From assembly GCF_005233515.1 (NCBI RefSeq), contig NZ_QFZZ01000008.1:248001-312000 (forward strand): a stretch of DNA of 64,000 nucleotides, read 5' to 3'. A model generated the notes under the pieces. That model ran no database searches. It was not told the origin of the DNA and saw only the letters and a list, made by a program, of their open reading frames with translations. Source of the DNA: Pseudomonas sp. CFBP13508. Its GTDB lineage: Bacteria > Pseudomonadota > Gammaproteobacteria > Pseudomonadales > Pseudomonadaceae. The position numbers and the translations under genes are program-made. This document shows, piece after piece, positions 1 to 64,000 of this stretch (position 1 is the first letter of the stretch; each line of letters starts with the position of its first letter).

Positions 1-510
1 CATGATGGTTTCGCTGAGGGTGTGCGGAATGATCGTCAGCATGAATTCGGCGCCATCGACTTCGTTCACGGTCAGGCTGGTGCCGTCGACGGTGATCGAG
101 CCTTTGTGGGCGATGTACTTGGCCAGTTCTTTCGGCGCGCGGATGCGAAATTCCACGGCGCGGGCATTGTCGCTGCGCGATACCACTTCACCGACGCCGT
201 CGACGTGTCCGCTGACCAGATGCCCGCCGAGGCGAGTGGTCGGGGTCAGGGCTTTTTCCAGATTGACCGGGCTGCCGCTTTTCAAGTCATTCATGGCGGT
301 GCAATCAAGGGTTTCGCGGCTGACGTCGGCGGCGAAACCGTCGCCCGGCAGCTCGACGGCGGTCAGGCAAACGCCGTTGACCGCGATGCTGTCGCCGAGT
401 TTGACGTCACTCAGATCGAGCTTGCCGGTTGCGACGTGCACCCGCACATCACCGCCCTTTGGGATCAGTGCGCGGATACTGCCGATGGATTCGATGATGC
501 CGGTGAACAT
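1..510 (-). CDS. ribE: Riboflavin synthase, alpha subunit (partial, C-terminus off the left edge)
   Basis: The enzyme dismutates two 6,7-dimethyl-8-ribityllumazine molecules into riboflavin, the last step of riboflavin synthesis, in the cytosol. The visible 170 codons start with the family N-terminus MFTGIIE at 510 and continue with GVCLTAV, SRETL and GGHLVSGHVDG in the first lumazine-binding barrel. The second barrel begins with GSITVDGTSLTV. The family is about 220 residues, so roughly 50 C-terminal residues are missing beyond base 1. It lies 47 bp downstream of ribD in the same direction, so the two are probably co-transcribed. Some Pseudomonas annotations call it ribC. The gap to ribD is too short to hold an FMN riboswitch. 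Confidence 0.97.
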   Translation of the reverse strand, partial: MFTGIIESIGSIRALIPKGGDVRVHVATGKLDLSDVKLGDSIAVNGVCLTAVELPGDGFAADVSRETLDCTAMNDLKSGSPVNLEKALTPTTRLGGHLVSGHVDGVGEVVSRSDNARAVEFRIRAPKELAKYIAHKGSITVDGTSLTVNEVDGAEFMLTIIPHTLSETIM

Positions 511-557
511 GGGGTTCTCCTTGAGAACGAGGCCAGCGCTAACGCGATGGCCGGGAA

Positions 558-1691
558 TTATACGCGGGCTGCAGGGACAGGGATCGCAGTGACTCGCCAG
601 TCATCGCCCACCGCGCGGATTTCAGTGATTTTCAGCTCCGGCGCATCTTTCATCTGCGCCAGCGGCCAGTCGAGCAGCGGACGGGCCGTGGAGCCGAGGA
701 ACTTGCCGGCAATGAAGATCACGAATTCGTCGACCAGCCCCAGTTGCGCAAAGGCGCCGGCCAGACGCGGACCGGCCTCGACCAGCACCTCGTTGGTGCC
801 ACGATTGGCCAGTTCGATAAGCAACTGATGCAGATCGACCTGGCCGTCATCACCCGGCACGATCAGGCATTCCGGGCCATTGGCATATTGCTCCTCGACC
901 GCGACACAGGTGGCCACCAGCGCCGGCCCGGCCTTGAAGAACGGCGCCTCCAGCGGCACTCGCAGGCGGCCATCGATCAATACGCGCAATGGCGGGCGAC
1001 TCATGGCCAGCGCGGTTTGCTCGCTGTCCAGACCGAGTTCGTCTGCGCGTACGGTCAAGCGTGCGCCATCGGCCAGCACCGTGTCGGCGCCGGTCAGCAC
1101 CACAGCCGCCTCAGCGCGCAAACGCTGTACCGCTGAACGCGCCGCCGGGCCGGTGATCCATTGGCTCTCGCCGCTTTCCATCGCTGTGCGCCCGTCGAGG
1201 CTCATGGCCAGCTTGACCCGCACGAACGGCAAGCCATGCTCCATGCGTTTCAGAAAACCTTGATTGAGCTTGCGTGCTTCGCCCTCCAGCACACCGCTTT
1301 CAGTGGCAATACCGGCATCAGCCAAGCGCTGCAAACCGCGCCCGGCGACCTGCGGATTGGGATCACGCATCGCCGCCACGACCCGGGCAACGCCAGCGGT
1401 CACCAAGGCATCGGCACACGGCGGCGTGCGCCCGTGGTGGCTGCAAGGCTCGAGGGTGACATACGCCGTCGCGCCCCGGGCCTGCTCGCCAGCGGCGCGC
1501 AGGGCGTGGACTTCGGCATGGGGTTCGCCGGCGCGCTCATGCCAGCCTTCGCCGACAATCTGCCCGTCACGCACCACCACGCAACCGACTCGCGGATTGG
1601 GATGGGTGGTGTAGTGGCCCTTGCGCGCCAGTTCCAGCGCGCGGGCCATGAAATGCGCGTCGAGGATCGCCTGCTCGGCGGCGGTGGTCAT
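558..1691 (-). CDS. ribD: Bifunctional riboflavin deaminase/reductase RibD
   Basis: A 377-residue bifunctional enzyme that deaminates the pyrimidine and then reduces the ribosyl side chain in riboflavin synthesis. The N-terminal cytidine-deaminase-like domain shows the zinc site HAE at residues 58-60 and [11 protein letters not shown], giving Cys83 and Cys92. The C-terminal half is the dihydrofolate-reductase-like reductase domain ([13 protein letters not shown], then [16 protein letters not shown]). The length is typical of the family. Its start codon overlaps the nrdR stop by 4 bp (ATGA type), which suggests translational coupling in an nrdR-ribD-ribE operon. Confidence 0.98.
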
Positions 1692-2152
1692 TCTTTCACC
1701 GGTTCGCGGGCGAGGCGGTCGATCTCTTCGCGGAATTCATTGAGGTCCTGGAAGCGCTTGTACACCGAGGCAAAACGGATATAAGCGACTTCATCAAGCT
1801 TTTGCAGCTCGGCCATCACCAGCTCGCCGACCACGAGGGATTTGACCTCGCGTTCGCCGGTGGCGCGCAGCTTGTGCTTGATATGGACCAGAGAGGATTC
1901 GAGGCGCTCGACGCTGACCGGACGTTTCTCCAGCGCGCGTTGCATGCCGGCGCGGAGTTTTTCTTCGTCGAACGGTTGGCGGCTGCCGTCGGTTTTGATC
2001 AGGCGCGGCAACACCAGTTCGGCCGTCTCGAACGTCGTGAAACGTTCGCCGCAGGCCAGGCATTCACGCCGGCGGCGCACCTGTTCGCCCTCGGCGACCA
2101 GACGCGAGTCGATGACCTTGGTGTCGTTGGCACCGCAGAAGGGACAGTGCAT
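1688..2152 (-). CDS. nrdR: Transcriptional repressor NrdR
   Basis: A nucleotide-sensing repressor of ribonucleotide reductase genes. The 154-residue product begins MHCPFCG and has a zinc ribbon with Cys3, Cys6, Cys31 and Cys34, followed by an ATP-cone domain (about residues 46-136, from [20 protein letters not shown]). The start at 2152 is chosen because the zinc ribbon of NrdR always begins at the N-terminus. An in-frame upstream start at 2209 would add 19 residues unlike the family. It is the first gene of the leftward nrdR-ribD-ribE set and overlaps ribD by 4 bp. Confidence 0.97.
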
Positions 2153-2280
2153 GGTGGCTGGCAACAAAAAATGGGAGGGCCATGGTAGCGCATCCCCGTG
2201 GCAAGACAAGCCATAGGCTTTGCGGTATACAGAACGGCATGATCGTCTGATCCATGGAATTCATTCTGCCGGAGCCTCCA

Positions 2281-2745
2281 ATGCCGTTACGTCCGCTCGT
2301 TCTGCTCAGTCTTTTCAGCCTGCTGGTGGCCTGTGGCAGCGACGCACCCAAGCCGCAACCGCCGACGCCGGGCCCCGCGCCGCAACAGGCGCAGAAAAAA
2401 GCCAGAGAGGCCGCCGAACTCGGCCCGCTGCCAGCCCATCAGCGCGAATTGAGCGGCACCCTGCAAGGCGTGCCGGCCGGCGCCGAAGTCGAACTGGCGC
2501 TGCTGGTGATCGATGAAAAGGATCGCCCGCAACAATTGCTCGCCAGTTCCAGCCTGATCGGCAACAACCAGATCCTGCCGTTTCACCTGCGCTTCAACCC
2601 CGAGGCATTTCCGGCCGGCGCACGGGTCGAGCTGCGCGGTCGCGCGAGCCAGTCCGGGCAACTGATCCTGCACCTGCCGTCGCAGACCATCACTCAACCG
2701 ACTACTCAGGCTTTGGGCCAGCTGCAATTCGTCAAAGCGCCATGA
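2281..2745 (+). CDS. YbaY/YscW-family lipoprotein
   Basis: A predicted 154-residue lipoprotein. A hydrophobic signal ends in the lipobox LLVAC, with the lipidated Cys at residue 18, followed by a Pro/Gln-rich linker. The C-terminal beta-sandwich-like domain (LSGTLQGVPAGAEVELALLV) resembles the YbaY/YscW family of small lipoproteins, some of which act as chaperones for secretins. No secretion genes are nearby, so only the family is proposed. The start at 2281 is preferred over 2254 because GGAG precedes it at close spacing and it puts the signal peptide at the N-terminus. The stop overlaps the next gene by 4 bp. Confidence 0.85.
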   Translation: MPLRPLVLLSLFSLLVACGSDAPKPQPPTPGPAPQQAQKKAREAAELGPLPAHQRELSGTLQGVPAGAEVELALLVIDEKDRPQQLLASSSLIGNNQILPFHLRFNPEAFPAGARVELRGRASQSGQLILHLPSQTITQPTTQALGQLQFVKAP

Positions 2746-3398
2746 CAGCACCGCTCGACCTGCAACAGGCCTTGGGGGAATTGCTCGGCGACGCCAGACT
2801 GAAAGCCTGTGCGTTGCCGGGCACTGATTTGCAGCTGTGGTTGATCGACGGCGACAACATGGCCCGCGAATTCAGCCAGGAAGAAACCCAGCGCATCCTG
2901 CATGAACCGCCGTATTGGAGTTTTTGCTGGGCCAGCGGTCTGGCGGTGGCGCGGTATCTGGCGCGGTTCCCCGATTGGGTGCGCGGCAAACGCGTGCTGG
3001 ATTTCGGCGCCGGTTCCGGAATTGCCGGCATCGCGGCGGTGAAGGCCGGAGCGCTAGAAGTGGTGGCCTGCGATCTCGATCCGCTGGCGATCGCCGCGTG
3101 CCGGGCGAATGCCGAGCTCAATGATGTGCAGATGAATTATTCGACGGATTTCTTTGCCGAGGCCGATCGCTTCGATCTGATTCTGGTCGCCGACGTGTTG
3201 TATGACCGGGCGAACTTGCCGCTGCTCGACGCGTTTCTCAGTCGCGGCCGTGAGGCGCTGGTGGCGGATTCGCGGGTGCGGGATTTTCGTCATCCGTTAT
3301 ATGAGCGAATTGAAATGCTCGAAGCGATGACCTTGCCGGATCTGGCCGAGCCTGAGGAATTCAGACATGTCAGCCTCTACCATGCGCGGCGTGATTGA
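2742..3398 (+). CDS. Class I SAM-dependent methyltransferase (ETFBKMT/nicotinamide N-methylase-like)
   Basis: A 218-residue Rossmann-fold methyltransferase. Motif I is VLDFGAGSGIAGIAA (residues 85-99), the acidic residue after strand beta-2 lies in ACDLDPLA, and LILVADVLYD resembles the post-motif acceptor site of protein-lysine methyltransferases. The PPYWSFCWASG segment before motif I is typical of the METTL20/nicotinamide-N-methylase-like group. The substrate is probably a protein lysine, but nothing here proves which. The start overlaps the stop of the preceding lipoprotein gene by 4 bp (ATGA), so the two form one operon. A strong REP palindrome follows directly. Confidence 0.88.
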   Translation: MTAPLDLQQALGELLGDARLKACALPGTDLQLWLIDGDNMAREFSQEETQRILHEPPYWSFCWASGLAVARYLARFPDWVRGKRVLDFGAGSGIAGIAAVKAGALEVVACDLDPLAIAACRANAELNDVQMNYSTDFFAEADRFDLILVADVLYDRANLPLLDAFLSRGREALVADSRVRDFRHPLYERIEMLEAMTLPDLAEPEEFRHVSLYHARRD

Positions 3399-3405
3399 CG
3401 CCGCC

Positions 3406-3481
3406 AAAAGATCGCAGCCTTCGGCAGCTCCTACAGTGCAACGCATTCCAAAGTAGGAGCTGCCGAAGGCTGCGATCTTTT
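3406..3481. repeat. REPIN (GTAGGAGCTGCC family), 29-bp perfect arms
   Basis: Two copies of the motif GTAGGAGCTGCCGAAGGCTG plus CGATCTTTT face each other as perfect 29-bp inverted arms (3406-3434 and 3453-3481) around an 18-bp spacer. It sits between the methyltransferase and cnoX genes. As RNA it would form a stable hairpin ending in Ts on either strand, so it could also work as a terminator or mRNA 3'-end protector. Confidence 0.93.
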
Positions 3482-3527
3482 GCGTCACCCCTTATAGTGC
3501 GGTCATTGAAGCTTAGAGAGATCCCCC

Positions 3528-4400
3528 ATGAGTCAGCAAACGCCGTACATCTTCGACGCCACGACTGCCGATTTCGACCAGTCGGTGATCGAAGCCTCCT
3601 TCAACAAACCGGTGCTGGTGGATTTCTGGGCCGAATGGTGTGCGCCGTGCAAGGCGTTGATGCCGATGCTGCAAGGCATTGCCGAGAGCTATCAGGGCGA
3701 GTTGCTGCTGGCCAAGGTCAACTGCGACATCGAGCAGGACATCGTCGCCCGCTTCGGCATTCGCAGCCTGCCGACCGTGGTGCTGTTCAAGGACGGTCAG
3801 CCGGTCGACGGCTTTGCCGGGGCACAACCGGAATCCGCCGTGCGCGCGCTGCTGGAACCGCATGTGCAGATGCCGCCACCGGCCGCTGCCGACCCGTTCG
3901 AACAGGCTCAGGCAATGTTCGACGATGGTCACTTCGCCGAGGCGGAAGCGGTGCTGGTGACCATTCTCAATGAAGACAATACCAACGCCAAAGCGCTGAT
4001 CCTTTACGCACGCTGCCTGACCGAACGCGGTGAGCTGGGCGAAGCGCAAACCGTGCTCGACGCGGTCAAGAGCGATGAGCACAAAGCCGCACTCGCCGGC
4101 GCCAAGGCGCAGATCCAGTTCCTCGGCCTCGCCCGCAATCTACCGGACGCCGCCGACCTGAAAAGCCGCCTGGCGCAAAATCCGCAGGATGATGAAGCGG
4201 TGTATCAACTGGCGATCCAGCAACTGGCGCGCCAGCAATACGAAGCGGCGCTGGACGCCTTGCTGAAGCTCTTCATCCGCAACCGCAGCTACGGCGAAGG
4301 CTTGCCGCACAAGACCTTGCTGCAGGTGTTCGAACTGCTGGGCAATGATCATCCGTTGGTGACGGCTTATCGTCGCAAGGTATTCGCTGCGCTTTATTGA
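3528..4400 (+). CDS. cnoX: Thioredoxin-TPR cochaperone CnoX (YbbN)
   Basis: A 290-residue protein with an N-terminal thioredoxin domain (residues about 8-112, active site WCAPC with Cys38 and Cys41) fused to a C-terminal TPR region (about 115-290). In E. coli, CnoX is a chlorine-activated holdase that passes clients to GroEL, and it lacks the full CXXC. Here both cysteines are present, as in the Caulobacter protein that keeps oxidoreductase activity. It lies between two REP palindromes and appears to be a single-gene unit. The start at 3528 is preceded by GAGAGA about 8 bases upstream. Confidence 0.93.
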   Translation: MSQQTPYIFDATTADFDQSVIEASFNKPVLVDFWAEWCAPCKALMPMLQGIAESYQGELLLAKVNCDIEQDIVARFGIRSLPTVVLFKDGQPVDGFAGAQPESAVRALLEPHVQMPPPAAADPFEQAQAMFDDGHFAEAEAVLVTILNEDNTNAKALILYARCLTERGELGEAQTVLDAVKSDEHKAALAGAKAQIQFLGLARNLPDAADLKSRLAQNPQDDEAVYQLAIQQLARQQYEAALDALLKLFIRNRSYGEGLPHKTLLQVFELLGNDHPLVTAYRRKVFAALY

Positions 4401-4404
4401 GAGC

Positions 4405-4508
4405 AAAAGATCGCAGCGTGCCGCAGCTCCTACATCGGATCGTGCTCATCGCGGCTTTTTGCGGATGAACACTGATTCTGTAGGAGCTGCCGAAGGCTGC
4501 GATCTTTT
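4405..4508. repeat. REPIN (GTAGGAGCTGCC family), imperfect pair
   Basis: Inverted copies of the GTAGGAGCTGCCGAAGGCTG motif flank a loop of about 46 bp. The left arm (from 4405) is slightly diverged, reading GCAGCGTGCCGCAGCTCCTA, while the right arm (about 4480-4508) matches the unit at 3453-3481. It lies 5 bp past the cnoX stop and just before the convergent end of the next gene, so it may help terminate both. Confidence 0.9.
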
Positions 4509-4513
4509 AAGGC

Positions 4514-4873
4514 TTACCCGATCCAGCTGTAGAGCGGCGTATCCCCGCCGCTCGCCACTTTCACATCGGAACTGTGGCGCAGACGCACCAGCAAACGCTT
4601 GCCCGCTGCCGCACTGCCGGTGAGCGCTTCCAGTTGATCGAGCAGATCCGGTCCACTGAGTTGCCCGGCCTTGCGCAGCAAGTCTTTGGCCACCTGCCAC
4701 AGCGCATCGTCCTGATTCACTGGCTTCGCCGCCGGAGCCGACACCACTGCCTCAGACTGCGCAATCGGCGCCTGCCCGCTTAACGCGGAACCCAGCCTCG
4801 CCCAATCGCTGTCATCCAGCTCCACCGTCAAATCCACCGGCACCTCGCCGACCGTTCCGCGTATCCGCAACAT
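4514..4873 (-). CDS. Conserved hypothetical protein (119 aa)
   Basis: An unrecognised 119-residue, probably cytosolic protein with no signal or membrane segment. The N-terminal part (MLRIRGTVGEVPVDLTVEL) looks like a small beta-rich domain. A linker rich in Ala, Pro and Val follows, then a helical C-terminal part (ALWQVAKDLLRKAGQLSGPDLLDQ). The start at 4873 is the ATG with AGGAG about 7 bases upstream. A TTG one codon earlier is less likely. It has Pseudomonas-like codon use and stands alone between a REP palindrome and a divergent gene. No function is proposed. Confidence 0.75.
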   Translation of the reverse strand: MLRIRGTVGEVPVDLTVELDDSDWARLGSALSGQAPIAQSEAVVSAPAAKPVNQDDALWQVAKDLLRKAGQLSGPDLLDQLEALTGSAAAGKRLLVRLRHSSDVKVASGGDTPLYSWIG

Positions 4874-5001
4874 CAAGTTCGCTCCTGCACTTTTCTGACC
4901 TGCATGCTCCCACGGGACTTGTGCAACGCCAAGCGACGTTGTCCAGTGTGGCGGTTATCGAGCATTCATCTACAGTGTCCTTTTTCTCACAGCACCCTGT
5001 A

Positions 5002-5568
5002 ATGAAACGAAGTTACTACGCCCTATTGATGACCCCACTCTTGCTCATCGTGGCATGGCGCATCTGGTTGCCTGCCGATCTTTCGGCTTGTCCCGCTGAC
5101 GGGGAAACTGCAGGTCCACTGACCCTTGTTATTCGTGATTACTTTGAGCGCAATAGCCGGACCGACTGGCGAGACATGGATGATCGTTTCGACATACTTT
5201 CAACCCCCGAAGGCCAGAGCATAGCGAGTCAACCGAATTCACACACTTGCGAAGCATTGCGGGTACTGCAGAGTCCGGCGTTCAGTCAGAGTGAAAAAAT
5301 CTTCACCATGGCACTTATGTTCAGACTGCCAATCGACCAGTACATGGCCCTGATGGATCGCAGTCATCAACTCTACACGCAGGGCAAAATGGATAAGGAG
5401 GTGCTGACTCTGGTGGTATTTCCGCGCGGAACAGCCATCAACTACTGGTGGCTTCCGGCTTGGCGACAGCGTTTCAGTCGCGATGCCCCGAGCGTGCTCG
5501 ACGCAAATCTGATCAACGATGTTCTTTCGGGACACTATTGGTTCGACTATCCCGGCGCAGGCTTCTGA
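5002..5568 (+). CDS. Hypothetical protein with N-terminal membrane anchor (188 aa)
   Basis: An unrecognised 188-residue protein. Residues about 6-24 (YALLMTPLLLIVAWRIWLP) form one hydrophobic segment, so the remaining 160 or so residues are probably periplasmic. There are two Cys residues (one in LSACPAD, one in HTCEALRVL) that could form a disulfide. The start at 5002 puts the hydrophobic segment at the N-terminus; no strong ribosome binding site is visible. Base composition is visibly less GC-biased than its neighbours, which may indicate an accessory origin. Confidence 0.6.
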   Translation: MKRSYYALLMTPLLLIVAWRIWLPADLSACPADGETAGPLTLVIRDYFERNSRTDWRDMDDRFDILSTPEGQSIASQPNSHTCEALRVLQSPAFSQSEKIFTMALMFRLPIDQYMALMDRSHQLYTQGKMDKEVLTLVVFPRGTAINYWWLPAWRQRFSRDAPSVLDANLINDVLSGHYWFDYPGAGF

Positions 5569-5594
5569 TTCTGCAAGCATGACATCCAATCCCA

Positions 5595-5625
5595 GCACCG
5601 CCCGCGAACTCATCCCGGGCGGTGC
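5595..5625 (+). terminator. Possible terminator hairpin after the 188-aa gene
   Basis: GCACCGCCCG (5595-5604) pairs perfectly with CGGGCGGTGC (5616-5625) around an 11-base loop, 27 bp after the stop of the preceding gene. There is no real T-run after it, so this is a weak terminator candidate; the hairpin could instead be an RNA-stabilising structure. Confidence 0.45.
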
Positions 5626-5677
5626 TTAGCCATGTCTTGCGCAATCTCAAGCGCACGGGCACACTCTGCGCACTTTC

Positions 5678-5695
5678 GTTATAAGATTACATAAC
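5678..5695 (+). promoter_or_regulatory. Candidate Zur-type operator upstream of the zinc-linked cluster
   Basis: GTTAT and ATAAC lie as an inverted repeat separated by 8 bases, 28 bp before the ATG of the His-rich protein gene. Zur boxes contain GTTAT/ATAAC half sites, usually with closer spacing, so this is a partial match. The context (DUF2796 gene cluster, Zur-controlled in P. aeruginosa) supports it. An embedded TATAAG could be the -10 element. Confidence 0.4.
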
Positions 5696-5723
5696 AAACT
5701 TTTCATTTTTCTCGGAGTCCGTC

Positions 5724-6317
5724 ATGCGTCGTCTGTTGCTCGCTTTGCCGTTTGCCCTGTTGCCGCTGGCCGCTGCCCATGCGGTTGATGAGCACGATCA
5801 TGATCATGAGCACGGCAGCCTCGGCGCTCACGAACATGGCGTGGGTCGGCTGAACGCCGCGCTCGATGGTCAGACCCTGGAGCTGGAGCTGGAAAGCCCG
5901 GCGATGAATCTGGTCGGTTTTGAACACGCCGCCACGTCCGATGCCGACAAGGCCAAAGTCGCTGCCGCTCGGGCGCAACTGGAAAAACCATTGGCTCTGT
6001 TCAGCCTGCCCGCTGCGGCCGGCTGCAAGGTGGTCAGTCAGGAACTGGAAAGCCCGCTGTTCGGCGACAAACCGGACGCCGACGATCACGACGAAGATGA
6101 AGCGGACAAGGACGGTCACGAGCATCACCACGACCACAGCGAAATCCATGCGCATTACCAGTTCAACTGCGCCACACCGGGCGCGCTGAGCACGCTGAAC
6201 CTGGCGAACATCTTCAAGACCTTCCCGGCGACGCAGAAGATTCAGGTACAACTGATCAGCGCGACCGGCCAGCAAGGTACCGAAGTGACGGCAAAATCGG
6301 CTGCGCTGAAATTCTGA
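5724..6317 (+). CDS. ZrgA-like DUF2796 zinc-binding periplasmic protein
   Basis: A 197-residue secreted protein with a Sec signal (MRRLLLALPFALLPLAAAHA) and two His/Asp-rich stretches: one directly after the signal (DEHDHDHEHG) and one near residues 118-140 (acidic, then HEHHHDHSEIHAH). This is the pattern of DUF2796/ZrgA proteins linked to zinc uptake. Such proteins probably bind zinc in the periplasm. The gene order DUF2796, ABC ATPase, permease, DUF3299 is the same as the zinc-regulated PA4063-PA4066 cluster of P. aeruginosa, from memory. A ribosome binding site CGGAG precedes the ATG. A candidate Zur operator lies upstream and a long palindrome separates it from the ABC genes. Confidence 0.88.
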   Translation: MRRLLLALPFALLPLAAAHAVDEHDHDHEHGSLGAHEHGVGRLNAALDGQTLELELESPAMNLVGFEHAATSDADKAKVAAARAQLEKPLALFSLPAAAGCKVVSQELESPLFGDKPDADDHDEDEADKDGHEHHHDHSEIHAHYQFNCATPGALSTLNLANIFKTFPATQKIQVQLISATGQQGTEVTAKSAALKF

Positions 6318-6332
6318 AGCGAATGAAGATCC

Positions 6333-6432
6333 CCTGTAGGAGCTGACGAGTGCAACGAGGCTGCGATCTTTTGATCCTGGTTTTTTACAACCAAAAGATC
6401 GCAGCCTCGTTGCACTCGTCAGCTCCTACAGG
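6333..6432. repeat. REPIN variant, 41-bp perfect inverted arms
   Basis: Arms at 6333-6373 and 6392-6432 are perfect inverted repeats around an 18-bp loop. The ends carry CCTGTAGGAGCTGACGAGTG, the inner parts CTGCGATCTTTTG. It is a variant of the family at 3406-3481 with the middle portion exchanged (TGACGAGTGCAACGAGG instead of TGCCGAAGG). It lies inside the zinc-linked cluster, 16 bp after the ZrgA-like gene and 30 bp before the ABC ATPase start, so it could attenuate downstream transcription. Confidence 0.93.
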
Positions 6433-6461
6433 CGTCCGTGTCCAACCATGAAATCGGTGCC

Positions 6462-7172
6462 ATGACCCAAGCACTCATCGAACTTTCCGACCTTGGCTTC
6501 AACTGGCCCGGTCACCCGACGCTGCTGGACATCCCGGCGTTTCGTCTGGAAGCCGGCGAAACCCTGTTTCTCAAAGGCCCCAGCGGCAGCGGCAAGACCA
6601 CCCTGCTCGGCCTGCTCGGCGGAGTGCAGAAGCCCGGTCGCGGCAGCATTCGCCTGCTCGGCCAGGAGCTGACCGAACTGTCTGCCGGCCAGCGCGATAC
6701 GTTTCGTGTCGATCACACTGGCTACATTTTCCAGCAATTCAACCTGCTGCCGTTTCTCTCGGTGCGCGAGAACGTTGAGTTGCCGTGTCACTTCTCGAAA
6801 CTGCGTGCGCAACGGGCGAAACAGCGCCACGGCAGCGTCGATCAGGCCGCCGCCACCCTGCTCGCGCACTTGGGTCTGAAGGACGAAAGCCTGCTCAGTC
6901 GCCGCGCCGACTCCTTGTCCATCGGCCAGCAACAACGGGTCGCTGCCGCCCGCGCGTTGATCGGTCAACCGGAACTGGTGATCGCCGACGAACCGACCTC
7001 GGCGCTGGATTACGACGCCCGCGAGAATTTCATTCGCCTGCTGTTTGCCGAGTGCCGCGAGGCCGGATCGAGTCTGTTGTTCGTCAGCCACGACCAGAGC
7101 CTGGCGCCGCTGTTCGACCGTCATCTGTCCCTGGCCGATCTCAATCGCGCCGCTACGTCCGCCGAGGTCTGA
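6462..7172 (+). CDS. ABC transporter ATP-binding protein (LolD/MacB type, zinc-linked)
   Basis: A 236-residue ABC ATPase with Walker A GPSGSGKTT (residues 39-47), signature LSIGQQQRVA, Walker B LVIADEPTSALD and the switch His in LLFVSHDQS. It is of the LolD/MacB class, which partners with FtsX-fold permeases. The start at 6462 (MTQALIELSDLGFNW) is preferred over a GTG at 6438 that would lie within 10 bp of the palindrome. It probably works with the permease encoded one base after its stop. Whether the complex moves a substrate or transmits force across the periplasm is not evident. Confidence 0.93.
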   Translation: MTQALIELSDLGFNWPGHPTLLDIPAFRLEAGETLFLKGPSGSGKTTLLGLLGGVQKPGRGSIRLLGQELTELSAGQRDTFRVDHTGYIFQQFNLLPFLSVRENVELPCHFSKLRAQRAKQRHGSVDQAAATLLAHLGLKDESLLSRRADSLSIGQQQRVAAARALIGQPELVIADEPTSALDYDARENFIRLLFAECREAGSSLLFVSHDQSLAPLFDRHLSLADLNRAATSAEV

Positions 7173-7173
7173 G

Positions 7174-8439
7174 ATGTATCTGTTTCGTCTGGCCATGGCC
7201 AGCCTGGCCAACCGCCGTTTCACCGCATTGCTCACCGCCTTCGCCATTGCCCTGTCGGTGTGCCTGCTGCTCGCCGTCGAGCGCGTGCGCACCGAAGCCA
7301 AGGCCAGTTTCGCCAGCACCATCAGCGGCACTGACCTGATCGTCGGTGCTCGTTCGGGGTCGGTAAACCTGCTGCTGTATTCGGTGTTCCGCATCGGCAA
7401 CGCTACCAACAATATTCGCTGGGACAGCTTCGAACACTTCGCCAACAATCCGAAAGTGAAGTGGGCAATCCCCATGTCCCTCGGCGATTCCCATCGCGGC
7501 TATCGCGTGATGGGCACCACCGAAGCCTATTTCGAGCACTATCAATACGGGCGCCAGCAACACCTGGCGCTGGCCGACGGTCGCGCGTTTGCCACCGATC
7601 CTTTCGAAGTGGTGCTCGGCGCCGAAGTCGCCGAAGCGCTGCACTACAAGCTCGGCGACAAACTGGTGCTGGCCCACGGTGTGGCGGCGATCAGCCTGGT
7701 CAAGCACGACGACAAACCCTTCACCGTGGTCGGCATCCTCCAGCGCACCGGCACCCCGGTGGACCGCACGTTGCACATCAGCCTCGGCGGCATGGAGGCG
7801 ATTCACATCGACTGGCACAACGGTGTGCCGGCGCGCGGCAACGGGCGGATCAGCGCTGATCAGGCGCGCAACATGGACCTGACCCCGCAAGCGATCACCG
7901 CGTTCATGCTCGGCCTCAACAGCAAGATTTCCACCTTCGCCTTGCAGCGCGAGATCAACGAATACCGTGGCGAACCGATGCTGGCGATCCTGCCGGGCGT
8001 GGCCTTGCAGGAATTGTGGAGCCTGATGAGTACGGCCGAGAAAGCCTTGTTCGTGGTCTCGCTGTTCGTCGTGCTGACCGGGCTGATCGGCATGCTCACG
8101 GCGATTCTCACCAGCCTCAACGAACGTCGCCGCGAGATGGCGATTCTGCGTTCGGTGGGGGCGCGGCCGTGGCACATCGCAAGCCTGCTGGTGCTGGAAG
8201 CCTTTGCGTTGGCGCTGGCCGGAGTCATCGCCGGACTGGCATTGCTGTACATCGGCATCGCCGCTGCGCAGGGTTACGTGCAGGCCAATTACGGTTTGTA
8301 CCTGCCGCTGGCATGGCCGAGCGAGTATGAATGGACGCTGCTCGGTGGCATTCTGGCGGCCGCGCTGCTGATGGGCAGCGTGCCGGCCTGGCGCGCGTAT
8401 CGCCAATCATTGGCCGATGGCCTGTCGATCCGTTTATGA
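7174..8439 (+). CDS. ABC transporter permease, FtsX/MacB family (zinc-linked)
   Basis: A 421-residue FtsX-type permease. One membrane segment lies near the N-terminus (FTALLTAFAIALSVCLLLAV), then a large periplasmic domain of about 230 residues, then three C-terminal segments (ALFVVSLFVVLTGLIGMLTA, LLVLEAFALALAGVIAGLAL and LLGGILAAALLMGSV). The motif ERRREMAILRSVGARPWHI is typical of MacB/LolC proteins. The start at 7174 is one base after the ATPase stop, and the longer frame reading back to 7045 overlaps the ATPase and is rejected. The product is an inner-membrane partner of the preceding ATPase. Confidence 0.92.
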   Translation: MYLFRLAMASLANRRFTALLTAFAIALSVCLLLAVERVRTEAKASFASTISGTDLIVGARSGSVNLLLYSVFRIGNATNNIRWDSFEHFANNPKVKWAIPMSLGDSHRGYRVMGTTEAYFEHYQYGRQQHLALADGRAFATDPFEVVLGAEVAEALHYKLGDKLVLAHGVAAISLVKHDDKPFTVVGILQRTGTPVDRTLHISLGGMEAIHIDWHNGVPARGNGRISADQARNMDLTPQAITAFMLGLNSKISTFALQREINEYRGEPMLAILPGVALQELWSLMSTAEKALFVVSLFVVLTGLIGMLTAILTSLNERRREMAILRSVGARPWHIASLLVLEAFALALAGVIAGLALLYIGIAAAQGYVQANYGLYLPLAWPSEYEWTLLGGILAAALLMGSVPAWRAYRQSLADGLSIRL

Positions 8440-8450
8440 GGATGTTCACC

Positions 8451-8969
8451 ATGCCCCGCGCCCTGCTTGCGCTGCTGATGCTGGTCGCCCTGCCCGTGTG
8501 GGCGGCGGCGCCGAAAGACCTGACCTGGTCGGAAATGATCCCGCCGGACGCCGCGCCGGAAGTGCCGAACATGACCCCGCTGCACGACCTGTCGAAGATG
8601 GGCGACGCACTTTCCGCCGAGTCCGCACCAGCGGCCAAGCAGGACATGCCCAATGCACCGGTCGTGAAGAGCCTCGACGGACAGAACATTCGCTTGCCGG
8701 GCTATATCGTGCCGCTGGAAGTCAGCGAAGAGGGGCGCACCACCGACTTTTTGCTGGTGCCGTACTTCGGCGCCTGCATCCACGTACCGCCACCGCCGTC
8801 GAACCAGATCGTCCATGTGAAAAGCGAACTGGGCGTGAAGCTCGATGAGCTGTATCAGCCGTATTGGGTCGAAGGGCCGTTGCAGGTGAAAACCTCGAGC
8901 AGTGAACTGGCCGATGCCGGGTATCAGATGGAGGCGGAGAAGATTTATGCGTATGAGCTGCCGGAGTAA
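8451..8969 (+). CDS. DUF3299 periplasmic protein (zinc-linked cluster)
   Basis: A 172-residue secreted protein with signal MPRALLALLMLVALPVWAAA and a DUF3299 domain marked by LPGYIVPLEV and the motif PYFGACIHVPPPPSNQIVHV, whose Cys and two His residues could bind a metal. Its partner genes are the FtsX-type permease and ATPase upstream, as in P. aeruginosa PA4066. The start at 8451 has GAGGAT 7 bases upstream. An ATG at 8436 overlapping the permease stop, or at 8442, is also possible and would add five or three residues before the signal. The precise role is unknown. Confidence 0.87.
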   Translation: MPRALLALLMLVALPVWAAAPKDLTWSEMIPPDAAPEVPNMTPLHDLSKMGDALSAESAPAAKQDMPNAPVVKSLDGQNIRLPGYIVPLEVSEEGRTTDFLLVPYFGACIHVPPPPSNQIVHVKSELGVKLDELYQPYWVEGPLQVKTSSSELADAGYQMEAEKIYAYELPE

Positions 8970-9003
8970 TTCCCGGTAGTTTTGTATTGGCTGGTCTATC
9001 GTC

Positions 9004-9067
9004 TTCGCGAGCAGGCTCGCTCCCACAGGTGATCACATTCCAAGGTGGGAGCGAGCCTGCTCGCGAA
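9004..9067. repeat. REPIN (GTGGGAGCGAGCC family)
   Basis: Inverted 23-bp arms with the core GTGGGAGCGAGCCTGCTCGC at 9004-9026 and 9045-9067, separated by 18 bp, between the DUF3299 gene and oprG. Each arm is itself a short palindrome, which is the usual REP structure. Confidence 0.95.
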
Positions 9068-9112
9068 TAGGCCCTCAAGGGTTCCACAAAACCCCGCCCC
9101 TTCACTGTTTCA

Positions 9113-9126
9113 TTGAGCTGAGTCAA
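9113..9126 (+). promoter_or_regulatory. Candidate Anr (FNR-type) box upstream of oprG
   Basis: TTGAG-CTGA-GTCAA fits the FNR/Anr pattern TTGA-N6-TCAA, with G instead of T/A at the inner positions. Its centre is about 70 bp before the oprG ATG. A transcription start near 9161 would place it at the class II position (-41.5) with TACCCT (9149-9154) as -10. In P. aeruginosa, oprG is known to rise under low oxygen through Anr, which supports the call. Confidence 0.55.
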
Positions 9127-9154
9127 AACACCGTATCAGACGGCTTCGTACCCT

Positions 9155-9177
9155 AGGACATCGAATTTTTATGTCCT
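9155..9177 (+). promoter_or_regulatory. 5'-leader hairpin of oprG
   Basis: AGGACAT (9155-9161) is the exact inverse complement of ATGTCCT (9171-9177), with a 9-base AT-rich loop, ending only 12 bases before the oprG start and next to the GGAG ribosome binding site. It could affect translation start or mRNA stability. No known riboswitch or sRNA target is recognised. Confidence 0.4.
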
Positions 9178-9189
9178 TTCGGAGCCCCC

Positions 9190-9888
9190 ATGAACAAGTC
9201 CTTGCTCAGCGCCCCGCTGTTTGCCCTCGCGCTCGCAGCCCCGCTCGCCCACGCCCACGAAGCCGGTGACATTCTCGTGCGCGCTGGCGCGATCACCGTC
9301 AACCCGAAGGCCGACAGTTCCAGCGTCAAGGTCGATCAGGGTCCGCTGAGCGGCACTGATCTGGGCGGCAAGGCGACCATGAGCAGCGACACCCAACTGG
9401 GTCTGAACTTCGCCTACATGCTCACCAACAACATCGGTATCGAGCTGCTTGCGGCGACGCCGTTCGAGCATGACGTCAAGCTCAAGGGCACCGCCCTGCC
9501 CGCCGCCAACGGCAAGCTCGGCACGCTGAAGCACCTGCCGCCGACCCTCAGCGTCGTCTACTACCCGCTGGATTCGAAATCGGCCTTCCAGCCGTATGTG
9601 GGTGGTGGCATCAACTACACCTGGATCTACGACGAACACGTCGGCAGCGAAGCCAGCGCCAACGGCTTCAGCAACTTCAAGGCGAAAAACTCCTGGGGCC
9701 TGGCCTGGCAGGTCGGCGCCGACTACATGATCACCGACAACATCATGCTCAACGCCCAGGTGCGCTACATCGATATCGACACCCGCGCGACCGTGGAGAA
9801 CAACGCCGTCGCACCCGGCACCCGCGCGCGGGTAAATGTGGACGTCGATCCGTTCATCTACATGGTCGGTCTGGGCTATAAGTTCTAA
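9190..9888 (+). CDS. oprG: Outer-membrane protein OprG (OmpW family)
   Basis: A 232-residue OmpW/AlkL-type eight-stranded beta-barrel for small hydrophobic molecules. It has a Sec signal (MNKSLLSAPLFALALAAPLA...HA), the OmpW N-terminal motif GDILVRAGAITVNP, LGLNFAYMLTNNIGIELLAATPF-like barrel strands, and ends in Lys-Phe, the usual outer-membrane C-terminal aromatic signal. It sits next to the zinc-linked cluster, as PA4067 does in P. aeruginosa. An Anr-like box and a leader hairpin lie upstream, and a strong terminator lies about 135 bp after the stop. Confidence 0.93.
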   Translation: MNKSLLSAPLFALALAAPLAHAHEAGDILVRAGAITVNPKADSSSVKVDQGPLSGTDLGGKATMSSDTQLGLNFAYMLTNNIGIELLAATPFEHDVKLKGTALPAANGKLGTLKHLPPTLSVVYYPLDSKSAFQPYVGGGINYTWIYDEHVGSEASANGFSNFKAKNSWGLAWQVGADYMITDNIMLNAQVRYIDIDTRATVENNAVAPGTRARVNVDVDPFIYMVGLGYKF

Positions 9889-10022
9889 GTCGATTTTTTA
9901 CTGAACGTTCACGTGGTGGTGAATGAGGCTTGGTGGCGGGCAGGCACAGACCTGACGACGACCGTACGCAGTCGATCGGGGGATAACATTCCCTCGCCAC
10001 AGGGATAGCGATATTCCGGCCG

Positions 10023-10056
10023 TGAAAAAGGCGCCTGATGAAGGGCGCCTTTTTCA
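10023..10056. terminator. Bidirectional factor-independent terminator after oprG
   Basis: AAAAAGGCGCC (10025-10035) pairs with GGCGCCTTTTT (10044-10054) around an 8-base loop. The T-run follows on the plus strand, and the opposite A-run gives a T-run on the minus strand. It closes oprG and may also stop the leftward epimerase transcript. The stretch 9889-10022 before it shows nothing else recognisable. Confidence 0.9.
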
Positions 10057-10091
10057 TTTGCTGCTGAGTCATGTGGGGCGTGGAGGCCCGG

Positions 10092-10241
10092 CCCCCTCAC
10101 CCCAGCCCTCTCCCGGGGGAGAGGGAGCCGATTTGTGTGTTGTTCAAAACCTGAGTTCGACTGGGTATCGCAAGTCGGCGTACTTCTCACAAACACCTCG
10201 GTCAGTTCCCTCTCCCCCTGGGAGAGGGCTAGGGTGAGGGG
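10092..10241. repeat. ~150-bp palindrome-ended repeat element, copy 1
   Basis: The ends CCCCTCACCCCAGCCCTCTC (left) and its near-inverse at 10207-10241 are inverted repeats, and each end folds on itself (CCCTCTCCC facing GGGAGAGGG). The interior contains GAGTTCGACT. The reverse complement of this interior matches the element at 18902-19062 through most of its length (GACCGAG, then CAGTCGAACTCA, TGAAC, CTCCCT in the same order). It is therefore a non-coding repeated unit, possibly MITE-like, ending 4 bp from the epimerase stop. It has no coding capacity of its own. Confidence 0.85.
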
Positions 10242-10245
10242 CTTC

Positions 10246-11178
10246 TCAGGAGCGCCCGAGCAAGCGCGCCAACCCGACACTCATCGGCGTCTGCGGTGGC
10301 ATTTCAAAGCGTTCCAGCAAACGTCGGTTATCCGCTCGCGAATGACGGATATCACCCGAACGCGCAGGCCCGTAGCTCACGGGCGGCAACTCACCGACTA
10401 CCGATTTCAACGCTTCGAGCATCTGCTTCAGGCTCATCGCCTGATTCCAGCCAACATTGACCGCGCCTTCCTGTACTTCAGGCTTTTCCAGCGCCTGCAC
10501 CAGCAAATCCACCAGATCCCCGACAAAGAGGAAATCCCGAGTCTGCTCGCCATCGCCAAACACGGTGATCGGTAAACCTTTCGACGCGCGCTCGCTGAAG
10601 ATGCTGATCACCCCGGAATACGGCGAGGAAGGATCCTGGCGTGGGCCGAAGATGTTGAAGAAGCGAAAGATTGCCGGCTCCAGGCCATGCTGGCGGCGGT
10701 AGAAATCGAAGTAATGTTCACCGGCCAGTTTGTCCGAGGCATACGGTGTCAGCGGCGCCTTCGGCGTGTCTTCATCAATCGACTCGCCCTCGCCATTGTT
10801 GCCGTACACCGCCGCGCTGGAGGCGTAGACCACACGCTTGACCCCGCCCAGGCGCATGGCTTCGCAGACATTCAGGGTGCCGATGAAATTGCTCTGGTGG
10901 GTTTTCACCGGGTCGTCCACCGAGGCCTGCACCGAGGCCACGGCCGCCAGATGCGCGACAGCGTTGCAACCTTGCATGGCGCTGGCGACCAAAGCGGCAT
11001 CGGCGACATCGCCGACCACCAGTTCAACCTTGGGATTGTCCAGCGGCAAATTGCTGCGCTTGCCGGTCGACAGGTCGTCGAGCACGCGCACTGCGTAGCC
11101 CTTGGCGAGCAGCGCGTCGGTCAGGTGCGAGCCGATGAATCCGGCTCCGCCAGTGATCAGAACCGTTGCTTCAGCCAT
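10246..11178 (-). CDS. NAD-dependent epimerase/dehydratase (extended SDR)
   Basis: A 310-residue extended short-chain dehydrogenase of the UDP-glucose 4-epimerase type. The NAD-binding motif is GGAGFIGSH close to the N-terminus, the catalytic residues are the Ser/Tyr/Lys of YASSAAVYG and YASDK, and the nucleotide-sugar region includes RFFNIFGPRQDPSSPYSG. The start at 11178 (MAEATVLITGGAGF) gives the expected N-terminal Rossmann fold. The longer reading from 11217 lies inside the upstream gene. It overlaps the upstream reductase-like gene by 8 bp, so the two probably act together on a sugar nucleotide. The exact substrate is unknown. Confidence 0.92.
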   Translation of the reverse strand: MAEATVLITGGAGFIGSHLTDALLAKGYAVRVLDDLSTGKRSNLPLDNPKVELVVGDVADAALVASAMQGCNAVAHLAAVASVQASVDDPVKTHQSNFIGTLNVCEAMRLGGVKRVVYASSAAVYGNNGEGESIDEDTPKAPLTPYASDKLAGEHYFDFYRRQHGLEPAIFRFFNIFGPRQDPSSPYSGVISIFSERASKGLPITVFGDGEQTRDFLFVGDLVDLLVQALEKPEVQEGAVNVGWNQAMSLKQMLEALKSVVGELPPVSYGPARSGDIRHSRADNRRLLERFEMPPQTPMSVGLARLLGRS

Positions 11179-12055
11179 GTCGGTAAAACCTGTCCAGTAA
11201 GCCTGGGAGTGCGGCACGCCAGGCGCGCGGCTTGATCCCGAAAGTGTGGAGAATTTTCTTGCAGGCCAGTACCGCGTGTTGCGGTTCTTCGGCGGCGTCC
11301 GGGCGCGCGGCGTGGGCCTGCGCGGTCGGTGCTTCGATCGCCAGCGGATGCAGGCTGCGTGCTTCGGTGAGAATCGCCTGGCCCAGCGCCAGCGGTGTGG
11401 TCGCTTCGTGGCCGGCGTAATGGTAAGTGCCCCACAGCGGCGCGGCGCAGTCGAGTTGCTTGAGCACGGAAATGATCACTCGCGCGGCGTCATCGACCGG
11501 AGTCGGATTGCCGCGACGATCATCGGCCAGCAGCAATTCTTCGGGTTTTTCCGCGCGGGCGAGGAAGCGTCCGAGGGTGCCGTCCGGGCTGTCGTCGAGC
11601 AGCCAGCCAAACCGCAGCAATACATGTTGCGGGCAGGTCGCGCGAACGCTTTGCTCGATGCGCCACAAGGCCTGACCGCGCAGGCCCAGCGGCACCGGTT
11701 CGTCTTTCTCGCTGTAGGCCGTGGCCCGCGAGCCGTCGAACACGCGATAGCTCGACGGTTGCACAAGGACAATGTTGTGGTGCTGGCACAGTTCGGCCAG
11801 ACGCTCGATGGCGCGTTCCTGGCCGCTCATGCGGCTTTCGCTGACGCTCTCGGCCTGGAACCAGTCGAAATAGTAGGCGAGGTTGATCAACGCATCGGGA
11901 CGGGTGTCGTCGAGCAGTTGCGTGAGGCTCGCGGCATCCCAGCCGTTTTCGGGCGGGCGGGGGGCGAGGAAACCGATGTCTTCTTCCGCACCGAGGCGAA
12001 TCAGCGCCTGCCCAAGGGCATTTCCGCCGCCCAGTAACATAAGGCGCATTCGCAT
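11171..12055 (-). CDS. RmlD-like sugar-nucleotide-binding protein
   Basis: A 294-residue protein resembling dTDP-4-dehydrorhamnose reductase (RmlD) or sugar-nucleotide-binding SDRs. The N-terminal Rossmann motif is MLLGGGNALGQALIRLGA, PDALINLAYYFDW follows, and SSYRVFDGSRATAYSEKDEP occupies the place of the family TDYVFDG segment. The C-terminal part carries substrate-loop features. The start at 12055 (MRMRLMLLGG) is near other ATGs and has only a weak ribosome binding site, so 12049 is also possible. The classic catalytic YxxxK is not clear, so activity may be altered. It precedes and overlaps the epimerase gene. Confidence 0.82.
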   Translation of the reverse strand: MRMRLMLLGGGNALGQALIRLGAEEDIGFLAPRPPENGWDAASLTQLLDDTRPDALINLAYYFDWFQAESVSESRMSGQERAIERLAELCQHHNIVLVQPSSYRVFDGSRATAYSEKDEPVPLGLRGQALWRIEQSVRATCPQHVLLRFGWLLDDSPDGTLGRFLARAEKPEELLLADDRRGNPTPVDDAARVIISVLKQLDCAAPLWGTYHYAGHEATTPLALGQAILTEARSLHPLAIEAPTAQAHAARPDAAEEPQHAVLACKKILHTFGIKPRAWRAALPGLLDRFYRHG

Positions 12056-12214
12056 AGAGTCAGCAGGCCCAGTCTGATTGGAACGATGGCTTTGGCGACG
12101 GTTCTCGTGGAACCGTCGTCGATAATTGCCGGAATCGTTGCATTTTGCGGGTTTAGTGCGCAACCGTCATCCGTAAAGTGTAGATCCGCGAATTTGCGGC
12201 GTCCTGACCGGCCC

Positions 12215-12280
12215 CTTCGCGAGCAGGCTCGCTCCCACAGGGGACCGGGTTCCAAGGTGGGAGCGAGCCTGCTCGCGAAG
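12215..12280. repeat. REPIN (GTGGGAGCGAGCC family)
   Basis: Perfect 24-bp inverted arms (12215-12238 and 12257-12280) with the GTGGGAGCGAGCCTGCTCGC core, separated by 18 bp. It lies in the divergent region between the RmlD-like gene and lhr, only 52 bp before the lhr start. Confidence 0.95.
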
Positions 12281-12331
12281 GCGTCCGAACGGTACTTGCA
12301 TCTTCCCGCCCCCGCCCGCATAACTTCAGTC

Positions 12332-15300
12332 ATGAATCTGCCCCTCCCCGCCAACAGTGCGCTGGCCGGTTTTCACCCCGCAGTCAGTGCCTGGTTCAAC
12401 AAGACTTTCCCGGCGGTCACCGCCGCTCAGGCCCGTGCGTGGCCGTTGATTCGCCAGCGCCGGTCGACGCTGATTGCCGCGCCCACCGGCTCCGGCAAAA
12501 CCCTGACCGCGTTCCTCGCCGTGCTCGATGAGCTTGTCCATCGAGGTCTGGAACAGCCCGATGGCCTGCCCGCCGAAACCCTGGTGATCTATGTCTCGCC
12601 GCTGAAGGCACTGTCCAACGACATCCAGATCAATCTGCAGAACCCGCTCGCTGGCATTACCGCGCAATTGCGCGAAATGGGCCTGCCGGAGCTGACCATC
12701 ACTACCGCCGTACGAACCGGCGACACGCCGCAGAAAGACCGCGCCGCCATGCGCAAGATCGCACCGCACATTCTGGTCACCACCCCGGAATCGCTGTACG
12801 TGCTGCTTGGCTCGGAATCCGGGCGCAGGATGCTCGGCACCACGCGCACAGTGATCATTGACGAAATCCACGCCATGGCCGCCGGCAAGCGCGGCAGTCA
12901 TCTGTCCTTGAGCCTCGAGCGTTTGCAAGCACTCTGCGCCGAACCGCTGACCCGCATCGGCCTGTCCGCCACCCAGAAGCCGGTAGAAGCCGTGGCGCGG
13001 TTTCTGGTCGGTCATGCCCGCCCCTGCGAAATCGTCGACATAGGCCACGCCCGCCCACGAGACCTGGGTATCGAAGTGCCGCCGGTGCCGCTGTCGGCGG
13101 TGATGGCCAATGATGTCTGGGAACTGGTGTACGAGCGCCTCGCCGAACTCGCCCGCGAGCATCGCACCACACTGATTTTCGTCAATACCCGACGCCTTGC
13201 CGAGCGCCTCAGCCGGCATCTGAGCGAGCGCCTCGGCAAGCAGGCCGTGGCCGCGCACCACGGCAGCCTGGCCAAAGAGTTTCGCCTCGATGCGGAACAG
13301 CGCCTCAAGCGCGGCGAGTTGCAGGTGCTGATCGCCACGGCGTCGCTGGAGCTGGGCATCGATATCGGTGAAGTCGACCTGGTCTGCCAGATCAGTTCAC
13401 CGCGTTCGATCGCCGCGTTTCTGCAACGAGTCGGTCGCTCCGGACACCAGGTCGGCGGCACGCCCAAGGGGCGTTTGTTCGCCACCACCCGCGACGACCT
13501 GATCGAGTGCGCCGCCCTGCTCGACTGCGTGCGCCGGGGCGAGCTGGATACGCTGCACATTCCGGAAAAACCGCTGGACGTGCTGGCGCAGCAGATCATT
13601 GCCGAGGTCAGTTGCCAGGAATGGTCGGAGGACGCGTTGCTGGCGATGTACCGCCGAGCCTGGCCGTATCGCGACCTCGATGAAAAACACTATCAGGCCC
13701 TGCTGAGCATGCTCGCCGAGGGTTACAACGGCCGTCAGGGCATCCGCAGCGCCTATCTGCACCGCGATGCCGTCAGTCGCACCTTGCGTGGCCGGCGCGG
13801 CGCGCAACTGACCGCCGTGACCAGTGGCGGCACCATCCCGGACAACGCCGACTACAGCGTGCTGCTCGAACCCCAGGGCTTGAACATCGGCAGCGTCAAC
13901 GAAGATTTCGCCGTGGAAAGTATCGCCGGCGACGTGTTCCAGCTCGGCAATACCTCGTACCGCATCCTGCGGGTGGAAAGCGGCAAAGTGCGCGTCGAGG
14001 ATGCGCAGGGGATGCCGCCGACCATTCCGTTCTGGCTCGGCGAAGCGCCGGGGCGCAGTGATGAACTGTCGGCGGCCGTCGCGCGCCTGCAAGCGCAGTT
14101 GGACGAATTGCTCAGCGCCAGCCCCGGGAATCTGCAACCGGCGCTCGACTGGCTGACCACCATACTCGGCCTCAACCTCGCCAGCGCCGAGCAATTGGTC
14201 GAATATCTGGCGCGCGCACGGCAAACCCTTGGCGCCCTGCCCTCGCAGGACACGCTGTTGATGGAGCGGTTTTTCGACGAGTCCGGTGGCACCCAACTGA
14301 TCATCCACACGCCGTTCGGCAGCCGCATCAACCGCGCCTGGGGCTTGGCCCTGCGCAAGCGTTTCTGCCGCACCTTCAACTTCGAATTGCAGGCCGCCGC
14401 CAGCGAAGACGCGATCGTGCTGTCGCTGTCCACCAGCCACAGCTTCGAGCTCGACGAAGTCTGGCGTTACCTGCACAGCAACAGCGCTGAACACACGCTC
14501 ATTCAAGCGGTGCTTGATGCGCCATTGTTCGGCGTGCGCTGGCGCTGGAATGCCGGGGTGGCGCTGGCGTTGCCGCGCTTCACCGGCGGGCGCAAAGTCG
14601 CTCCGCAACTGCAACGGATGAAAAGCGAAGACCTGATCGCCAGTGTGTTTCCCGACCAGATCGCCTGCCTGGAAAACCTCGCCGGCGAGCGTGAAGTCCC
14701 CGAGCATCCGTTGGTGGAACAGACCCTCGACGATTGCCTGCACGAAGCGATGGACAGCGAAGGCTGGCTGACCCTGCTGCGGCGCATGGAGCGTGGCGAG
14801 GTGCGCTTGATCGCCCGTGATCTGCCTGCGCCGTCGCCGCTGGCGGCAGAAATTCTCAGCGCCCGGCCGTACACGTTTCTCGACGACGCGCCGCTGGAGG
14901 AACGCCGCACGCAAGCGGTGATCAATCGACGCTGGAGCGATCCGCAGTCGACCGATGATCTCGGCGCACTCGATGCAGATGCGATCACCGCAGTGCGCGA
15001 AGAAGCCTGGCCGTCGCCCAACTCCCTGGATGAGATGCATGAAGCGCTGATGAGCCTCGCCTGCATCAGCGACGCCGAAGCCCGCGCCAACGCGGGTTGG
15101 CCGGACTGGCTGCAAACGCTGATTGCCAGCGGCCGCGCCTGCCTGTTGCGGATCGACGCCGAGCATCAGTTATGGCTGGCCCGCGAACGCTTGAGTTGCC
15201 TGCAAGCACTTTATCCACAGGCGACATTGCTGACTGAGGCGGTGGTGCTGCCCGGATTCGACGACACGTGGGCATTCGATGAGGCGCTGGTCGAAGTGAT

Positions 15301-16618
15301 CCGCGCCCGCCTCGGCGCCTTTGGGCCAATCCCGTTGCCCGCCATTGCCGAGCCGCTCGCCCTGCCAGTTGCGCAAGTCAATCAGGCCCTCGCGCAACTG
15401 GAGCGTGAAGGTTATGTGTTGCGCGGCCAGTTCACGCCGAACAGCGTGATTGAAGAATGGTGCGAACGCCATCTGCTGGCGCGCATCCATCGCTACACGG
15501 TCAAGCGCCTGCGCCGGGAAATCGAACCGGTGGCATTGCAGGATTTCATGCGTTTTCTGTTCGACTGGCAGCATCTGACGCCGGCCACCCAAGGTCAGGG
15601 CAGCGCGGTGTTGCCGGCGATTATCGGCCAGTTCGAAGGCTACCCGGCGGCAGCTTCGGCGTGGGACAGCGACATCCTGCCGGCGCGCCTCAAGGACTAC
15701 TCGCCGAGCTGGCTGGACGACCTGTGCCGCAACGGCAAACTGGTGTGGACGCGCATCAGCGCGCGGCAGAAGGTCAGCGGCTCGGCATTGCGCAGTACAC
15801 CGATTGTGCTGCTGCCGCGCAGCCAGGTGGGTTTGTGGAGTGCATTGGCGGAACAGACGCCAGTGAGTGAGTTATCGCCGAAAACACAGAAAGTCTTCGA
15901 GGCGCTGAGTCAGCAAGGCGCGCTGTTTTTCGATGAGCTGATACACGAAGCGCGCCTGCTGCGCAGCGAACTGGAAATCGCCTTGCAGGAACTGGTTGCC
16001 GCAGGTTTGGTGAACGCCGACAGCTTCGCCGGTCTGCGCGCGCTGATCACTCCCGCAAGCAAGCGCCAGCAGCGCAGCAGTCGACGCGGGCGCGGGGCGT
16101 TTATCGGCGGCATGGACGATGCCGGGCGCTGGGCATTGCTGCGCCGAGGTTCGTCAGCCGATGCCGCCGAGACGCTCGAACATGTCGCCATGACCCTGCT
16201 GCGCCGCTACGGCGTGGTGTTCTGGCGTCTGCTGGAACGCGAGGCGGACTGGCTGCCGAGCTGGCGGGAATTGCTGCGCACGTTTCATCGTCTGGAAGCG
16301 CGGGGCGAGATTCGTGGCGGGCGGTTTGTCAGTGGTCTGGCTGGCGAGCAGTTTGCCTTGCCCGAAGCCATTCCCTTGCTGCGCGAAGTACGCCGACGCC
16401 CGCAGGACGGCAGCCTGGTGGCGGTGTGTGGGGTTGATCCATTGAATCTGGCCGGGACCTTGTTGCCCGGGGTGAAAGTGCCGGCGCTGGTGAGCAATCG
16501 GCTGGTGTATCGCGATGGGGTGCCGGTGGCGGCGGTGATTGCCAGCAAGCAGCAGGTTTGGGTAGAGCTGGATCCGATAGCCATGGGACAACTGCATGCC
16601 AAGCTGATCCGGCATTGA
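12332..16618 (+). CDS. lhr: Lhr family ATP-dependent helicase (long form)
   Basis: A 1428-residue superfamily 2 helicase with the full Lhr architecture: two RecA domains and a winged helix, then a long C-terminal extension. Motifs include APTGSGKT, DEIHAM (DExH), GLSAT, FVNTRRLAERL, TASLELGIDIG and QRVGRSGHQ. The length matches the long bacterial Lhr with the Lhr-CTD, for which uracil-DNA glycosylase activity has been reported. The start at 12332 (MNLPLPANSALAGFHPAVS) follows the REP unit; an earlier in-frame start at 12086 would cross the REP and the divergent promoter region. It has no ligase or exonuclease neighbour and is probably transcribed alone. Confidence 0.95.
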   Translation: MNLPLPANSALAGFHPAVSAWFNKTFPAVTAAQARAWPLIRQRRSTLIAAPTGSGKTLTAFLAVLDELVHRGLEQPDGLPAETLVIYVSPLKALSNDIQINLQNPLAGITAQLREMGLPELTITTAVRTGDTPQKDRAAMRKIAPHILVTTPESLYVLLGSESGRRMLGTTRTVIIDEIHAMAAGKRGSHLSLSLERLQALCAEPLTRIGLSATQKPVEAVARFLVGHARPCEIVDIGHARPRDLGIEVPPVPLSAVMANDVWELVYERLAELAREHRTTLIFVNTRRLAERLSRHLSERLGKQAVAAHHGSLAKEFRLDAEQRLKRGELQVLIATASLELGIDIGEVDLVCQISSPRSIAAFLQRVGRSGHQVGGTPKGRLFATTRDDLIECAALLDCVRRGELDTLHIPEKPLDVLAQQIIAEVSCQEWSEDALLAMYRRAWPYRDLDEKHYQALLSMLAEGYNGRQGIRSAYLHRDAVSRTLRGRRGAQLTAVTSGGTIPDNADYSVLLEPQGLNIGSVNEDFAVESIAGDVFQLGNTSYRILRVESGKVRVEDAQGMPPTIPFWLGEAPGRSDELSAAVARLQAQLDELLSASPGNLQPALDWLTTILGLNLASAEQLVEYLARARQTLGALPSQDTLLMERFFDESGGTQLIIHTPFGSRINRAWGLALRKRFCRTFNFELQAAASEDAIVLSLSTSHSFELDEVWRYLHSNSAEHTLIQAVLDAPLFGVRWRWNAGVALALPRFTGGRKVAPQLQRMKSEDLIASVFPDQIACLENLAGEREVPEHPLVEQTLDDCLHEAMDSEGWLTLLRRMERGEVRLIARDLPAPSPLAAEILSARPYTFLDDAPLEERRTQAVINRRWSDPQSTDDLGALDADAITAVREEAWPSPNSLDEMHEALMSLACISDAEARANAGWPDWLQTLIASGRACLLRIDAEHQLWLARERLSCLQALYPQATLLTEAVVLPGFDDTWAFDEALVEVIRARLGAFGPIPLPAIAEPLALPVAQVNQALAQLEREGYVLRGQFTPNSVIEEWCERHLLARIHRYTVKRLRREIEPVALQDFMRFLFDWQHLTPATQGQGSAVLPAIIGQFEGYPAAASAWDSDILPARLKDYSPSWLDDLCRNGKLVWTRISARQKVSGSALRSTPIVLLPRSQVGLWSALAEQTPVSELSPKTQKVFEALSQQGALFFDELIHEARLLRSELEIALQELVAAGLVNADSFAGLRALITPASKRQQRSSRRGRGAFIGGMDDAGRWALLRRGSSADAAETLEHVAMTLLRRYGVVFWRLLEREADWLPSWRELLRTFHRLEARGEIRGGRFVSGLAGEQFALPEAIPLLREVRRRPQDGSLVAVCGVDPLNLAGTLLPGVKVPALVSNRLVYRDGVPVAAVIASKQQVWVELDPIAMGQLHAKLIRH

Positions 16619-16637
16619 GAGTGTTCGCACCGGCGTC

Positions 16638-16703
16638 TTCGCGAGCAGGCTCGCTCCCACAGTCCAATCCCGTTTCCCCTGTGGGAGCGAGCCTGCTCGC
16701 GAA
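16638..16703. repeat. REPIN (GTGGGAGCGAGCC family)
   Basis: Inverted 23-bp arms at 16638-16660 and 16681-16703 between the convergent ends of lhr and the MscS-family gene. It may help end both transcripts, since no other terminator hairpin is visible there. Confidence 0.95.
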
Positions 16704-16732
16704 TGGCCGGCCCTCCACCCCAAAATCATGCT

Positions 16733-18835
16733 TCAGGTCCGCGACTCCTGCGGCACATCACCCGCAACCACCGCCCCCTCCTCCTGCCGCTTAGGCAACA
16801 ACACCTGCTGTGGATAAGTCTGCGCAAAATGCACATTCGCTGTGTTATCCACAAGCTTCTTCAAGCGCTGGTTGAACGCGCGGCTCACCGCATATTGGCC
16901 ACCGGACACCGTGCGGAATTGCGCCGTCAACACCACGCCGTTCAAGTCCATCTTGTCCACGCCAAATACATCCAGCGGCCCTTGCAGGTTGTACTTGAGG
17001 AACGGGTCTTCGCGGATCGAATCGCCGGCCTCGCGGATCAGCTCGATGGCTCTGTCGACATCGGTGTCGTAAGTGAACTGCACCGAGAAAAACGCGAAGG
17101 CGAACTGGCGTGATTGGTTGGTCACAGCCTTGATCTGGCCGAACGGCACCGAATGCACAAAACCCTTGCCGTCGCGCAGGCGCAAGGTGCGAATGGTCAG
17201 GCCTTCCACGGTGCCGGCGTGGCCGGAATCGAGCACCACCCAGTCGCCGATCGACAAAGTGTCTTCGATGATGATGAACAGCCCGGTGATGACGTCCTGC
17301 ACCAATTGCTGCGAACCGAAACCGATCGCCAGGCCGACCACGCCCGCACCGGCCAGTAGCGGCGCGACGTTGATGCCGAGGTTGGCCATGGTGGTAATCG
17401 CGCAGATCACCACGAGGATGATTTTGATCGCATTGCGCAACAACGGCAGGATGGTTTTCACCCGCGTGCTCGGCTGGCGTGCCGCGCGTTTGCTCAGCGG
17501 CGGTTTCAGCGCTTCCTGAATCGCCGTGTCGAGCACCACCCACAGCAGCCACGTCACCAGGAAGATCAGGCCGATGCTGCTCAAGGCGTTGCTGATCGCT
17601 CGACCGACGGTGCTGCTCTGGGCGAAATCGAGCAGCGACACGCCCCAGATCCGCCCGAGAATATCGATGAACACAATCGCCATGACGATGCGCAGCAACG
17701 CATGCAACAGGCTGAGAAAACGTTCCTTGTAGGCACTGCTGCGCTGGATCGCCTCGGCTTTGCGCGACTTGAACAGGTGCTGCAATACCGTGCTGAGAAA
17801 CACCGTGGCGATCAGCAGCACGGTGGTGAACAAGGCGCAGCGCAGAGCTTTCTGATTGTCCTCGCCGATGCCGATCAGACTGACTGCCGAGACCAGCACC
17901 ATCAGCACGATCGGCCAGTACCACAGCCCGGAAAATATCCGCAGCGACTCTTGCAGCGACGGTTGTTTCAAACGCTGAGCGAGCGGGCGATTGCGGATCA
18001 GATGCGCCACCGGGCGGCGCAGGCGAATCACCAGCAAACCGAAGATAACCGAGGCGATCAGCCCGGTGAACACGGCGATGCTGCTGGTGATATTGCCGCC
18101 CAGTTGCCGGGCGATCTGCGGGCTGGTCAGGGCATCGCTGAGGGCGGCGAGAAAGCCGATCAGGAACAGCGGGCGCGGGCAGTATTCACGGATGATTCGC
18201 GCGGCGGCGCGCTTGTGGCCGACGTTGAACATCACCACCACGCACAACAACATCGACGTGGAAAAGATGCCGCTGCTGGTGGCGTAGGCCAGACACAGCG
18301 CCAGCGCGCGGCCCACCGAAGCTTGCAGAAAATGGCTGACATACAGCGTCAGCGGCAGGCAGATCAGCGCCGGCACGGTGTACGGCAGCACATAGCCGAG
18401 GAGATCCTGACTGCGCTGGCGGGTGCGCAACCAGCGGCCCTCACGTAGACGCTTGGCCAATAGACTGCCAAGCACGGTGAGCAGGGCGAAACTGCCCAGC
18501 CATACGCCCGACAGCGTGAGGAAATCCCCTGCCACGCTCCAGCCCGAGCGGTTCGACGGTTGCTTGACCAGCCGATCGACCTCATCCGCCGCACGGTCGG
18601 CGCGCAGCCGCCAGGCATCGACCAGGTGTTCGTTGAGATCGAGTTTTTCCTGCACATCGTCGATACTCGTACTGATCGCCCCGAGCAAACCGCCCTGCAC
18701 CAGCGGTTCCGGTTCGGCGGGTTTCTCCGTCGAGTCGGCGGCAGCCGGAACGCCCGGCAGCGCGACGGCTTGCGATGTGTTGACGCCGAAGCACAGCAGC
18801 GCTCCCAGCAGAATGGCGATCCTGAAATTGCGCAA
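16733..18835 (-). CDS. MscS-family mechanosensitive channel protein (long, with signal peptide)
   Basis: A 700-residue inner-membrane protein. After a signal-like N-terminus (RNFRIAILLGALLCFGVN) comes a periplasmic stretch of about 70 residues, then around ten hydrophobic segments, then a MscS core with GVVGLAIGFGSQQLVQDVITG forming the pore-lining helix and beta domain (IEDTLSIGDWVVLDSGHAGT). It resembles the YnaI/YbdG-to-MscK-like long class. The chosen start is TTG at 18835 with GGGAG about 9 bases before it; no ATG or GTG fits well. A longer reading to 18991 runs into the repeat element at 18902-19062 and is rejected. Confidence 0.88.
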   Translation of the reverse strand: MRNFRIAILLGALLCFGVNTSQAVALPGVPAAADSTEKPAEPEPLVQGGLLGAISTSIDDVQEKLDLNEHLVDAWRLRADRAADEVDRLVKQPSNRSGWSVAGDFLTLSGVWLGSFALLTVLGSLLAKRLREGRWLRTRQRSQDLLGYVLPYTVPALICLPLTLYVSHFLQASVGRALALCLAYATSSGIFSTSMLLCVVVMFNVGHKRAAARIIREYCPRPLFLIGFLAALSDALTSPQIARQLGGNITSSIAVFTGLIASVIFGLLVIRLRRPVAHLIRNRPLAQRLKQPSLQESLRIFSGLWYWPIVLMVLVSAVSLIGIGEDNQKALRCALFTTVLLIATVFLSTVLQHLFKSRKAEAIQRSSAYKERFLSLLHALLRIVMAIVFIDILGRIWGVSLLDFAQSSTVGRAISNALSSIGLIFLVTWLLWVVLDTAIQEALKPPLSKRAARQPSTRVKTILPLLRNAIKIILVVICAITTMANLGINVAPLLAGAGVVGLAIGFGSQQLVQDVITGLFIIIEDTLSIGDWVVLDSGHAGTVEGLTIRTLRLRDGKGFVHSVPFGQIKAVTNQSRQFAFAFFSVQFTYDTDVDRAIELIREAGDSIREDPFLKYNLQGPLDVFGVDKMDLNGVVLTAQFRTVSGGQYAVSRAFNQRLKKLVDNTANVHFAQTYPQQVLLPKRQEEGAVVAGDVPQESRT

Positions 18836-18901
18836 AACTCCGATCTCCCGTGGCTGACCCTGGTAAGGAACTGATCGGTAATTGCGCGGCAAGTTCAAGA
18901 G

Positions 18902-19062
18902 CCCCCTCACCCCAGCCCTCTCCCCCAGGAGAGGGAGCCGACCGAGTTGCCTGACCAAAATCACCAACTGCACGTCTTGAGTCGAACTCAAGCCCTGAAC
19001 ACCATGCAGATCTGCTCCCTTCCCCTTCGCCCCCTTTGGAGGAGAGGGTTGGGGTGAGGGGG
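18902..19062. repeat. ~160-bp palindrome-ended repeat element, copy 2
   Basis: It has the same CCCCTCACCCCAGCCCTCTC end as the element at 10092-10241 and an inverted, more diverged right end (GGAGAGGGTTGGGGTGAGGG). The interior contains GAGTCGAACTC and TGAAC in the same order as copy 1 read on the other strand. It lies between the divergent MscS-type and DUF72 genes and fills most of that 344-bp gap (18836-19179). In the rest of the gap, only the GGGAGGA ribosome binding site of the DUF72 gene is recognisable. Confidence 0.85.
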
Positions 19063-19179
19063 AAAGCTCTTGATCTTCGCTTCACCCGCGACCGTCCGTA
19101 ACACCACCGAAACTTTCCCGCCCCCGCCGCAGTCATCACAGAACATCGGCAACACGAGGACTTTCTACGGGAGGATGGG

Positions 19180-20106
19180 ATGGCGACGATTCACATCGGT
19201 ATTTCAGGCTGGCGCTACGCCCCGTGGCGCGGGGATTTCTACCCGAAGGGACTGGCGCAGAAGCGCGAATTGCAGTTCGCCTCCCGCGCGGTCAACAGCA
19301 TCGAAATCAATGGATCGTTCTACGCCCTGCAACGCCCTGAACGTTACGCCCAGTGGTACGCCGAAACCCCTGATGACTTCGTCTTCAGCGTCAAGGCGCC
19401 GCGCTTCATCACCCACGTGCGCCGTTTGCGCGAAATCGAAAAGCCGCTGGCGAATTTCTTTGCCTCGGGCGTGCTGGAACTGAAGGAAAAACTCGGGCCG
19501 ATCCTCTGGCAGTTTCCGCCGAACTTCAAGTTCGATGCCGAGCGCTTCACCCAGTTTCTCGCGCAGCTGCCCCACGATACCCAAGCCGCAGCCGCCCTCG
19601 CCCGCCAACATGATTCACATTTGCCCGGCCACGCCAGCGTCAAAGCCTGGCGCAAGAAGCCACTGCGCCATGCCGTGGAAATCCGCCATGAAAGTTTCAT
19701 CGACCCGGAGTTCGTACGCCTGCTCAAGCGCCATAACGTGGCACTGGTGGTCGCCGATACCGCCGGAAAATGGCCGTACCGCGAAGACCTCACCAGCGAC
19801 TTCGTCTATCTGCGCCTGCACGGCGCCGAAGAGCTCTACGCCAGCGGTTATTCCGAACAAGCGCTCAAGCGCTGGGCCGAGCGCATCGACGCCTGGCATC
19901 ACGGTAAACAGCCAGAGGACGCCCACCTGATAGCGCCACGCCTGAAACCCCGCGCGCGCAAATCCCGCGAAGTGTTCTGCTACTTCGACAACGACATAAA
20001 AGTCCGCGCGCCCTACGACGCACGCAACCTCTTGCAGCGCTTCGACCTCGATAAAGAGCTGGCCACGACTCCCGGGCAAGTTGCCGCAGAAGGAGTTCTG
20101 TCATGA
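19180..20106 (+). CDS. DUF72 family protein
   Basis: A 308-residue DUF72 protein, a TIM-barrel fold of unknown activity. Typical segments are [19 protein letters not shown] at the N-terminus, [63 protein letters not shown] and [18 protein letters not shown]. The ATG has a strong GGGAGGA ribosome binding site 5 bases upstream. It is the first gene of a four-gene operon and overlaps the following phosphodiesterase gene by 4 bp. No function should be assigned beyond the fold. Confidence 0.92.
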
Positions 20107-20900
20107 GTATTCCCGAACCGGTCGGTTTCACCGACGAAGGCTCCGTGGTCGCGCCCTCGGTGCGCACCTTCACCGTACTGACCGTCAACACCCACAAGGG
20201 CTTCACCGCGCTGAACCGGCGCTTCATTCTGCCGGAGCTGCGTGAAGCGGTGCGCAGCGTCGCCGCCGACGTGGTGTTTCTGCAGGAAGTGCACGGCACG
20301 CACGAGCAGCATCCGAAACGCTACGACAACTGGCCGACGATGCCGCAATACGAATTCCTCGCCGACAGCCTCTGGCCGCAATTCGCTTACGGGCGCAACG
20401 CGGTGTATCCGGCGGGCGATCACGGCAATGCGCTGCTGTCGAAATTCCAGATCATCCGCCACGACAACCTCGACGTGTCGATCAGCGGCCATGAAAACCG
20501 TGGCCTGTTGCATTGCGTGCTGCGCCTGCCTGGCGACGGCACCGAAGTGCACGCGATCTGCGTGCATCTGGGCCTGCGCGAAAGCCATCGCAACGCACAG
20601 CTGGATCTGCTGCTGCAACGCCTCGCCGAACTGCCCGCCGATGCCCCGGTGATCGTCGCCGGTGATTTCAATGACTGGCGCCAGCGCGCCGATGCACAGC
20701 TCAAGCCCTGTGGCCTGCGCGAAGTGTTCGCCGAGCAGTACGGCAAGCCCGCGCGCAGTTTTCCCGCGCGTCTGCCAGCGCTACGACTCGACCGTATCTA
20801 CGTACGCAACCTCAAGGCCAGCCGGCCGAAAGTTTTGACCAACCGGCCCTGGTCGCACCTTTCCGACCACGCACCGTTATCGGTGGAGATTGAACTATGA
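20103..20900 (+). CDS. Endonuclease/exonuclease/phosphatase (EEP) family protein, YbhP-like
   Basis: A 265-residue metal-dependent phosphodiesterase fold. The family motifs are VVFLQEVHG (metal-binding Glu), [10 protein letters not shown] (catalytic Asp/Asn) and [10 protein letters not shown] (Asp-His pair). No signal or membrane segment is present. The arrangement EEP gene, then clsB, then ybhN corresponds to E. coli ybhP-clsB-ybhN, so a phospholipid-related substrate is a reasonable guess rather than nucleic acid. It overlaps both neighbours by 4 bp (ATGA), indicating translational coupling. Confidence 0.9.
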
Positions 20901-22171
20901 ACAGTGCGCCACTGGAAAAATCTGCCGTCGACCCGGTCCCGTTGAACCCGCCCGTGCGCGAGCCCGGCCACGTTGACGTCGAGTATCAATGGCACAGCAA
21001 CAACCGCGTAGAGCTGCTGGAGAACGGCGAGGAATATTTCCCCCGCGTGTTCGAAGCGATGCGCGCAGCCAAGAGCGAGATCCTGCTGGAGACCTTCATC
21101 GTTTTCGAAGACAAGGTCGGCGCCGAGTTGCAGCAAATCCTCATCGAAGCCGCCCAGCGTGGCGTGCGCACCACGGTCAGCCTCGACGGCTTCGGCTGTG
21201 GCGAGCTGAGCACCGGCTATCTGTCGGCCTTGAGCGATGCCGGCGTGCATCTGCAAATCTTCGATCCGGCGCCAAAGCACCTCGGCATCCGCACCAACTG
21301 GTTCCGCCGCTTGCACCGCAAGATCGTGGTGGTCGACGGCTTGATCGCGTTCATCGGCGGGATCAACTTTTCCGGCGATCACCTGGCCGACTTCGGCCCT
21401 GAAGCCAAGCAGGATTATTCGGTGGAGATCCAGGGCCCGGTGGTCGCCGATATCCATCACTTCGCCCTGCTGCAAAGCGGTCGTCCCGGACGCGCGCGGT
21501 TCTGGTGGCAGCGCCGGCGCCAGCGTCTGGAGGAAATGGCCTTCACCGATCACGACGGTCAGGTGCGCCTGGTGTTCCGCGATAACGATCAACACAACAC
21601 CGATATCGAAGACGTGTATTTGCAGGTGCTGCGCAAGGCCAAGCGCCGGGTGATCATCGCCAACGCCTACTTCTTTCCCGGCTACCGTTTGCTGCGCGAA
21701 ATCCGCAACGCCGCCCGCCGTGGCGTCGAGGTGCGGCTGATCCTGCAGGGCCAGCCGGACATGCTCGTAGCCAAACTGGCGGCGCGCATGACCTACGATT
21801 ACCTGCTGCGTGCCGGCGTGCAGATTCACGAATACTGCCAGCGCCCGCTGCACGGCAAGGTCGCGCTGGTCGACGATGACTGGAGCACCGTGGGCTCGAG
21901 CAATCTCGACCCGCTGAGCCTGTCGCTGAATCTGGAAGCCAACGTGCTGATCCGCGACCGCGCGTTCAATCAGCACTTGTACGAACGCCTCGAAGACCTC
22001 AGCCAGAACCACTGCAAAGCCATGGACGCCAAGCTGTTGCCGCGCGGGCGCATCTGGCACATGACCGTAGGCTTTCTGGTGTTCCACTTCCTGCGGCACT
22101 TCCCGGCCATGGCCGGTTGGCTGCCGGCGCATAAACCGCGTCTGAAGCCTTTCCGAGGTGCGCGTCCATGA
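20897..22171 (+). CDS. clsB: Cardiolipin synthase B (phospholipase D family)
   Basis: A 424-residue phospholipase D superfamily enzyme with two HKD motifs: [19 protein letters not shown] and [19 protein letters not shown]. There is no N-terminal membrane hairpin, which separates ClsB from ClsA. ClsB makes cardiolipin from two phosphatidylglycerols, or phosphatidylglycerol from phosphatidylethanolamine and alcohols. The length is close to the E. coli protein (about 413). It overlaps the EEP gene before and the YbhN-like gene after by 4 bp each. Confidence 0.94.
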
Positions 22172-23154
22172 GTCATTCCGAAGTGCACTCCGATAGCCAT
22201 TCGGCACAAGCGGCGCCGTCAAAATGGAGCCGCTGGAAACGCCCGCTGACCATCCTGTTTTTCCTCGCGCTGATCGTCCTGCTGACGATGTTCGCCACCC
22301 GCATCGAATGGGCCGAGGTGCTGGAGACCCTTGCCGATTTCAAGGTGCGCACGCTGATCATCGCCGCCAGCCTGACCCTGCTGAGCTTTCTGGTGTACGC
22401 CAGTTTCGACCTGATCGGCCGCACTTACATTCGTCAGGATCTGACCTGGAAGCAGATCCTGCCGGTGGGCATCATCAGCTACGCCTTCAACCTCAATCTC
22501 AGCGCCTGGGTCGGCGGCATCGCCATGCGCTATCGCCTGTATTCGCGGCTGGGCGTAAGCAAAGGCAACATTGCCAAGATTCTTGGCCTGAGCCTGGCGA
22601 CCAACTGGTTCGGCTACATGACCATCGCTGGCGTAGTGTTCAGCAGCGGTCTGGTGAGTATGCCGCCGGGGTGGAAACTCAGCAGTTCGGCCTTGCAACT
22701 GGTCGGTGTGTTATTGCTGCTGGTCAGCGCCGGCTATCTGGCGGCGTGTCAGTTTTCCAAGCGCCGCGAGTGGTCGATTCGCGGCGTGGAAATCAACCTG
22801 CCGTCGCTGCGCATGGCGGTGCTGCAATTGCTCTTGGGCGCGTTGAACTGGTCGCTGATGGCGGCGGTGATCTTCACTCTGCTGCCAAGCAAACTGGATT
22901 ATCCGCTGGTGCTTGGGGTGCTGTTGATCAGCGCGATTGCCGGGGTCATCACGCACATTCCGGCGGGGCTGGGTGTGCTTGAGGCAGTGTTCGTGGCGCT
23001 GCTGCAGCACGAGGCATCGCGCGGCAGTCTGGTCGCGGGATTGCTGGCGTATCGGGCGATTTACTTTCTGTTGCCGCTGTTGATTACGGTGGTGATGTAT
23101 CTGGTGGTGGAAGCCAAGGCCAAGGCGTTGCGGATCGAAAAGAAACCGTCCTGA
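22168..23154 (+). CDS. YbhN-like UPF0104 integral membrane protein
   Basis: A 328-residue multispanning inner-membrane protein of the UPF0104 / lysylphosphatidylglycerol-synthase transmembrane family. Hydrophobic segments start at about residue 28 (PLTILFFLALIVLLTMFA), 60, 90 and 120, with several more after 160. The conserved LSAWVGGIAMRYRLYSRLG segment and GVITHIPAGLGVLEAVFVALL are typical. Related proteins may act as lipid flippases. It lacks the catalytic domain of full MprF proteins. As the last gene of the operon, overlapping clsB by 4 bp, it may move or help make the ClsB product. Confidence 0.92.
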   Translation: MSHSEVHSDSHSAQAAPSKWSRWKRPLTILFFLALIVLLTMFATRIEWAEVLETLADFKVRTLIIAASLTLLSFLVYASFDLIGRTYIRQDLTWKQILPVGIISYAFNLNLSAWVGGIAMRYRLYSRLGVSKGNIAKILGLSLATNWFGYMTIAGVVFSSGLVSMPPGWKLSSSALQLVGVLLLLVSAGYLAACQFSKRREWSIRGVEINLPSLRMAVLQLLLGALNWSLMAAVIFTLLPSKLDYPLVLGVLLISAIAGVITHIPAGLGVLEAVFVALLQHEASRGSLVAGLLAYRAIYFLLPLLITVVMYLVVEAKAKALRIEKKPS

Positions 23155-23172
23155 CCGTGCATTGCTGCTGAT

Positions 23173-23235
23173 GGCCCCTTCGCGAGCAGGCTCGCTCCCA
23201 CAAACTGTGGGAGCGAGCCTGCTCGCGAAGGGGCC
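23173..23235. repeat. REPIN (GTGGGAGCGAGCC family), near-perfect 63-bp palindrome
   Basis: Arms at 23173-23202 and 23206-23235 pair perfectly over 30 bp with only a 3-base loop, because the two REP units almost touch. It lies between the convergent YbhN-like and hydrolase genes, where it could terminate both transcripts. Confidence 0.95.
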
Positions 23236-23250
23236 GGTACATGCGAAACA

Positions 23251-24009
23251 TTATCTGGACTGGATAATGCTCAACCGCTCCCCCACCACCATCTCGGTAA
23301 TCCAGTCCACCAGAATCGAGGTGTAGGCCTGCTGCGAAACCGGGTCACTCAATGCGTGATCCGCGCCATCGATGATCCGGTGGGTCAACGAGTGGGTCTG
23401 CTGACACGCGGCGCGGTAACTCATGATCGTCGCGTGGGGCACGAAATCGTCGGTTTCCGATTCCACCAACAGCACGTCACCCGTGAATTGCGAGCAGGCA
23501 TGCAGGGCGCGATTGCTGTCGGCGCGCACCAGCGTGCCGCGATAATCGCGCAGGTCGGCCTTGTCCAGATCGCGCTTGGGCGTGTGCCATTGCTCGTCGC
23601 GGTACAGCGCCGGCACGCGCAGCGCCAGCCAGCGCACCGGGCGCAATGACGTCAGGATCGAGGCAAGATAACCGCCATAACTGGTGCCGACCACGGCGAT
23701 CGCCGAGGTATCCAGCGCCGGGTGCGCCAACAGGCGATCATAGGCCGCCAGCAAGTCACGCAGATTGTCTTCACGGGTCACCCGGGTCAGCGGAATTCCG
23801 GTGCCGCCGGTGTGCCCGCGCAGGTCGAAGGTCAGGCAAACGCAACCCAGGCCGGCGATGCCTTTGGCCCGTTCCAGATCACGTTCCTGACTGCCGCCCC
23901 AACCGTGAACAAACAACACCCCCGGGACTTTCGATTTGGGACTGAGAAAAGTCCCGCTCATCTGTTCGTCATCAATGTCGATTTGAATGCTTTCGCTTCT
24001 AGCCGTCAT
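23251..24009 (-). CDS. Alpha/beta hydrolase (dipeptidyl-peptidase/acyl-esterase-like)
   Basis: A 252-residue cytosolic alpha/beta hydrolase. VLFVHGWGGSQ forms the oxyanion region, the nucleophile elbow is GTSYGGY, the acid is probably in ESETDDFVP, and the His is in DGADHALSDP. The family is broad (S9-like peptidases, esterases), so the substrate cannot be told. Its start overlaps the end of the DUF3182 gene by 11 bp, and the pair reads as one leftward operon. This suggests a joint function with that ATP-grasp-like protein. Confidence 0.9.
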   Translation of the reverse strand: MTARSESIQIDIDDEQMSGTFLSPKSKVPGVLFVHGWGGSQERDLERAKGIAGLGCVCLTFDLRGHTGGTGIPLTRVTREDNLRDLLAAYDRLLAHPALDTSAIAVVGTSYGGYLASILTSLRPVRWLALRVPALYRDEQWHTPKRDLDKADLRDYRGTLVRADSNRALHACSQFTGDVLLVESETDDFVPHATIMSYRAACQQTHSLTHRIIDGADHALSDPVSQQAYTSILVDWITEMVVGERLSIIQSR

Positions 24010-25108
24010 AGGATTGGACCGTCACATATTTGAGAAGAAACGCGCTGTTTTCAGCCGGACCGCGATAGACCTCGATGGCGTCGGCCGGCAGCGCCTGATC
24101 GGTGTAGGTTTCCACCGACGACACGCGAATCGCGCGCATCTGTGGATCGTTGACGAAGCTTTGCAGCGCCGCCACTTCGGCGCTGCTGGCACCGCCCATG
24201 CGCCAGGATTGTTCGAGCACGCCGCTGCGCGGGTTACCGCTGGCGTCGAGGCCCTGGGCGATATCGTAATTGCGCCGCGAGGCGAAGAAGCGCGGGTAGG
24301 CTTCGTTGGCGGCGCTGTCGAAGACCTGTGCCTGCTCAATGGCCAGACGCACATCGTCAGGCAGATCCAGCGCGAGCAATTGGTCATAGCCGCCCTGCAC
24401 CACCAGCAGATTCGAACCGCCGTAGACCTCTTCGCCCTGGCCGTCCTCGGTCAAGTATTGCTCACCGCAGTAGCTCAACACTTTGCCGCCGATGAACGAC
24501 TGGCCGACGCTGTGGGTGACGACGTCGCTCAAGTCCTGCTCCAGCACTACGCCGTCCTTGAACAGATTTTGCGCCTCGGGCCGCGCGAGGATCTCATCGA
24601 ACGCGTCGAGGCTTTTGATCACTTCCTGACCGCGACCGGCGCAAGCGTGAACCGGCTTCAAGCGAATCGGCCCGGCGTACAGCAAATGTTCGGCGGCGGG
24701 CCGAGCATCTTCCAGGGCAAATACGCTGAGACCGTCGAGCACGACGTTGCGCACCCGCTCCGAGAACAGCGGCGACCAGCCCTGCGGCGCGTGCGCCAGA
24801 TGGCTGCGCAAGCCGTGGCTGATGGCTTTGGTGCAGATGAAATCGTATTCGACGTAACCGCCCCACAAGTCATCGGGGCCGTTGATGCCGAGCGCTTGCG
24901 CGTGGGCGGCGCCGACGATGGTCTGTGTCGGCAGCAGATACAGATCACGGTCTTGATGCTTGGCCGGATCGTAGCTGCCGCCGAATTTGCAACCGAGAAT
25001 CTGCGCCAGCCAGCGCGCCAGGGCCTTGTTGGTCTCGACTTCATGTTGCGGCGCCTCGGCACGCACCGAATGGGCAACGACAATTTTCTTGCTGGGTGTC
25101 GGGGTCAT
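23999..25108 (-). CDS. DUF3182 family protein
   Basis: A 369-residue protein of the DUF3182 family, of unknown function. Segments such as DDLWGGYVEYDFICTKAISH, RLKPVHACAGRGQEVIKSLD and LEQDLSDVVTHSVGQ recall ATP-grasp enzymes in general layout, but this is an impression and not a proven relationship. The start at 25108 (MTPTPSKKIVVAHSV) has AGGGGA before it, and 11 residues of a longer reading are dropped. It forms a unit with the hydrolase gene that overlaps its end. No membrane or signal segment is seen. Confidence 0.83.
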   Translation of the reverse strand: MTPTPSKKIVVAHSVRAEAPQHEVETNKALARWLAQILGCKFGGSYDPAKHQDRDLYLLPTQTIVGAAHAQALGINGPDDLWGGYVEYDFICTKAISHGLRSHLAHAPQGWSPLFSERVRNVVLDGLSVFALEDARPAAEHLLYAGPIRLKPVHACAGRGQEVIKSLDAFDEILARPEAQNLFKDGVVLEQDLSDVVTHSVGQSFIGGKVLSYCGEQYLTEDGQGEEVYGGSNLLVVQGGYDQLLALDLPDDVRLAIEQAQVFDSAANEAYPRFFASRRNYDIAQGLDASGNPRSGVLEQSWRMGGASSAEVAALQSFVNDPQMRAIRVSSVETYTDQALPADAIEVYRGPAENSAFLLKYVTVQSYDG

Positions 25109-25299
25109 GCGTTCCCCTTTTATCAGTCGATGGGTTCTCAAAGGAAATTGCAGAGATCAGGCCAAACAACGATCCCGCCGAACCGCCCGATAATCGGGAG
25201 TTTGCCGTGACTGTGCTGGCATGAAGCCTGTTTCAAACTGCACGACGGCGCGCAAAACTCCGGCAAATTGCACGATCTCTCATCCTCGCCGCGATCATT

Positions 25300-25384
25300 G
25301 TGGGAGCGAGCCTGCTCGCGAAAGCGTAGTGTCAGCCGTCTACAATTCTGTAGATCCAGCGCCTTCGAGCAGGCTCGCTCCCAC
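25300..25384. repeat. REPIN (GTGGGAGCGAGCC family), opposite arm order, one arm with a 2-bp deletion
   Basis: The left arm (25300-25322) has the full GTGGGAGCGAGCCTGCTCGC core. The right arm (25364-25384) lacks two bases (TTCGAGCAGG instead of TTCGCGAGCAGG). Between them is a small hairpin, CTACA-ATTC-TGTAG. It occupies most of the 277-bp gap 25109-25385. The remaining part (25109-25299) shows no clear signal apart from the leader of the DUF3182 gene. Confidence 0.9.
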
Positions 25385-25385
25385 A

Positions 25386-26387
25386 TTAGTTCATCGTCGT
25401 TCTGGGAGCGGGGTTCACACCAAACCGCCCCCGGTACTCACTCGGCCCCAACCCGGTAATCTTCTTGAAAATCGCGCGAAACGCGCTCGGATCCTGATAG
25501 CCCACCGTCCAGGCAATGTGGTCGATCGTGCCATTGGTGAACTCGAGCATTTCTCGCGCTTTGCCAACCCGCAGGTGCTGGCAATATTCGGTCGGTTTCA
25601 AGCCTGTCGCGGCGCGGAATCGGCGCAGGAAAGTGCGCTCTTCAAGGCCCGCGCGCTCGGCCATCGCGTTCAGCGAAACCTCCGTCGCCCCGGTGCTTTG
25701 CAGCCAGTGCTGGACCTTGAGAATCGACGCGTCGCCATGGCTGAGGATCGGCGCGAAATTGCTCCCGCATTCACTGGCGCTGTCGCTGTGTTCCATCACC
25801 AGAAAACGCGCGGTCGCGGTGGCGATGCTCGGGCCGAGCAAGCGATCGACCAGGCGCAGTCCCAGTTCCGACCAGGCCATCAGCCCCGCCGTGGTGATCA
25901 GGTCACCGTCGTCGACAATCGGCGTGTCGGCCTTCAGTTTGATCTTCGGGTAACGCTCGGCAAACGCCTGGGCCGAGGTCCAGTGGGTGGTGGCGCTGCG
26001 ACCGTCGAGCAAGCCGCTTTCGGCGAGCATCAACGAGCCCACACAAACACCACCAAGGGTTGCGCCGCGCGCATGCTGATCGCGCAGCCATTGCGTCAGA
26101 CTCGCGGTCATCTGTGCCGCATCAAACCCGCCGAGGGACGGTGGAATCAGTACGGCGAGCAAAGCGTCTTCGGCACCCGGATGACTGTCATAGACCCGCG
26201 TCGGCAGCTGCTCGCCCTCGACCTGCCAGTGACTGACCCGCAGCAAGGGCAATTGCACAGCCTGATACTCGACGGCGATGCGGTTGGCCACGGCGAACAG
26301 ATCGGTCAGACCGTGCACCGCCGCCAGTTGCGCGCCGGGATAAATCAGCACGCCCAGTTCAGCGGTGGCGGCTCTTTGTGCAGCCAT
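25386..26387 (-). CDS. GlxA family AraC-type transcriptional regulator
   Basis: A 333-residue regulator with an N-terminal DJ-1/PfpI-like domain (LGVLIYPGAQLAAVHGLTDLF; the nucleophile-elbow-like GGVCVGSLML) and a C-terminal AraC/XylS helix-turn-helix pair (ERTFLRRFRAATGLKPTEYC and VGYQDPSAFRAIFKKITGLG). GlxA-type regulators often control amine or amino-acid catabolism. The start at 26387 (MAAQRAATAELG) is in the divergent gap. It is divergent from the cysteine hydrolase gene with 101 bp between start codons, so it very probably regulates that gene and itself. Confidence 0.93.
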   Translation of the reverse strand: MAAQRAATAELGVLIYPGAQLAAVHGLTDLFAVANRIAVEYQAVQLPLLRVSHWQVEGEQLPTRVYDSHPGAEDALLAVLIPPSLGGFDAAQMTASLTQWLRDQHARGATLGGVCVGSLMLAESGLLDGRSATTHWTSAQAFAERYPKIKLKADTPIVDDGDLITTAGLMAWSELGLRLVDRLLGPSIATATARFLVMEHSDSASECGSNFAPILSHGDASILKVQHWLQSTGATEVSLNAMAERAGLEERTFLRRFRAATGLKPTEYCQHLRVGKAREMLEFTNGTIDHIAWTVGYQDPSAFRAIFKKITGLGPSEYRGRFGVNPAPRTTMN

Positions 26388-26488
26388 TGTCAGTTTTCCC
26401 CCGTCTATTGTCGGTGCGGCCAATCCTCGAATCCTCGGCCAGCGTCAATACTGAGGCCACACCCAATCACCGTCTCGAGGACAATCCC

Positions 26489-27043
26489 ATGACCAAGCAA
26501 GCGCTCATCGTAGTCGATATCCAGAACGACTACTTCCCCCAAGGCAAGTGGCCGCTGGTCGGCGCCGACGCCGCTGCGGACAACGCCGCACGGCTGATCG
26601 CAGCCTTTCGCGAAACGGGCGATCCGGTGGTGCACATTCGGCATGAATTCACCTCCGACGATGCGCCGTTTTTCACTCCCGGCTCCGAAGGCGCGAAACT
26701 GCATCCGAAAGTGCTCAACCGCGCCGACGAGCCGGTGGTGCTCAAGCATTTCGTCAACTCGTTCCGTGAAACCGAACTGCAAGCGGTGCTAGACGAACAC
26801 GGCATCACCGACCTGGTGGTGGTCGGCAGCATGAGCCATATGTGCGTCGATGGCATCACCCGCGCGGCGGCGGACATGGGGTATGTCGTCACGGTGATTC
26901 ACGATGCCTGCGCCAGCCGTGACCTTGAATTCAACGGTCTGACGGTGCCGGCCGCCCATGTGCACGCAGCATTCATGTCGGCGCTGGGTTTTGCCTACGC
27001 CAGCGTGGTATCCACTGACGAGTTCCTGAGCAGCAACGCCTAG
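26489..27043 (+). CDS. Isochorismatase-family cysteine hydrolase
   Basis: A 184-residue hydrolase with the family triad visible: Asp10 in LIVVDIQNDY, Lys86 in EPVVLKHFVNSF and Cys119 in SMSHMCVDGITRAAADMG. Enzymes of this family hydrolyse amides such as nicotinamide, N-carbamoyl compounds or isochorismate; which one is not clear here. The start at 26489 is chosen for the family N-terminus (MTKQALIVVD) and the GAGGAC 6 bases upstream. It is divergent from the GlxA-type regulator, its likely controller, and followed by a clear terminator. Confidence 0.93.
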   Translation: MTKQALIVVDIQNDYFPQGKWPLVGADAAADNAARLIAAFRETGDPVVHIRHEFTSDDAPFFTPGSEGAKLHPKVLNRADEPVVLKHFVNSFRETELQAVLDEHGITDLVVVGSMSHMCVDGITRAAADMGYVVTVIHDACASRDLEFNGLTVPAAHVHAAFMSALGFAYASVVSTDEFLSSNA

Positions 27044-27063
27044 CAACAACTGCGCAATCCCTT

Positions 27064-27088
27064 GGCCCGCCACGTTGCGGGCCTTTTT
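27064..27088 (+). terminator. Factor-independent terminator after the cysteine hydrolase
   Basis: GGCCCGC (27064-27070) pairs with GCGGGCC (27077-27083) around a 6-base loop, followed by TTTTT. It lies 21 bp after the gene stop and isolates the next operon. Confidence 0.9.
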
Positions 27089-27105
27089 GCGTCTGTCATG
27101 AAAAT

Positions 27106-27163
27106 CTCACGCGTGAGTCATTGATGGCACTTTGCATTAGTTGTAGTGTGGCCCACGCGTGAG
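27106..27163 (+). promoter_or_regulatory. Twin CACGCGTG palindromes in the promoter region of the PspA operon
   Basis: CTCACGCGTGAG (27106-27117) is a perfect 12-bp palindrome, and CCCACGCGTGAG (27152-27163) is a 10/12 copy with its centre 46 bp further on. The second ends 23 bp before the operon's first ATG. Between them TTGATG (27121-27126) and a weak -10 TAGTGT (27144-27149) are spaced 17 bp. The pair looks like an operator for a dimeric regulator, perhaps with looping. The regulator is not recognised. Confidence 0.5.
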
Positions 27164-27186
27164 ACGCTCATAACCGGATTCCAGCC

Positions 27187-27855
27187 ATGACAAGCCGCAC
27201 TCCTACGCCTGCCGCAGCCAGCTCCAAGGGCGAGCGCGGCAACACGTCGGCGAAAAAACCATCAAGCTTCTACATGAAGCAGATGCGCGCAGGCCTGGCC
27301 GCCGCCGGTTATGTGAAACACGAAACTTGGGTGCTTCCGGAAAACCGAAGCTTGCTCAAGCAAATGGAGCAACAGCTACGCCAACCGATTCTGGCTGGCT
27401 CTTTCATGTCGGAGAAATACATGAGCGCAGGCAACAACTGGACCATCGACAGCCTCTTCAATGCCCTCAAGGCGCTGGACGAGGTGGCTTCCCAAGAGAT
27501 TTCGCTGTCCCTGATCCAGAGCTCCGAACCGAGCATCAAGCTGGAAATGAACGAATTCGGCGGCCTGCCGATTCACATCGCCCTGGCCGGCCAGCAGATC
27601 ATCGTCGACACCGTGCTGGTGGACATCGATTCGATCAGCAACGTCCAGGCGTTCAACGATGCCGTGCTGCGCAGCCGCGAGATGTTCCCGCTGTCGTCGA
27701 TCGGGATCGAGTCGATGCCCAACGGGCAGACCGTCTACAACATGTTCGGCGCCCTCAGCGCCGATTCGAGCCTGACCAACGTGGTCACCGAGGTGAAAAC
27801 CCTGGTCGACAACGTGCAGCGCGCCAGCGAAGCCTTCGAACACTTCTTCAAGTAA
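27187..27855 (+). CDS. YjfI-like DUF2170 family protein
   Basis: A 222-residue cytosolic protein. The N-terminal 30 or so residues are low-complexity (Ser, Thr, Ala, Lys), followed by SSFYMKQMRAGLAAAGYVKHE and a DUF2170-like domain from about residue 60 (LKQMEQQLRQPI, then SIKLEMNEFGGLPIHIALAG and IIVDTVLVDIDSI). DUF2170/YjfI proteins are found almost only beside PspA homologues in this operon type. Function is not established; a regulator or PspA partner is plausible. The ATG at 27187 has only a weak ribosome binding site. It is the first of six rightward genes. Confidence 0.88.
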   Translation: MTSRTPTPAAASSKGERGNTSAKKPSSFYMKQMRAGLAAAGYVKHETWVLPENRSLLKQMEQQLRQPILAGSFMSEKYMSAGNNWTIDSLFNALKALDEVASQEISLSLIQSSEPSIKLEMNEFGGLPIHIALAGQQIIVDTVLVDIDSISNVQAFNDAVLRSREMFPLSSIGIESMPNGQTVYNMFGALSADSSLTNVVTEVKTLVDNVQRASEAFEHFFK

Positions 27856-27872
27856 TCAACAGGGAATATCCA

Positions 27873-28571
27873 ATGACTCAGTCCATCTGGAGCAAGTTGT
27901 TCACCGCACTGCGCGGCGGCGCCAATGAAGTCGGCGAAGCCATCGCCGATCAGCAGGCCCTGCGCATCCTCGATCAGGAAATCCGCGACGCCGACACCGC
28001 GCTGTCCAATGCCCGCCGCGAGCTGGTGACGATCATGGCCAAGCACAAACTGGCCGCCGACCGCGTCAGCGAGTACGACGCCAAGATCAAGGACCTCGAA
28101 GCCAAGGCCGTGGCCGCGTTGAATGCCGGCCGCGAAGACCTGGCGCTGGAAGTGGCCGAAGCGATTTCGACCCTGACCAACGACCTCGCTGCCGAGAAGA
28201 AACTCAGCGATGAATTCGGCGCCTACGCCGACAACATGCGCAAAGACATCAGCAAAGCCGAATCGCGGATCAAGAGCCTGCGCCAGCAAGTGGACATGGC
28301 CAAGGCCCGCGACAGCGTGCAGAAAGCCCAGGTCAGCGCCTCGATTGCCAGCGGCGGCGCCAACGGCAAACTGGAAACCGCAGTCGGCACCCTGAACCGC
28401 CTGCAAGCCAAGCAGCAGCAACGCGCTGCCGAACTGAACGCCGCAGACGAACTGGCCGACGCCTCTACCGGCAACGACCTGGAACGCAAACTGCGCGACG
28501 CCGGCATCACGCCGAACGAAGGCAGCGCCAATGCGATCCTTGAGCGGCTGAAGCAGAAGTCCGCGCAGTAA
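27873..28571 (+). CDS. PspA/IM30 family envelope-stress protein (YjfJ-like)
   Basis: A 232-residue PspA/IM30 (ESCRT-III-like) protein, mostly long amphipathic alpha-helices that form coiled coils (DADTALSNARRELVTIMAKH; DLEAKAVAALNAGREDLALE; ISKAESRIKSLRQQVDMAKA). The N-terminal helix (SIWSKLFTALRGGANEVGEA) fits membrane binding. Such proteins polymerise on damaged inner membrane and maintain the proton gradient. It sits 17 bp after the YjfI-like gene with AGGGAA before its ATG. Unlike E. coli pspABC there is no PspF or PspBC nearby; this is the yjf operon type. Confidence 0.93.
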   Translation: MTQSIWSKLFTALRGGANEVGEAIADQQALRILDQEIRDADTALSNARRELVTIMAKHKLAADRVSEYDAKIKDLEAKAVAALNAGREDLALEVAEAISTLTNDLAAEKKLSDEFGAYADNMRKDISKAESRIKSLRQQVDMAKARDSVQKAQVSASIASGGANGKLETAVGTLNRLQAKQQQRAAELNAADELADASTGNDLERKLRDAGITPNEGSANAILERLKQKSAQ

Positions 28572-28588
28572 TCACTGAACGGTAACTT

Positions 28589-28676
28589 GTGGGAGCGAGC
28601 CTGCTCGCGAAAGCGTCGTGACAGTCAAATAATCGAGTGACTGACACAACCCATTCGCGAGCAGGCTCGCTCCCAC
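28589..28676. repeat. REPIN (GTGGGAGCGAGCC family) inside the PspA operon
   Basis: Outward-ordered 23-bp arms (28589-28611 and 28654-28676) flank 42 bp that contain the smaller hairpin GTGACAGTCA / TGACTGACAC-like sequence. It lies in the 210-bp gap between pspA-like and DUF2491 genes, the largest gap in the operon, and could protect the upstream mRNA or reduce downstream transcription. Confidence 0.93.
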
Positions 28677-28781
28677 ATGGTTTCACGGCGTAATTGCCTC
28701 TGCTCGTTCACCGCTTCGCCCGGTACACTACCGCCACTTTTTCACCCCCGAACACCTCCACCCGCTTCAAGGAACGTACCC

Positions 28782-29432
28782 ATGGGATGGTTTAAAGACT
28801 TGCTCGGCACCAGCAATTGGCAGACCGCTGCGCCAACGAGCACCGGCGCCAGCGGCCCGCTGGGCATGGCACAAGGCAAAGGCGTGCGCTTCGACACGAC
28901 CCTGGCGTTGCTGCTGGAAGGTTCGACCTCGGTGCGAGTGCCGTTCGATCAAGCGGTGTGGAGCGCCGGCTGGGTCGACCTCGGCCAGTCCAACAAACTG
29001 CACCGCTACTACATGAACGACGAGGATTTCTGGGTGCAGATCCACGTCACCGGCGATGATCAGGTCGAGTCGGTCACCCTGTTCAATTACCTCAGCTACG
29101 TGACGGTCAACAGTGACGCCGAACTGCAGCGTCTGGCCGGCCCCAACAGCCTGATCGGTCTGCCGACCTACCACCACGACGGTGTTGAATACACCCGCGA
29201 ATGGGGCACCGAACTGCAGCAGACCGAACTGGTGCCAATGACCGAACACGTGGTCAACCCGGACGAGTCCTACACCATCAAGCACCACGCCATGCTGTAT
29301 GCCCGCGACACCGGCCTGACCGATCGCCGCGAACTGCTGCTGTTCTCCGTCGAACAGGACGAAGAAGGCACCGTCAGCCTGAGCACCTCGCTGGGCATCT
29401 CGCTGTACACGACTGATTTGAGCGCCATTTAA
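28782..29432 (+). CDS. DUF2491 family protein (YjfK-like)
   Basis: A 216-residue cytosolic protein of the DUF2491 family. It starts MGWFKDLLGT and contains GVRFDTTLALLLEGSTSVRV, LHRYYMNDEDFWVQIHVTGD, VESVTLFNYLSYVTV and YHHDGVEYTREWG. The family is confined to PspA-type operons; its role is unknown. The start at 28782 is chosen because the ATG is preceded by AAGGAAC, and a longer frame to 28677 runs into the REP. It is followed at 14 bp by the DUF350 gene. Confidence 0.9.
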   Translation: MGWFKDLLGTSNWQTAAPTSTGASGPLGMAQGKGVRFDTTLALLLEGSTSVRVPFDQAVWSAGWVDLGQSNKLHRYYMNDEDFWVQIHVTGDDQVESVTLFNYLSYVTVNSDAELQRLAGPNSLIGLPTYHHDGVEYTREWGTELQQTELVPMTEHVVNPDESYTIKHHAMLYARDTGLTDRRELLLFSVEQDEEGTVSLSTSLGISLYTTDLSAI

Positions 29433-29446
29433 AAAGGAAGTTTTTC

Positions 29447-29872
29447 ATGCTGGAAGTCTTGGCCGTTTCCCTGAACAAAACCGCGCTGGTCGGTTTTGTC
29501 GTCTACCTGATCGGCGCCGTGTTGCTGTTCATGCTGTTTCAATTCGTCTACACGCGCATTACCGCGCACAAGGAATTCGAACTGATCCGTGCCGGCAACA
29601 CTGCCGCCGCCATTGCCCTGTCCGGGGCGATCATCGGTTTCGCCATTCCGGCGAGCAACGTGATCGCCTACTCGGTCAACGTGCTCGACTTTGTCCTCTG
29701 GGCGGTTATCGCCGCCGTCGTGCAATTGCTGGCGTTTGTCGCTACCGGGCTGGTGCTCAAGGGCACTTCCCAGCGCATCGCCAACGGCGAAGTCGCCGCC
29801 GGCATTTATGTGGCGGCCGTGGCGATCAGCGTCGGCATGCTCAATGCCGCGTGCATGACCCCGTCCCACTGA
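29447..29872 (+). CDS. DUF350 inner-membrane protein (YjfL-like, UPF0719)
   Basis: A 141-residue protein with four clear hydrophobic segments: about 13-33 (LVGFVVYLIGAVLLFMLFQF), 50-70 (AAIALSGAIIGFAIP), 80-105 (VLDFVLWAVIAAVVQLLAFV) and 118-135 (AAGIYVAAVAISVGMLNAA). This is the DUF350/UPF0719 pattern. It is likely an inner-membrane partner of PspA and the ATP-grasp enzyme of the same operon; DUF350 is often next to glutathionylspermidine-synthase-like genes. AAGGAAG lies 6 to 12 bases before the start. Confidence 0.92.
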   Translation: MLEVLAVSLNKTALVGFVVYLIGAVLLFMLFQFVYTRITAHKEFELIRAGNTAAAIALSGAIIGFAIPASNVIAYSVNVLDFVLWAVIAAVVQLLAFVATGLVLKGTSQRIANGEVAAGIYVAAVAISVGMLNAACMTPSH

Positions 29873-29890
29873 CCGGCAGGAAGCCTCTCG

Positions 29891-30592
29891 ATGAAACGCA
29901 GCAAATACGTGCAGTTGTCCCTCGCCGCGTCGGTGGCGATGGCGATTTCCGGTGAAGCAGCGGCGCTGGATCAGCCGCGCAACTTCCAAAGCGTTGAACA
30001 GTGTGTCGACGCCGAATTGGCCGCCGATCTCTGCTCCAGCGCCTACGTCGCCGCCCTGAACGAACACCGGCGCATCGCCCCGGCCTACACCGACAAGGCC
30101 AAGTGCGACGCAGACTTTGCCGCTGGCTGGTGTCAGAAAAATTCCGATGGCCGTTTCGTGCCGAAACTCGGCGGCTTCAAAGTGCCGGGCAATGCCGAGA
30201 CGCCGCAAGATCTCGATGCCATCGCCAATTCGCAAATGCCGGCGGGCGACACCACCACCAGCAGCAGCGCAAGCCACGGCGGCTCGCACTATTCCGGTGG
30301 CTCAGGTGGTGGCGGCAATGGCTGGCTGACCGGTTGGCTGATCGGCAACGCAATGAGCAACAACGCCGAACGCACCGTTTACCGTGATCGCGAAACGCGC
30401 CAGCCGTACAACACCTCAACGCAGTACCGCCGAGCTGACACAACCTCGCGCAGCCAGTCGGATTACGAGAGCAGCAAGAGCAAGCCGGTGAATGTTGCGT
30501 CGTCGACTTCGCGCGGCGGTTTCGGCAGCCAGTCCAGTGCCCGCAGCGGTTGGGGTGGCTGGGGCAGCAGTTCCGGACGCTCGAGCAGCTGA
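29891..30592 (+). CDS. DUF1190 protein (YjfM/YgiB-like, UPF0441)
   Basis: A 233-residue secreted or membrane-anchored protein. The N-terminal stretch (YVQLSLAASVAMAISGEAAA) looks like a signal; no lipobox Cys is present. The DUF1190 domain includes NFQSVEQCVDAELAADLCSS and CDADFAAGWCQ, giving four Cys that may form disulfides in the periplasm. The C-terminal half is rich in Gly, Ser and Arg and low in complexity, as usual for the family. In E. coli the DUF1190 gene ygiB lies just before ygiC, a glutathionylspermidine-synthase-like gene, the same order as here. The stop is 1 bp before the next start. Confidence 0.9.
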   Translation: MKRSKYVQLSLAASVAMAISGEAAALDQPRNFQSVEQCVDAELAADLCSSAYVAALNEHRRIAPAYTDKAKCDADFAAGWCQKNSDGRFVPKLGGFKVPGNAETPQDLDAIANSQMPAGDTTTSSSASHGGSHYSGGSGGGGNGWLTGWLIGNAMSNNAERTVYRDRETRQPYNTSTQYRRADTTSRSQSDYESSKSKPVNVASSTSRGGFGSQSSARSGWGGWGSSSGRSSS

Positions 30593-30593
30593 C

Positions 30594-31751
30594 ATGAAAA
30601 AGATCCACTGCGCCGAGCGCCCCGACTGGAAACACACCGCCGAAAGCCTCGGTTTCCTGTTCCACACTATCGACGACGAACCGTACTGGGACGAAAGCGC
30701 CTACTACCAGTTCAGCCTCGCGCAGATCGAAAACGATCTCGAAGATCCGACCACCGAACTGCACGAGATGTGCATGGATCTGGTTGATCGCGTCGTCAAC
30801 AGCGAGGAGTTGCTCGATCGCCTCAGCATCCCGGCGACGTACTACGACATGATCCGCACCTCCTGGCGTGAAGGTCATCCGCATCTGTACGGTCGCATGG
30901 ACTTTTCCTACAGCGGCAACGGGCCGGCGAAACTGCTGGAGCTCAACTACGACACGCCGACCAGTCTCTATGAAGCGGCGGCCTTTCAGTGGGGCTGGCT
31001 GGAACAGTGCATCGAGCGTGGCACGCTGCCGCCGCATGCTGACCAGTTCAACAGCATCGACACCAAGCTGCATCAGGCCTTCGCCGAGTTGCAGCTGAAG
31101 CGGCCGTTTTACTTTGCCTCGATGAAAGATTCGGTCGAAGACAAAGGCACCACCGACTACCTGCGGCTGATCGCGGAAAAGGTCGGCATCGAATCACGCC
31201 ATATCGATATCGAAGACATCGGCCTGACGGCTGAGGGTCGTTTCGTCGATCTGCAGGATCGCTGGATCCCGCACCTGTTCAAGCTGCACGCCTGGGAATT
31301 CATCTTCCACGAACCGTTCGGCGCCGCGATCGCCGAGTGCGATACGCAGTTTTTCGAACCGGCGTGGAAGGCGATCCTGTCCAACAAAGGTGCGCTGCCG
31401 CTGCTGTGGGAATTGCACAAGGGACATCCGAATCTGCTCGCTGCGCACCTTGATCCGAATCCGAAGAGTGCGGTGCCAAAAGGCTGGGTGCGCAAACCGT
31501 ACTTTTCCCGCGAGGGTGCCAACATCGAGCTGCAAACCGCGGAGGGTCTGATCGTCAAAGAGGACGGGCCCTACACCGATGCGCCGTTCATCTTGCAGGA
31601 GTTCGCACCGCTGCCGAAGTTTGGCGACAGCTACACGCTGATTGGCTCGTGGGTGATTGGTGATGAGGCGGCAGGGATTGGTGTGCGCGAGGACAATAGT
31701 CTGATCACCAAGGATTCAAGTCGCTTCCTGCCCCACCTGATCCTCGACTGA
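30594..31751 (+). CDS. Glutathionylspermidine synthase-like ATP-grasp protein (YjfC/YgiC-like)
   Basis: A 385-residue ATP-grasp ligase of the glutathionylspermidine-synthase C-terminal family. Typical segments are HLYGRMDFSYSGNGPAKLLE, ELNYDTPTSLYEAAAFQW, WKAILSNKGALPLLWELHKG, VRKPYFSREGANI and IGSWVIGDEAAGIGVREDNS. The amidase domain of true bifunctional synthetases is absent. E. coli YgiC and YjfC do not show the classical activity, so the amide partner here is open. The start at 30594 follows the DUF1190 stop by one base; the longer frame from 30492 overlaps that gene. It is the last gene of the operon, followed by a terminator at 31821. Confidence 0.93.
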   Translation: MKKIHCAERPDWKHTAESLGFLFHTIDDEPYWDESAYYQFSLAQIENDLEDPTTELHEMCMDLVDRVVNSEELLDRLSIPATYYDMIRTSWREGHPHLYGRMDFSYSGNGPAKLLELNYDTPTSLYEAAAFQWGWLEQCIERGTLPPHADQFNSIDTKLHQAFAELQLKRPFYFASMKDSVEDKGTTDYLRLIAEKVGIESRHIDIEDIGLTAEGRFVDLQDRWIPHLFKLHAWEFIFHEPFGAAIAECDTQFFEPAWKAILSNKGALPLLWELHKGHPNLLAAHLDPNPKSAVPKGWVRKPYFSREGANIELQTAEGLIVKEDGPYTDAPFILQEFAPLPKFGDSYTLIGSWVIGDEAAGIGVREDNSLITKDSSRFLPHLILD

Positions 31752-31763
31752 AACAATTCCCCA

Positions 31764-31785
31764 TGCACTCGTCAGCTCCTACAGG
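31764..31785 (+). repeat. Solitary half-REP of the TGCACTCGTCAGCTCCTACA type
   Basis: TGCACTCGTCAGCTCCTACA plus GG matches one arm end of the palindrome at 6333-6432. No inverted partner is present within 100 bp, so this is a single REP remnant, lying 12 bp after the ATP-grasp gene stop. Confidence 0.8.
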
Positions 31786-31813
31786 CTCTCGGGATCGCCG
31801 CTGATTTTGTGGC

Positions 31814-31849
31814 AAAAAAAGGCCCGTCGTTTAAGCGACGGGCCTTTTT
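31814..31849. terminator. Bidirectional terminator between the PspA operon and ssb
   Basis: GGCCCGTCG (31821-31829) pairs with CGACGGGCC (31836-31844) around a 6-base loop. A run of 7 A on the left and 5 T on the right makes it work on both strands. It ends the rightward operon and the leftward MFS-ssb operon. Confidence 0.93.
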
Positions 31850-31874
31850 CATTCAAAGCGGTTACAGCAGCAAA

Positions 31875-32396
31875 TCAGAACGGAATATCGTCATCGAAGC
31901 TGTCGAAATCCGGAGCCGGTTGCGGTGCGGCCTGCTGCGGCGCTGGCGGAGCCGAACGCTGCTGCGGAGCCGACTGCTGCGGGCGCGGTGCTTGCTGACG
32001 TGGCGCCTGCTGCTGGTAGTTGTTGCCGCCGCCTTGCTGGTCGCCCTGTTGTGGACGGCCGCCGAGCAGTTGCATGGTGCCTTGCATGTCGACCACGATT
32101 TCAGTGGTGTAACGCTTGATGCCGTCCTTTTCCCACTCGCGGGTCTGCAGCTTGCCTTCGATGTAGACCTGCGAACCCTTGCGCAGGTATTCACCGGCGA
32201 TCTCGGCCACCTTGCCGAACATCGACACACGGTGCCACTCGGTCTTTTCGACCTTTTGACCGGTCTGCTTGTCGGTCCATTGTTCGCTGGTGGCCAGACT
32301 CAGGTTGGTCACGGCGTTACCGTTAGGCAGGTAGCGAACTTCGGGATCCTGGCCGCAAGTGCCGACCAATATGACTTTGTTAACCCCACGGGCCAT
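31875..32396 (-). CDS. ssb: Single-stranded DNA-binding protein SSB
   Basis: A 173-residue SSB: an N-terminal OB fold (residues about 1-112; [51 protein letters not shown]), a Gln/Pro/Ala-rich flexible linker, and the acidic tip [11 protein letters not shown] that recruits replication and repair proteins. The size is usual for Pseudomonas. It lies 9 bp after the MFS gene stop and is near uvrA, as in P. aeruginosa. The MFS-ssb pair is likely co-transcribed, and ssb may have its own promoter. It ends at a bidirectional terminator. Confidence 0.98.
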
Positions 32397-32405
32397 AACG
32401 TTCTC

Positions 32406-33803
32406 CTAAGCGTCGCACGCAGCCCCGGCCGGGTTGTTGACCAGGCGTTCGAGGGTGGTGCGATCCACTAATTCTTTGTCCAGTTTGATGTAAACAGCCG
32501 CCTCTTCGCCGACTATCACTGCATCTGTTACCCCTACCAGGGCCTTGAGGCGCTCGACCAGACCCGCTTCGCGGATCGCTTCGGGCGACAACGGCAAGCG
32601 CAGGCTCGTCACGTAGGGAGGTTCGCGCATGGTAACAGCAAAGGCCAGCCAAAGTGCAGCCAGCGCGGCGCATCCGAGGAACACAACCGACAGACCGCCA
32701 TGCTGGAACAACCAGCCGCCGAGTATCCCGCCGAGTGCCGAACCGAGGAACTGGCTGGTGGAGTACACGCCCATGGCCGTGCCCTTGCCGCCTGCCGGTG
32801 AAACCTTGCTGATCAGCGACGGCAACGATGCCTCGAGCAGATTGAACGCGGTGAAAAACACCACCGTGCCGATCACCAGAGCACGCAGGCTGTCGCCGTA
32901 CTGCCAGAAGAATAGTTCAGTCAGCATCAATGTCATGACGGCGCCGAGCAAAACTCGTTTCATTTTGCGTTTCTTCTCGCCGTAGATAATGAACGGGATC
33001 ATGGCGAAGAAAGAAATCAGCAGCGCGGTGAGGTAGACCCACCAGTGCTGTTCCTTGGGCAGGCCGGCTTTTTCCACCAGTGCCAGCGGCAAGGCCACGA
33101 AGCTCGACATCAACATGGCATGTAACACAAAGATGCCCAGATCCAGGCGCAGCAGGTCCGGGTGCTTGAGCGTCGGCATCAGCGCCTGCCGCGCCACGCC
33201 GGATTCCCGGTGCTGCAACGGCCCGGTGGATTGCGGCACCATGAACATGATGATCAAAATGCCGACCAGCGCCATGGCGCCAGTGGCAAGGAACAGCCCG
33301 GACAGCCCGAACGCACTGGTCAACAACGGGCCGACAACCATGGCCACGGCGAACGACAGGCCGATGGTCATGCCGATCATCGCCATGGCTTTGGTTCGAT
33401 GTTGTTCGCGGGTCAGGTCGGAAAGCAGCGCCATCACCGCCGCAGAAATCGCCCCGGCGCCCTGCAGGATTCGTCCGGCGATCACGCCCCAGATCGAATC
33501 GGCCTGCGAAGCCAGCACACTGCCGAGGGCGAAGATGATCAGGCCGAGGTAGATCACCGGTCGACGGCCAATGCGGTCGGAAATGATCCCGAACGGGATC
33601 TGGAAAATTGCCTGGGTCAGACCGTAAGCGCCAATCGCCAGCCCGATCAGGGCCGGGGTCGCTCCCGCCAGATCCATGCCATAGGTCGCCAGCACCGGCA
33701 ACACCATGAACATGCCAAGCATACGGAAGGCGAACACCAGGGCCAGACCGCTCGCCGCGCGGGTCTCGCTGCCACTCATGCGTTCGCTGTGGGGATCGTG
33801 CAT
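32406..33803 (-). CDS. MFS transporter (YajR-like)
   Basis: A 465-residue major facilitator protein with 12 hydrophobic segments and the MFS signature between TM2 and TM3 (FGIISDRIGRRPVIYLGLI). The C-terminal cytosolic tail of about 70 residues (from the last segment to ALVGVTDAVIVGEEAAVYIK) resembles the small ferredoxin-like domain of YajR-type transporters. The substrate is not known. The ATG at 33803 (MHDPHSERMSGSETRAAS) is used; a later Met9 is also possible. It lies upstream of ssb and divergent from uvrA (191 bp between starts). Confidence 0.9.
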   Translation of the reverse strand: MHDPHSERMSGSETRAASGLALVFAFRMLGMFMVLPVLATYGMDLAGATPALIGLAIGAYGLTQAIFQIPFGIISDRIGRRPVIYLGLIIFALGSVLASQADSIWGVIAGRILQGAGAISAAVMALLSDLTREQHRTKAMAMIGMTIGLSFAVAMVVGPLLTSAFGLSGLFLATGAMALVGILIIMFMVPQSTGPLQHRESGVARQALMPTLKHPDLLRLDLGIFVLHAMLMSSFVALPLALVEKAGLPKEQHWWVYLTALLISFFAMIPFIIYGEKKRKMKRVLLGAVMTLMLTELFFWQYGDSLRALVIGTVVFFTAFNLLEASLPSLISKVSPAGGKGTAMGVYSTSQFLGSALGGILGGWLFQHGGLSVVFLGCAALAALWLAFAVTMREPPYVTSLRLPLSPEAIREAGLVERLKALVGVTDAVIVGEEAAVYIKLDKELVDRTTLERLVNNPAGAACDA

Positions 33804-33994
33804 GGAAAAACCTCGTGTGAACCGGCGGCGATTCTACCAGTCCCATCGGAAGACGGGGTATATCGCGACGCTATGACGCGTATAGATGAAACTCTCTTCA
33901 TGAACGGCATAACGCCCTTCGTTTGATAGTGTGCATCCATCCAGTATTTGCCCGTATACTCCTACGTTTTCGACGCCCGCCGAGCGAGGCCACT

Positions 33995-36829
<2,835 letters not shown>

Positions 36830-36841
36830 CTGCCAGGCATG

Positions 36842-36880
36842 AAAAAGCCCCTGTCACTGAAGAAGTGACAGGGGCTTTTT
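36842..36880. terminator. Bidirectional terminator between uvrA and the ferritin gene
   Basis: AAAAAGCCCCTGTCAC pairs with GTGACAGGGGCTTTTT over 16 bp (36842-36857 and 36865-36880), with a T-run on both strands. It lies 12 bp past the uvrA stop and 15 bp from the ferritin stop. Confidence 0.95.
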
Positions 36881-36894
36881 TATAGCAGTTGCAA

Positions 36895-37362
36895 TCAGGA
36901 CGCGTGGGATTGCAGGTAGTTCTCAAGACCGATGAGTTTGATCAGGCCCAACTGCTTTTCCAGCCAGTAGGTGTGATCTTCTTCAGTGTCGTTGAGCTGA
37001 ACCCGCAGAATTTCGCGGCTGACGTAGTCCTGGTGTTGCTCGCAAAGTTCGATGCCTTTGCACAGCGCAGCGCGGACTTTGTATTCGAGGCGCAGATCCG
37101 CTTCGAGCATCGTAGGCACCGTGGTGCCGACATCCAGATCATCCGGACGCATGCGCGGCGTGCCTTCGAGCATCAGAATCCGCCGCATCAACGCATCGGC
37201 GTGGCCGGCTTCTTCTTCCATCTCGTGGTTGATGCGCTCGTAGAGCTTGGTGAACCCCCAGTCCTCATACATCCGCGAATGAACGAAATACTGGTCACGC
37301 GCGGCCAGTTCGCCGGTCAGCAACGTATTGAGGTAATCGATTACATCTGGGTGGCCTTGCAT
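36895..37362 (-). CDS. ftnA: Ferritin of the bacterioferritin-like FtnA type (no haem methionine)
   Basis: A 155-residue four-helix ferritin. Ferroxidase ligands Glu18, Glu51 and His54 are visible in [14 protein letters not shown] and [11 protein letters not shown], with later ligands in [10 protein letters not shown] and NDTEEDH. At the position of the haem-ligating Met52 of bacterioferritin, Ala is found. The P. aeruginosa protein at the same locus (PA4235, called bfrA and later ftnA) is a haem-free ferritin, which fits. It stores iron in the cytosol. The start at 37362 ([12 protein letters not shown]) is the family start. It lies 168 bp downstream of katA, with its own leader. Confidence 0.94.
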
Positions 37363-37473
37363 CGCCCTACATCTCCCTTCCTGAAAGTCTGTAGTTTGAA
37401 CCAACCTGACCGGAAGGTCACTCACCACGCGCAATAAAAGCGAAGATATTCTGAGAAAAGCAGGCCAAATAAC

Positions 37474-37500
37474 GCAAAAACCGCCCAAATGAGGGCGGTT
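37474..37500 (-). terminator. Terminator after katA
   Basis: On the minus strand AACCGCCC pairs with GGGCGGTT (37500-37493 and 37486-37479) around a 6-base loop, followed by TTTTTGCG. It starts 29 bp after the katA stop. Confidence 0.88.
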
Positions 37501-37529
37501 CTGCTTCTCGTTTAGACTACGTTAAGCTG

Positions 37530-38966
37530 TCAGTTGAGCAGCTTTGCGATTGCTTCTCCATACGCCGGATCGGCTTTGTAGAAATGCTGCAACTGACGAT
37601 CGACGACGTCGCTGGAAACACCCGCCATTGCGCCGGCAATGTTGCTGACCAGCAATGCTTTCTGCTCGTCGCTCATCAAGCGGAACAAGGCACCGGCGTG
37701 GCTGTAGTAGTCGGTGTCTTCGCGGTGATCATAACGATCGGCGGCACCGCTCAAGGCCAGCGCTGGCTCCGCGTAATGCGGCGCTTGCTTCGGCGACTCA
37801 ACGTAGCTGTTCGGTTCATAGTTCGGCGCCGCGCCGCCATTGCTGCCGAACGCCATGGAGCCGTCACGCTGATAGGTGTTCACCGGACTGCGCGGAGCGT
37901 TCACCGGCAATTGCTGGTGATTGGTACCTACGCGATAGCGATGTGCGTCAGCGTAGGCGAATACGCGACCTTGCAGCATGCGGTCTGGCGACAGACCGAC
38001 ACCTGGCACCATGTTGCTCGGGCCAAACGCAGCCTGTTCAACTTCCGCGAAGTAGTTCAGCGGGTTGCGATTCAACTCCAGCTCACCGACTTCGATCAAC
38101 GGAAACTCCTTCTGCGACCAGGTCTTGGTCACGTCGAATGGGTTCTCGTAATGAGCCGCCGCTTGCGCTTCGGTCATGATCTGAATGCACACGCGCCATT
38201 TCGGGAATTCACCGCGCTCGATGGCCTCGAACAGGTCACGCTGCGCATAGTCCGGGTCGGTACCGGCCAAACGGGCAGCCTCGGCTGGCGCCAGGTTCTT
38301 GATGCCTTGCTGAGTCTTGTAGTGCCACTTCACCCAGTGACGCTCGCCTTTGGCGTTGATCAGGCTGTAAGTGTGACTGCCGAAGCCGTGCATATGGCGA
38401 TAGCCGTCAGGGATGCCACGATCAGAAAACAGGATGGTGACCTGGTGCAACGCTTCAGGCGAATGCGACCAGAAATCCCACATCATCTGCGCACTTTTCA
38501 GGTTGCTTTGCGGCAGACGCTTTTGCGTGTGGATAAAGTCAGGAAACTTTAGCGGATCACGGATGAAGAACACTGGCGTGTTGTTGCCAACGATGTCCCA
38601 GTTGCCTTCCTCCGTGTAGAACTTCAAGGCGAAGCCGCGCGGATCGCGCTCAGTGTCGGCCGAACCACGCTCGCCACCTACGGTGGAAAAGCGCAGAAAG
38701 GTTGGCGTTTGTTTGCCTACCGATTCGAACAACTTTGCGCTGGTGTATGCGGTGATGTCACGGGTGACGGTGAACGTACCGTAAGCGCCCGAGCCCTTAG
38801 CGTGGACACGGCGTTCTGGTATGTTTTCACGGTTGAAGTGCGCGAGCTTTTCGATCAGATGGAAATCGTCGAGAAGCAGCGGACCGCGTGGGCCGGCGGA
38901 ACGGGAATTCTGGTTGTCAGCGACTGGCGCGCCACTGGCGGTTGTAAGCGTCTTGGTCTGGCTCAT
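37530..38966 (-). CDS. katA: Monofunctional haem catalase KatA (small-subunit clade)
   Basis: A 478-residue catalase that breaks hydrogen peroxide into water and oxygen. Visible motifs are the catalytic His in [15 protein letters not shown], the Asn in [13 protein letters not shown], and the proximal Tyr in [14 protein letters not shown] that ligates haem. The size fits a clade 3 small-subunit enzyme. No Sec signal is present. The ATG at 38966 has GAGGAAG about 8 bases upstream. As in P. aeruginosa it lies between rplQ and the ferritin gene, coupling peroxide defence and iron storage. A long leader (38967-39120) carries an OxyR-like half site. Confidence 0.97.
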
Positions 38967-39070
38967 GCGGTCTTCTTCCTCTGTCAGTCTTGAACTGCCG
39001 GCTAATGGGCTTGGGGCGAAGTATTGATCATCGACGTTACAGCTACAAATTCATTAACTTGCAGGCATCG

Positions 39071-39085
39071 ATAGATAATTACTAA
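39071..39085 (-). promoter_or_regulatory. Possible OxyR half-site upstream of katA
   Basis: Read on the minus strand, TTAGTAATTATCTAT matches the OxyR half-site ATAG-N-T-N3-A-N-CTAT at 8 of 10 defined positions. The neighbouring half-site at the expected spacing is poor. It lies 105 bp before the katA ATG. The call rests partly on known OxyR control of katA in Pseudomonas. Confidence 0.25.
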
Positions 39086-39160
39086 TTATGTTTTCCCGGC
39101 ACATAGTGGCAGTTCAACCATGTCAGAAACTTGTACGGACGACGCATTTCTTACAGGCAC

Positions 39161-39185
39161 AAAAAACCGGGCACTAGGCCCGGTT
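39161..39185 (-). terminator. Terminator after rplQ (end of the alpha operon)
   Basis: On the minus strand AACCGGGC pairs with GCCCGGTT (39185-39178 and 39172-39165) around a 5-base loop, followed by four more T. It closes the long ribosomal block 20 bp past rplQ. Confidence 0.92.
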
Positions 39186-39205
39186 CTTTGTTTCAGACTG
39201 ACGTC

Positions 39206-39592
39206 TTACTCGGCGGATACAGCTTCGCCAGCAGTAGCACGATCAACCAACTCGACGTACGCCATAGGCGCGTTGTCGCCAGCGCGGAAACCGCACTTGA
39301 GGATGCGCAGGTAGCCACCCTCACGGGTAGCGTAACGCTTGCCCAGGTCGTTGAAGAGCTTACCAACGATAGCTTTCGAACGAGTACGGTCGAAAGCCAG
39401 ACGGCGGTTAGCCAGGCTGTCTGTCTTGGCCAGAGTGATCAGCGGCTCGGCAACGCGGCGCAGTTCTTTGGCTTTTGGCAGAGTAGTTTTGATCAGCTCG
39501 TGCTCGAACAGCGACACCGCCATGTTTTGGAACATGGCCTTGCGGTGCGAGCTGGTGCGGCTCAGGTGACGACCACTTTTACGATGACGCAT
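39206..39592 (-). CDS. rplQ: 50S ribosomal protein L17
   Basis: A 128-residue L17, which binds near the exit tunnel of the large subunit. The N-terminus [20 protein letters not shown] and the segment [20 protein letters not shown] are characteristic. It is the last gene of the alpha operon, 42 bp after rpoA, and is followed by a clear terminator. The last residues GEAVSAE are a short acidic tail, usual for Pseudomonas. Confidence 0.99.
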
Positions 39593-39634
39593 GGTTCATT
39601 CCTTACCAAACACTACGTTCGGTGATTACGACGA

Positions 39635-40636
39635 TCAGGCAGTCGCCTTGTCGTCCTTCTTAAGACTTGCAGGCGGCCAGTTGTCGAGGCGCATGCCGAG
39701 GGACAGACCGCGGGAGGCCAGAACGTCCTTGATTTCAGTCAAGGATTTCTTGCCCAGGTTCGGAGTCTTCAACAGCTCTACTTCGGTACGCTGAATCAGG
39801 TCGCCGATGTAGTAGATGTTTTCCGCCTTAAGGCAGTTAGCCGAACGTACAGTCAGTTCCAGATCGTCAACCGGGCGAAGCAGGATCGGATCGATCTCGT
39901 CTTCCTGCTCGACAACCAGCGGCTCACTTTCACCTTTGAGGTCGACGAACGCAGCCAGCTGCTGTTGCAGGATGGTTGCAGCGCGACGGATAGCCTCTTC
40001 AGGATCCAGGGTACCGTTGGTTTCCAGATCAATAACCAGCTTGTCCAGGTTGGTACGCTGCTCGACACGGGCGTTTTCCACCACGTAAGCGATACGGCGA
40101 ACCGGGCTGAACGAAGAGTCAAGCTGCAAGCGACCGATGCTGCGGCTTTCGTCTTCATCGCTCTGACGCGAGTCGGCTGGTTCATAACCACGACCACGAG
40201 CTACGGTGAGCTTCATGTTCAGGGCGCCGTTAGACGCCAGGTTAGCGATTACGTGATCGGGATTAACGATCTCGACATCATGATCCAGCTGAATATCGGC
40301 AGCGGTAACCACCCCCGAACCCTTCTTCGACAAGGTCAGCGTAACTTCGTCACGACCGTGCAGCTTGATGGCCAGACCTTTAAGGTTCAACAGGATTTCA
40401 ATTACGTCTTCCTGTACACCTTCGATGGCGCTGTACTCGTGGAGCACACCGTCAATCTCGGCCTCGACTACTGCGCAGCCGGGCATTGAGGACAACAGGA
40501 TGCGGCGCAGCGCGTTGCCCAGGGTGTGGCCAAAACCACGCTCGAGAGGCTCGAGAGTGATCTTGGCGCGGGTTGGACTGACAACCTGCACATCAATGTG
40601 GCGGGGTGTCAGGAACTCATTTACCGAAATCTGCAT
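39635..40636 (-). CDS. rpoA: RNA polymerase alpha subunit
   Basis: A 333-residue alpha subunit. The N-terminal dimerisation domain ([37 protein letters not shown]) assembles beta and beta'. A flexible linker around 235-250 leads to the C-terminal domain ([40 protein letters not shown]) that contacts UP elements and activators. The length is standard for Pseudomonas. It lies 22 bp after rpsD. Confidence 0.99.
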
Positions 40637-40658
40637 GGATGCACCTATTTTCTAGCCC

Positions 40659-41279
40659 TTACTTGGAGTAGAGCTCGACAATCAGGCTTTCGTTGATGTC
40701 GGCGGACAGATCACTGCGAGCAGGAACGTTCTTGAAAACGCCTGACTTCTTCTCAGTGTCTACTTCTACCCATTCTACGCGGCCACGTTGGGCACACAGA
40801 TCGAGAGCTTGGACAATGCGAAGTTGGTTTTTTGCTTTCTCGCGAACTGCAACCACGTCACCAGCACGAACCTGATACGACGGAACGTTTACGGTCTGAC
40901 CGTTGACGCTGATCGACTTGTGCGATACCAGCTGGCGGGATTCGGCACGAGTCGAACCAAAGCCCATACGGTATACAACGTTGTCCAGACGGCATTCGAG
41001 AAGTTGCAGCAGGTTTTCACCGGTTGCACCTTTCTTGCCAGCAGCTTCTTTGTAGTAGCCGCTGAACTGACGCTCGAGAACGCCGTAGATACGACGGACC
41101 TTCTGCTTTTCACGCAGTTGGGTGCCGTAATCGGACTGGCGACCGCGGCGTTGGCCGTGGATACCAGGTGCTGCTTCAATGTTGCACTTCGATTCGATCG
41201 CGCGCACGCCGCTCTTCAGGAAGAGATCGGTGCCTTCGCGACGAGCGAGTTTGCATTTTGGACCAATGTAACGAGCCAT
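40659..41279 (-). CDS. rpsD: 30S ribosomal protein S4
   Basis: A 206-residue S4, a primary 16S rRNA-binding protein that starts 30S assembly and in enteric bacteria represses the alpha operon. The N-terminus [20 protein letters not shown] is typical, and an S4 RNA-binding domain lies around residues 95-160 ([40 protein letters not shown]). Lengths and order (rpsM-rpsK-rpsD-rpoA-rplQ) match the usual alpha operon. Confidence 0.99.
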
Positions 41280-41297
41280 TCTTTACAATCTCCTGGA

Positions 41298-41687
41298 TTA
41301 CACGCGGCGCTTCTTCGGCGGACGGCACCCGTTGTGCGGGATTGGCGTCACGTCGGTGATGCTGGCGATCTTGTAGCCACAGCCGTTCAAAGCGCGGACT
41401 GCGGATTCACGACCTGGACCTGGACCCTTGACGTTGACGTCGAGGTTTTTCAGGCCGTATTCCAGCGCAGCTTGACCAGCACGTTCAGCAGCTACTTGAG
41501 CAGCGAACGGGGTGGACTTGCGGGAACCGCGGAAACCCGAACCACCGGAGGTAGCCCAAGAAAGAGCGTTACCTTGACGGTCGGTAATGGTCACGATGGT
41601 GTTGTTAAAAGATGCATGGATGTGGGCGATGCCATCAACCACTGTCTTTTTAACTTTTTTACGAGGACGAGCAGCAGGTTTTGCCAT
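41298..41687 (-). CDS. rpsK: 30S ribosomal protein S11
   Basis: A 129-residue S11 of the small-subunit platform. Characteristic segments are [40 protein letters not shown] and the C-terminal [13 protein letters not shown]. It lies 30 bp after rpsM and 18 bp before rpsD. Confidence 0.99.
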
Positions 41688-41717
41688 GATTAAATTCCTG
41701 TCGATTCGCTGGGGCGA

Positions 41718-42074
41718 TTACTTGCGGATCGGCTTACGCGGACCTTTACGGGTACGCGCGTTGGTCTTGGTACGCTGACCGCGTACTGGCAGACCACGAC
41801 GATGACGCAGACCGCGATAGCAACCGAGGTCCATCAAGCGCTTGATTTTCATGTTGATTTCGCGACGCAGGTCACCTTCAGTGGTGAACTTCGCCACTTC
41901 GCCACGCAGCTGTTCAATTTGCTCGTCGCTCAGATCTTTGATCTTTGCTGCTGGGTTTACCCCAGTCACTGCACAGATCTTCTGCGCAGTAGTGCGACCA
42001 ACACCATAGATGTAGGTCAGCGAGATAACAGTATGCTTGTTATCTGGAATGTTAACGCCTGCAATACGGGCCAT
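41718..42074 (-). CDS. rpsM: 30S ribosomal protein S13
   Basis: A 118-residue S13 in the 30S head, contacting tRNAs and the 50S bridge. The N-terminus [20 protein letters not shown] and C-terminus [20 protein letters not shown] are diagnostic. It is the first gene of the alpha operon, preceded by a 130-bp gap with a hairpin and a sigma-70-like promoter. Confidence 0.99.
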
Positions 42075-42133
42075 TCAGTGGGACTCCAATTGACAGCTAC
42101 CTACGCCCCGGAAGCCAAGAAATAGGGCGCGAG

Positions 42134-42162
42134 ATAATATCGCTGTAATAACAAATAATCAA
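42134..42162 (-). promoter_or_regulatory. Sigma-70-type promoter of the alpha operon
   Basis: On the minus strand a -35 TTGATT (42162-42157) and a -10 TATTAT (42139-42134) are separated by 17 bp. The -10 matches 5 of 6 and the -35 matches 4 of 6 positions. It lies between rpmJ and rpsM, about 60 bp before the rpsM start, directly after the hairpin at 42163-42186. Confidence 0.65.
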
Positions 42163-42186
42163 CCCGGTAGCGCACTAGCTACCGGG
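42163..42186 (-). terminator. Hairpin at the spc-alpha operon boundary
   Basis: CCCGGTAGC (42163-42171) and GCTACCGGG (42178-42186) form a perfect 9-bp stem with a 6-base loop, 18 bp after rpmJ. On the minus strand it is followed by TTGATTATTTG, so it is a weak terminator or attenuator rather than a full stop. Confidence 0.6.
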
Positions 42187-42204
42187 CTTGAAGCACAATC
42201 ACAC

Positions 42205-42321
42205 TCAGCCTTGGCGCTGTTTGTGACGCGGTTCCGCGCTGCAAATTACTCGAACAACACCTTCGCGGCGAATAATCTTGCAGTTACGGCACAGCTTTTT
42301 CACCGATGCACGAACTTTCAT
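42205..42321 (-). CDS. rpmJ: 50S ribosomal protein L36
   Basis: A 38-residue L36. The sequence [20 protein letters not shown] and the C-terminal [13 protein letters not shown] are diagnostic. Zinc ligands Cys11, Cys14, Cys27 and His33 are all present, so this is the zinc-binding (C+) form. It is located between secY and rpsM, the usual place at the end of the spc operon. Confidence 0.98.
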
Positions 42322-42348
42322 CACCAACTCCTCGAACCTTATGGGTAC

Positions 42349-43677
42349 TCAGCGCAACATGCCGCTGCCGTAACCCTTCAGGTTGGCTTTCTTCATCAGG
42401 GATTCGTACTGGTGCGAAACGAGGTGCGATTGTACTTGGGACATGAAGTCCATCACAACCACGACCACGATCAGCAACGAGGTCCCGCCAAGGTAGAACG
42501 GAACGTTTGCTGCAACCACAAGAAACTGGGGCAACAGGCACACGGCCGTCATGTAAAGAGCACCGAACAGGGTCAAACGAGTCAGAACGCCATCAATGTA
42601 GCGCGCAGACTGCTCACCTGGACGAATGCCCGGAATAAAGGCACCGGACTTCTTCAGGTTTTCCGCTACGTCTTTCGGATTGAACATCAACGCCGTATAG
42701 AAGAAGCAGAAGAAAATAATCCCTGCACTAAACAGCAGAATATTCAACGGCTGACCAGGAGCGATCGACTGCGAGATGTCCTGCAACCAGCCCATACCTT
42801 CAGACTGACCGAACCAGGCACCCAACGAAGCCGGGAACAGCAAAATGCTGCTCGCGAAAATAGCCGGAATAACACCGGCCATGTTCACCTTCAGCGGCAA
42901 GTGGCTGGTCTGCGCAGCAAAGACCTTGCGGCCCTGCTGACGCTTGGCGTAGTGAACAGCGATACGACGCTGACCACGCTCAATGAACACCACGAAACCG
43001 ATAATCGCTACTGCCAGCAAACCGATGGCAACCAGGGCGAAGATGTTGATATCACCCTGACGCGCAGACTCGAAAGACTGCCCGATTGCTCTCGGAAGAC
43101 CGGCGACGATACCCGAAAAAATCAACATCGAGATACCGTTGCCAACACCACGCTCAGTAATCTGCTCACCCAGCCACATCATGAACATCGCACCAGCCAC
43201 AAATGTGGTTACCGCGACGAAATGGAAGCCAAAGTCACCAGTGAACGCAACGCCCTGCCCGGCCAGACCAATGGACATGCCAATAGCCTGGACCAGAGCG
43301 AGAGCGACGGTGAGGTAGCGGGTGTACTGGCTGATCTTGCGACGGCCAGCTTCACCTTCCTTCTTCAACTGCTCCAGCTGCGGGCTGACGGCGGTCATCA
43401 GTTGCATGATGATCGATGCCGAAATGTACGGCATGATCCCCAGTGCAAAGATGCTCATCCGTTCCAGCGCGCCGCCGGAGAACATGTTGAACAAGCTAAG
43501 AATGGTCCCCTCATTCTGTCGAAACAGGTCTGCGAGTCGGTCCGGGTTGATACCTGGAACCGGGATGTGTGCGCCTATTCGGTAGACGATAATCGCCAGG
43601 AACAGAAAACGCAGACGAGCCCAGAGTTCAGACATACCGCCTTTGCCGAGCGCAGAGAGAGCACCTTGCTTAGCCAT
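42349..43677 (-). CDS. secY: Protein translocase subunit SecY
   Basis: A 442-residue channel subunit of the Sec translocon with ten membrane segments. Characteristic parts are [19 protein letters not shown] in TM2, [40 protein letters not shown] and [20 protein letters not shown]. The start codon abuts the rplO stop without a gap. Its position between rplO and rpmJ in the spc operon is conserved in bacteria. Confidence 0.99.
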
Positions 43678-44115
43678 TTATTCCTCGAACTTGCCGCCAG
43701 CTGCTTCGATAGCCGCACGCGCACCTTTGGTGGCGCCGATTCCCTTGCCGATAGTGACAGCGCGAGTCACTTCACCGGACAGCATGATTTTCACACGCTG
43801 TACGTTGACGTTGATCACGTTGGCATCTTTCAGGGACTGCACAGTAACGATGTCGCCTTCCACTTTGGCCAGCTCGGACAAACGCACTTCTGCGCGATCC
43901 ATGGCTTTCAGGGAAACGAAACCGAACTTGGGCAGGCGACGATGCAGCGGCTGTTGACCGCCTTCAAAGCCTGGAGCGATGGTGCCACCGGAGCGGGAGG
44001 TCTGACCTTTGTGACCACGGCCACCAGTCTTGCCCAAACCACTACCGATACCACGGCCCGGACGATGCTTTTCGCGACGGGAACCCGGCGCTGGACTCAG
44101 ATCATTGAGTTTCAT
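43678..44115 (-). CDS. rplO: 50S ribosomal protein L15
   Basis: A 145-residue L15 with the Gly/Arg-rich N-terminus ([33 protein letters not shown]) and the C-terminal globular part ([18 protein letters not shown]). It lies 3 bp after rpmD and abuts secY. Confidence 0.99.
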
Positions 44116-44118
44116 CGA

Positions 44119-44295
44119 TTAACCCTCGACACGCAGCATGTAGTAAGCCTTGTTGATCATCCCGCGATTCTCGGGAGTATCCTGGACTTCTACAGTGTGA
44201 CCGATGCGACGCAGACCCAGACCCTTAACGCACAATTTGTGGTTAGGGATGCGGCCGGTCATGCTTTTGATCAGCGTAACTTTAACGGTAGCCAT
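44119..44295 (-). CDS. rpmD: 50S ribosomal protein L30
   Basis: A 58-residue L30 translated from the minus strand. It begins [20 protein letters not shown] and contains [20 protein letters not shown], both diagnostic. It occupies the exact gap between rpsE (2 bp away) and rplO (3 bp away). Confidence 0.98.
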
Positions 44296-44297
44296 GA

Positions 44298-44798
44298 TTA
44301 CTTGATCTCCTCAACACGCAGGCCACGCTTGGCAGCGATGGACTCAGGAGACTGCATAGCCTTCAGACCCTTGAAAGTGGCGTGAACCACGTTTACCGGG
44401 TTAGTCGAGCCGTAGCACTTGGCCAGAACGTTCTGAACGCCAGCAACTTCGAGGACAGCACGCATAGCGCCGCCAGCGATGATACCGGTACCTTCAGAAG
44501 CAGGCTGCATGTACACCTTCGAAGCGCCGTGAGCGGACTTCATTGCGTACTGCAGAGTGGTGCCGTTCAGGTCAACTTGAATCATGTTGCGGCGAGCAGC
44601 TTCCATTGCCTTCTGGATCGCAGCAGGCACTTCACGCGACTTGCCACGGCCGAAGCCAACACGCCCTTTACCATCACCAACCACGGTCAACGCGGTGAAA
44701 GTGAAGATACGGCCGCCTTTAACGGTTTTGGCTACGCGGTTAACTTGAACCAGCTTCTCGATGTAGCCTTCGTCGCGCTTTTGGTCGTTATTTGACAT
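44298..44798 (-). CDS. rpsE: 30S ribosomal protein S5
   Basis: A 166-residue S5, involved in translational accuracy and mRNA unwinding at the entry site. The RNA-binding segment [20 protein letters not shown] and [20 protein letters not shown] are diagnostic. It lies 3 bp after rplR. Confidence 0.99.
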
Positions 44799-44801
44799 AA
44801 C

Positions 44802-45152
44802 TTAGAACTCCAGCCCAGCTTCACGAGCAGCATCAGCCAGCGCTTTAACGCGGCCGTGATACTTGAAGCCAGAGCGGTCGAAAGCCACTTGCGATACGCC
44901 AGCGGCCTTAGCACGCGTAGCGACCAGCTGGCCAACCTTTGTGGCCGCGTCGATGTTGCCAGTGGCACCATCACGCAGTTCTTTATCCAAAGTCGAGGCA
45001 CTTGCCAGGACTTTGTTGCCGTCGGCCGAGATGACCTGGGCGTAGATGTGCTGCGACGAGCGGAACACGCAGAGACGCACGACTTCGAGTTCGTGCATTT
45101 TCAGGCGTGCTTTGCGAGCGCGACGCAGTCGAGTAACTTTTTTGTCGGTCAT
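44802..45152 (-). CDS. rplR: 50S ribosomal protein L18
   Basis: A 116-residue L18, a 5S rRNA-binding protein. Characteristic parts are the basic N-terminus ([18 protein letters not shown]) and the C-terminal [20 protein letters not shown] with EAGLEF. It lies 10 bp after rplF. Confidence 0.99.
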
Positions 45153-45162
45153 TTGCTATGCC

Positions 45163-45696
45163 CTACTTCTTCTTGGCTTCTTTACGACGGACGACTTCGT
45201 CCGCGTAGCGCACACCTTTGCCTTTGTACGGCTCTGGTGGACGGAAGTCGCGGATCTCGGCGGCCACTTGACCTACCAGCTGCTTGTCGATGCCCTTGAT
45301 CAGGATATCGGTCTGGCTAGGAGTCTCAGCGGTGATGCCTTCCGGCAGTTCGTAATCCACTGGGTGCGAGAAGCCAAGAGCCAGGTTCAGAACCTGACCT
45401 TTTGCTTGCGCTTTGTAACCAACACCGACCAGCTGGAGCTTGCGCTCGAAGCCTTGGCTTACGCCCTGGACCATGTTGTTTACCAACGCACGCGTGGTAC
45501 CGGCCATTGCGCGAGTTTGTTGATCGCCATTGCGAGCAGCGAAACGCAGCTCACCAGCTTCTTCAACGATCTCAACGGACGAATGGATGTTCAGTTCAAG
45601 AGTACCCTTGGCACCCTTCACCGAAAGCTGTTGGCCTGCGAATTTGACTTCGACACCGGCTGGCAGCTTAACGGGGTTCTTAGCGACGCGAGACAT
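45163..45696 (-). CDS. rplF: 50S ribosomal protein L6
   Basis: A 177-residue L6 near the factor-binding site. The N-terminus [20 protein letters not shown] and the C-terminal [20 protein letters not shown] are diagnostic of L6 from gamma-proteobacteria. It lies 12 bp after rpsH. Confidence 0.99.
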
Positions 45697-45708
45697 GCTT
45701 ATCCCCCC

Positions 45709-46101
45709 TTAGAACACAGTGCAAAGAACTTCGCCGCCGACACCGGCAGCGCGCGCAGCACGATCCGTCATCACACCTTTGTTGGTGGAGACGATAGACA
45801 CGCCAAGACCGCCACGAACTTTCGGCAGATCTTCAACGGACTTGTACTGACGCAGGCCTGGACGACTAACGCGCTTCACTTCTTCGATAACCGGACGGCC
45901 TTCGAAGTACTTCAGCGAGATGGACAGCGACGGCTTGGAGTCGGTGGTGATCTGAAAATCCGCGATGTAACCTTCGTCCTTCAGGACTTTTGCTACAGCA
46001 GCCTTCAACGTGGAAGACGGCATGCTTACGACAGACTTTTCAGCCATCTGGGCATTACGGATTCGAGTTAGCATGTCCGCTAACGGGTCCTGCATACTCA
46101 T
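45709..46101 (-). CDS. rpsH: 30S ribosomal protein S8
   Basis: A 130-residue S8, a 16S rRNA-binding protein that in E. coli also regulates the spc operon. The N-terminus [20 protein letters not shown] and the C-terminal [20 protein letters not shown] are diagnostic. It is separated from rpsN by an unusually large 208-bp gap with a strong hairpin. Confidence 0.99.
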
Positions 46102-46180
46102 GGGCTAGACGCTCCTAATACAAAAAAATTAGCCTTGCGGCTACTACTTGTCGCCGAGAACTTCCGGGCAGAAAAACACG

Positions 46181-46248
46181 GGCTCAGGCGAGCCGGTCAT
46201 TCTAGACACACCCCAGAAATGAATCAAGCCCCAAAAGGGGCTTGATTC
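46181..46248 (-). promoter_or_regulatory. Structured intercistronic region between rpsN and rpsH
   Basis: GAATCAAGCCCC (46221-46232) pairs perfectly with GGGGCTTGATTC (46237-46248) across a 4-base AAAA loop. A second small hairpin GGCTC-AGGC-GAGCC lies at 46181-46194. The 208-bp gap (46102-46309) is much longer than elsewhere in the operon (2 to 30 bp). No T-run follows the large stem on either strand, so a processing site or translational control element is more likely than a terminator. Confidence 0.6.
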
Positions 46249-46309
46249 AGATTCAAGGCCACCGATGGTCAGGTTCTTGCGAACCCGAACATCGAGACTT
46301 TGACAACTG

Positions 46310-46615
46310 TTACCAGCTGGCTTTAACCAGACCTGGTACGTCACCACGCATTGCAGCTTGACGCAGCATGTTACGGCCGAGGCCGAACTTGCGGTACACG
46401 CCGTGCGGACGACCAGTCAGGCGGCAACGGTTACGCATGCGCGAAGCGCTTGCGTCACGTGGTTGCTTCTGCAGAGCTACGGTAGCTTCCCAACGCGCTT
46501 CTGGACTTGCGTTCAGATCGACGATGATAGCTTTCAGCGCTGCACGCTTGGTGGCGTACTTGGCAACGGTGAGCTGACGCTTCAGCTCACGGTTCTTCAT
46601 GCTCTTCTTGGCCAT
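46310..46615 (-). CDS. rpsN: 30S ribosomal protein S14 (zinc-free form)
   Basis: A 101-residue S14. The sequence [20 protein letters not shown] and the C-terminal [20 protein letters not shown] are diagnostic. It lacks the CXXC zinc motifs of the short C+ form, so it is the C- form and independent of zinc. The start at 46615 is the family start; a longer frame to 46681 overlaps rplE. It lies 13 bp after rplE. Confidence 0.98.
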
Positions 46616-46628
46616 TTTCCTACTCCAA

Positions 46629-47168
46629 TCAGTTGCGGAACGGGAATTTGAAAGCACGCAGCAGAGCGCGGCCTTCATCATCGTTCTTGGCAGTGGTGGT
46701 CAGGGTAATGTCCAGACCGCGGAGAGCATCGATCTTGTCGTAGTCGATTTCCGGGAAGATGATCTGCTCTTTCACGCCCATGCTGTAGTTGCCACGACCA
46801 TCGAAGGACTTGGCATTCAGGCCGCGGAAGTCGCGAACCCGAGGCAGGGAGATCGACAGCAGACGATCCAGGAACTCGTACATACGCTCACGGCGCAGGG
46901 TCACTTTGACGCCGATCGGCCATCCTTCGCGGACTTTGAAGCCAGCGATGGATTTACGAGCGTAGGTCACAACGACTTTCTGGCCGGTGATCTTTTCCAG
47001 GTCAGCAACAGCGTGCTCGATGACTTTTTTGTCGCCGATCGCTTCGCCCAGACCCATGTTCAGGGTGATTTTGGTAACGCGCGGAACTTCCATCACGTTC
47101 GAAAGCTTAAGTTCTTCCTTAAGTTTCGGAGCGATTTCCTTCCGGTAAATCTCTTTTAGTCGTGCCAT
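46629..47168 (-). CDS. rplE: 50S ribosomal protein L5
   Basis: A 179-residue L5 that binds 5S rRNA and touches the P-site tRNA. Characteristic segments are [40 protein letters not shown] and [20 protein letters not shown]. It lies 20 bp after rplX. Confidence 0.99.
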
Positions 47169-47188
47169 GGTCTTCTACCTAGCAGTGT

Positions 47189-47503
47189 TCAAGCATCAAC
47201 CGCTTTTTGGGTCGACTTGAAGACACGAATTTTCTTACCGTCTTCTACTTTGAAACCAACGCGGTCAGCCTTGTTGGTTTCGCCGTTGAAGATGGCGACG
47301 TTGGAAGCGTGCAGTGGCGCTTCTTTCTCGACGATACCGCCCTGTACGCCCGACATCGGGTTAGGCTTGGTATGACGCTTGACCAGGTTCAGACCACCAA
47401 CAACCAGACGGTTGTCAGCAAGAACCTTCAGCACCTTACCGCGCTTACCTTTGTCTTTGCCGGCGATCACGATGATCTCGTCGTCACGACGAATCTTTTG
47501 CAT
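47189..47503 (-). CDS. rplX: 50S ribosomal protein L24
   Basis: A 104-residue L24, an early assembly protein with a KOW motif ([20 protein letters not shown]). It continues with [20 protein letters not shown]. It lies 11 bp after rplN in the spc operon. Confidence 0.99.
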
Positions 47504-47514
47504 GTCGGATCTCC

Positions 47515-47883
47515 TTACAGCACTTCTGGGGCGAGCGAGACGATCTTCATGAACTTCTCAGTACGAAGTTCACGGGTCACTGGCCCAAAGATACGGGTGC
47601 CGATCGGCTCTTGCTTGTTGTTCAGAAGAACAGCAGCGTTGCCATCAAAGCGGATAATGGAGCCATCAGCACGACGTACGCCGTGACGAGTGCGGACTAC
47701 AACAGCAGTCATCACTTGGCCTTTTTTCACCTTACCGCGAGGAATTGCTTCCTTCACGGTAACTTTGATGATGTCACCGATACCAGCGTAACGACGATGG
47801 GAGCCACCCAGCACCTTGATGCACATAACACGGCGAGCGCCGCTGTTATCGGCCACATCGAGCATGGATTGAGTCTGAATCAT
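47515..47883 (-). CDS. rplN: 50S ribosomal protein L14
   Basis: A 122-residue L14. The N-terminus [20 protein letters not shown] and the C-terminal [20 protein letters not shown] are diagnostic. It is the first gene of the spc operon, 23 bp after rpsQ; no separate promoter is obvious in that gap. Confidence 0.99.
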
Positions 47884-47906
47884 ATAATTTCTCCGACCCC
47901 TAGCCC

Positions 47907-48173
47907 TTAGACTTCCACAGCGCGTTCGAGAACATCAACCAGCGCCCAAGACTTGGTCTTGGCCATCGGACGAGTTTCACGAATAGTGACTTTGTCGCCG
48001 ATGTGGCACTGATTGGTTTCGTCGTGCGCGTGCAGCTTAGTCGAACGCTTAACGTATTTACCGTAGATCGGGTGCTTAACGCGACGCTCGATCAGAACGG
48101 TGATGGTTTTGTCCATCTTGTCGCTGACAACACGGCCAGTCAGCGTACGGACAGTTTTTTCGGCTTCAGCCAT
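47907..48173 (-). CDS. rpsQ: 30S ribosomal protein S17
   Basis: An 88-residue S17 of the 30S body, an OB-fold rRNA-binding protein. The start at 48173 ([20 protein letters not shown]) is preferred over a start two codons earlier at 48179, which would lie within the spacing from rpmC. The C-terminal part [20 protein letters not shown] is diagnostic. It is the last gene of the S10 operon. Confidence 0.98.
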
Positions 48174-48175
48174 GA

Positions 48176-48367
48176 TCACTTACCTGCCTGCTGGTTGAGC
48201 ACAGTCTTCACGCGAGCGATGTCACGCTTAACTTGCGAGAGCAGATGAGACTGCCCCAACTGGCCAGTTGCTTTCTGCATGCGCAGATTGAACTGGTCGC
48301 GCAGCAAGCCGAGCAGTTGCTCGTTCAGCTGCTGTGCGGATTTTTCACGAAGTTCATTCGCTTTCAT
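48176..48367 (-). CDS. rpmC: 50S ribosomal protein L29
   Basis: A 63-residue L29 near the polypeptide exit, a two-helix protein ([40 protein letters not shown]). The ATG at 48367 shares one base with the rplP stop (TGATG), so translation is coupled. Confidence 0.98.
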
Positions 48368-48780
48368 CACATCACCGTCCGTTTAACAAAGGAGGTGGCG
48401 AGCGGCAGCTTTGCAGCAGCCAGGGCGAAAGCCTCACGCGCCAGCTCTTCAGAAACACCCTCGATTTCATACAGGACTTTGCCTGGCTGAATCTGGGCAA
48501 CCCAGTACTCCACGTTACCCTTACCTTTACCCATACGAACCTCGAGAGGCTTCTTGGAGATCGGCTTGTCCGGGAATACACGGATCCAGATCTTGCCGCC
48601 ACGTTTTACGTGACGGGTCAGAGCACGACGCGCTGACTCGATCTGACGAGCGGTGAGACGACCACGAGCAACAGACTTCAGCGCGAACTCGCCGAAGCTG
48701 ACTTTGCTACCGCGCAGTGCCAGACCACGGTTGTGGCCGGTCATCTGCTTGCGGAACTTCGTACGCTTTGGTTGCAACAT
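48367..48780 (-). CDS. rplP: 50S ribosomal protein L16
   Basis: A 137-residue L16 next to the peptidyl transferase centre and A-site tRNA elbow. The N-terminus [20 protein letters not shown] and the segment [20 protein letters not shown] are diagnostic. Its stop overlaps the rpmC start by one base, and it lies 12 bp after rpsC. Confidence 0.99.
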
Positions 48781-48792
48781 TTGGCGTACCCC

Positions 48793-49479
48793 TTACTTAG
48801 CAGCTTTTTTACGAGGCGCTGGTGCTTGTGGTTTCAGTTCTTCTTGGCGACCACCAATAACTTCGCCTTTGAAGATCCAAACCTTTACACCGATCACACC
48901 GTAAGTGGTGTGAGCTTCGTAGTTGGCATAGTCGATGTCGGCACGCAGGGTGTGCAGTGGCACACGACCTTCGCGATACCATTCAGTACGTGCGATTTCA
49001 GCACCGCCGAGACGACCGCTCACTTGGATTTTGATGCCTTTGGCACCAATGCGCATGGCGTTCTGTACTGCGCGCTTCATAGCGCGACGGAACATTACAC
49101 GACGCTCCAGCTGCTGAGCTACGCTCTGCGCAACCAGCATACCGTCGAGCTCCGGCTTGCGGATCTCTTCGATATTGATGTGCACAGGCACACCCATTTG
49201 CTTGGTCAGGTCCTGACGCAGTTTCTCAACATCTTCACCTTTCTTCCCGATAACGATACCAGGACGAGCGGTGTGGATGGTGATGCGTGCAGTTTGGGCC
49301 GGACGATGGATATCGATACGGCTTACGGACGCGCTTTTTAGTTTGTCTTGGAGATACTCACGCACTTTCAGATCTGCGAACAAGTAGTCCGCATAAGTCC
49401 GACCGTCTGCGTACCAGACGGAGGTGTGCTCCTTGACGATTCCCAGGCGAATGCCAATGGGATGTACTTTCTGACCCAT
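48793..49479 (-). CDS. rpsC: 30S ribosomal protein S3
   Basis: A 228-residue S3, part of the mRNA entry helicase. The start at 49479 ([20 protein letters not shown]) is the universal start; a longer frame to 49563 runs back into rplV. A KH domain ([20 protein letters not shown]) and the C-terminal [20 protein letters not shown] are diagnostic. The tail [12 protein letters not shown] is a typical basic extension. Confidence 0.99.
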
Positions 49480-49492
49480 CTCTTCGACTCCG

Positions 49493-49825
49493 TTACTTGT
49501 CAGCAACCTTGACAGTGATATGGCAAGACCGCTTGACGATGCGATCAGCACGGCCTTTGGCACGTGGCATGATGCGCTTCAGCGAACGCCCTTCGTTGAC
49601 GAAAACGGTGCTGACCTTCAGGTCATCAACGTCTGCGCCTTCGTTATGCTCGGCGTTGGCTACGGCCGACTCCAGCACTTTCTTCATGATCTCGGCGGCT
49701 TTCTTACTGCTGAAAGCCAACAGGTTGAGCGCTTCGCCCACCTTCTTCCCGCGGATCTGGTCGGCGACCAAGCGGGCTTTCTGGGCGGAGATTCGAGCGC
49801 CCGACAACTTAGCGGCTACTTCCAT
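49493..49825 (-). CDS. rplV: 50S ribosomal protein L22
   Basis: A 110-residue L22 whose hairpin lines the exit tunnel. Segments [20 protein letters not shown] and the loop region [20 protein letters not shown] are diagnostic. It lies 11 bp after rpsS. Confidence 0.99.
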
Positions 49826-49836
49826 TTCCTTACCCC

Positions 49837-50112
49837 TTAACGCTTGGCTTTCTTGTCAGCCACGTGCCCGCGATAGTTGCGGGTACCGGCGAACTCGCCC
49901 AGTTTGTGGCCGACCATGTCTTCGTTAACGAGAACTGGGACGTGCTGACGACCGTTGTGTACTGCGATGGTCAGACCGACCATTTGTGGCAGGATCATCG
50001 AACGACGCGACCAGGTTTTAATTGGTTTGCGATCGTTCTTTTCCGCCGCCACTTCGATCTTCTTCAGTAGGTGAAGATCAATAAAAGGACCTTTTTTCAG
50101 AGAACGTGGCAC
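49837..50112 (-). CDS. rpsS: 30S ribosomal protein S19
   Basis: A 91-residue S19 of the 30S head. [20 protein letters not shown] and [20 protein letters not shown] are diagnostic. It lies 16 bp after rplB. Confidence 0.99.
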
Positions 50113-50128
50113 TGTCGTATCCCTCTAT

Positions 50129-50953
50129 TTACTTGCGACGACGGACGATCATTTTGTCGGTACGCTTATTACCACGAGTCTTCGCGCCCTTAGTCGGGAA
50201 GCCCCATGGCGATACCGGATGACGACCACCAGAGGTACGACCTTCACCACCACCATGTGGGTGGTCAACCGGGTTCATGGCAACACCACGAACGGTTGGG
50301 CGAACGCCACGCCAGCGTTTGGCACCAGCTTTACCCAGCGAACGCAGGCTGTGCTCGGAGTTCGAGACTTCACCCAGGGTCGCACGGCATTCAGCCAGGA
50401 CTTTACGCATTTCACCGGAACGCAGACGCAGGGTCACGTAGACACCTTCACGAGCGATCAGCTGAGCCGAAGCACCAGCGGAACGAGCGATCTGTGCACC
50501 TTTACCTGGCTTCAATTCGATGCCGTGTACGGTAGAACCGACTGGAATGTTGCGCAGTTGCAGAGCATTGCCTGGCTTGATTGGAGCCAGAGCGCCTGCG
50601 ATCAGCTGGTCGCCAGCACTCACGCCTTTAGGGGCGATGATGTAGCGGCGCTCGCCGTCTGCGTAGCAAAGCAGTGCGATGTGAGCAGTACGGTTTGGAT
50701 CGTATTCGATGCGCTCGACAGTGGCGGAGATGCCATCTTTGTCGTTGCGACGGAAATCGACCATACGGTAATGCTGCTTATGACCACCACCGATGTGACG
50801 AGTGGTAATACGGCCATTGTTGTTACGACCACCAGACTTCGATTTTTTCTCGAGCAGCGGTGCGTGAGGAGCGCCTTTATGCAGCTCCTGGTTGACCACC
50901 TTGACCACAAAACGGCGGCCAGGGGAAGTCGGTTTGCATTTAACGATTGCCAT
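50129..50953 (-). CDS. rplB: 50S ribosomal protein L2
   Basis: A 274-residue L2, required for subunit joining and peptidyl transferase activity. Characteristic parts are [40 protein letters not shown] and the conserved [20 protein letters not shown] with the functionally important His. It lies 14 bp after rplW. Confidence 0.99.
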
Positions 50954-50967
50954 GATGCACCCCTTCC

Positions 50968-51267
50968 TTACTCAGCACTGCTGCTGAAATCGAGATCTTG
51001 GCCTGGCTGAAGGGAGATAACTGCCTTCTTCCAGTCATTACGCTTGCCCAGACCGCGAGCAGTGCGCTTGCTCTTACCCAGAACATTCAGGGTAGTGACG
51101 CGCTCTACTTTCACGCTGAACAGGCTTTCGACGGCCTTCTTGATTTCCAGCTTGGTTGCGTCAGTAGCAACCTTGAAAACGAACTGGCCTTTCTTGTCTG
51201 CCAGAACCGTAGCCTTCTCGGAAACGTGCGGGCCAAGCAGAACTTTAAATACGCGTTCCTGGTTCAT
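50968..51267 (-). CDS. rplW: 50S ribosomal protein L23
   Basis: A 99-residue L23 at the tunnel exit, the docking site for trigger factor and [23 protein letters not shown] and [20 protein letters not shown] are diagnostic. The start overlaps the rplD stop by 4 bp. Confidence 0.99.
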
Positions 51268-51866
51268 CCCAGCAGCTCCTCGAATTTCTTCACGGCCGAC
51301 ACGGTGATCAACACCTTGTCGTATGCGATCAGACTAACTGGATCGGAACCTTGCACATCACGTACATCTACGTGCGGCAGGTTGCGAGCAGCCAGGTACA
51401 GGTTCTGATCAACAGCGTCCGACACGATCAGAACGTCGGTCAGGCTCATGTTGTTCAGTTTGCCCAGCAGATCTTTGGTTTTCGGAGTTTCAACAGCGAA
51501 ATCCTGAACCACGACCAGACGATCAGTACGCACCAGCTCAGCAAGGATGGAACGCATTGCTGCGCGATACATCTTCTTGTTCAGCTTCTGGGAGTGATCC
51601 TGTGGACGAGCTGCGAAAGTGGTACCGCCGCCACGCCAGATTGGGCTACGGATAGTACCGGCACGAGCACGGCCAGTACCTTTCTGACGCCATGGGCGCT
51701 TGCCGCCACCACGAACGTCGGAACGGGTCTTCTGCTGCTTGCTACCTTGACGGCCGCCGGCCATGTAGGCCACGACTGCTTGGTGAACCAGCGTCTCGTT
51801 GAATTCGCCGCCAAATGTCAGTTCGGAAACTTCGATCGCTTGAGCGTCATTTACATTTAATTGCAT
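51264..51866 (-). CDS. rplD: 50S ribosomal protein L4
   Basis: A 200-residue L4, a tunnel-lining protein and, in enteric bacteria, the autogenous repressor of the S10 operon. The extended loop [20 protein letters not shown] reaches the tunnel constriction. It lies 12 bp after rplC and overlaps rplW by 4 bp. The short leader before rpsJ suggests that the enteric-type L4 attenuation is absent here. Confidence 0.99.
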
Positions 51867-51878
51867 GTCAGCTTCCCC

Positions 51879-52514
51879 TTAACCGCGAGCCTTGGCTGCT
51901 GGACGTACAACCAGGTTGCCGCCAGTAGCGCCAGGAACAGCACCCTTGACCAACAACAGATTGCGTTCAGCGTCCACGCGCACTACTTCCAGGGACTGCA
52001 CGGTCACGCGCTCAGCGCCCATATGACCGGACATTTTTTTGCCCTTGAATACACGACCAGGAGTCTGGCACTGGCCGATAGAGCCTGGGACGCGGTGGGA
52101 TACGGAGTTACCGTGGGTGTTATCTTGCCCGCGGAAATTCCAACGCTTGATCGTACCCTGGAAGCCTTTACCCTTGGACTGACCGGTTACATCAACCAGT
52201 TGACCAGCGGCGAAGATTTCAGCGTTGATCAGATCGCCAGCCTGGTACTCGCCTTCTTCAAGGCGGAATTCCATGGTGGTGCGACCAGCGGCAACGTTCG
52301 CTTTAGCGAAGTGGCCAGCCTGAGCTGCTGTTACACGCGAAGCGCGACGCTCGCCGACAGTGACTTGCACTGCACGATAGCCATCGGTCTCTTCAGTTTT
52401 GAACTGGGTGACGCGATTCGGCTCGATCTCAATGACCGTGACCGGAATGGAGACACCTTCTTCGGTGAAAATACGGGTCATACCGCATTTACGACCGACT
52501 ACACCAATAGTCAT
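51879..52514 (-). CDS. rplC: 50S ribosomal protein L3
   Basis: A 211-residue L3, an early assembly protein near the peptidyl transferase centre. [20 protein letters not shown] and [20 protein letters not shown] (with the Gln that is methylated by PrmB in enterics) are diagnostic. The start at 52514 is the family start. It lies 80 bp after rpsJ. Confidence 0.99.
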
Positions 52515-52594
52515 GTTGTAAACCTCATGAGTGTACGGGGCTTTCACCCGCTATGGCCGCCCATTTCAGAGCGTTACACGACCAAGACCGAGTC

Positions 52595-52906
52595 TTAGCC
52601 GAGGCTGATCTGCACTTCCACACCGGCCGCAAGATCAAGCTTCATCAGCGCGTCAACGGTTTTATCCGTTGGCTGGACGATGTCCAGAACACGCTTATGA
52701 GTGCGGATCTCGTACTGGTCACGCGCGTCTTTGTTGACGTGCGGGGAAACCAGAACGGTGAACCGCTCTTTACGGGTAGGCAGTGGAATTGGACCACGCA
52801 CTTGAGCACCAGTACGTTTCGCGGTTTCCACGATTTCCTGGGTTGATTGGTCGATCAGGCGATGGTCAAAAGCCTTCAACCTGATACGGATTTGCTGATT
52901 TTGCAT
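52595..52906 (-). CDS. rpsJ: 30S ribosomal protein S10
   Basis: A 103-residue S10, a 30S head protein and transcription antitermination factor Nus[21 protein letters not shown] and [20 protein letters not shown] are diagnostic. It is the first gene of the S10 operon with its own near-consensus promoter and a short leader. Confidence 0.99.
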
Positions 52907-52936
52907 TGGATTTCAGACTCCGGCTGCTATTCCCAC

Positions 52937-52953
52937 CGGGCGCAATACGCCCG
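52937..52953 (-). promoter_or_regulatory. Leader hairpin of the S10 operon
   Basis: CGGGCG (52937-52942) and CGCCCG (52948-52953) form a 6-bp stem with a 5-base loop in the untranslated leader, about 30 bases before the rpsJ start. The leader from the predicted start near 52962 to the ATG is only about 55 nt, much shorter than the roughly 170-nt leader of E. coli. Confidence 0.5.
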
Positions 52954-52968
52954 TTAAAAGGAGGCGCA

Positions 52969-52997
52969 ATTCTATAGACGCCCCCGATAGGTGTCAA
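52969..52997 (-). promoter_or_regulatory. Near-consensus sigma-70 promoter of the S10 operon
   Basis: On the minus strand a perfect -35 TTGACA (52997-52992) and a -10 TAGAAT (52974-52969, 5 of 6) are separated by 17 bp. It lies directly after the tuf terminator and 63 bp before the rpsJ ATG. Confidence 0.85.
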
Positions 52998-53001
52998 CCC
53001 A

Positions 53002-53031
53002 ATAAAAAAGCCCCCGCTGAGCGGGGGCTTT
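53002..53031 (-). terminator. Terminator after tuf (end of the str operon)
   Basis: GCCCCCGC pairs with GCGGGGGC (53010-53017 and 53021-53028) across a 3-base loop; on the minus strand it is followed by TTTTTTATT. It lies about 30 bp after the tuf stop and just before the S10 promoter. Confidence 0.95.
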
Positions 53032-53059
53032 TCAATCCATCAAGCTGACTTTAAAAGTC

Positions 53060-54253
53060 TTACTCGATGATTTTGGCTACGACGCCAGCGCCGACGGTAC
53101 GACCGCCTTCACGGATAGCGAAACGCAGACCGTCTTCCATCGCGATGGTTTTGATCAAGGTAACAGTCATCTGAATGTTGTCACCCGGCATTACCATTTC
53201 AACGCCTTCTGGCAGCTCGCAGTTACCAGTCACGTCAGTAGTACGGAAGTAGAACTGTGGACGGTAGCCTTTGAAGAACGGAGTGTGACGGCCGCCTTCT
53301 TCCTTGCTCAGAACGTAAACTTCTGCGGTGAACTTGGTGTGCGGCTTGACCGAACCTGGCTTGACCAGAACCTGGCCACGCTCAACGTCGTCACGCTTGG
53401 TACCACGCAGCAGAACGCCGCAGTTCTCGCCAGCACGACCTTCGTCGAGCAGTTTGCGGAACATCTCAACACCGGTGCAGGTAGTGGTGGTGGTGTCACG
53501 CAGACCAACGATTTCCAGAGAGTCCTGAACGCGAACGATACCGCGCTCGATACGACCAGTCACAACAGTACCGCGACCCGAGATCGAGAACACGTCTTCG
53601 ATTGGCATCAGGAATGGCTTGTCGATCATACGAACTGGCTCTGGGATGTAGGTATCCAGAGTTTCAACCAGTTTACGAACGGCAGTGGTGCCCATTTCGT
53701 TGTCGTCTTTGCCTTCCAGCGCCATACGAGCCGAACCGATGATGATCGGAGTGTCGTCACCTGGGAAGTCGTAGGTCGACAGCAGGTCACGAACTTCCAT
53801 CTCAACCAGTTCCAGCAGCTCAGCGTCGTCTACCAGGTCAGCCTTGTTCAGGAAAACCACGATGTACGGAACGCCTACCTGACGGGACAGCAGGATGTGC
53901 TCACGGGTTTGCGGCATCGGACCATCAGCGGCCGAGCAAACCAGGATCGCACCGTCCATCTGGGCAGCACCGGTGATCATGTTCTTCACGTAGTCAGCGT
54001 GACCTGGGCAGTCAACGTGAGCGTAGTGACGAATAGTCGAGTTGTACTCAACGTGAGCGGTGTTGATGGTGATACCGCGAGCTTTTTCTTCTGGTGCGCT
54101 GTCGATCTTGTCGAATTCAACGACGGCCGAACCGAAAACTTCGGAGCAGACGCGAGTCAGAGCAGCAGTCAGAGTGGTTTTACCGTGGTCAACGTGACCA
54201 ATGGTGCCAACGTTGACGTGCGGTAGGGAACGATCAAATTTTTCTTTAGCCAC
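53060..54253 (-). CDS. tuf: Elongation factor Tu
   Basis: A 397-residue GTPase that brings aminoacyl-tRNA to the ribosome. G motifs are GHVDHGKTT (G1), DCPGHADYV (G3) and NKADLVD (G4), followed by beta-barrel domains 2 and 3 ([27 protein letters not shown]-like [13 protein letters not shown]). It lies 31 bp after fusA and ends the str operon. A second tuf copy is usual in Pseudomonas but lies outside this window. Confidence 0.99.
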
Positions 54254-54284
54254 GACAATTAACTCCTAGCCTAAAGGGGCTGAA

Positions 54285-56390
54285 TCAGCCTTGTTTTTTG
54301 GTTACGGATTCGACGATGTGCGACGGAGCCGTATCGTATTTTTTGAATTCCATAGAGTAGCTTGCGCGACCCTGGGACATGGAACGAACGTCGGTCGCAT
54401 AACCGAACATCTCACCCAGTGGAACCTCGGCACGGATAACCTTGCCGGACACTGTGTCTTCCATACCCTGGATCATGCCGCGACGACGGTTAAGGTCGCC
54501 CATCACATCACCCATATAGTCTTCAGGCGTAACAACCTCTACCGCCATGATCGGCTCGAGCAACTCACCACCGCCCTTCTGGGCCAGTTGCTTGGTCGCC
54601 ATGGAAGCAGCCACCTTAAACGCCATCTCGTTGGAGTCGACGTCGTGGTAAGAACCATCGAACACGGTAGCCTTCAGGCCGATCAGCGGATAGCCGGCAA
54701 CAACGCCGTTCTTCATCTGCTCTTCGATACCCTTCTGGATAGCCGGGATGTATTCCTTAGGAACCACACCACCTACAACTTCGTTCACGAATTGCAGACC
54801 TTCCTGACCTTCGTCAGCAGGAGCAAAACGGATCCAGCAGTGACCGAACTGGCCGCGACCACCGGACTGACGAACGAACTTGCCTTCGATTTCACAGTTC
54901 TTCGTGATGCGCTCACGATACGAAACCTGAGGCTTGCCGATGTTGGCTTCGACGTTGAACTCACGGCGCATCCGATCAACCAGGATGTCCAGGTGCAGCT
55001 CGCCCATGCCGGAGATGATCGTCTGACCAGTCTCTTCATCAGTTTTAACGCGGAAAGACGGGTCTTCCTGAGCGAGTTTGCCCAGAGCGATACCCATTTT
55101 TTCCTGGTCATCCTTGGTCTTGGGCTCTACGGCAACCGAAATAACCGGCTCCGGGAAGTCCATGCGAACCAGGATGATTGGCTTGTCAGCGTTGCAGAGG
55201 GTTTCACCAGTGGTGACGTCCTTCATGCCGATCAGGGCCGCGATGTCACCAGCGCGCACTTCCTTGATCTCTTCGCGAGCGTTTGCGTGCATTTGCACCA
55301 TACGACCCACGCGCTCTTTCTTGCCCTTGACCGAGTTGATCACGCCGTCGCCGGAGTTCAACACGCCCGAGTAAACGCGGACGAAGGTCAGGGTACCCAC
55401 GAATGGGTCGGTAGCGATCTTGAACGCCAGAGCCGCAAAAGGCTCGTTGTCGTCTGCATGACGCTCCATCTCTTCTTCCTCGTTATCAGGGTTGGAACCC
55501 TTGATAGCAGGAATGTCGGTCGGAGCAGGCAGGTAGTCGATAACGGCGTCGAGAACCAGGGGAACGCCCTTGTTCTTGAACGAAGAACCGCAAACGGCCA
55601 GAACGATTTCGCCGGCGATAGTACGCTGACGCAAAGCAGCCTTGATCTCTTCGATCGACAGCTCTTCGCCTTCCAGGTACTTGTTCATCAGCTCTTCGTT
55701 GGCTTCGGCAGCAGCTTCAACCATGTTGTTGCGCCACTCTTCAGCCAGCTCTTGCAGCTCGGCAGGAATGTCCTTGCGAACAGGGACCATACCTTTGTCG
55801 GAGTCATTCCAGTAGACAGCTTGCATGTTGATCAGATCGATCTGACCCTGGAAGTTGTCTTCGGAACCGATGGCCAACTGGATCGGCACCGGAGTGTGAC
55901 CCAGACGCTGCTTGATCTGACCGATCACGCGCAGGAAGTTGGCGCCGGCACGGTCCATCTTGTTTACGTAAACAAGACGTGGAACGCCGTATTTGTTGGC
56001 TTGACGCCATACGGTTTCCGACTGCGGCTCAACACCCGAAGTACCGCAGAACACAACGACAGCGCCGTCGAGTACGCGCAGGGAACGTTCAACTTCAATG
56101 GTGAAGTCAACGTGGCCCGGGGTATCGATTACGTTGAAACGGTGCTCGTGAGAGTACTGCTTCTCGGAACCTTTCCAGAAGGCGGTAATGGCAGCAGAAG
56201 TAATGGTAATACCACGCTCCTGCTCCTGAACCATCCAGTCTGTGGTCGCGGCGCCATCATGCACCTCGCCCATTTTGTGACTTTTGCCGGTGTAAAACAG
56301 TACGCGCTCGGTGGTGGTGGTTTTACCAGCATCCACGTGAGCGACGATACCGATGTTACGGTAGCGGCTAATCGGAGTAGTACGAGCCAT
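54285..56390 (-). CDS. fusA: Elongation factor G
   Basis: A 701-residue translocase GTPase. G1 is AHVDAGKTT near residue 17, G3 DTPGHVDFT and G4 [10 protein letters not shown]. Domains II to V follow, with domain IV around [20 protein letters not shown]. The length is standard for the canonical EF-G1. It lies 30 bp after rpsG. Confidence 0.99.
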
Positions 56391-56420
56391 AAAGCCCTCG
56401 CAAAATTAGTGAAGCTAAAA

Positions 56421-56894
56421 TTAGAAGCGGTAGTGCGAGAAAGCTTTGTTAGCTTCGGCCATACGGTGCACGTCTTCACGCTTCTTAACAGCAGCACCTT
56501 TACCTTCAGCAGCATCCAGCAGTTCGCCAGCCAAACGCAGAGCCATAGACTTCTCGCCGCGCTTACGGGCGAAGTCTACCAACCAGCGCATTGCCAGAGC
56601 GTTACGACGGGAAGGACGAACCTCGACCGGAACCTGGTAAGTAGCACCACCAACGCGGCGCGACTTCACTTCGACCAGCGGAGCGATGGCGTCGAGTGCT
56701 TTTTCGAAGAGTTCCAGGGGATCGGTGCCAGCCTTACGGGCCGCAACGGTTTCCAGGGCACCATAAACGATACGCTCGGCAACGGCTTTCTTGCCGCTTT
56801 CCATAACGTGGTTCATGAATTTGGCGAGGATCTGGCTTCCGTATTTCGGATCGTCCAGAATCTCACGCTTTGCTGCTACGCGACGTCTTGGCAT
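56421..56894 (-). CDS. rpsG: 30S ribosomal protein S7
   Basis: A 157-residue S7, the primary binder of the 16S 3' domain. [20 protein letters not shown] and [20 protein letters not shown] are diagnostic. The C-terminal end [14 protein letters not shown] is typical. It lies 107 bp after rpsL; the gap shows no clear signal apart from an AT-rich stretch near 56970. Confidence 0.99.
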
Positions 56895-57001
56895 GATAAG
56901 CCCTCAAGCGGTCTTCAGGTTAGCTCGGGACAGATCCAGAGGATGCGTGCCCGACCTTACTCTTATCGACTCAATAAAATAAAAATCTGCAAAACGGCCG
57001 A

Positions 57002-57373
57002 TTACTTCGGACGCTTGGTACCGTACTTCGAACGACCCTGGTTACGGCCTTTAACGCCGGAAGTATCCAAGGAGCCGCGAACGGTGTGGTAACGAACACC
57101 TGGCAAGTCTTTTACACGACCGCCGCGGATCAGTACCACGCTGTGCTCTTGCAGGTTGTGGCCTTCACCGCCGATGTACGAGGAAACCTCGAAACCGTTG
57201 GTCAGACGCACACGGCATACTTTACGCAGTGCCGAGTTAGGTTTTTTCGGCGTGGTGGTGTACACACGGGTGCACACGCCACGACGTTGCGGGCAGTTCT
57301 GCAGCGCAGGTACGTCGGATTTCTCGACGATACGCTTACGCGGCTGACGTACCAGCTGGTTGATAGTTGCCAT
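57002..57373 (-). CDS. rpsL: 30S ribosomal protein S12
   Basis: A 123-residue S12 at the decoding centre. The loop [20 protein letters not shown] and [20 protein letters not shown] are diagnostic. Lys43 and Lys88, the residues changed in common streptomycin-resistant mutants, are both wild type. It is the first gene of the str operon, preceded by a promoter in the gap after rpoC. Confidence 0.99.
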
Positions 57374-57458
57374 CTACTAGCTCCACTGTTGTCTTGCGAC
57401 GCTATTGTCTTGCAAGAAAAGCAAAATGGCAGGAACGAATTCCCGCCAAATTTAGGGG

Positions 57459-57484
57459 ATCAAGAGTCTAAAGAGGATCTTGAT
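57459..57484 (-). promoter_or_regulatory. Inverted repeat overlapping the rpsL promoter spacer
   Basis: ATCAAGA (57459-57465) and TCTTGAT (57478-57484) are a perfect 7-bp inverted repeat that covers the -10 region and most of the spacer of the str promoter. It could be a binding site or simply coincidence. Confidence 0.3.
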
Positions 57485-57493
57485 TCCAGTCAA
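57465..57493 (-). promoter_or_regulatory. Sigma-70-type promoter of the str operon
   Basis: On the minus strand a -35 TTGACT (57493-57488, 5 of 6) and a -10 TAGACT (57470-57465, 4 of 6) are spaced 17 bp. It lies in the 216-bp gap between rpoC and rpsL, about 90 bp before the rpsL start. No clear terminator follows rpoC, so read-through is also likely. Confidence 0.65.
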
Positions 57494-57589
57494 GGCAAGG
57501 CCCCGACCTCCCCGCCCATCGAACCTTGACTTGATGTCTCGATTCGACGAACGGAGCGACCAGGGCCTCACGCTCGTTTATCGCAGAAC

Positions 57590-61789
<4,200 letters not shown>

Positions 61790-61853
61790 GGCCTTTCCTC
61801 CTGGCGGAGCAGAGAGCGGGCAATCCTGCCCCGCTCTCGATTCGCGTCACGTG

Positions 61854-64000
<2,147 letters not shown>

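Follow-up and report, generated by a model that had tools for sequence, protein, structure and literature searches.

A Zur-linked Zrg operon in Pseudomonas sp. CFBP13508 and its possible role in periplasmic zinc hand-on

The four-gene operon at positions 5724-8969 of the window, the 64,000-nucleotide stretch of Pseudomonas sp. CFBP13508 DNA analysed here, is the already known Zrg system, represented by PA4063-4066 in P. aeruginosa and by ZrgA, C, B and E in Vibrio. Its products are ZrgA, the ATPase and FtsX/MacB-type permease of an ABC system, and a DUF3299 protein; repression by Zur is very probable. The conserved residues and the neighbouring genes point to zinc being passed on within the periplasm, and not to export of a metal chelator. 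The initial annotation had called PA4063-4066 mechanistically unclear, a statement which is partly outdated: cobalt-pyochelin export was proposed in 2024 (PMC11481552) and zinc uptake in Vibrio (PMC9820375, PMC9817125).

Composition of the operon

The locus contains the following features.

5678..5691, forward strand: predicted Zur operator GTTATAAGATTACA, agreeing at every position with the Zur consensus published for Pseudomonas
5724..6317, forward strand: zrgA (DUF2796), PA4063 orthologue; PF10986 192 bits, His-rich, signal-like start
6333..6432, no strand: REPIN-like element between zrgA and the ATPase gene; 41-base arms, 100% complementary, 18-nt loop
6462..7172, forward strand: zrgC-like ABC ATPase; ABC_tran 109 bits, ORF listed from GTG 6438
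7174..8439, forward strand: zrgB-like type VII permease; FtsX 68 bits, MacB_PCD 54 bits, invariant periplasmic D105, H168, H178, D197 and H211
8451..8969, forward strand: zrgE-like DUF3299 protein with the motif GACIHVPPPPSNQ, PA4066 orthologue; PF11736 168 bits
9004..9067, no strand: second REPIN-like inverted repeat, 3′ of the DUF3299 gene and of a different sequence class

ZrgA exceeds the PF10986 cut-off of 27.4 bits by far but falls under the stricter cut-off of the NCBIfam ZrgA equivalog (140 vs 185). At E 0.001, PF10986 is its only family, PF01297 (ZnuA) giving no match. In the PDB, ZrgA matches 7ahw (PA4063; E 1e-69) and the zinc-binding protein 8ezw (E 4e-17, 66 bits), while the DUF3299 protein matches 4hsp (E 6e-58). 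As read from the sequence, the likely start of the ATPase is ATG 6462 and that of the DUF3299 protein ATG 8451, the ORF listed from 8331 being an upstream extension; DUF3299 residue numbers count from codon 8439. The ATPase is LolD/DevA-like, yet it lies under every NCBIfam cut-off shown.

The features that mark a Zrg system were found together at the level of sequence, namely a PF10986 protein, an adjacent ATPase and FtsX/MacB-type permease, a clustered DUF3299 gene and an upstream Zur-type box. The earlier description of a DUF2796 protein, a LolD/MacB-type ATPase, an FtsX-fold permease and a DUF3299 protein was confirmed by profile scores for all four, and the proposed homology of the ZrgA-like and DUF3299 partners to PA4063-4066 was upheld by the matches to PF10986, PF11736 and structures 7ahw and 4hsp. 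Their description as one unit needs qualification: the four genes are present in the named families, but the unit is interrupted by the hairpin at 6333-6432. The arm core of this element occurs 6 times in the window against 0.01 expected, and the arm of the 9004-9067 repeat has 12 window matches against 0 expected. In relatives, where junction lengths are estimates from the position of the Walker A motif, the zrgA-ATPase junction carries other repeats or none.

In PA4063-PA4066, a Zur box likewise precedes genes for these four protein types. The ZrgABCDE system of V. cholerae and V. parahaemolyticus shares ZrgA, the ATPase, the permease, DUF3299 (ZrgE) and Zur control, but the ORFs of the operon studied here include no fifth gene (zrgD), and the similarity of ZrgA is moderate (the 66 bits to 8ezw). 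ZnuABC (cluster A-I) is comparable in its Zur-type box and its exported protein with a His-rich stretch, whereas ZrgA has no PF01297 match and the Zrg permease is of the FtsX/MacB type.

The Zur-type box upstream of zrgA

The putative operator ends at 5691, leaving 32 nt before the zrgA start. The box spans 13-14 bases, GTTATAAGATTAC(A), in a 5-3-5 arrangement, in complete agreement with the published consensus GWWAYWNNNTWHCR. The box motif has 4 matches in the window against 1.5 expected, and GTTATNNNATNAC at one mismatch has 3 against 4.0. On these counts the motif alone is no proof of a Zur operator, and the assignment is made because of the position and conservation of the box. In a scan that took locus orientation into account, a site with at most one mismatch from GTTATNNNATAAC was found near zrgA at 33/38 genus loci, 25/51 named loci and 8/27 phylum loci, compared with 0.16%, 0.94% and 2.4% of the respective control windows. 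Counting against the box, 23/51 named loci and 14/27 phylum loci have at least three mismatches to it in the scanned span. An expression table for V. parahaemolyticus places zrgD next to zrgA (PMC9817125), hence the Zur box may sit further out there. Boxes of the same form are found elsewhere in the genome at znuA-zur, a cobW gene and folE2.

The initial annotation had placed a GTTAT/ATAAC inverted repeat ahead of the unit. This repeat, GTTAT-N8-ATAAC at 5678-5695, is real and perfect and overlaps the 5-3-5 box, its ATAAC half occupying 5691-5695, but the operator geometry that it implied, 5-8-5, was not retained. The 5-8-5 repeat is kept in only 22/38 genus loci, and other loci carry GTTATAACATAAC or GTTATAACGTAAC with 5-3-5 spacing and without the distal ATAAC. 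With one mismatch allowed, it has 2 window matches against 0.39 expected, a number reached in 5/100 shuffles. The proposed linkage to zinc and Zur was itself borne out at the sequence level by the box, its conservation near zrgA and the same-form boxes elsewhere in the genome.

Conserved residues in the permease and the DUF3299 protein

By profile and by model, the permease belongs to the type VII ABC superfamily, having an FtsX C-terminal domain and a matching fold. Its AlphaFold2 model (pLDDT 88) contains long helices at residues 15-49, 274-317, 332-373 and 384-416 and matches the folds of MacB, LolE, HrtB and others. Foldseek puts MacB narrowly ahead (5gko 2.4e-15 vs 2.6e-15 for LolE), and by VIA-align MacB (Z 18.3) is more distant than LolE (21.5) and a permease from S. 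pneumoniae (24.4). A MacB-like periplasmic domain is present (MacB_PCD 54 bits; 5gko E 2.4e-15), with LolE about equally close, and the ATPase and permease, fused in MacB, are two separate genes in the window. In the window, a scan of four flanking genes gave no MacA-type adaptor; in relatives, none was found among the families with at least 2 of 119 flanking ORFs (25 of 141 families listed), and an adaptor may be encoded elsewhere.

The permease residues D105, H168, H178, D197 and H211 are invariant in 96/96 related permeases, collected by similarity or adjacency and distinct in 95 cases, and H107 is found in 89/96. MacB, LolCDE, FtsEX and YbbAP of the type VII superfamily are alike in the FtsX domain and the MacB-like periplasmic domain, but the invariant His residues are missing from four other MacB_PCD permeases of the same genome, and Zrg has zinc-linked partners. 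These controls (one MacB-like, two LolC/E and one large unnamed permease) have no His at any of the four His positions, D105 in 0/4 and D197 in 3/4, although they are remote, so that their alignment to the Zrg permease is uncertain. A metal cluster formed by these His and Asp residues is putative and is suggested by their invariance.

In the DUF3299 protein, C113 and H115 (C-x-H) are invariant in all 45 rows of the alignment. A larger table of 73 rows has the Cys in 73 and the His in 72, with only 61 rows distinct, which makes the 45-row alignment the cleaner basis. The possible Cys/His site noted earlier is therefore conserved and may be a metal site, while PA4066 is described as having no evident zinc-binding ability (PMC11481552). 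The DUF3299 model (pLDDT 87.5) gives OB-fold matches. A function could not be taken from the fold: besides 4hsp, the matches listed are generic OB folds (Z up to 8.6) of a kind flagged as common by the tool itself, and a family outside those listed may also be related. A weak match to CcmE from the CcmABCDE complex (8ce8_E, E 3.3e-3) is among them. In the phylum set, DUF3299 lies within 6 kb of ZrgA in 65/69 places, second fragments of split ZrgA matches being excluded. Stand-alone DUF3299 genes occur at 13/80 named loci, and one is found in this genome (L096), so the C-x-H motif extends beyond the zinc system.

Distribution and gene neighbours

ZrgA is present in 199/199 genus genomes and 66/398 phylum genomes. 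ZIP exceeds its cut-off in 161/199 genus genomes, this one included, and is therefore not obligatory for the system. Zinc-importer genes of the ZIP family lie beside the system at 7/97 permease loci, counted without a random control: L111, L114, L122, L159, L174 and L214 by Pfam and L119 by HMM only. At L214, the ZIP start overlaps the DUF3299 stop, and at L111 the ZIP stop meets zrgA. This linkage could be explained by shared Zur control alone.

Among the families listed, the flanking ORFs of relatives include cobW (4), FUR (4), amidohydrolase/dihydroorotase (4), DUF1826 (3), ZIP (3), MerC (3) and FolE2 (2). The 119 ORFs scanned, again without a random control, were part of 171 found at 42 loci picked from 97, and the first 25 of 141 families were listed. 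One TonB-dependent receptor was identified near a zrg locus (L121), among flanking families mostly limited to those with at least 2 ORFs.

Possible roles in zinc handling

The reading that we favour, although only tentatively, is an ATP-driven hand-off of zinc in the periplasm which helps the cell when zinc is scarce, while ZIP, Znu or other proteins carry out the import. ZrgA would collect loosely held zinc in the periplasm. The permease and ATPase, probably with docked DUF3299, would use ATP to move periplasmic parts, with no zinc passing through the membrane, and the permease His/Asp site and the DUF3299 Cys-x-His site would share in the hand-off. The inner membrane would be crossed through a separate importer, an adjacent ZIP where one is encoded and otherwise ZnuABC or another carrier. 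More speculatively, Zrg may be an ATP-powered relay of a bare metal ion from ZrgA to the permease His/Asp site, to the DUF3299 Cys-x-His and on to ZIP or Znu importers, which would make it a branch of the MacB/Lol/FtsX superfamily that handles metals and is recognisable by its invariant periplasmic His. The initial annotation had doubted that an FtsX-fold permease conducts zinc across the membrane, and the type VII fold supports this doubt, as such ABC systems typically work in the periplasm without moving substrates through the membrane (PMC12646458). It had also offered a carrier, an outer-membrane receptor or a metallophore as the target; the genome evidence points to the carrier and away from pyochelin as a general substrate. 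Several published observations count against a hand-off: V. cholerae single knock-outs of zrgD or zrgE (DUF3299) left growth unaffected (PMC9820375), and a PA4065 mutant colonised wax-moth larvae as the wild type did (PMC13083405). In addition, deletion of PA4065 in a znuA zrmB background left zinc content unchanged and raised cobalt in a pyochelin-dependent manner (PMC11481552), a poor fit with a simple zinc-supply role.

In published work on V. cholerae and V. parahaemolyticus, ZrgA is seen as the binding protein of a true importer whose permease conducts zinc into the cytoplasm; this view appears unlikely, albeit with evidence in its favour. V. cholerae mutants lacking both znuA and zrgA grow poorly, with about 100-fold lower survival without zinc, and V. 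cholerae ZrgA has sites under 1 µM (PMC9820375); zinc uptake was also assigned in V. parahaemolyticus (PMC9817125), and the invariant permease His could equally form an entry site. However, the type VII fold, shared with MacB, LolCDE and FtsX, is typical of a class without trans-membrane substrate passage (PMC12646458), a co-encoded ZIP importer would be redundant in some genomes, and the zinc affinity of PA4063 is micromolar (PMC8561739). Loading of periplasmic or outer-membrane zinc proteins or receptors, from which the cytoplasm would gain only indirectly, is less probable still. Periplasmic partners are what type VII ABCs act on (PMC12646458), the predicted DUF3299 fold has its weak CcmE match, and the PA4065 mutant showed no difference in zinc content (PMC11481552). 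Conversely, many unrelated OB folds score as CcmE does, no recurrent client gene lies beside the system among the first 25 of 141 families listed, and the zrmA reporter response points to intracellular zinc status (PMC11481552).

Equally improbable is the MacB-type exporter proposed for PA4063-4066, which would pump cobalt-pyochelin, or pyochelin, out of zinc-starved cells. The pyochelin-dependent build-up of cobalt in the PA4065 mutant, at unchanged zinc content, and the predicted MacB-like fold were reported in its support (PMC11481552), and our own permease model also matches MacB, first in the Foldseek ranking. By contrast, the VIA-align ranking and the distribution speak against it, and no MacA-type adaptor was found among the flanking genes scanned. 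The pchG family TIGR01761 exceeds its cut-off in 11/199 genus genomes (15/199 at E<=0.001), against 199/199 for ZrgA, hence pyochelin cannot be the general substrate. A pyochelin pathway using another reductase may escape this marker, which is blind to scavenged pyochelin and can also over-call, being over cut-off in one control genome. In this genome, unlike P. aeruginosa, the TIGR01761 profile search returned no pchG-type match, so that a pyochelin role could not rest on self-made pyochelin. Across the phylum set of 398 genomes, ZrgA passes its cut-off in 66 and pchG in 2; both occur together in G319 alone, whose ZrgA match has internal stops. The pchB-type family is over cut-off in 26/199 genus genomes, this genome having sub-threshold matches only; such matches (156/199 genomes at E<=0.001) were set aside as pyochelin evidence because the same search was positive in 10/14 control genomes.

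Significance

Two published views of Zrg, as a zinc importer and as a cobalt-pyochelin exporter, are in conflict, and the distribution data limit the second. The invariant residues of the permease and the DUF3299 protein are named targets for mutants. If the periplasmic hand-off of zinc is true, the work of type VII ABC machines would extend to metal ions, and a function could be given to DUF3299.

Gene content and probable zinc-responsive control

The initial annotation recognised a ZrgA/DUF2796 protein, an ABC ATPase, an FtsX-fold permease and a DUF3299 protein, and a Pfam scan assigned all four ORFs to these families.

5678-5691: Zur-type box GTTATAAGATTACA
5724-6317, +: zrgA
6333-6432: REPIN-like perfect inverted repeat with 41-base arms, filling the zrgA-ATPase junction
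6462-7172, +: ATPase (zrgC-like)
7174-8439, +: permease (zrgB-like)
8451-8969, +: DUF3299 (zrgE-like)

The ZrgA protein is rich in His and has a signal-like start. It matches the solved structure of PA4063 of P. aeruginosa (7ahw, E 1e-69) and a second zinc-binding chain (8ezw). The DUF3299 protein matches PA4066, also of solved structure (4hsp, E 6e-58), and shares 89% identity with its counterpart in P. fluorescens PS918 (L201), which makes an origin of the window in the fluorescens group of Pseudomonas very probable. The operon is flanked by an upstream ORF without Pfam match and a downstream OmpW gene. The system was correctly spotted and is known already.

The likely operator of zrgA, with its geometry corrected, is the GTTATAAGATTACA box, in agreement with the Zur consensus GWWAYWNNNTWHCR published for Pseudomonas, as quoted in PMC10393844. 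Boxes of like form are found elsewhere in this genome: one (GTTATTATGTTAC) in the gap separating znuA from a FUR-family gene (zur), one at a cobW gene (GTTATAGTATAAC) and one ahead of folE2 (GTTATAATGTAAC). In the whole genome, GTTATNNNATNAC has 9 matches at 8 places versus 4 for the reversed-pattern control, hence the motif alone is weak and its position bears the weight. A sequence that differs from GTTATNNNATAAC at no more than one position lies near zrgA in 33 of 38 genus loci (0.16% of control windows), 25 of 51 named loci (0.94%) and 8 of 27 phylum loci (2.4%).

The zrgA promoters of P. pudica, P. parafulva and P. capeferrum (L185, L188, L210), which we take to belong to the putida group, carry a Zur-type box, GTTATAACATAAC or GTTATAACATTAC. 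These boxes contrast with a published survey in which the putida and syringae groups are reportedly without Zur control of PA4063-66 (PMC10393844). The same source already documents that PA4063-66 occurs across the genus, together with a large part of its control by Zur, and the up-regulation of PA4063-4066 upon zinc lack is likewise in print (PMC4542158). The Zrg system is almost certainly part of the response to zinc starvation.

In relatives, the neighbours of the system include cobW, FolE2, FUR-family, MerC, DUF1826 and dihydroorotase-like genes, most of these families being known from zinc-starvation regulons (cf. PMC6103462). A ZrgA gene at L123:6193-6783 adjoins FUR-family, cobW and DUF1826 genes; the ABC and DUF3299 genes were not found within the 12-kb locus around it.

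A hairpin within the operon

The reading of the four genes as one unit overlooked the hairpin between zrgA and the ATPase gene. The core of this repeat has 6 matches in the window versus 0.01 expected. Among 38 genus loci, the junction is shorter than 60 nt in 9, and 13 of the 29 longer junctions contain an inverted repeat of at least 16 pairs, with differing sequences. Published fold changes mainly decrease along the operon, both in P. aeruginosa (PA4063 45, PA4064 17, PA4065 22, PA4066 11; PMC4542158) and in V. parahaemolyticus (zrgA 206, zrgC 148, zrgB 105, zrgE 76; PMC9817125). It is a guess that the hairpin sets the stoichiometry of the operon products.

REPIN-like repeats, varying in sequence among genus genomes, occupy the zrgA-ATPase junction in L028, L029, L031, L034, L036 and L077. 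Two more pairs of the operon's repeat class occur in the window (3405-3482, 4404-4509), and another REPIN-like arm has 12 matches there (0 expected), forming six paired copies:

9004-9067, 12218-12277, 16640-16701, 23181-23227, 25300-25384, 28589-28676: REPIN-like pairs of the second class (arm matches)

Distribution and conserved residues

ZrgA is present in 199/199 genus genomes. Among 398 phylum genomes, ZrgA was over the cut-off in 66 and DUF3299 in 93; DUF3299 lies within 6 kb of ZrgA at 65 of 69 ZrgA places and somewhere in the genome in 64 of the 66 ZrgA genomes. For the best 80 named DUF3299 loci among the matches listed, 67 have the permease and 13 do not, and ZrgA was recognised in 51 of those 67. 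Hence DUF3299 accompanies the ABC transporter, and ZrgA is seldom without DUF3299. The ABC and DUF3299 genes occur without a recognised ZrgA in L129, L130 and L131, adjoining an RND (ACR_tran) gene in the last (5192-9954), and L161 has a FUR-family gene immediately upstream. A Peptidase S46 gene is close to DUF3299 in L118 and L131, and to a Zrg-kind ABC in L128.

In DUF3299, modelled as an OB fold, C113 (counted from codon 8439) is the sole Cys of the window protein and, like H115, is invariant in 45/45 aligned sequences, in the context G-A-C-[IL]-H-x-P-P-P-P-x-N-Q. Titles and listed abstracts yielded no paper about DUF3299 function. A second, stand-alone DUF3299 gene of this genome (L096:6542-7078, contig C3), flanked by aldose-epimerase and Transgly_assoc ORFs, also has the Cys-x-His motif. 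In Alteromonas and Glaciecola (L160, L165, L172, L211, near 6232-7462), a stand-alone DUF3299 follows an ORF of 176-177 aa; three of the four loci also have, close by, an ORF of 942-949 aa that matches an ATPase.

In the permease, D105, H168, H178, D197 and H211 are invariant across 96 sequences and H107 is conserved in 89; H168 and H178 may stand at the ends of a short hairpin in the model. Of the other four MacB_PCD permeases in this genome, one is MacB-like, two are of the LolC/E kind and one is large and unnamed. None of the four has a His at any of these His positions or an Asp at the D105 position; three have Asp at the D197 position.

Proposed roles: zinc transfer or cobalt-pyochelin export

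P. aeruginosa data were interpreted by their authors as cobalt-pyochelin export (PMC11481552, PMC13083405); the results from Vibrio are in favour of zinc uptake (PMC9820375, PMC9817125). The AlphaFold2 model of the permease (pLDDT 88) matches MacB, LolE, a permease of S. pneumoniae, HrtB (a haem exporter), YtrF and FtsX (Foldseek, VIA-align). Since MacB ranks first by a small margin with Foldseek and is not first with VIA-align, the fold alone does not indicate an exporter. A pchG-type gene was over the cut-off in 11/199 genus genomes and a pchB-type gene in 26/199; in this genome, no pchG-type gene was found and no pchB-type gene was over the cut-off. In the phylum set, pchG was over the cut-off in 2/398 genomes; one genome (G319) has both pchG and ZrgA over the cut-off, its ZrgA match containing stops. 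Pyochelin export may be a role of Zrg in P. aeruginosa but is hardly its general function.

ZIP zinc transporter genes stand beside the system in 7 of the 97 permease loci; in 73 of these 97, the sequence extends 3.5 kb or more to each side of the permease start. Six were confirmed by Pfam (L111, L114, L122, L159, L174, L214) and the seventh (L119) was found with an HMM built from these six. In L214 the DUF3299 stop and the ZIP start overlap, in L111 the end of the ZIP gene touches the first start codon of zrgA, and in L159 the ZIP gene lies about 1.2 kb upstream of zrgA. The literature records searched yielded no link of zrgABC to 'ZIP family'. We infer, tentatively and at somewhat less than even chances, that the system would use ATP to transfer zinc among periplasmic proteins, with import left to separate ZIP, Znu or other proteins. 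What is new here is the comparative evidence, which, with the corrected operator and the hairpin, is added to a known system and renders its mechanism testable.
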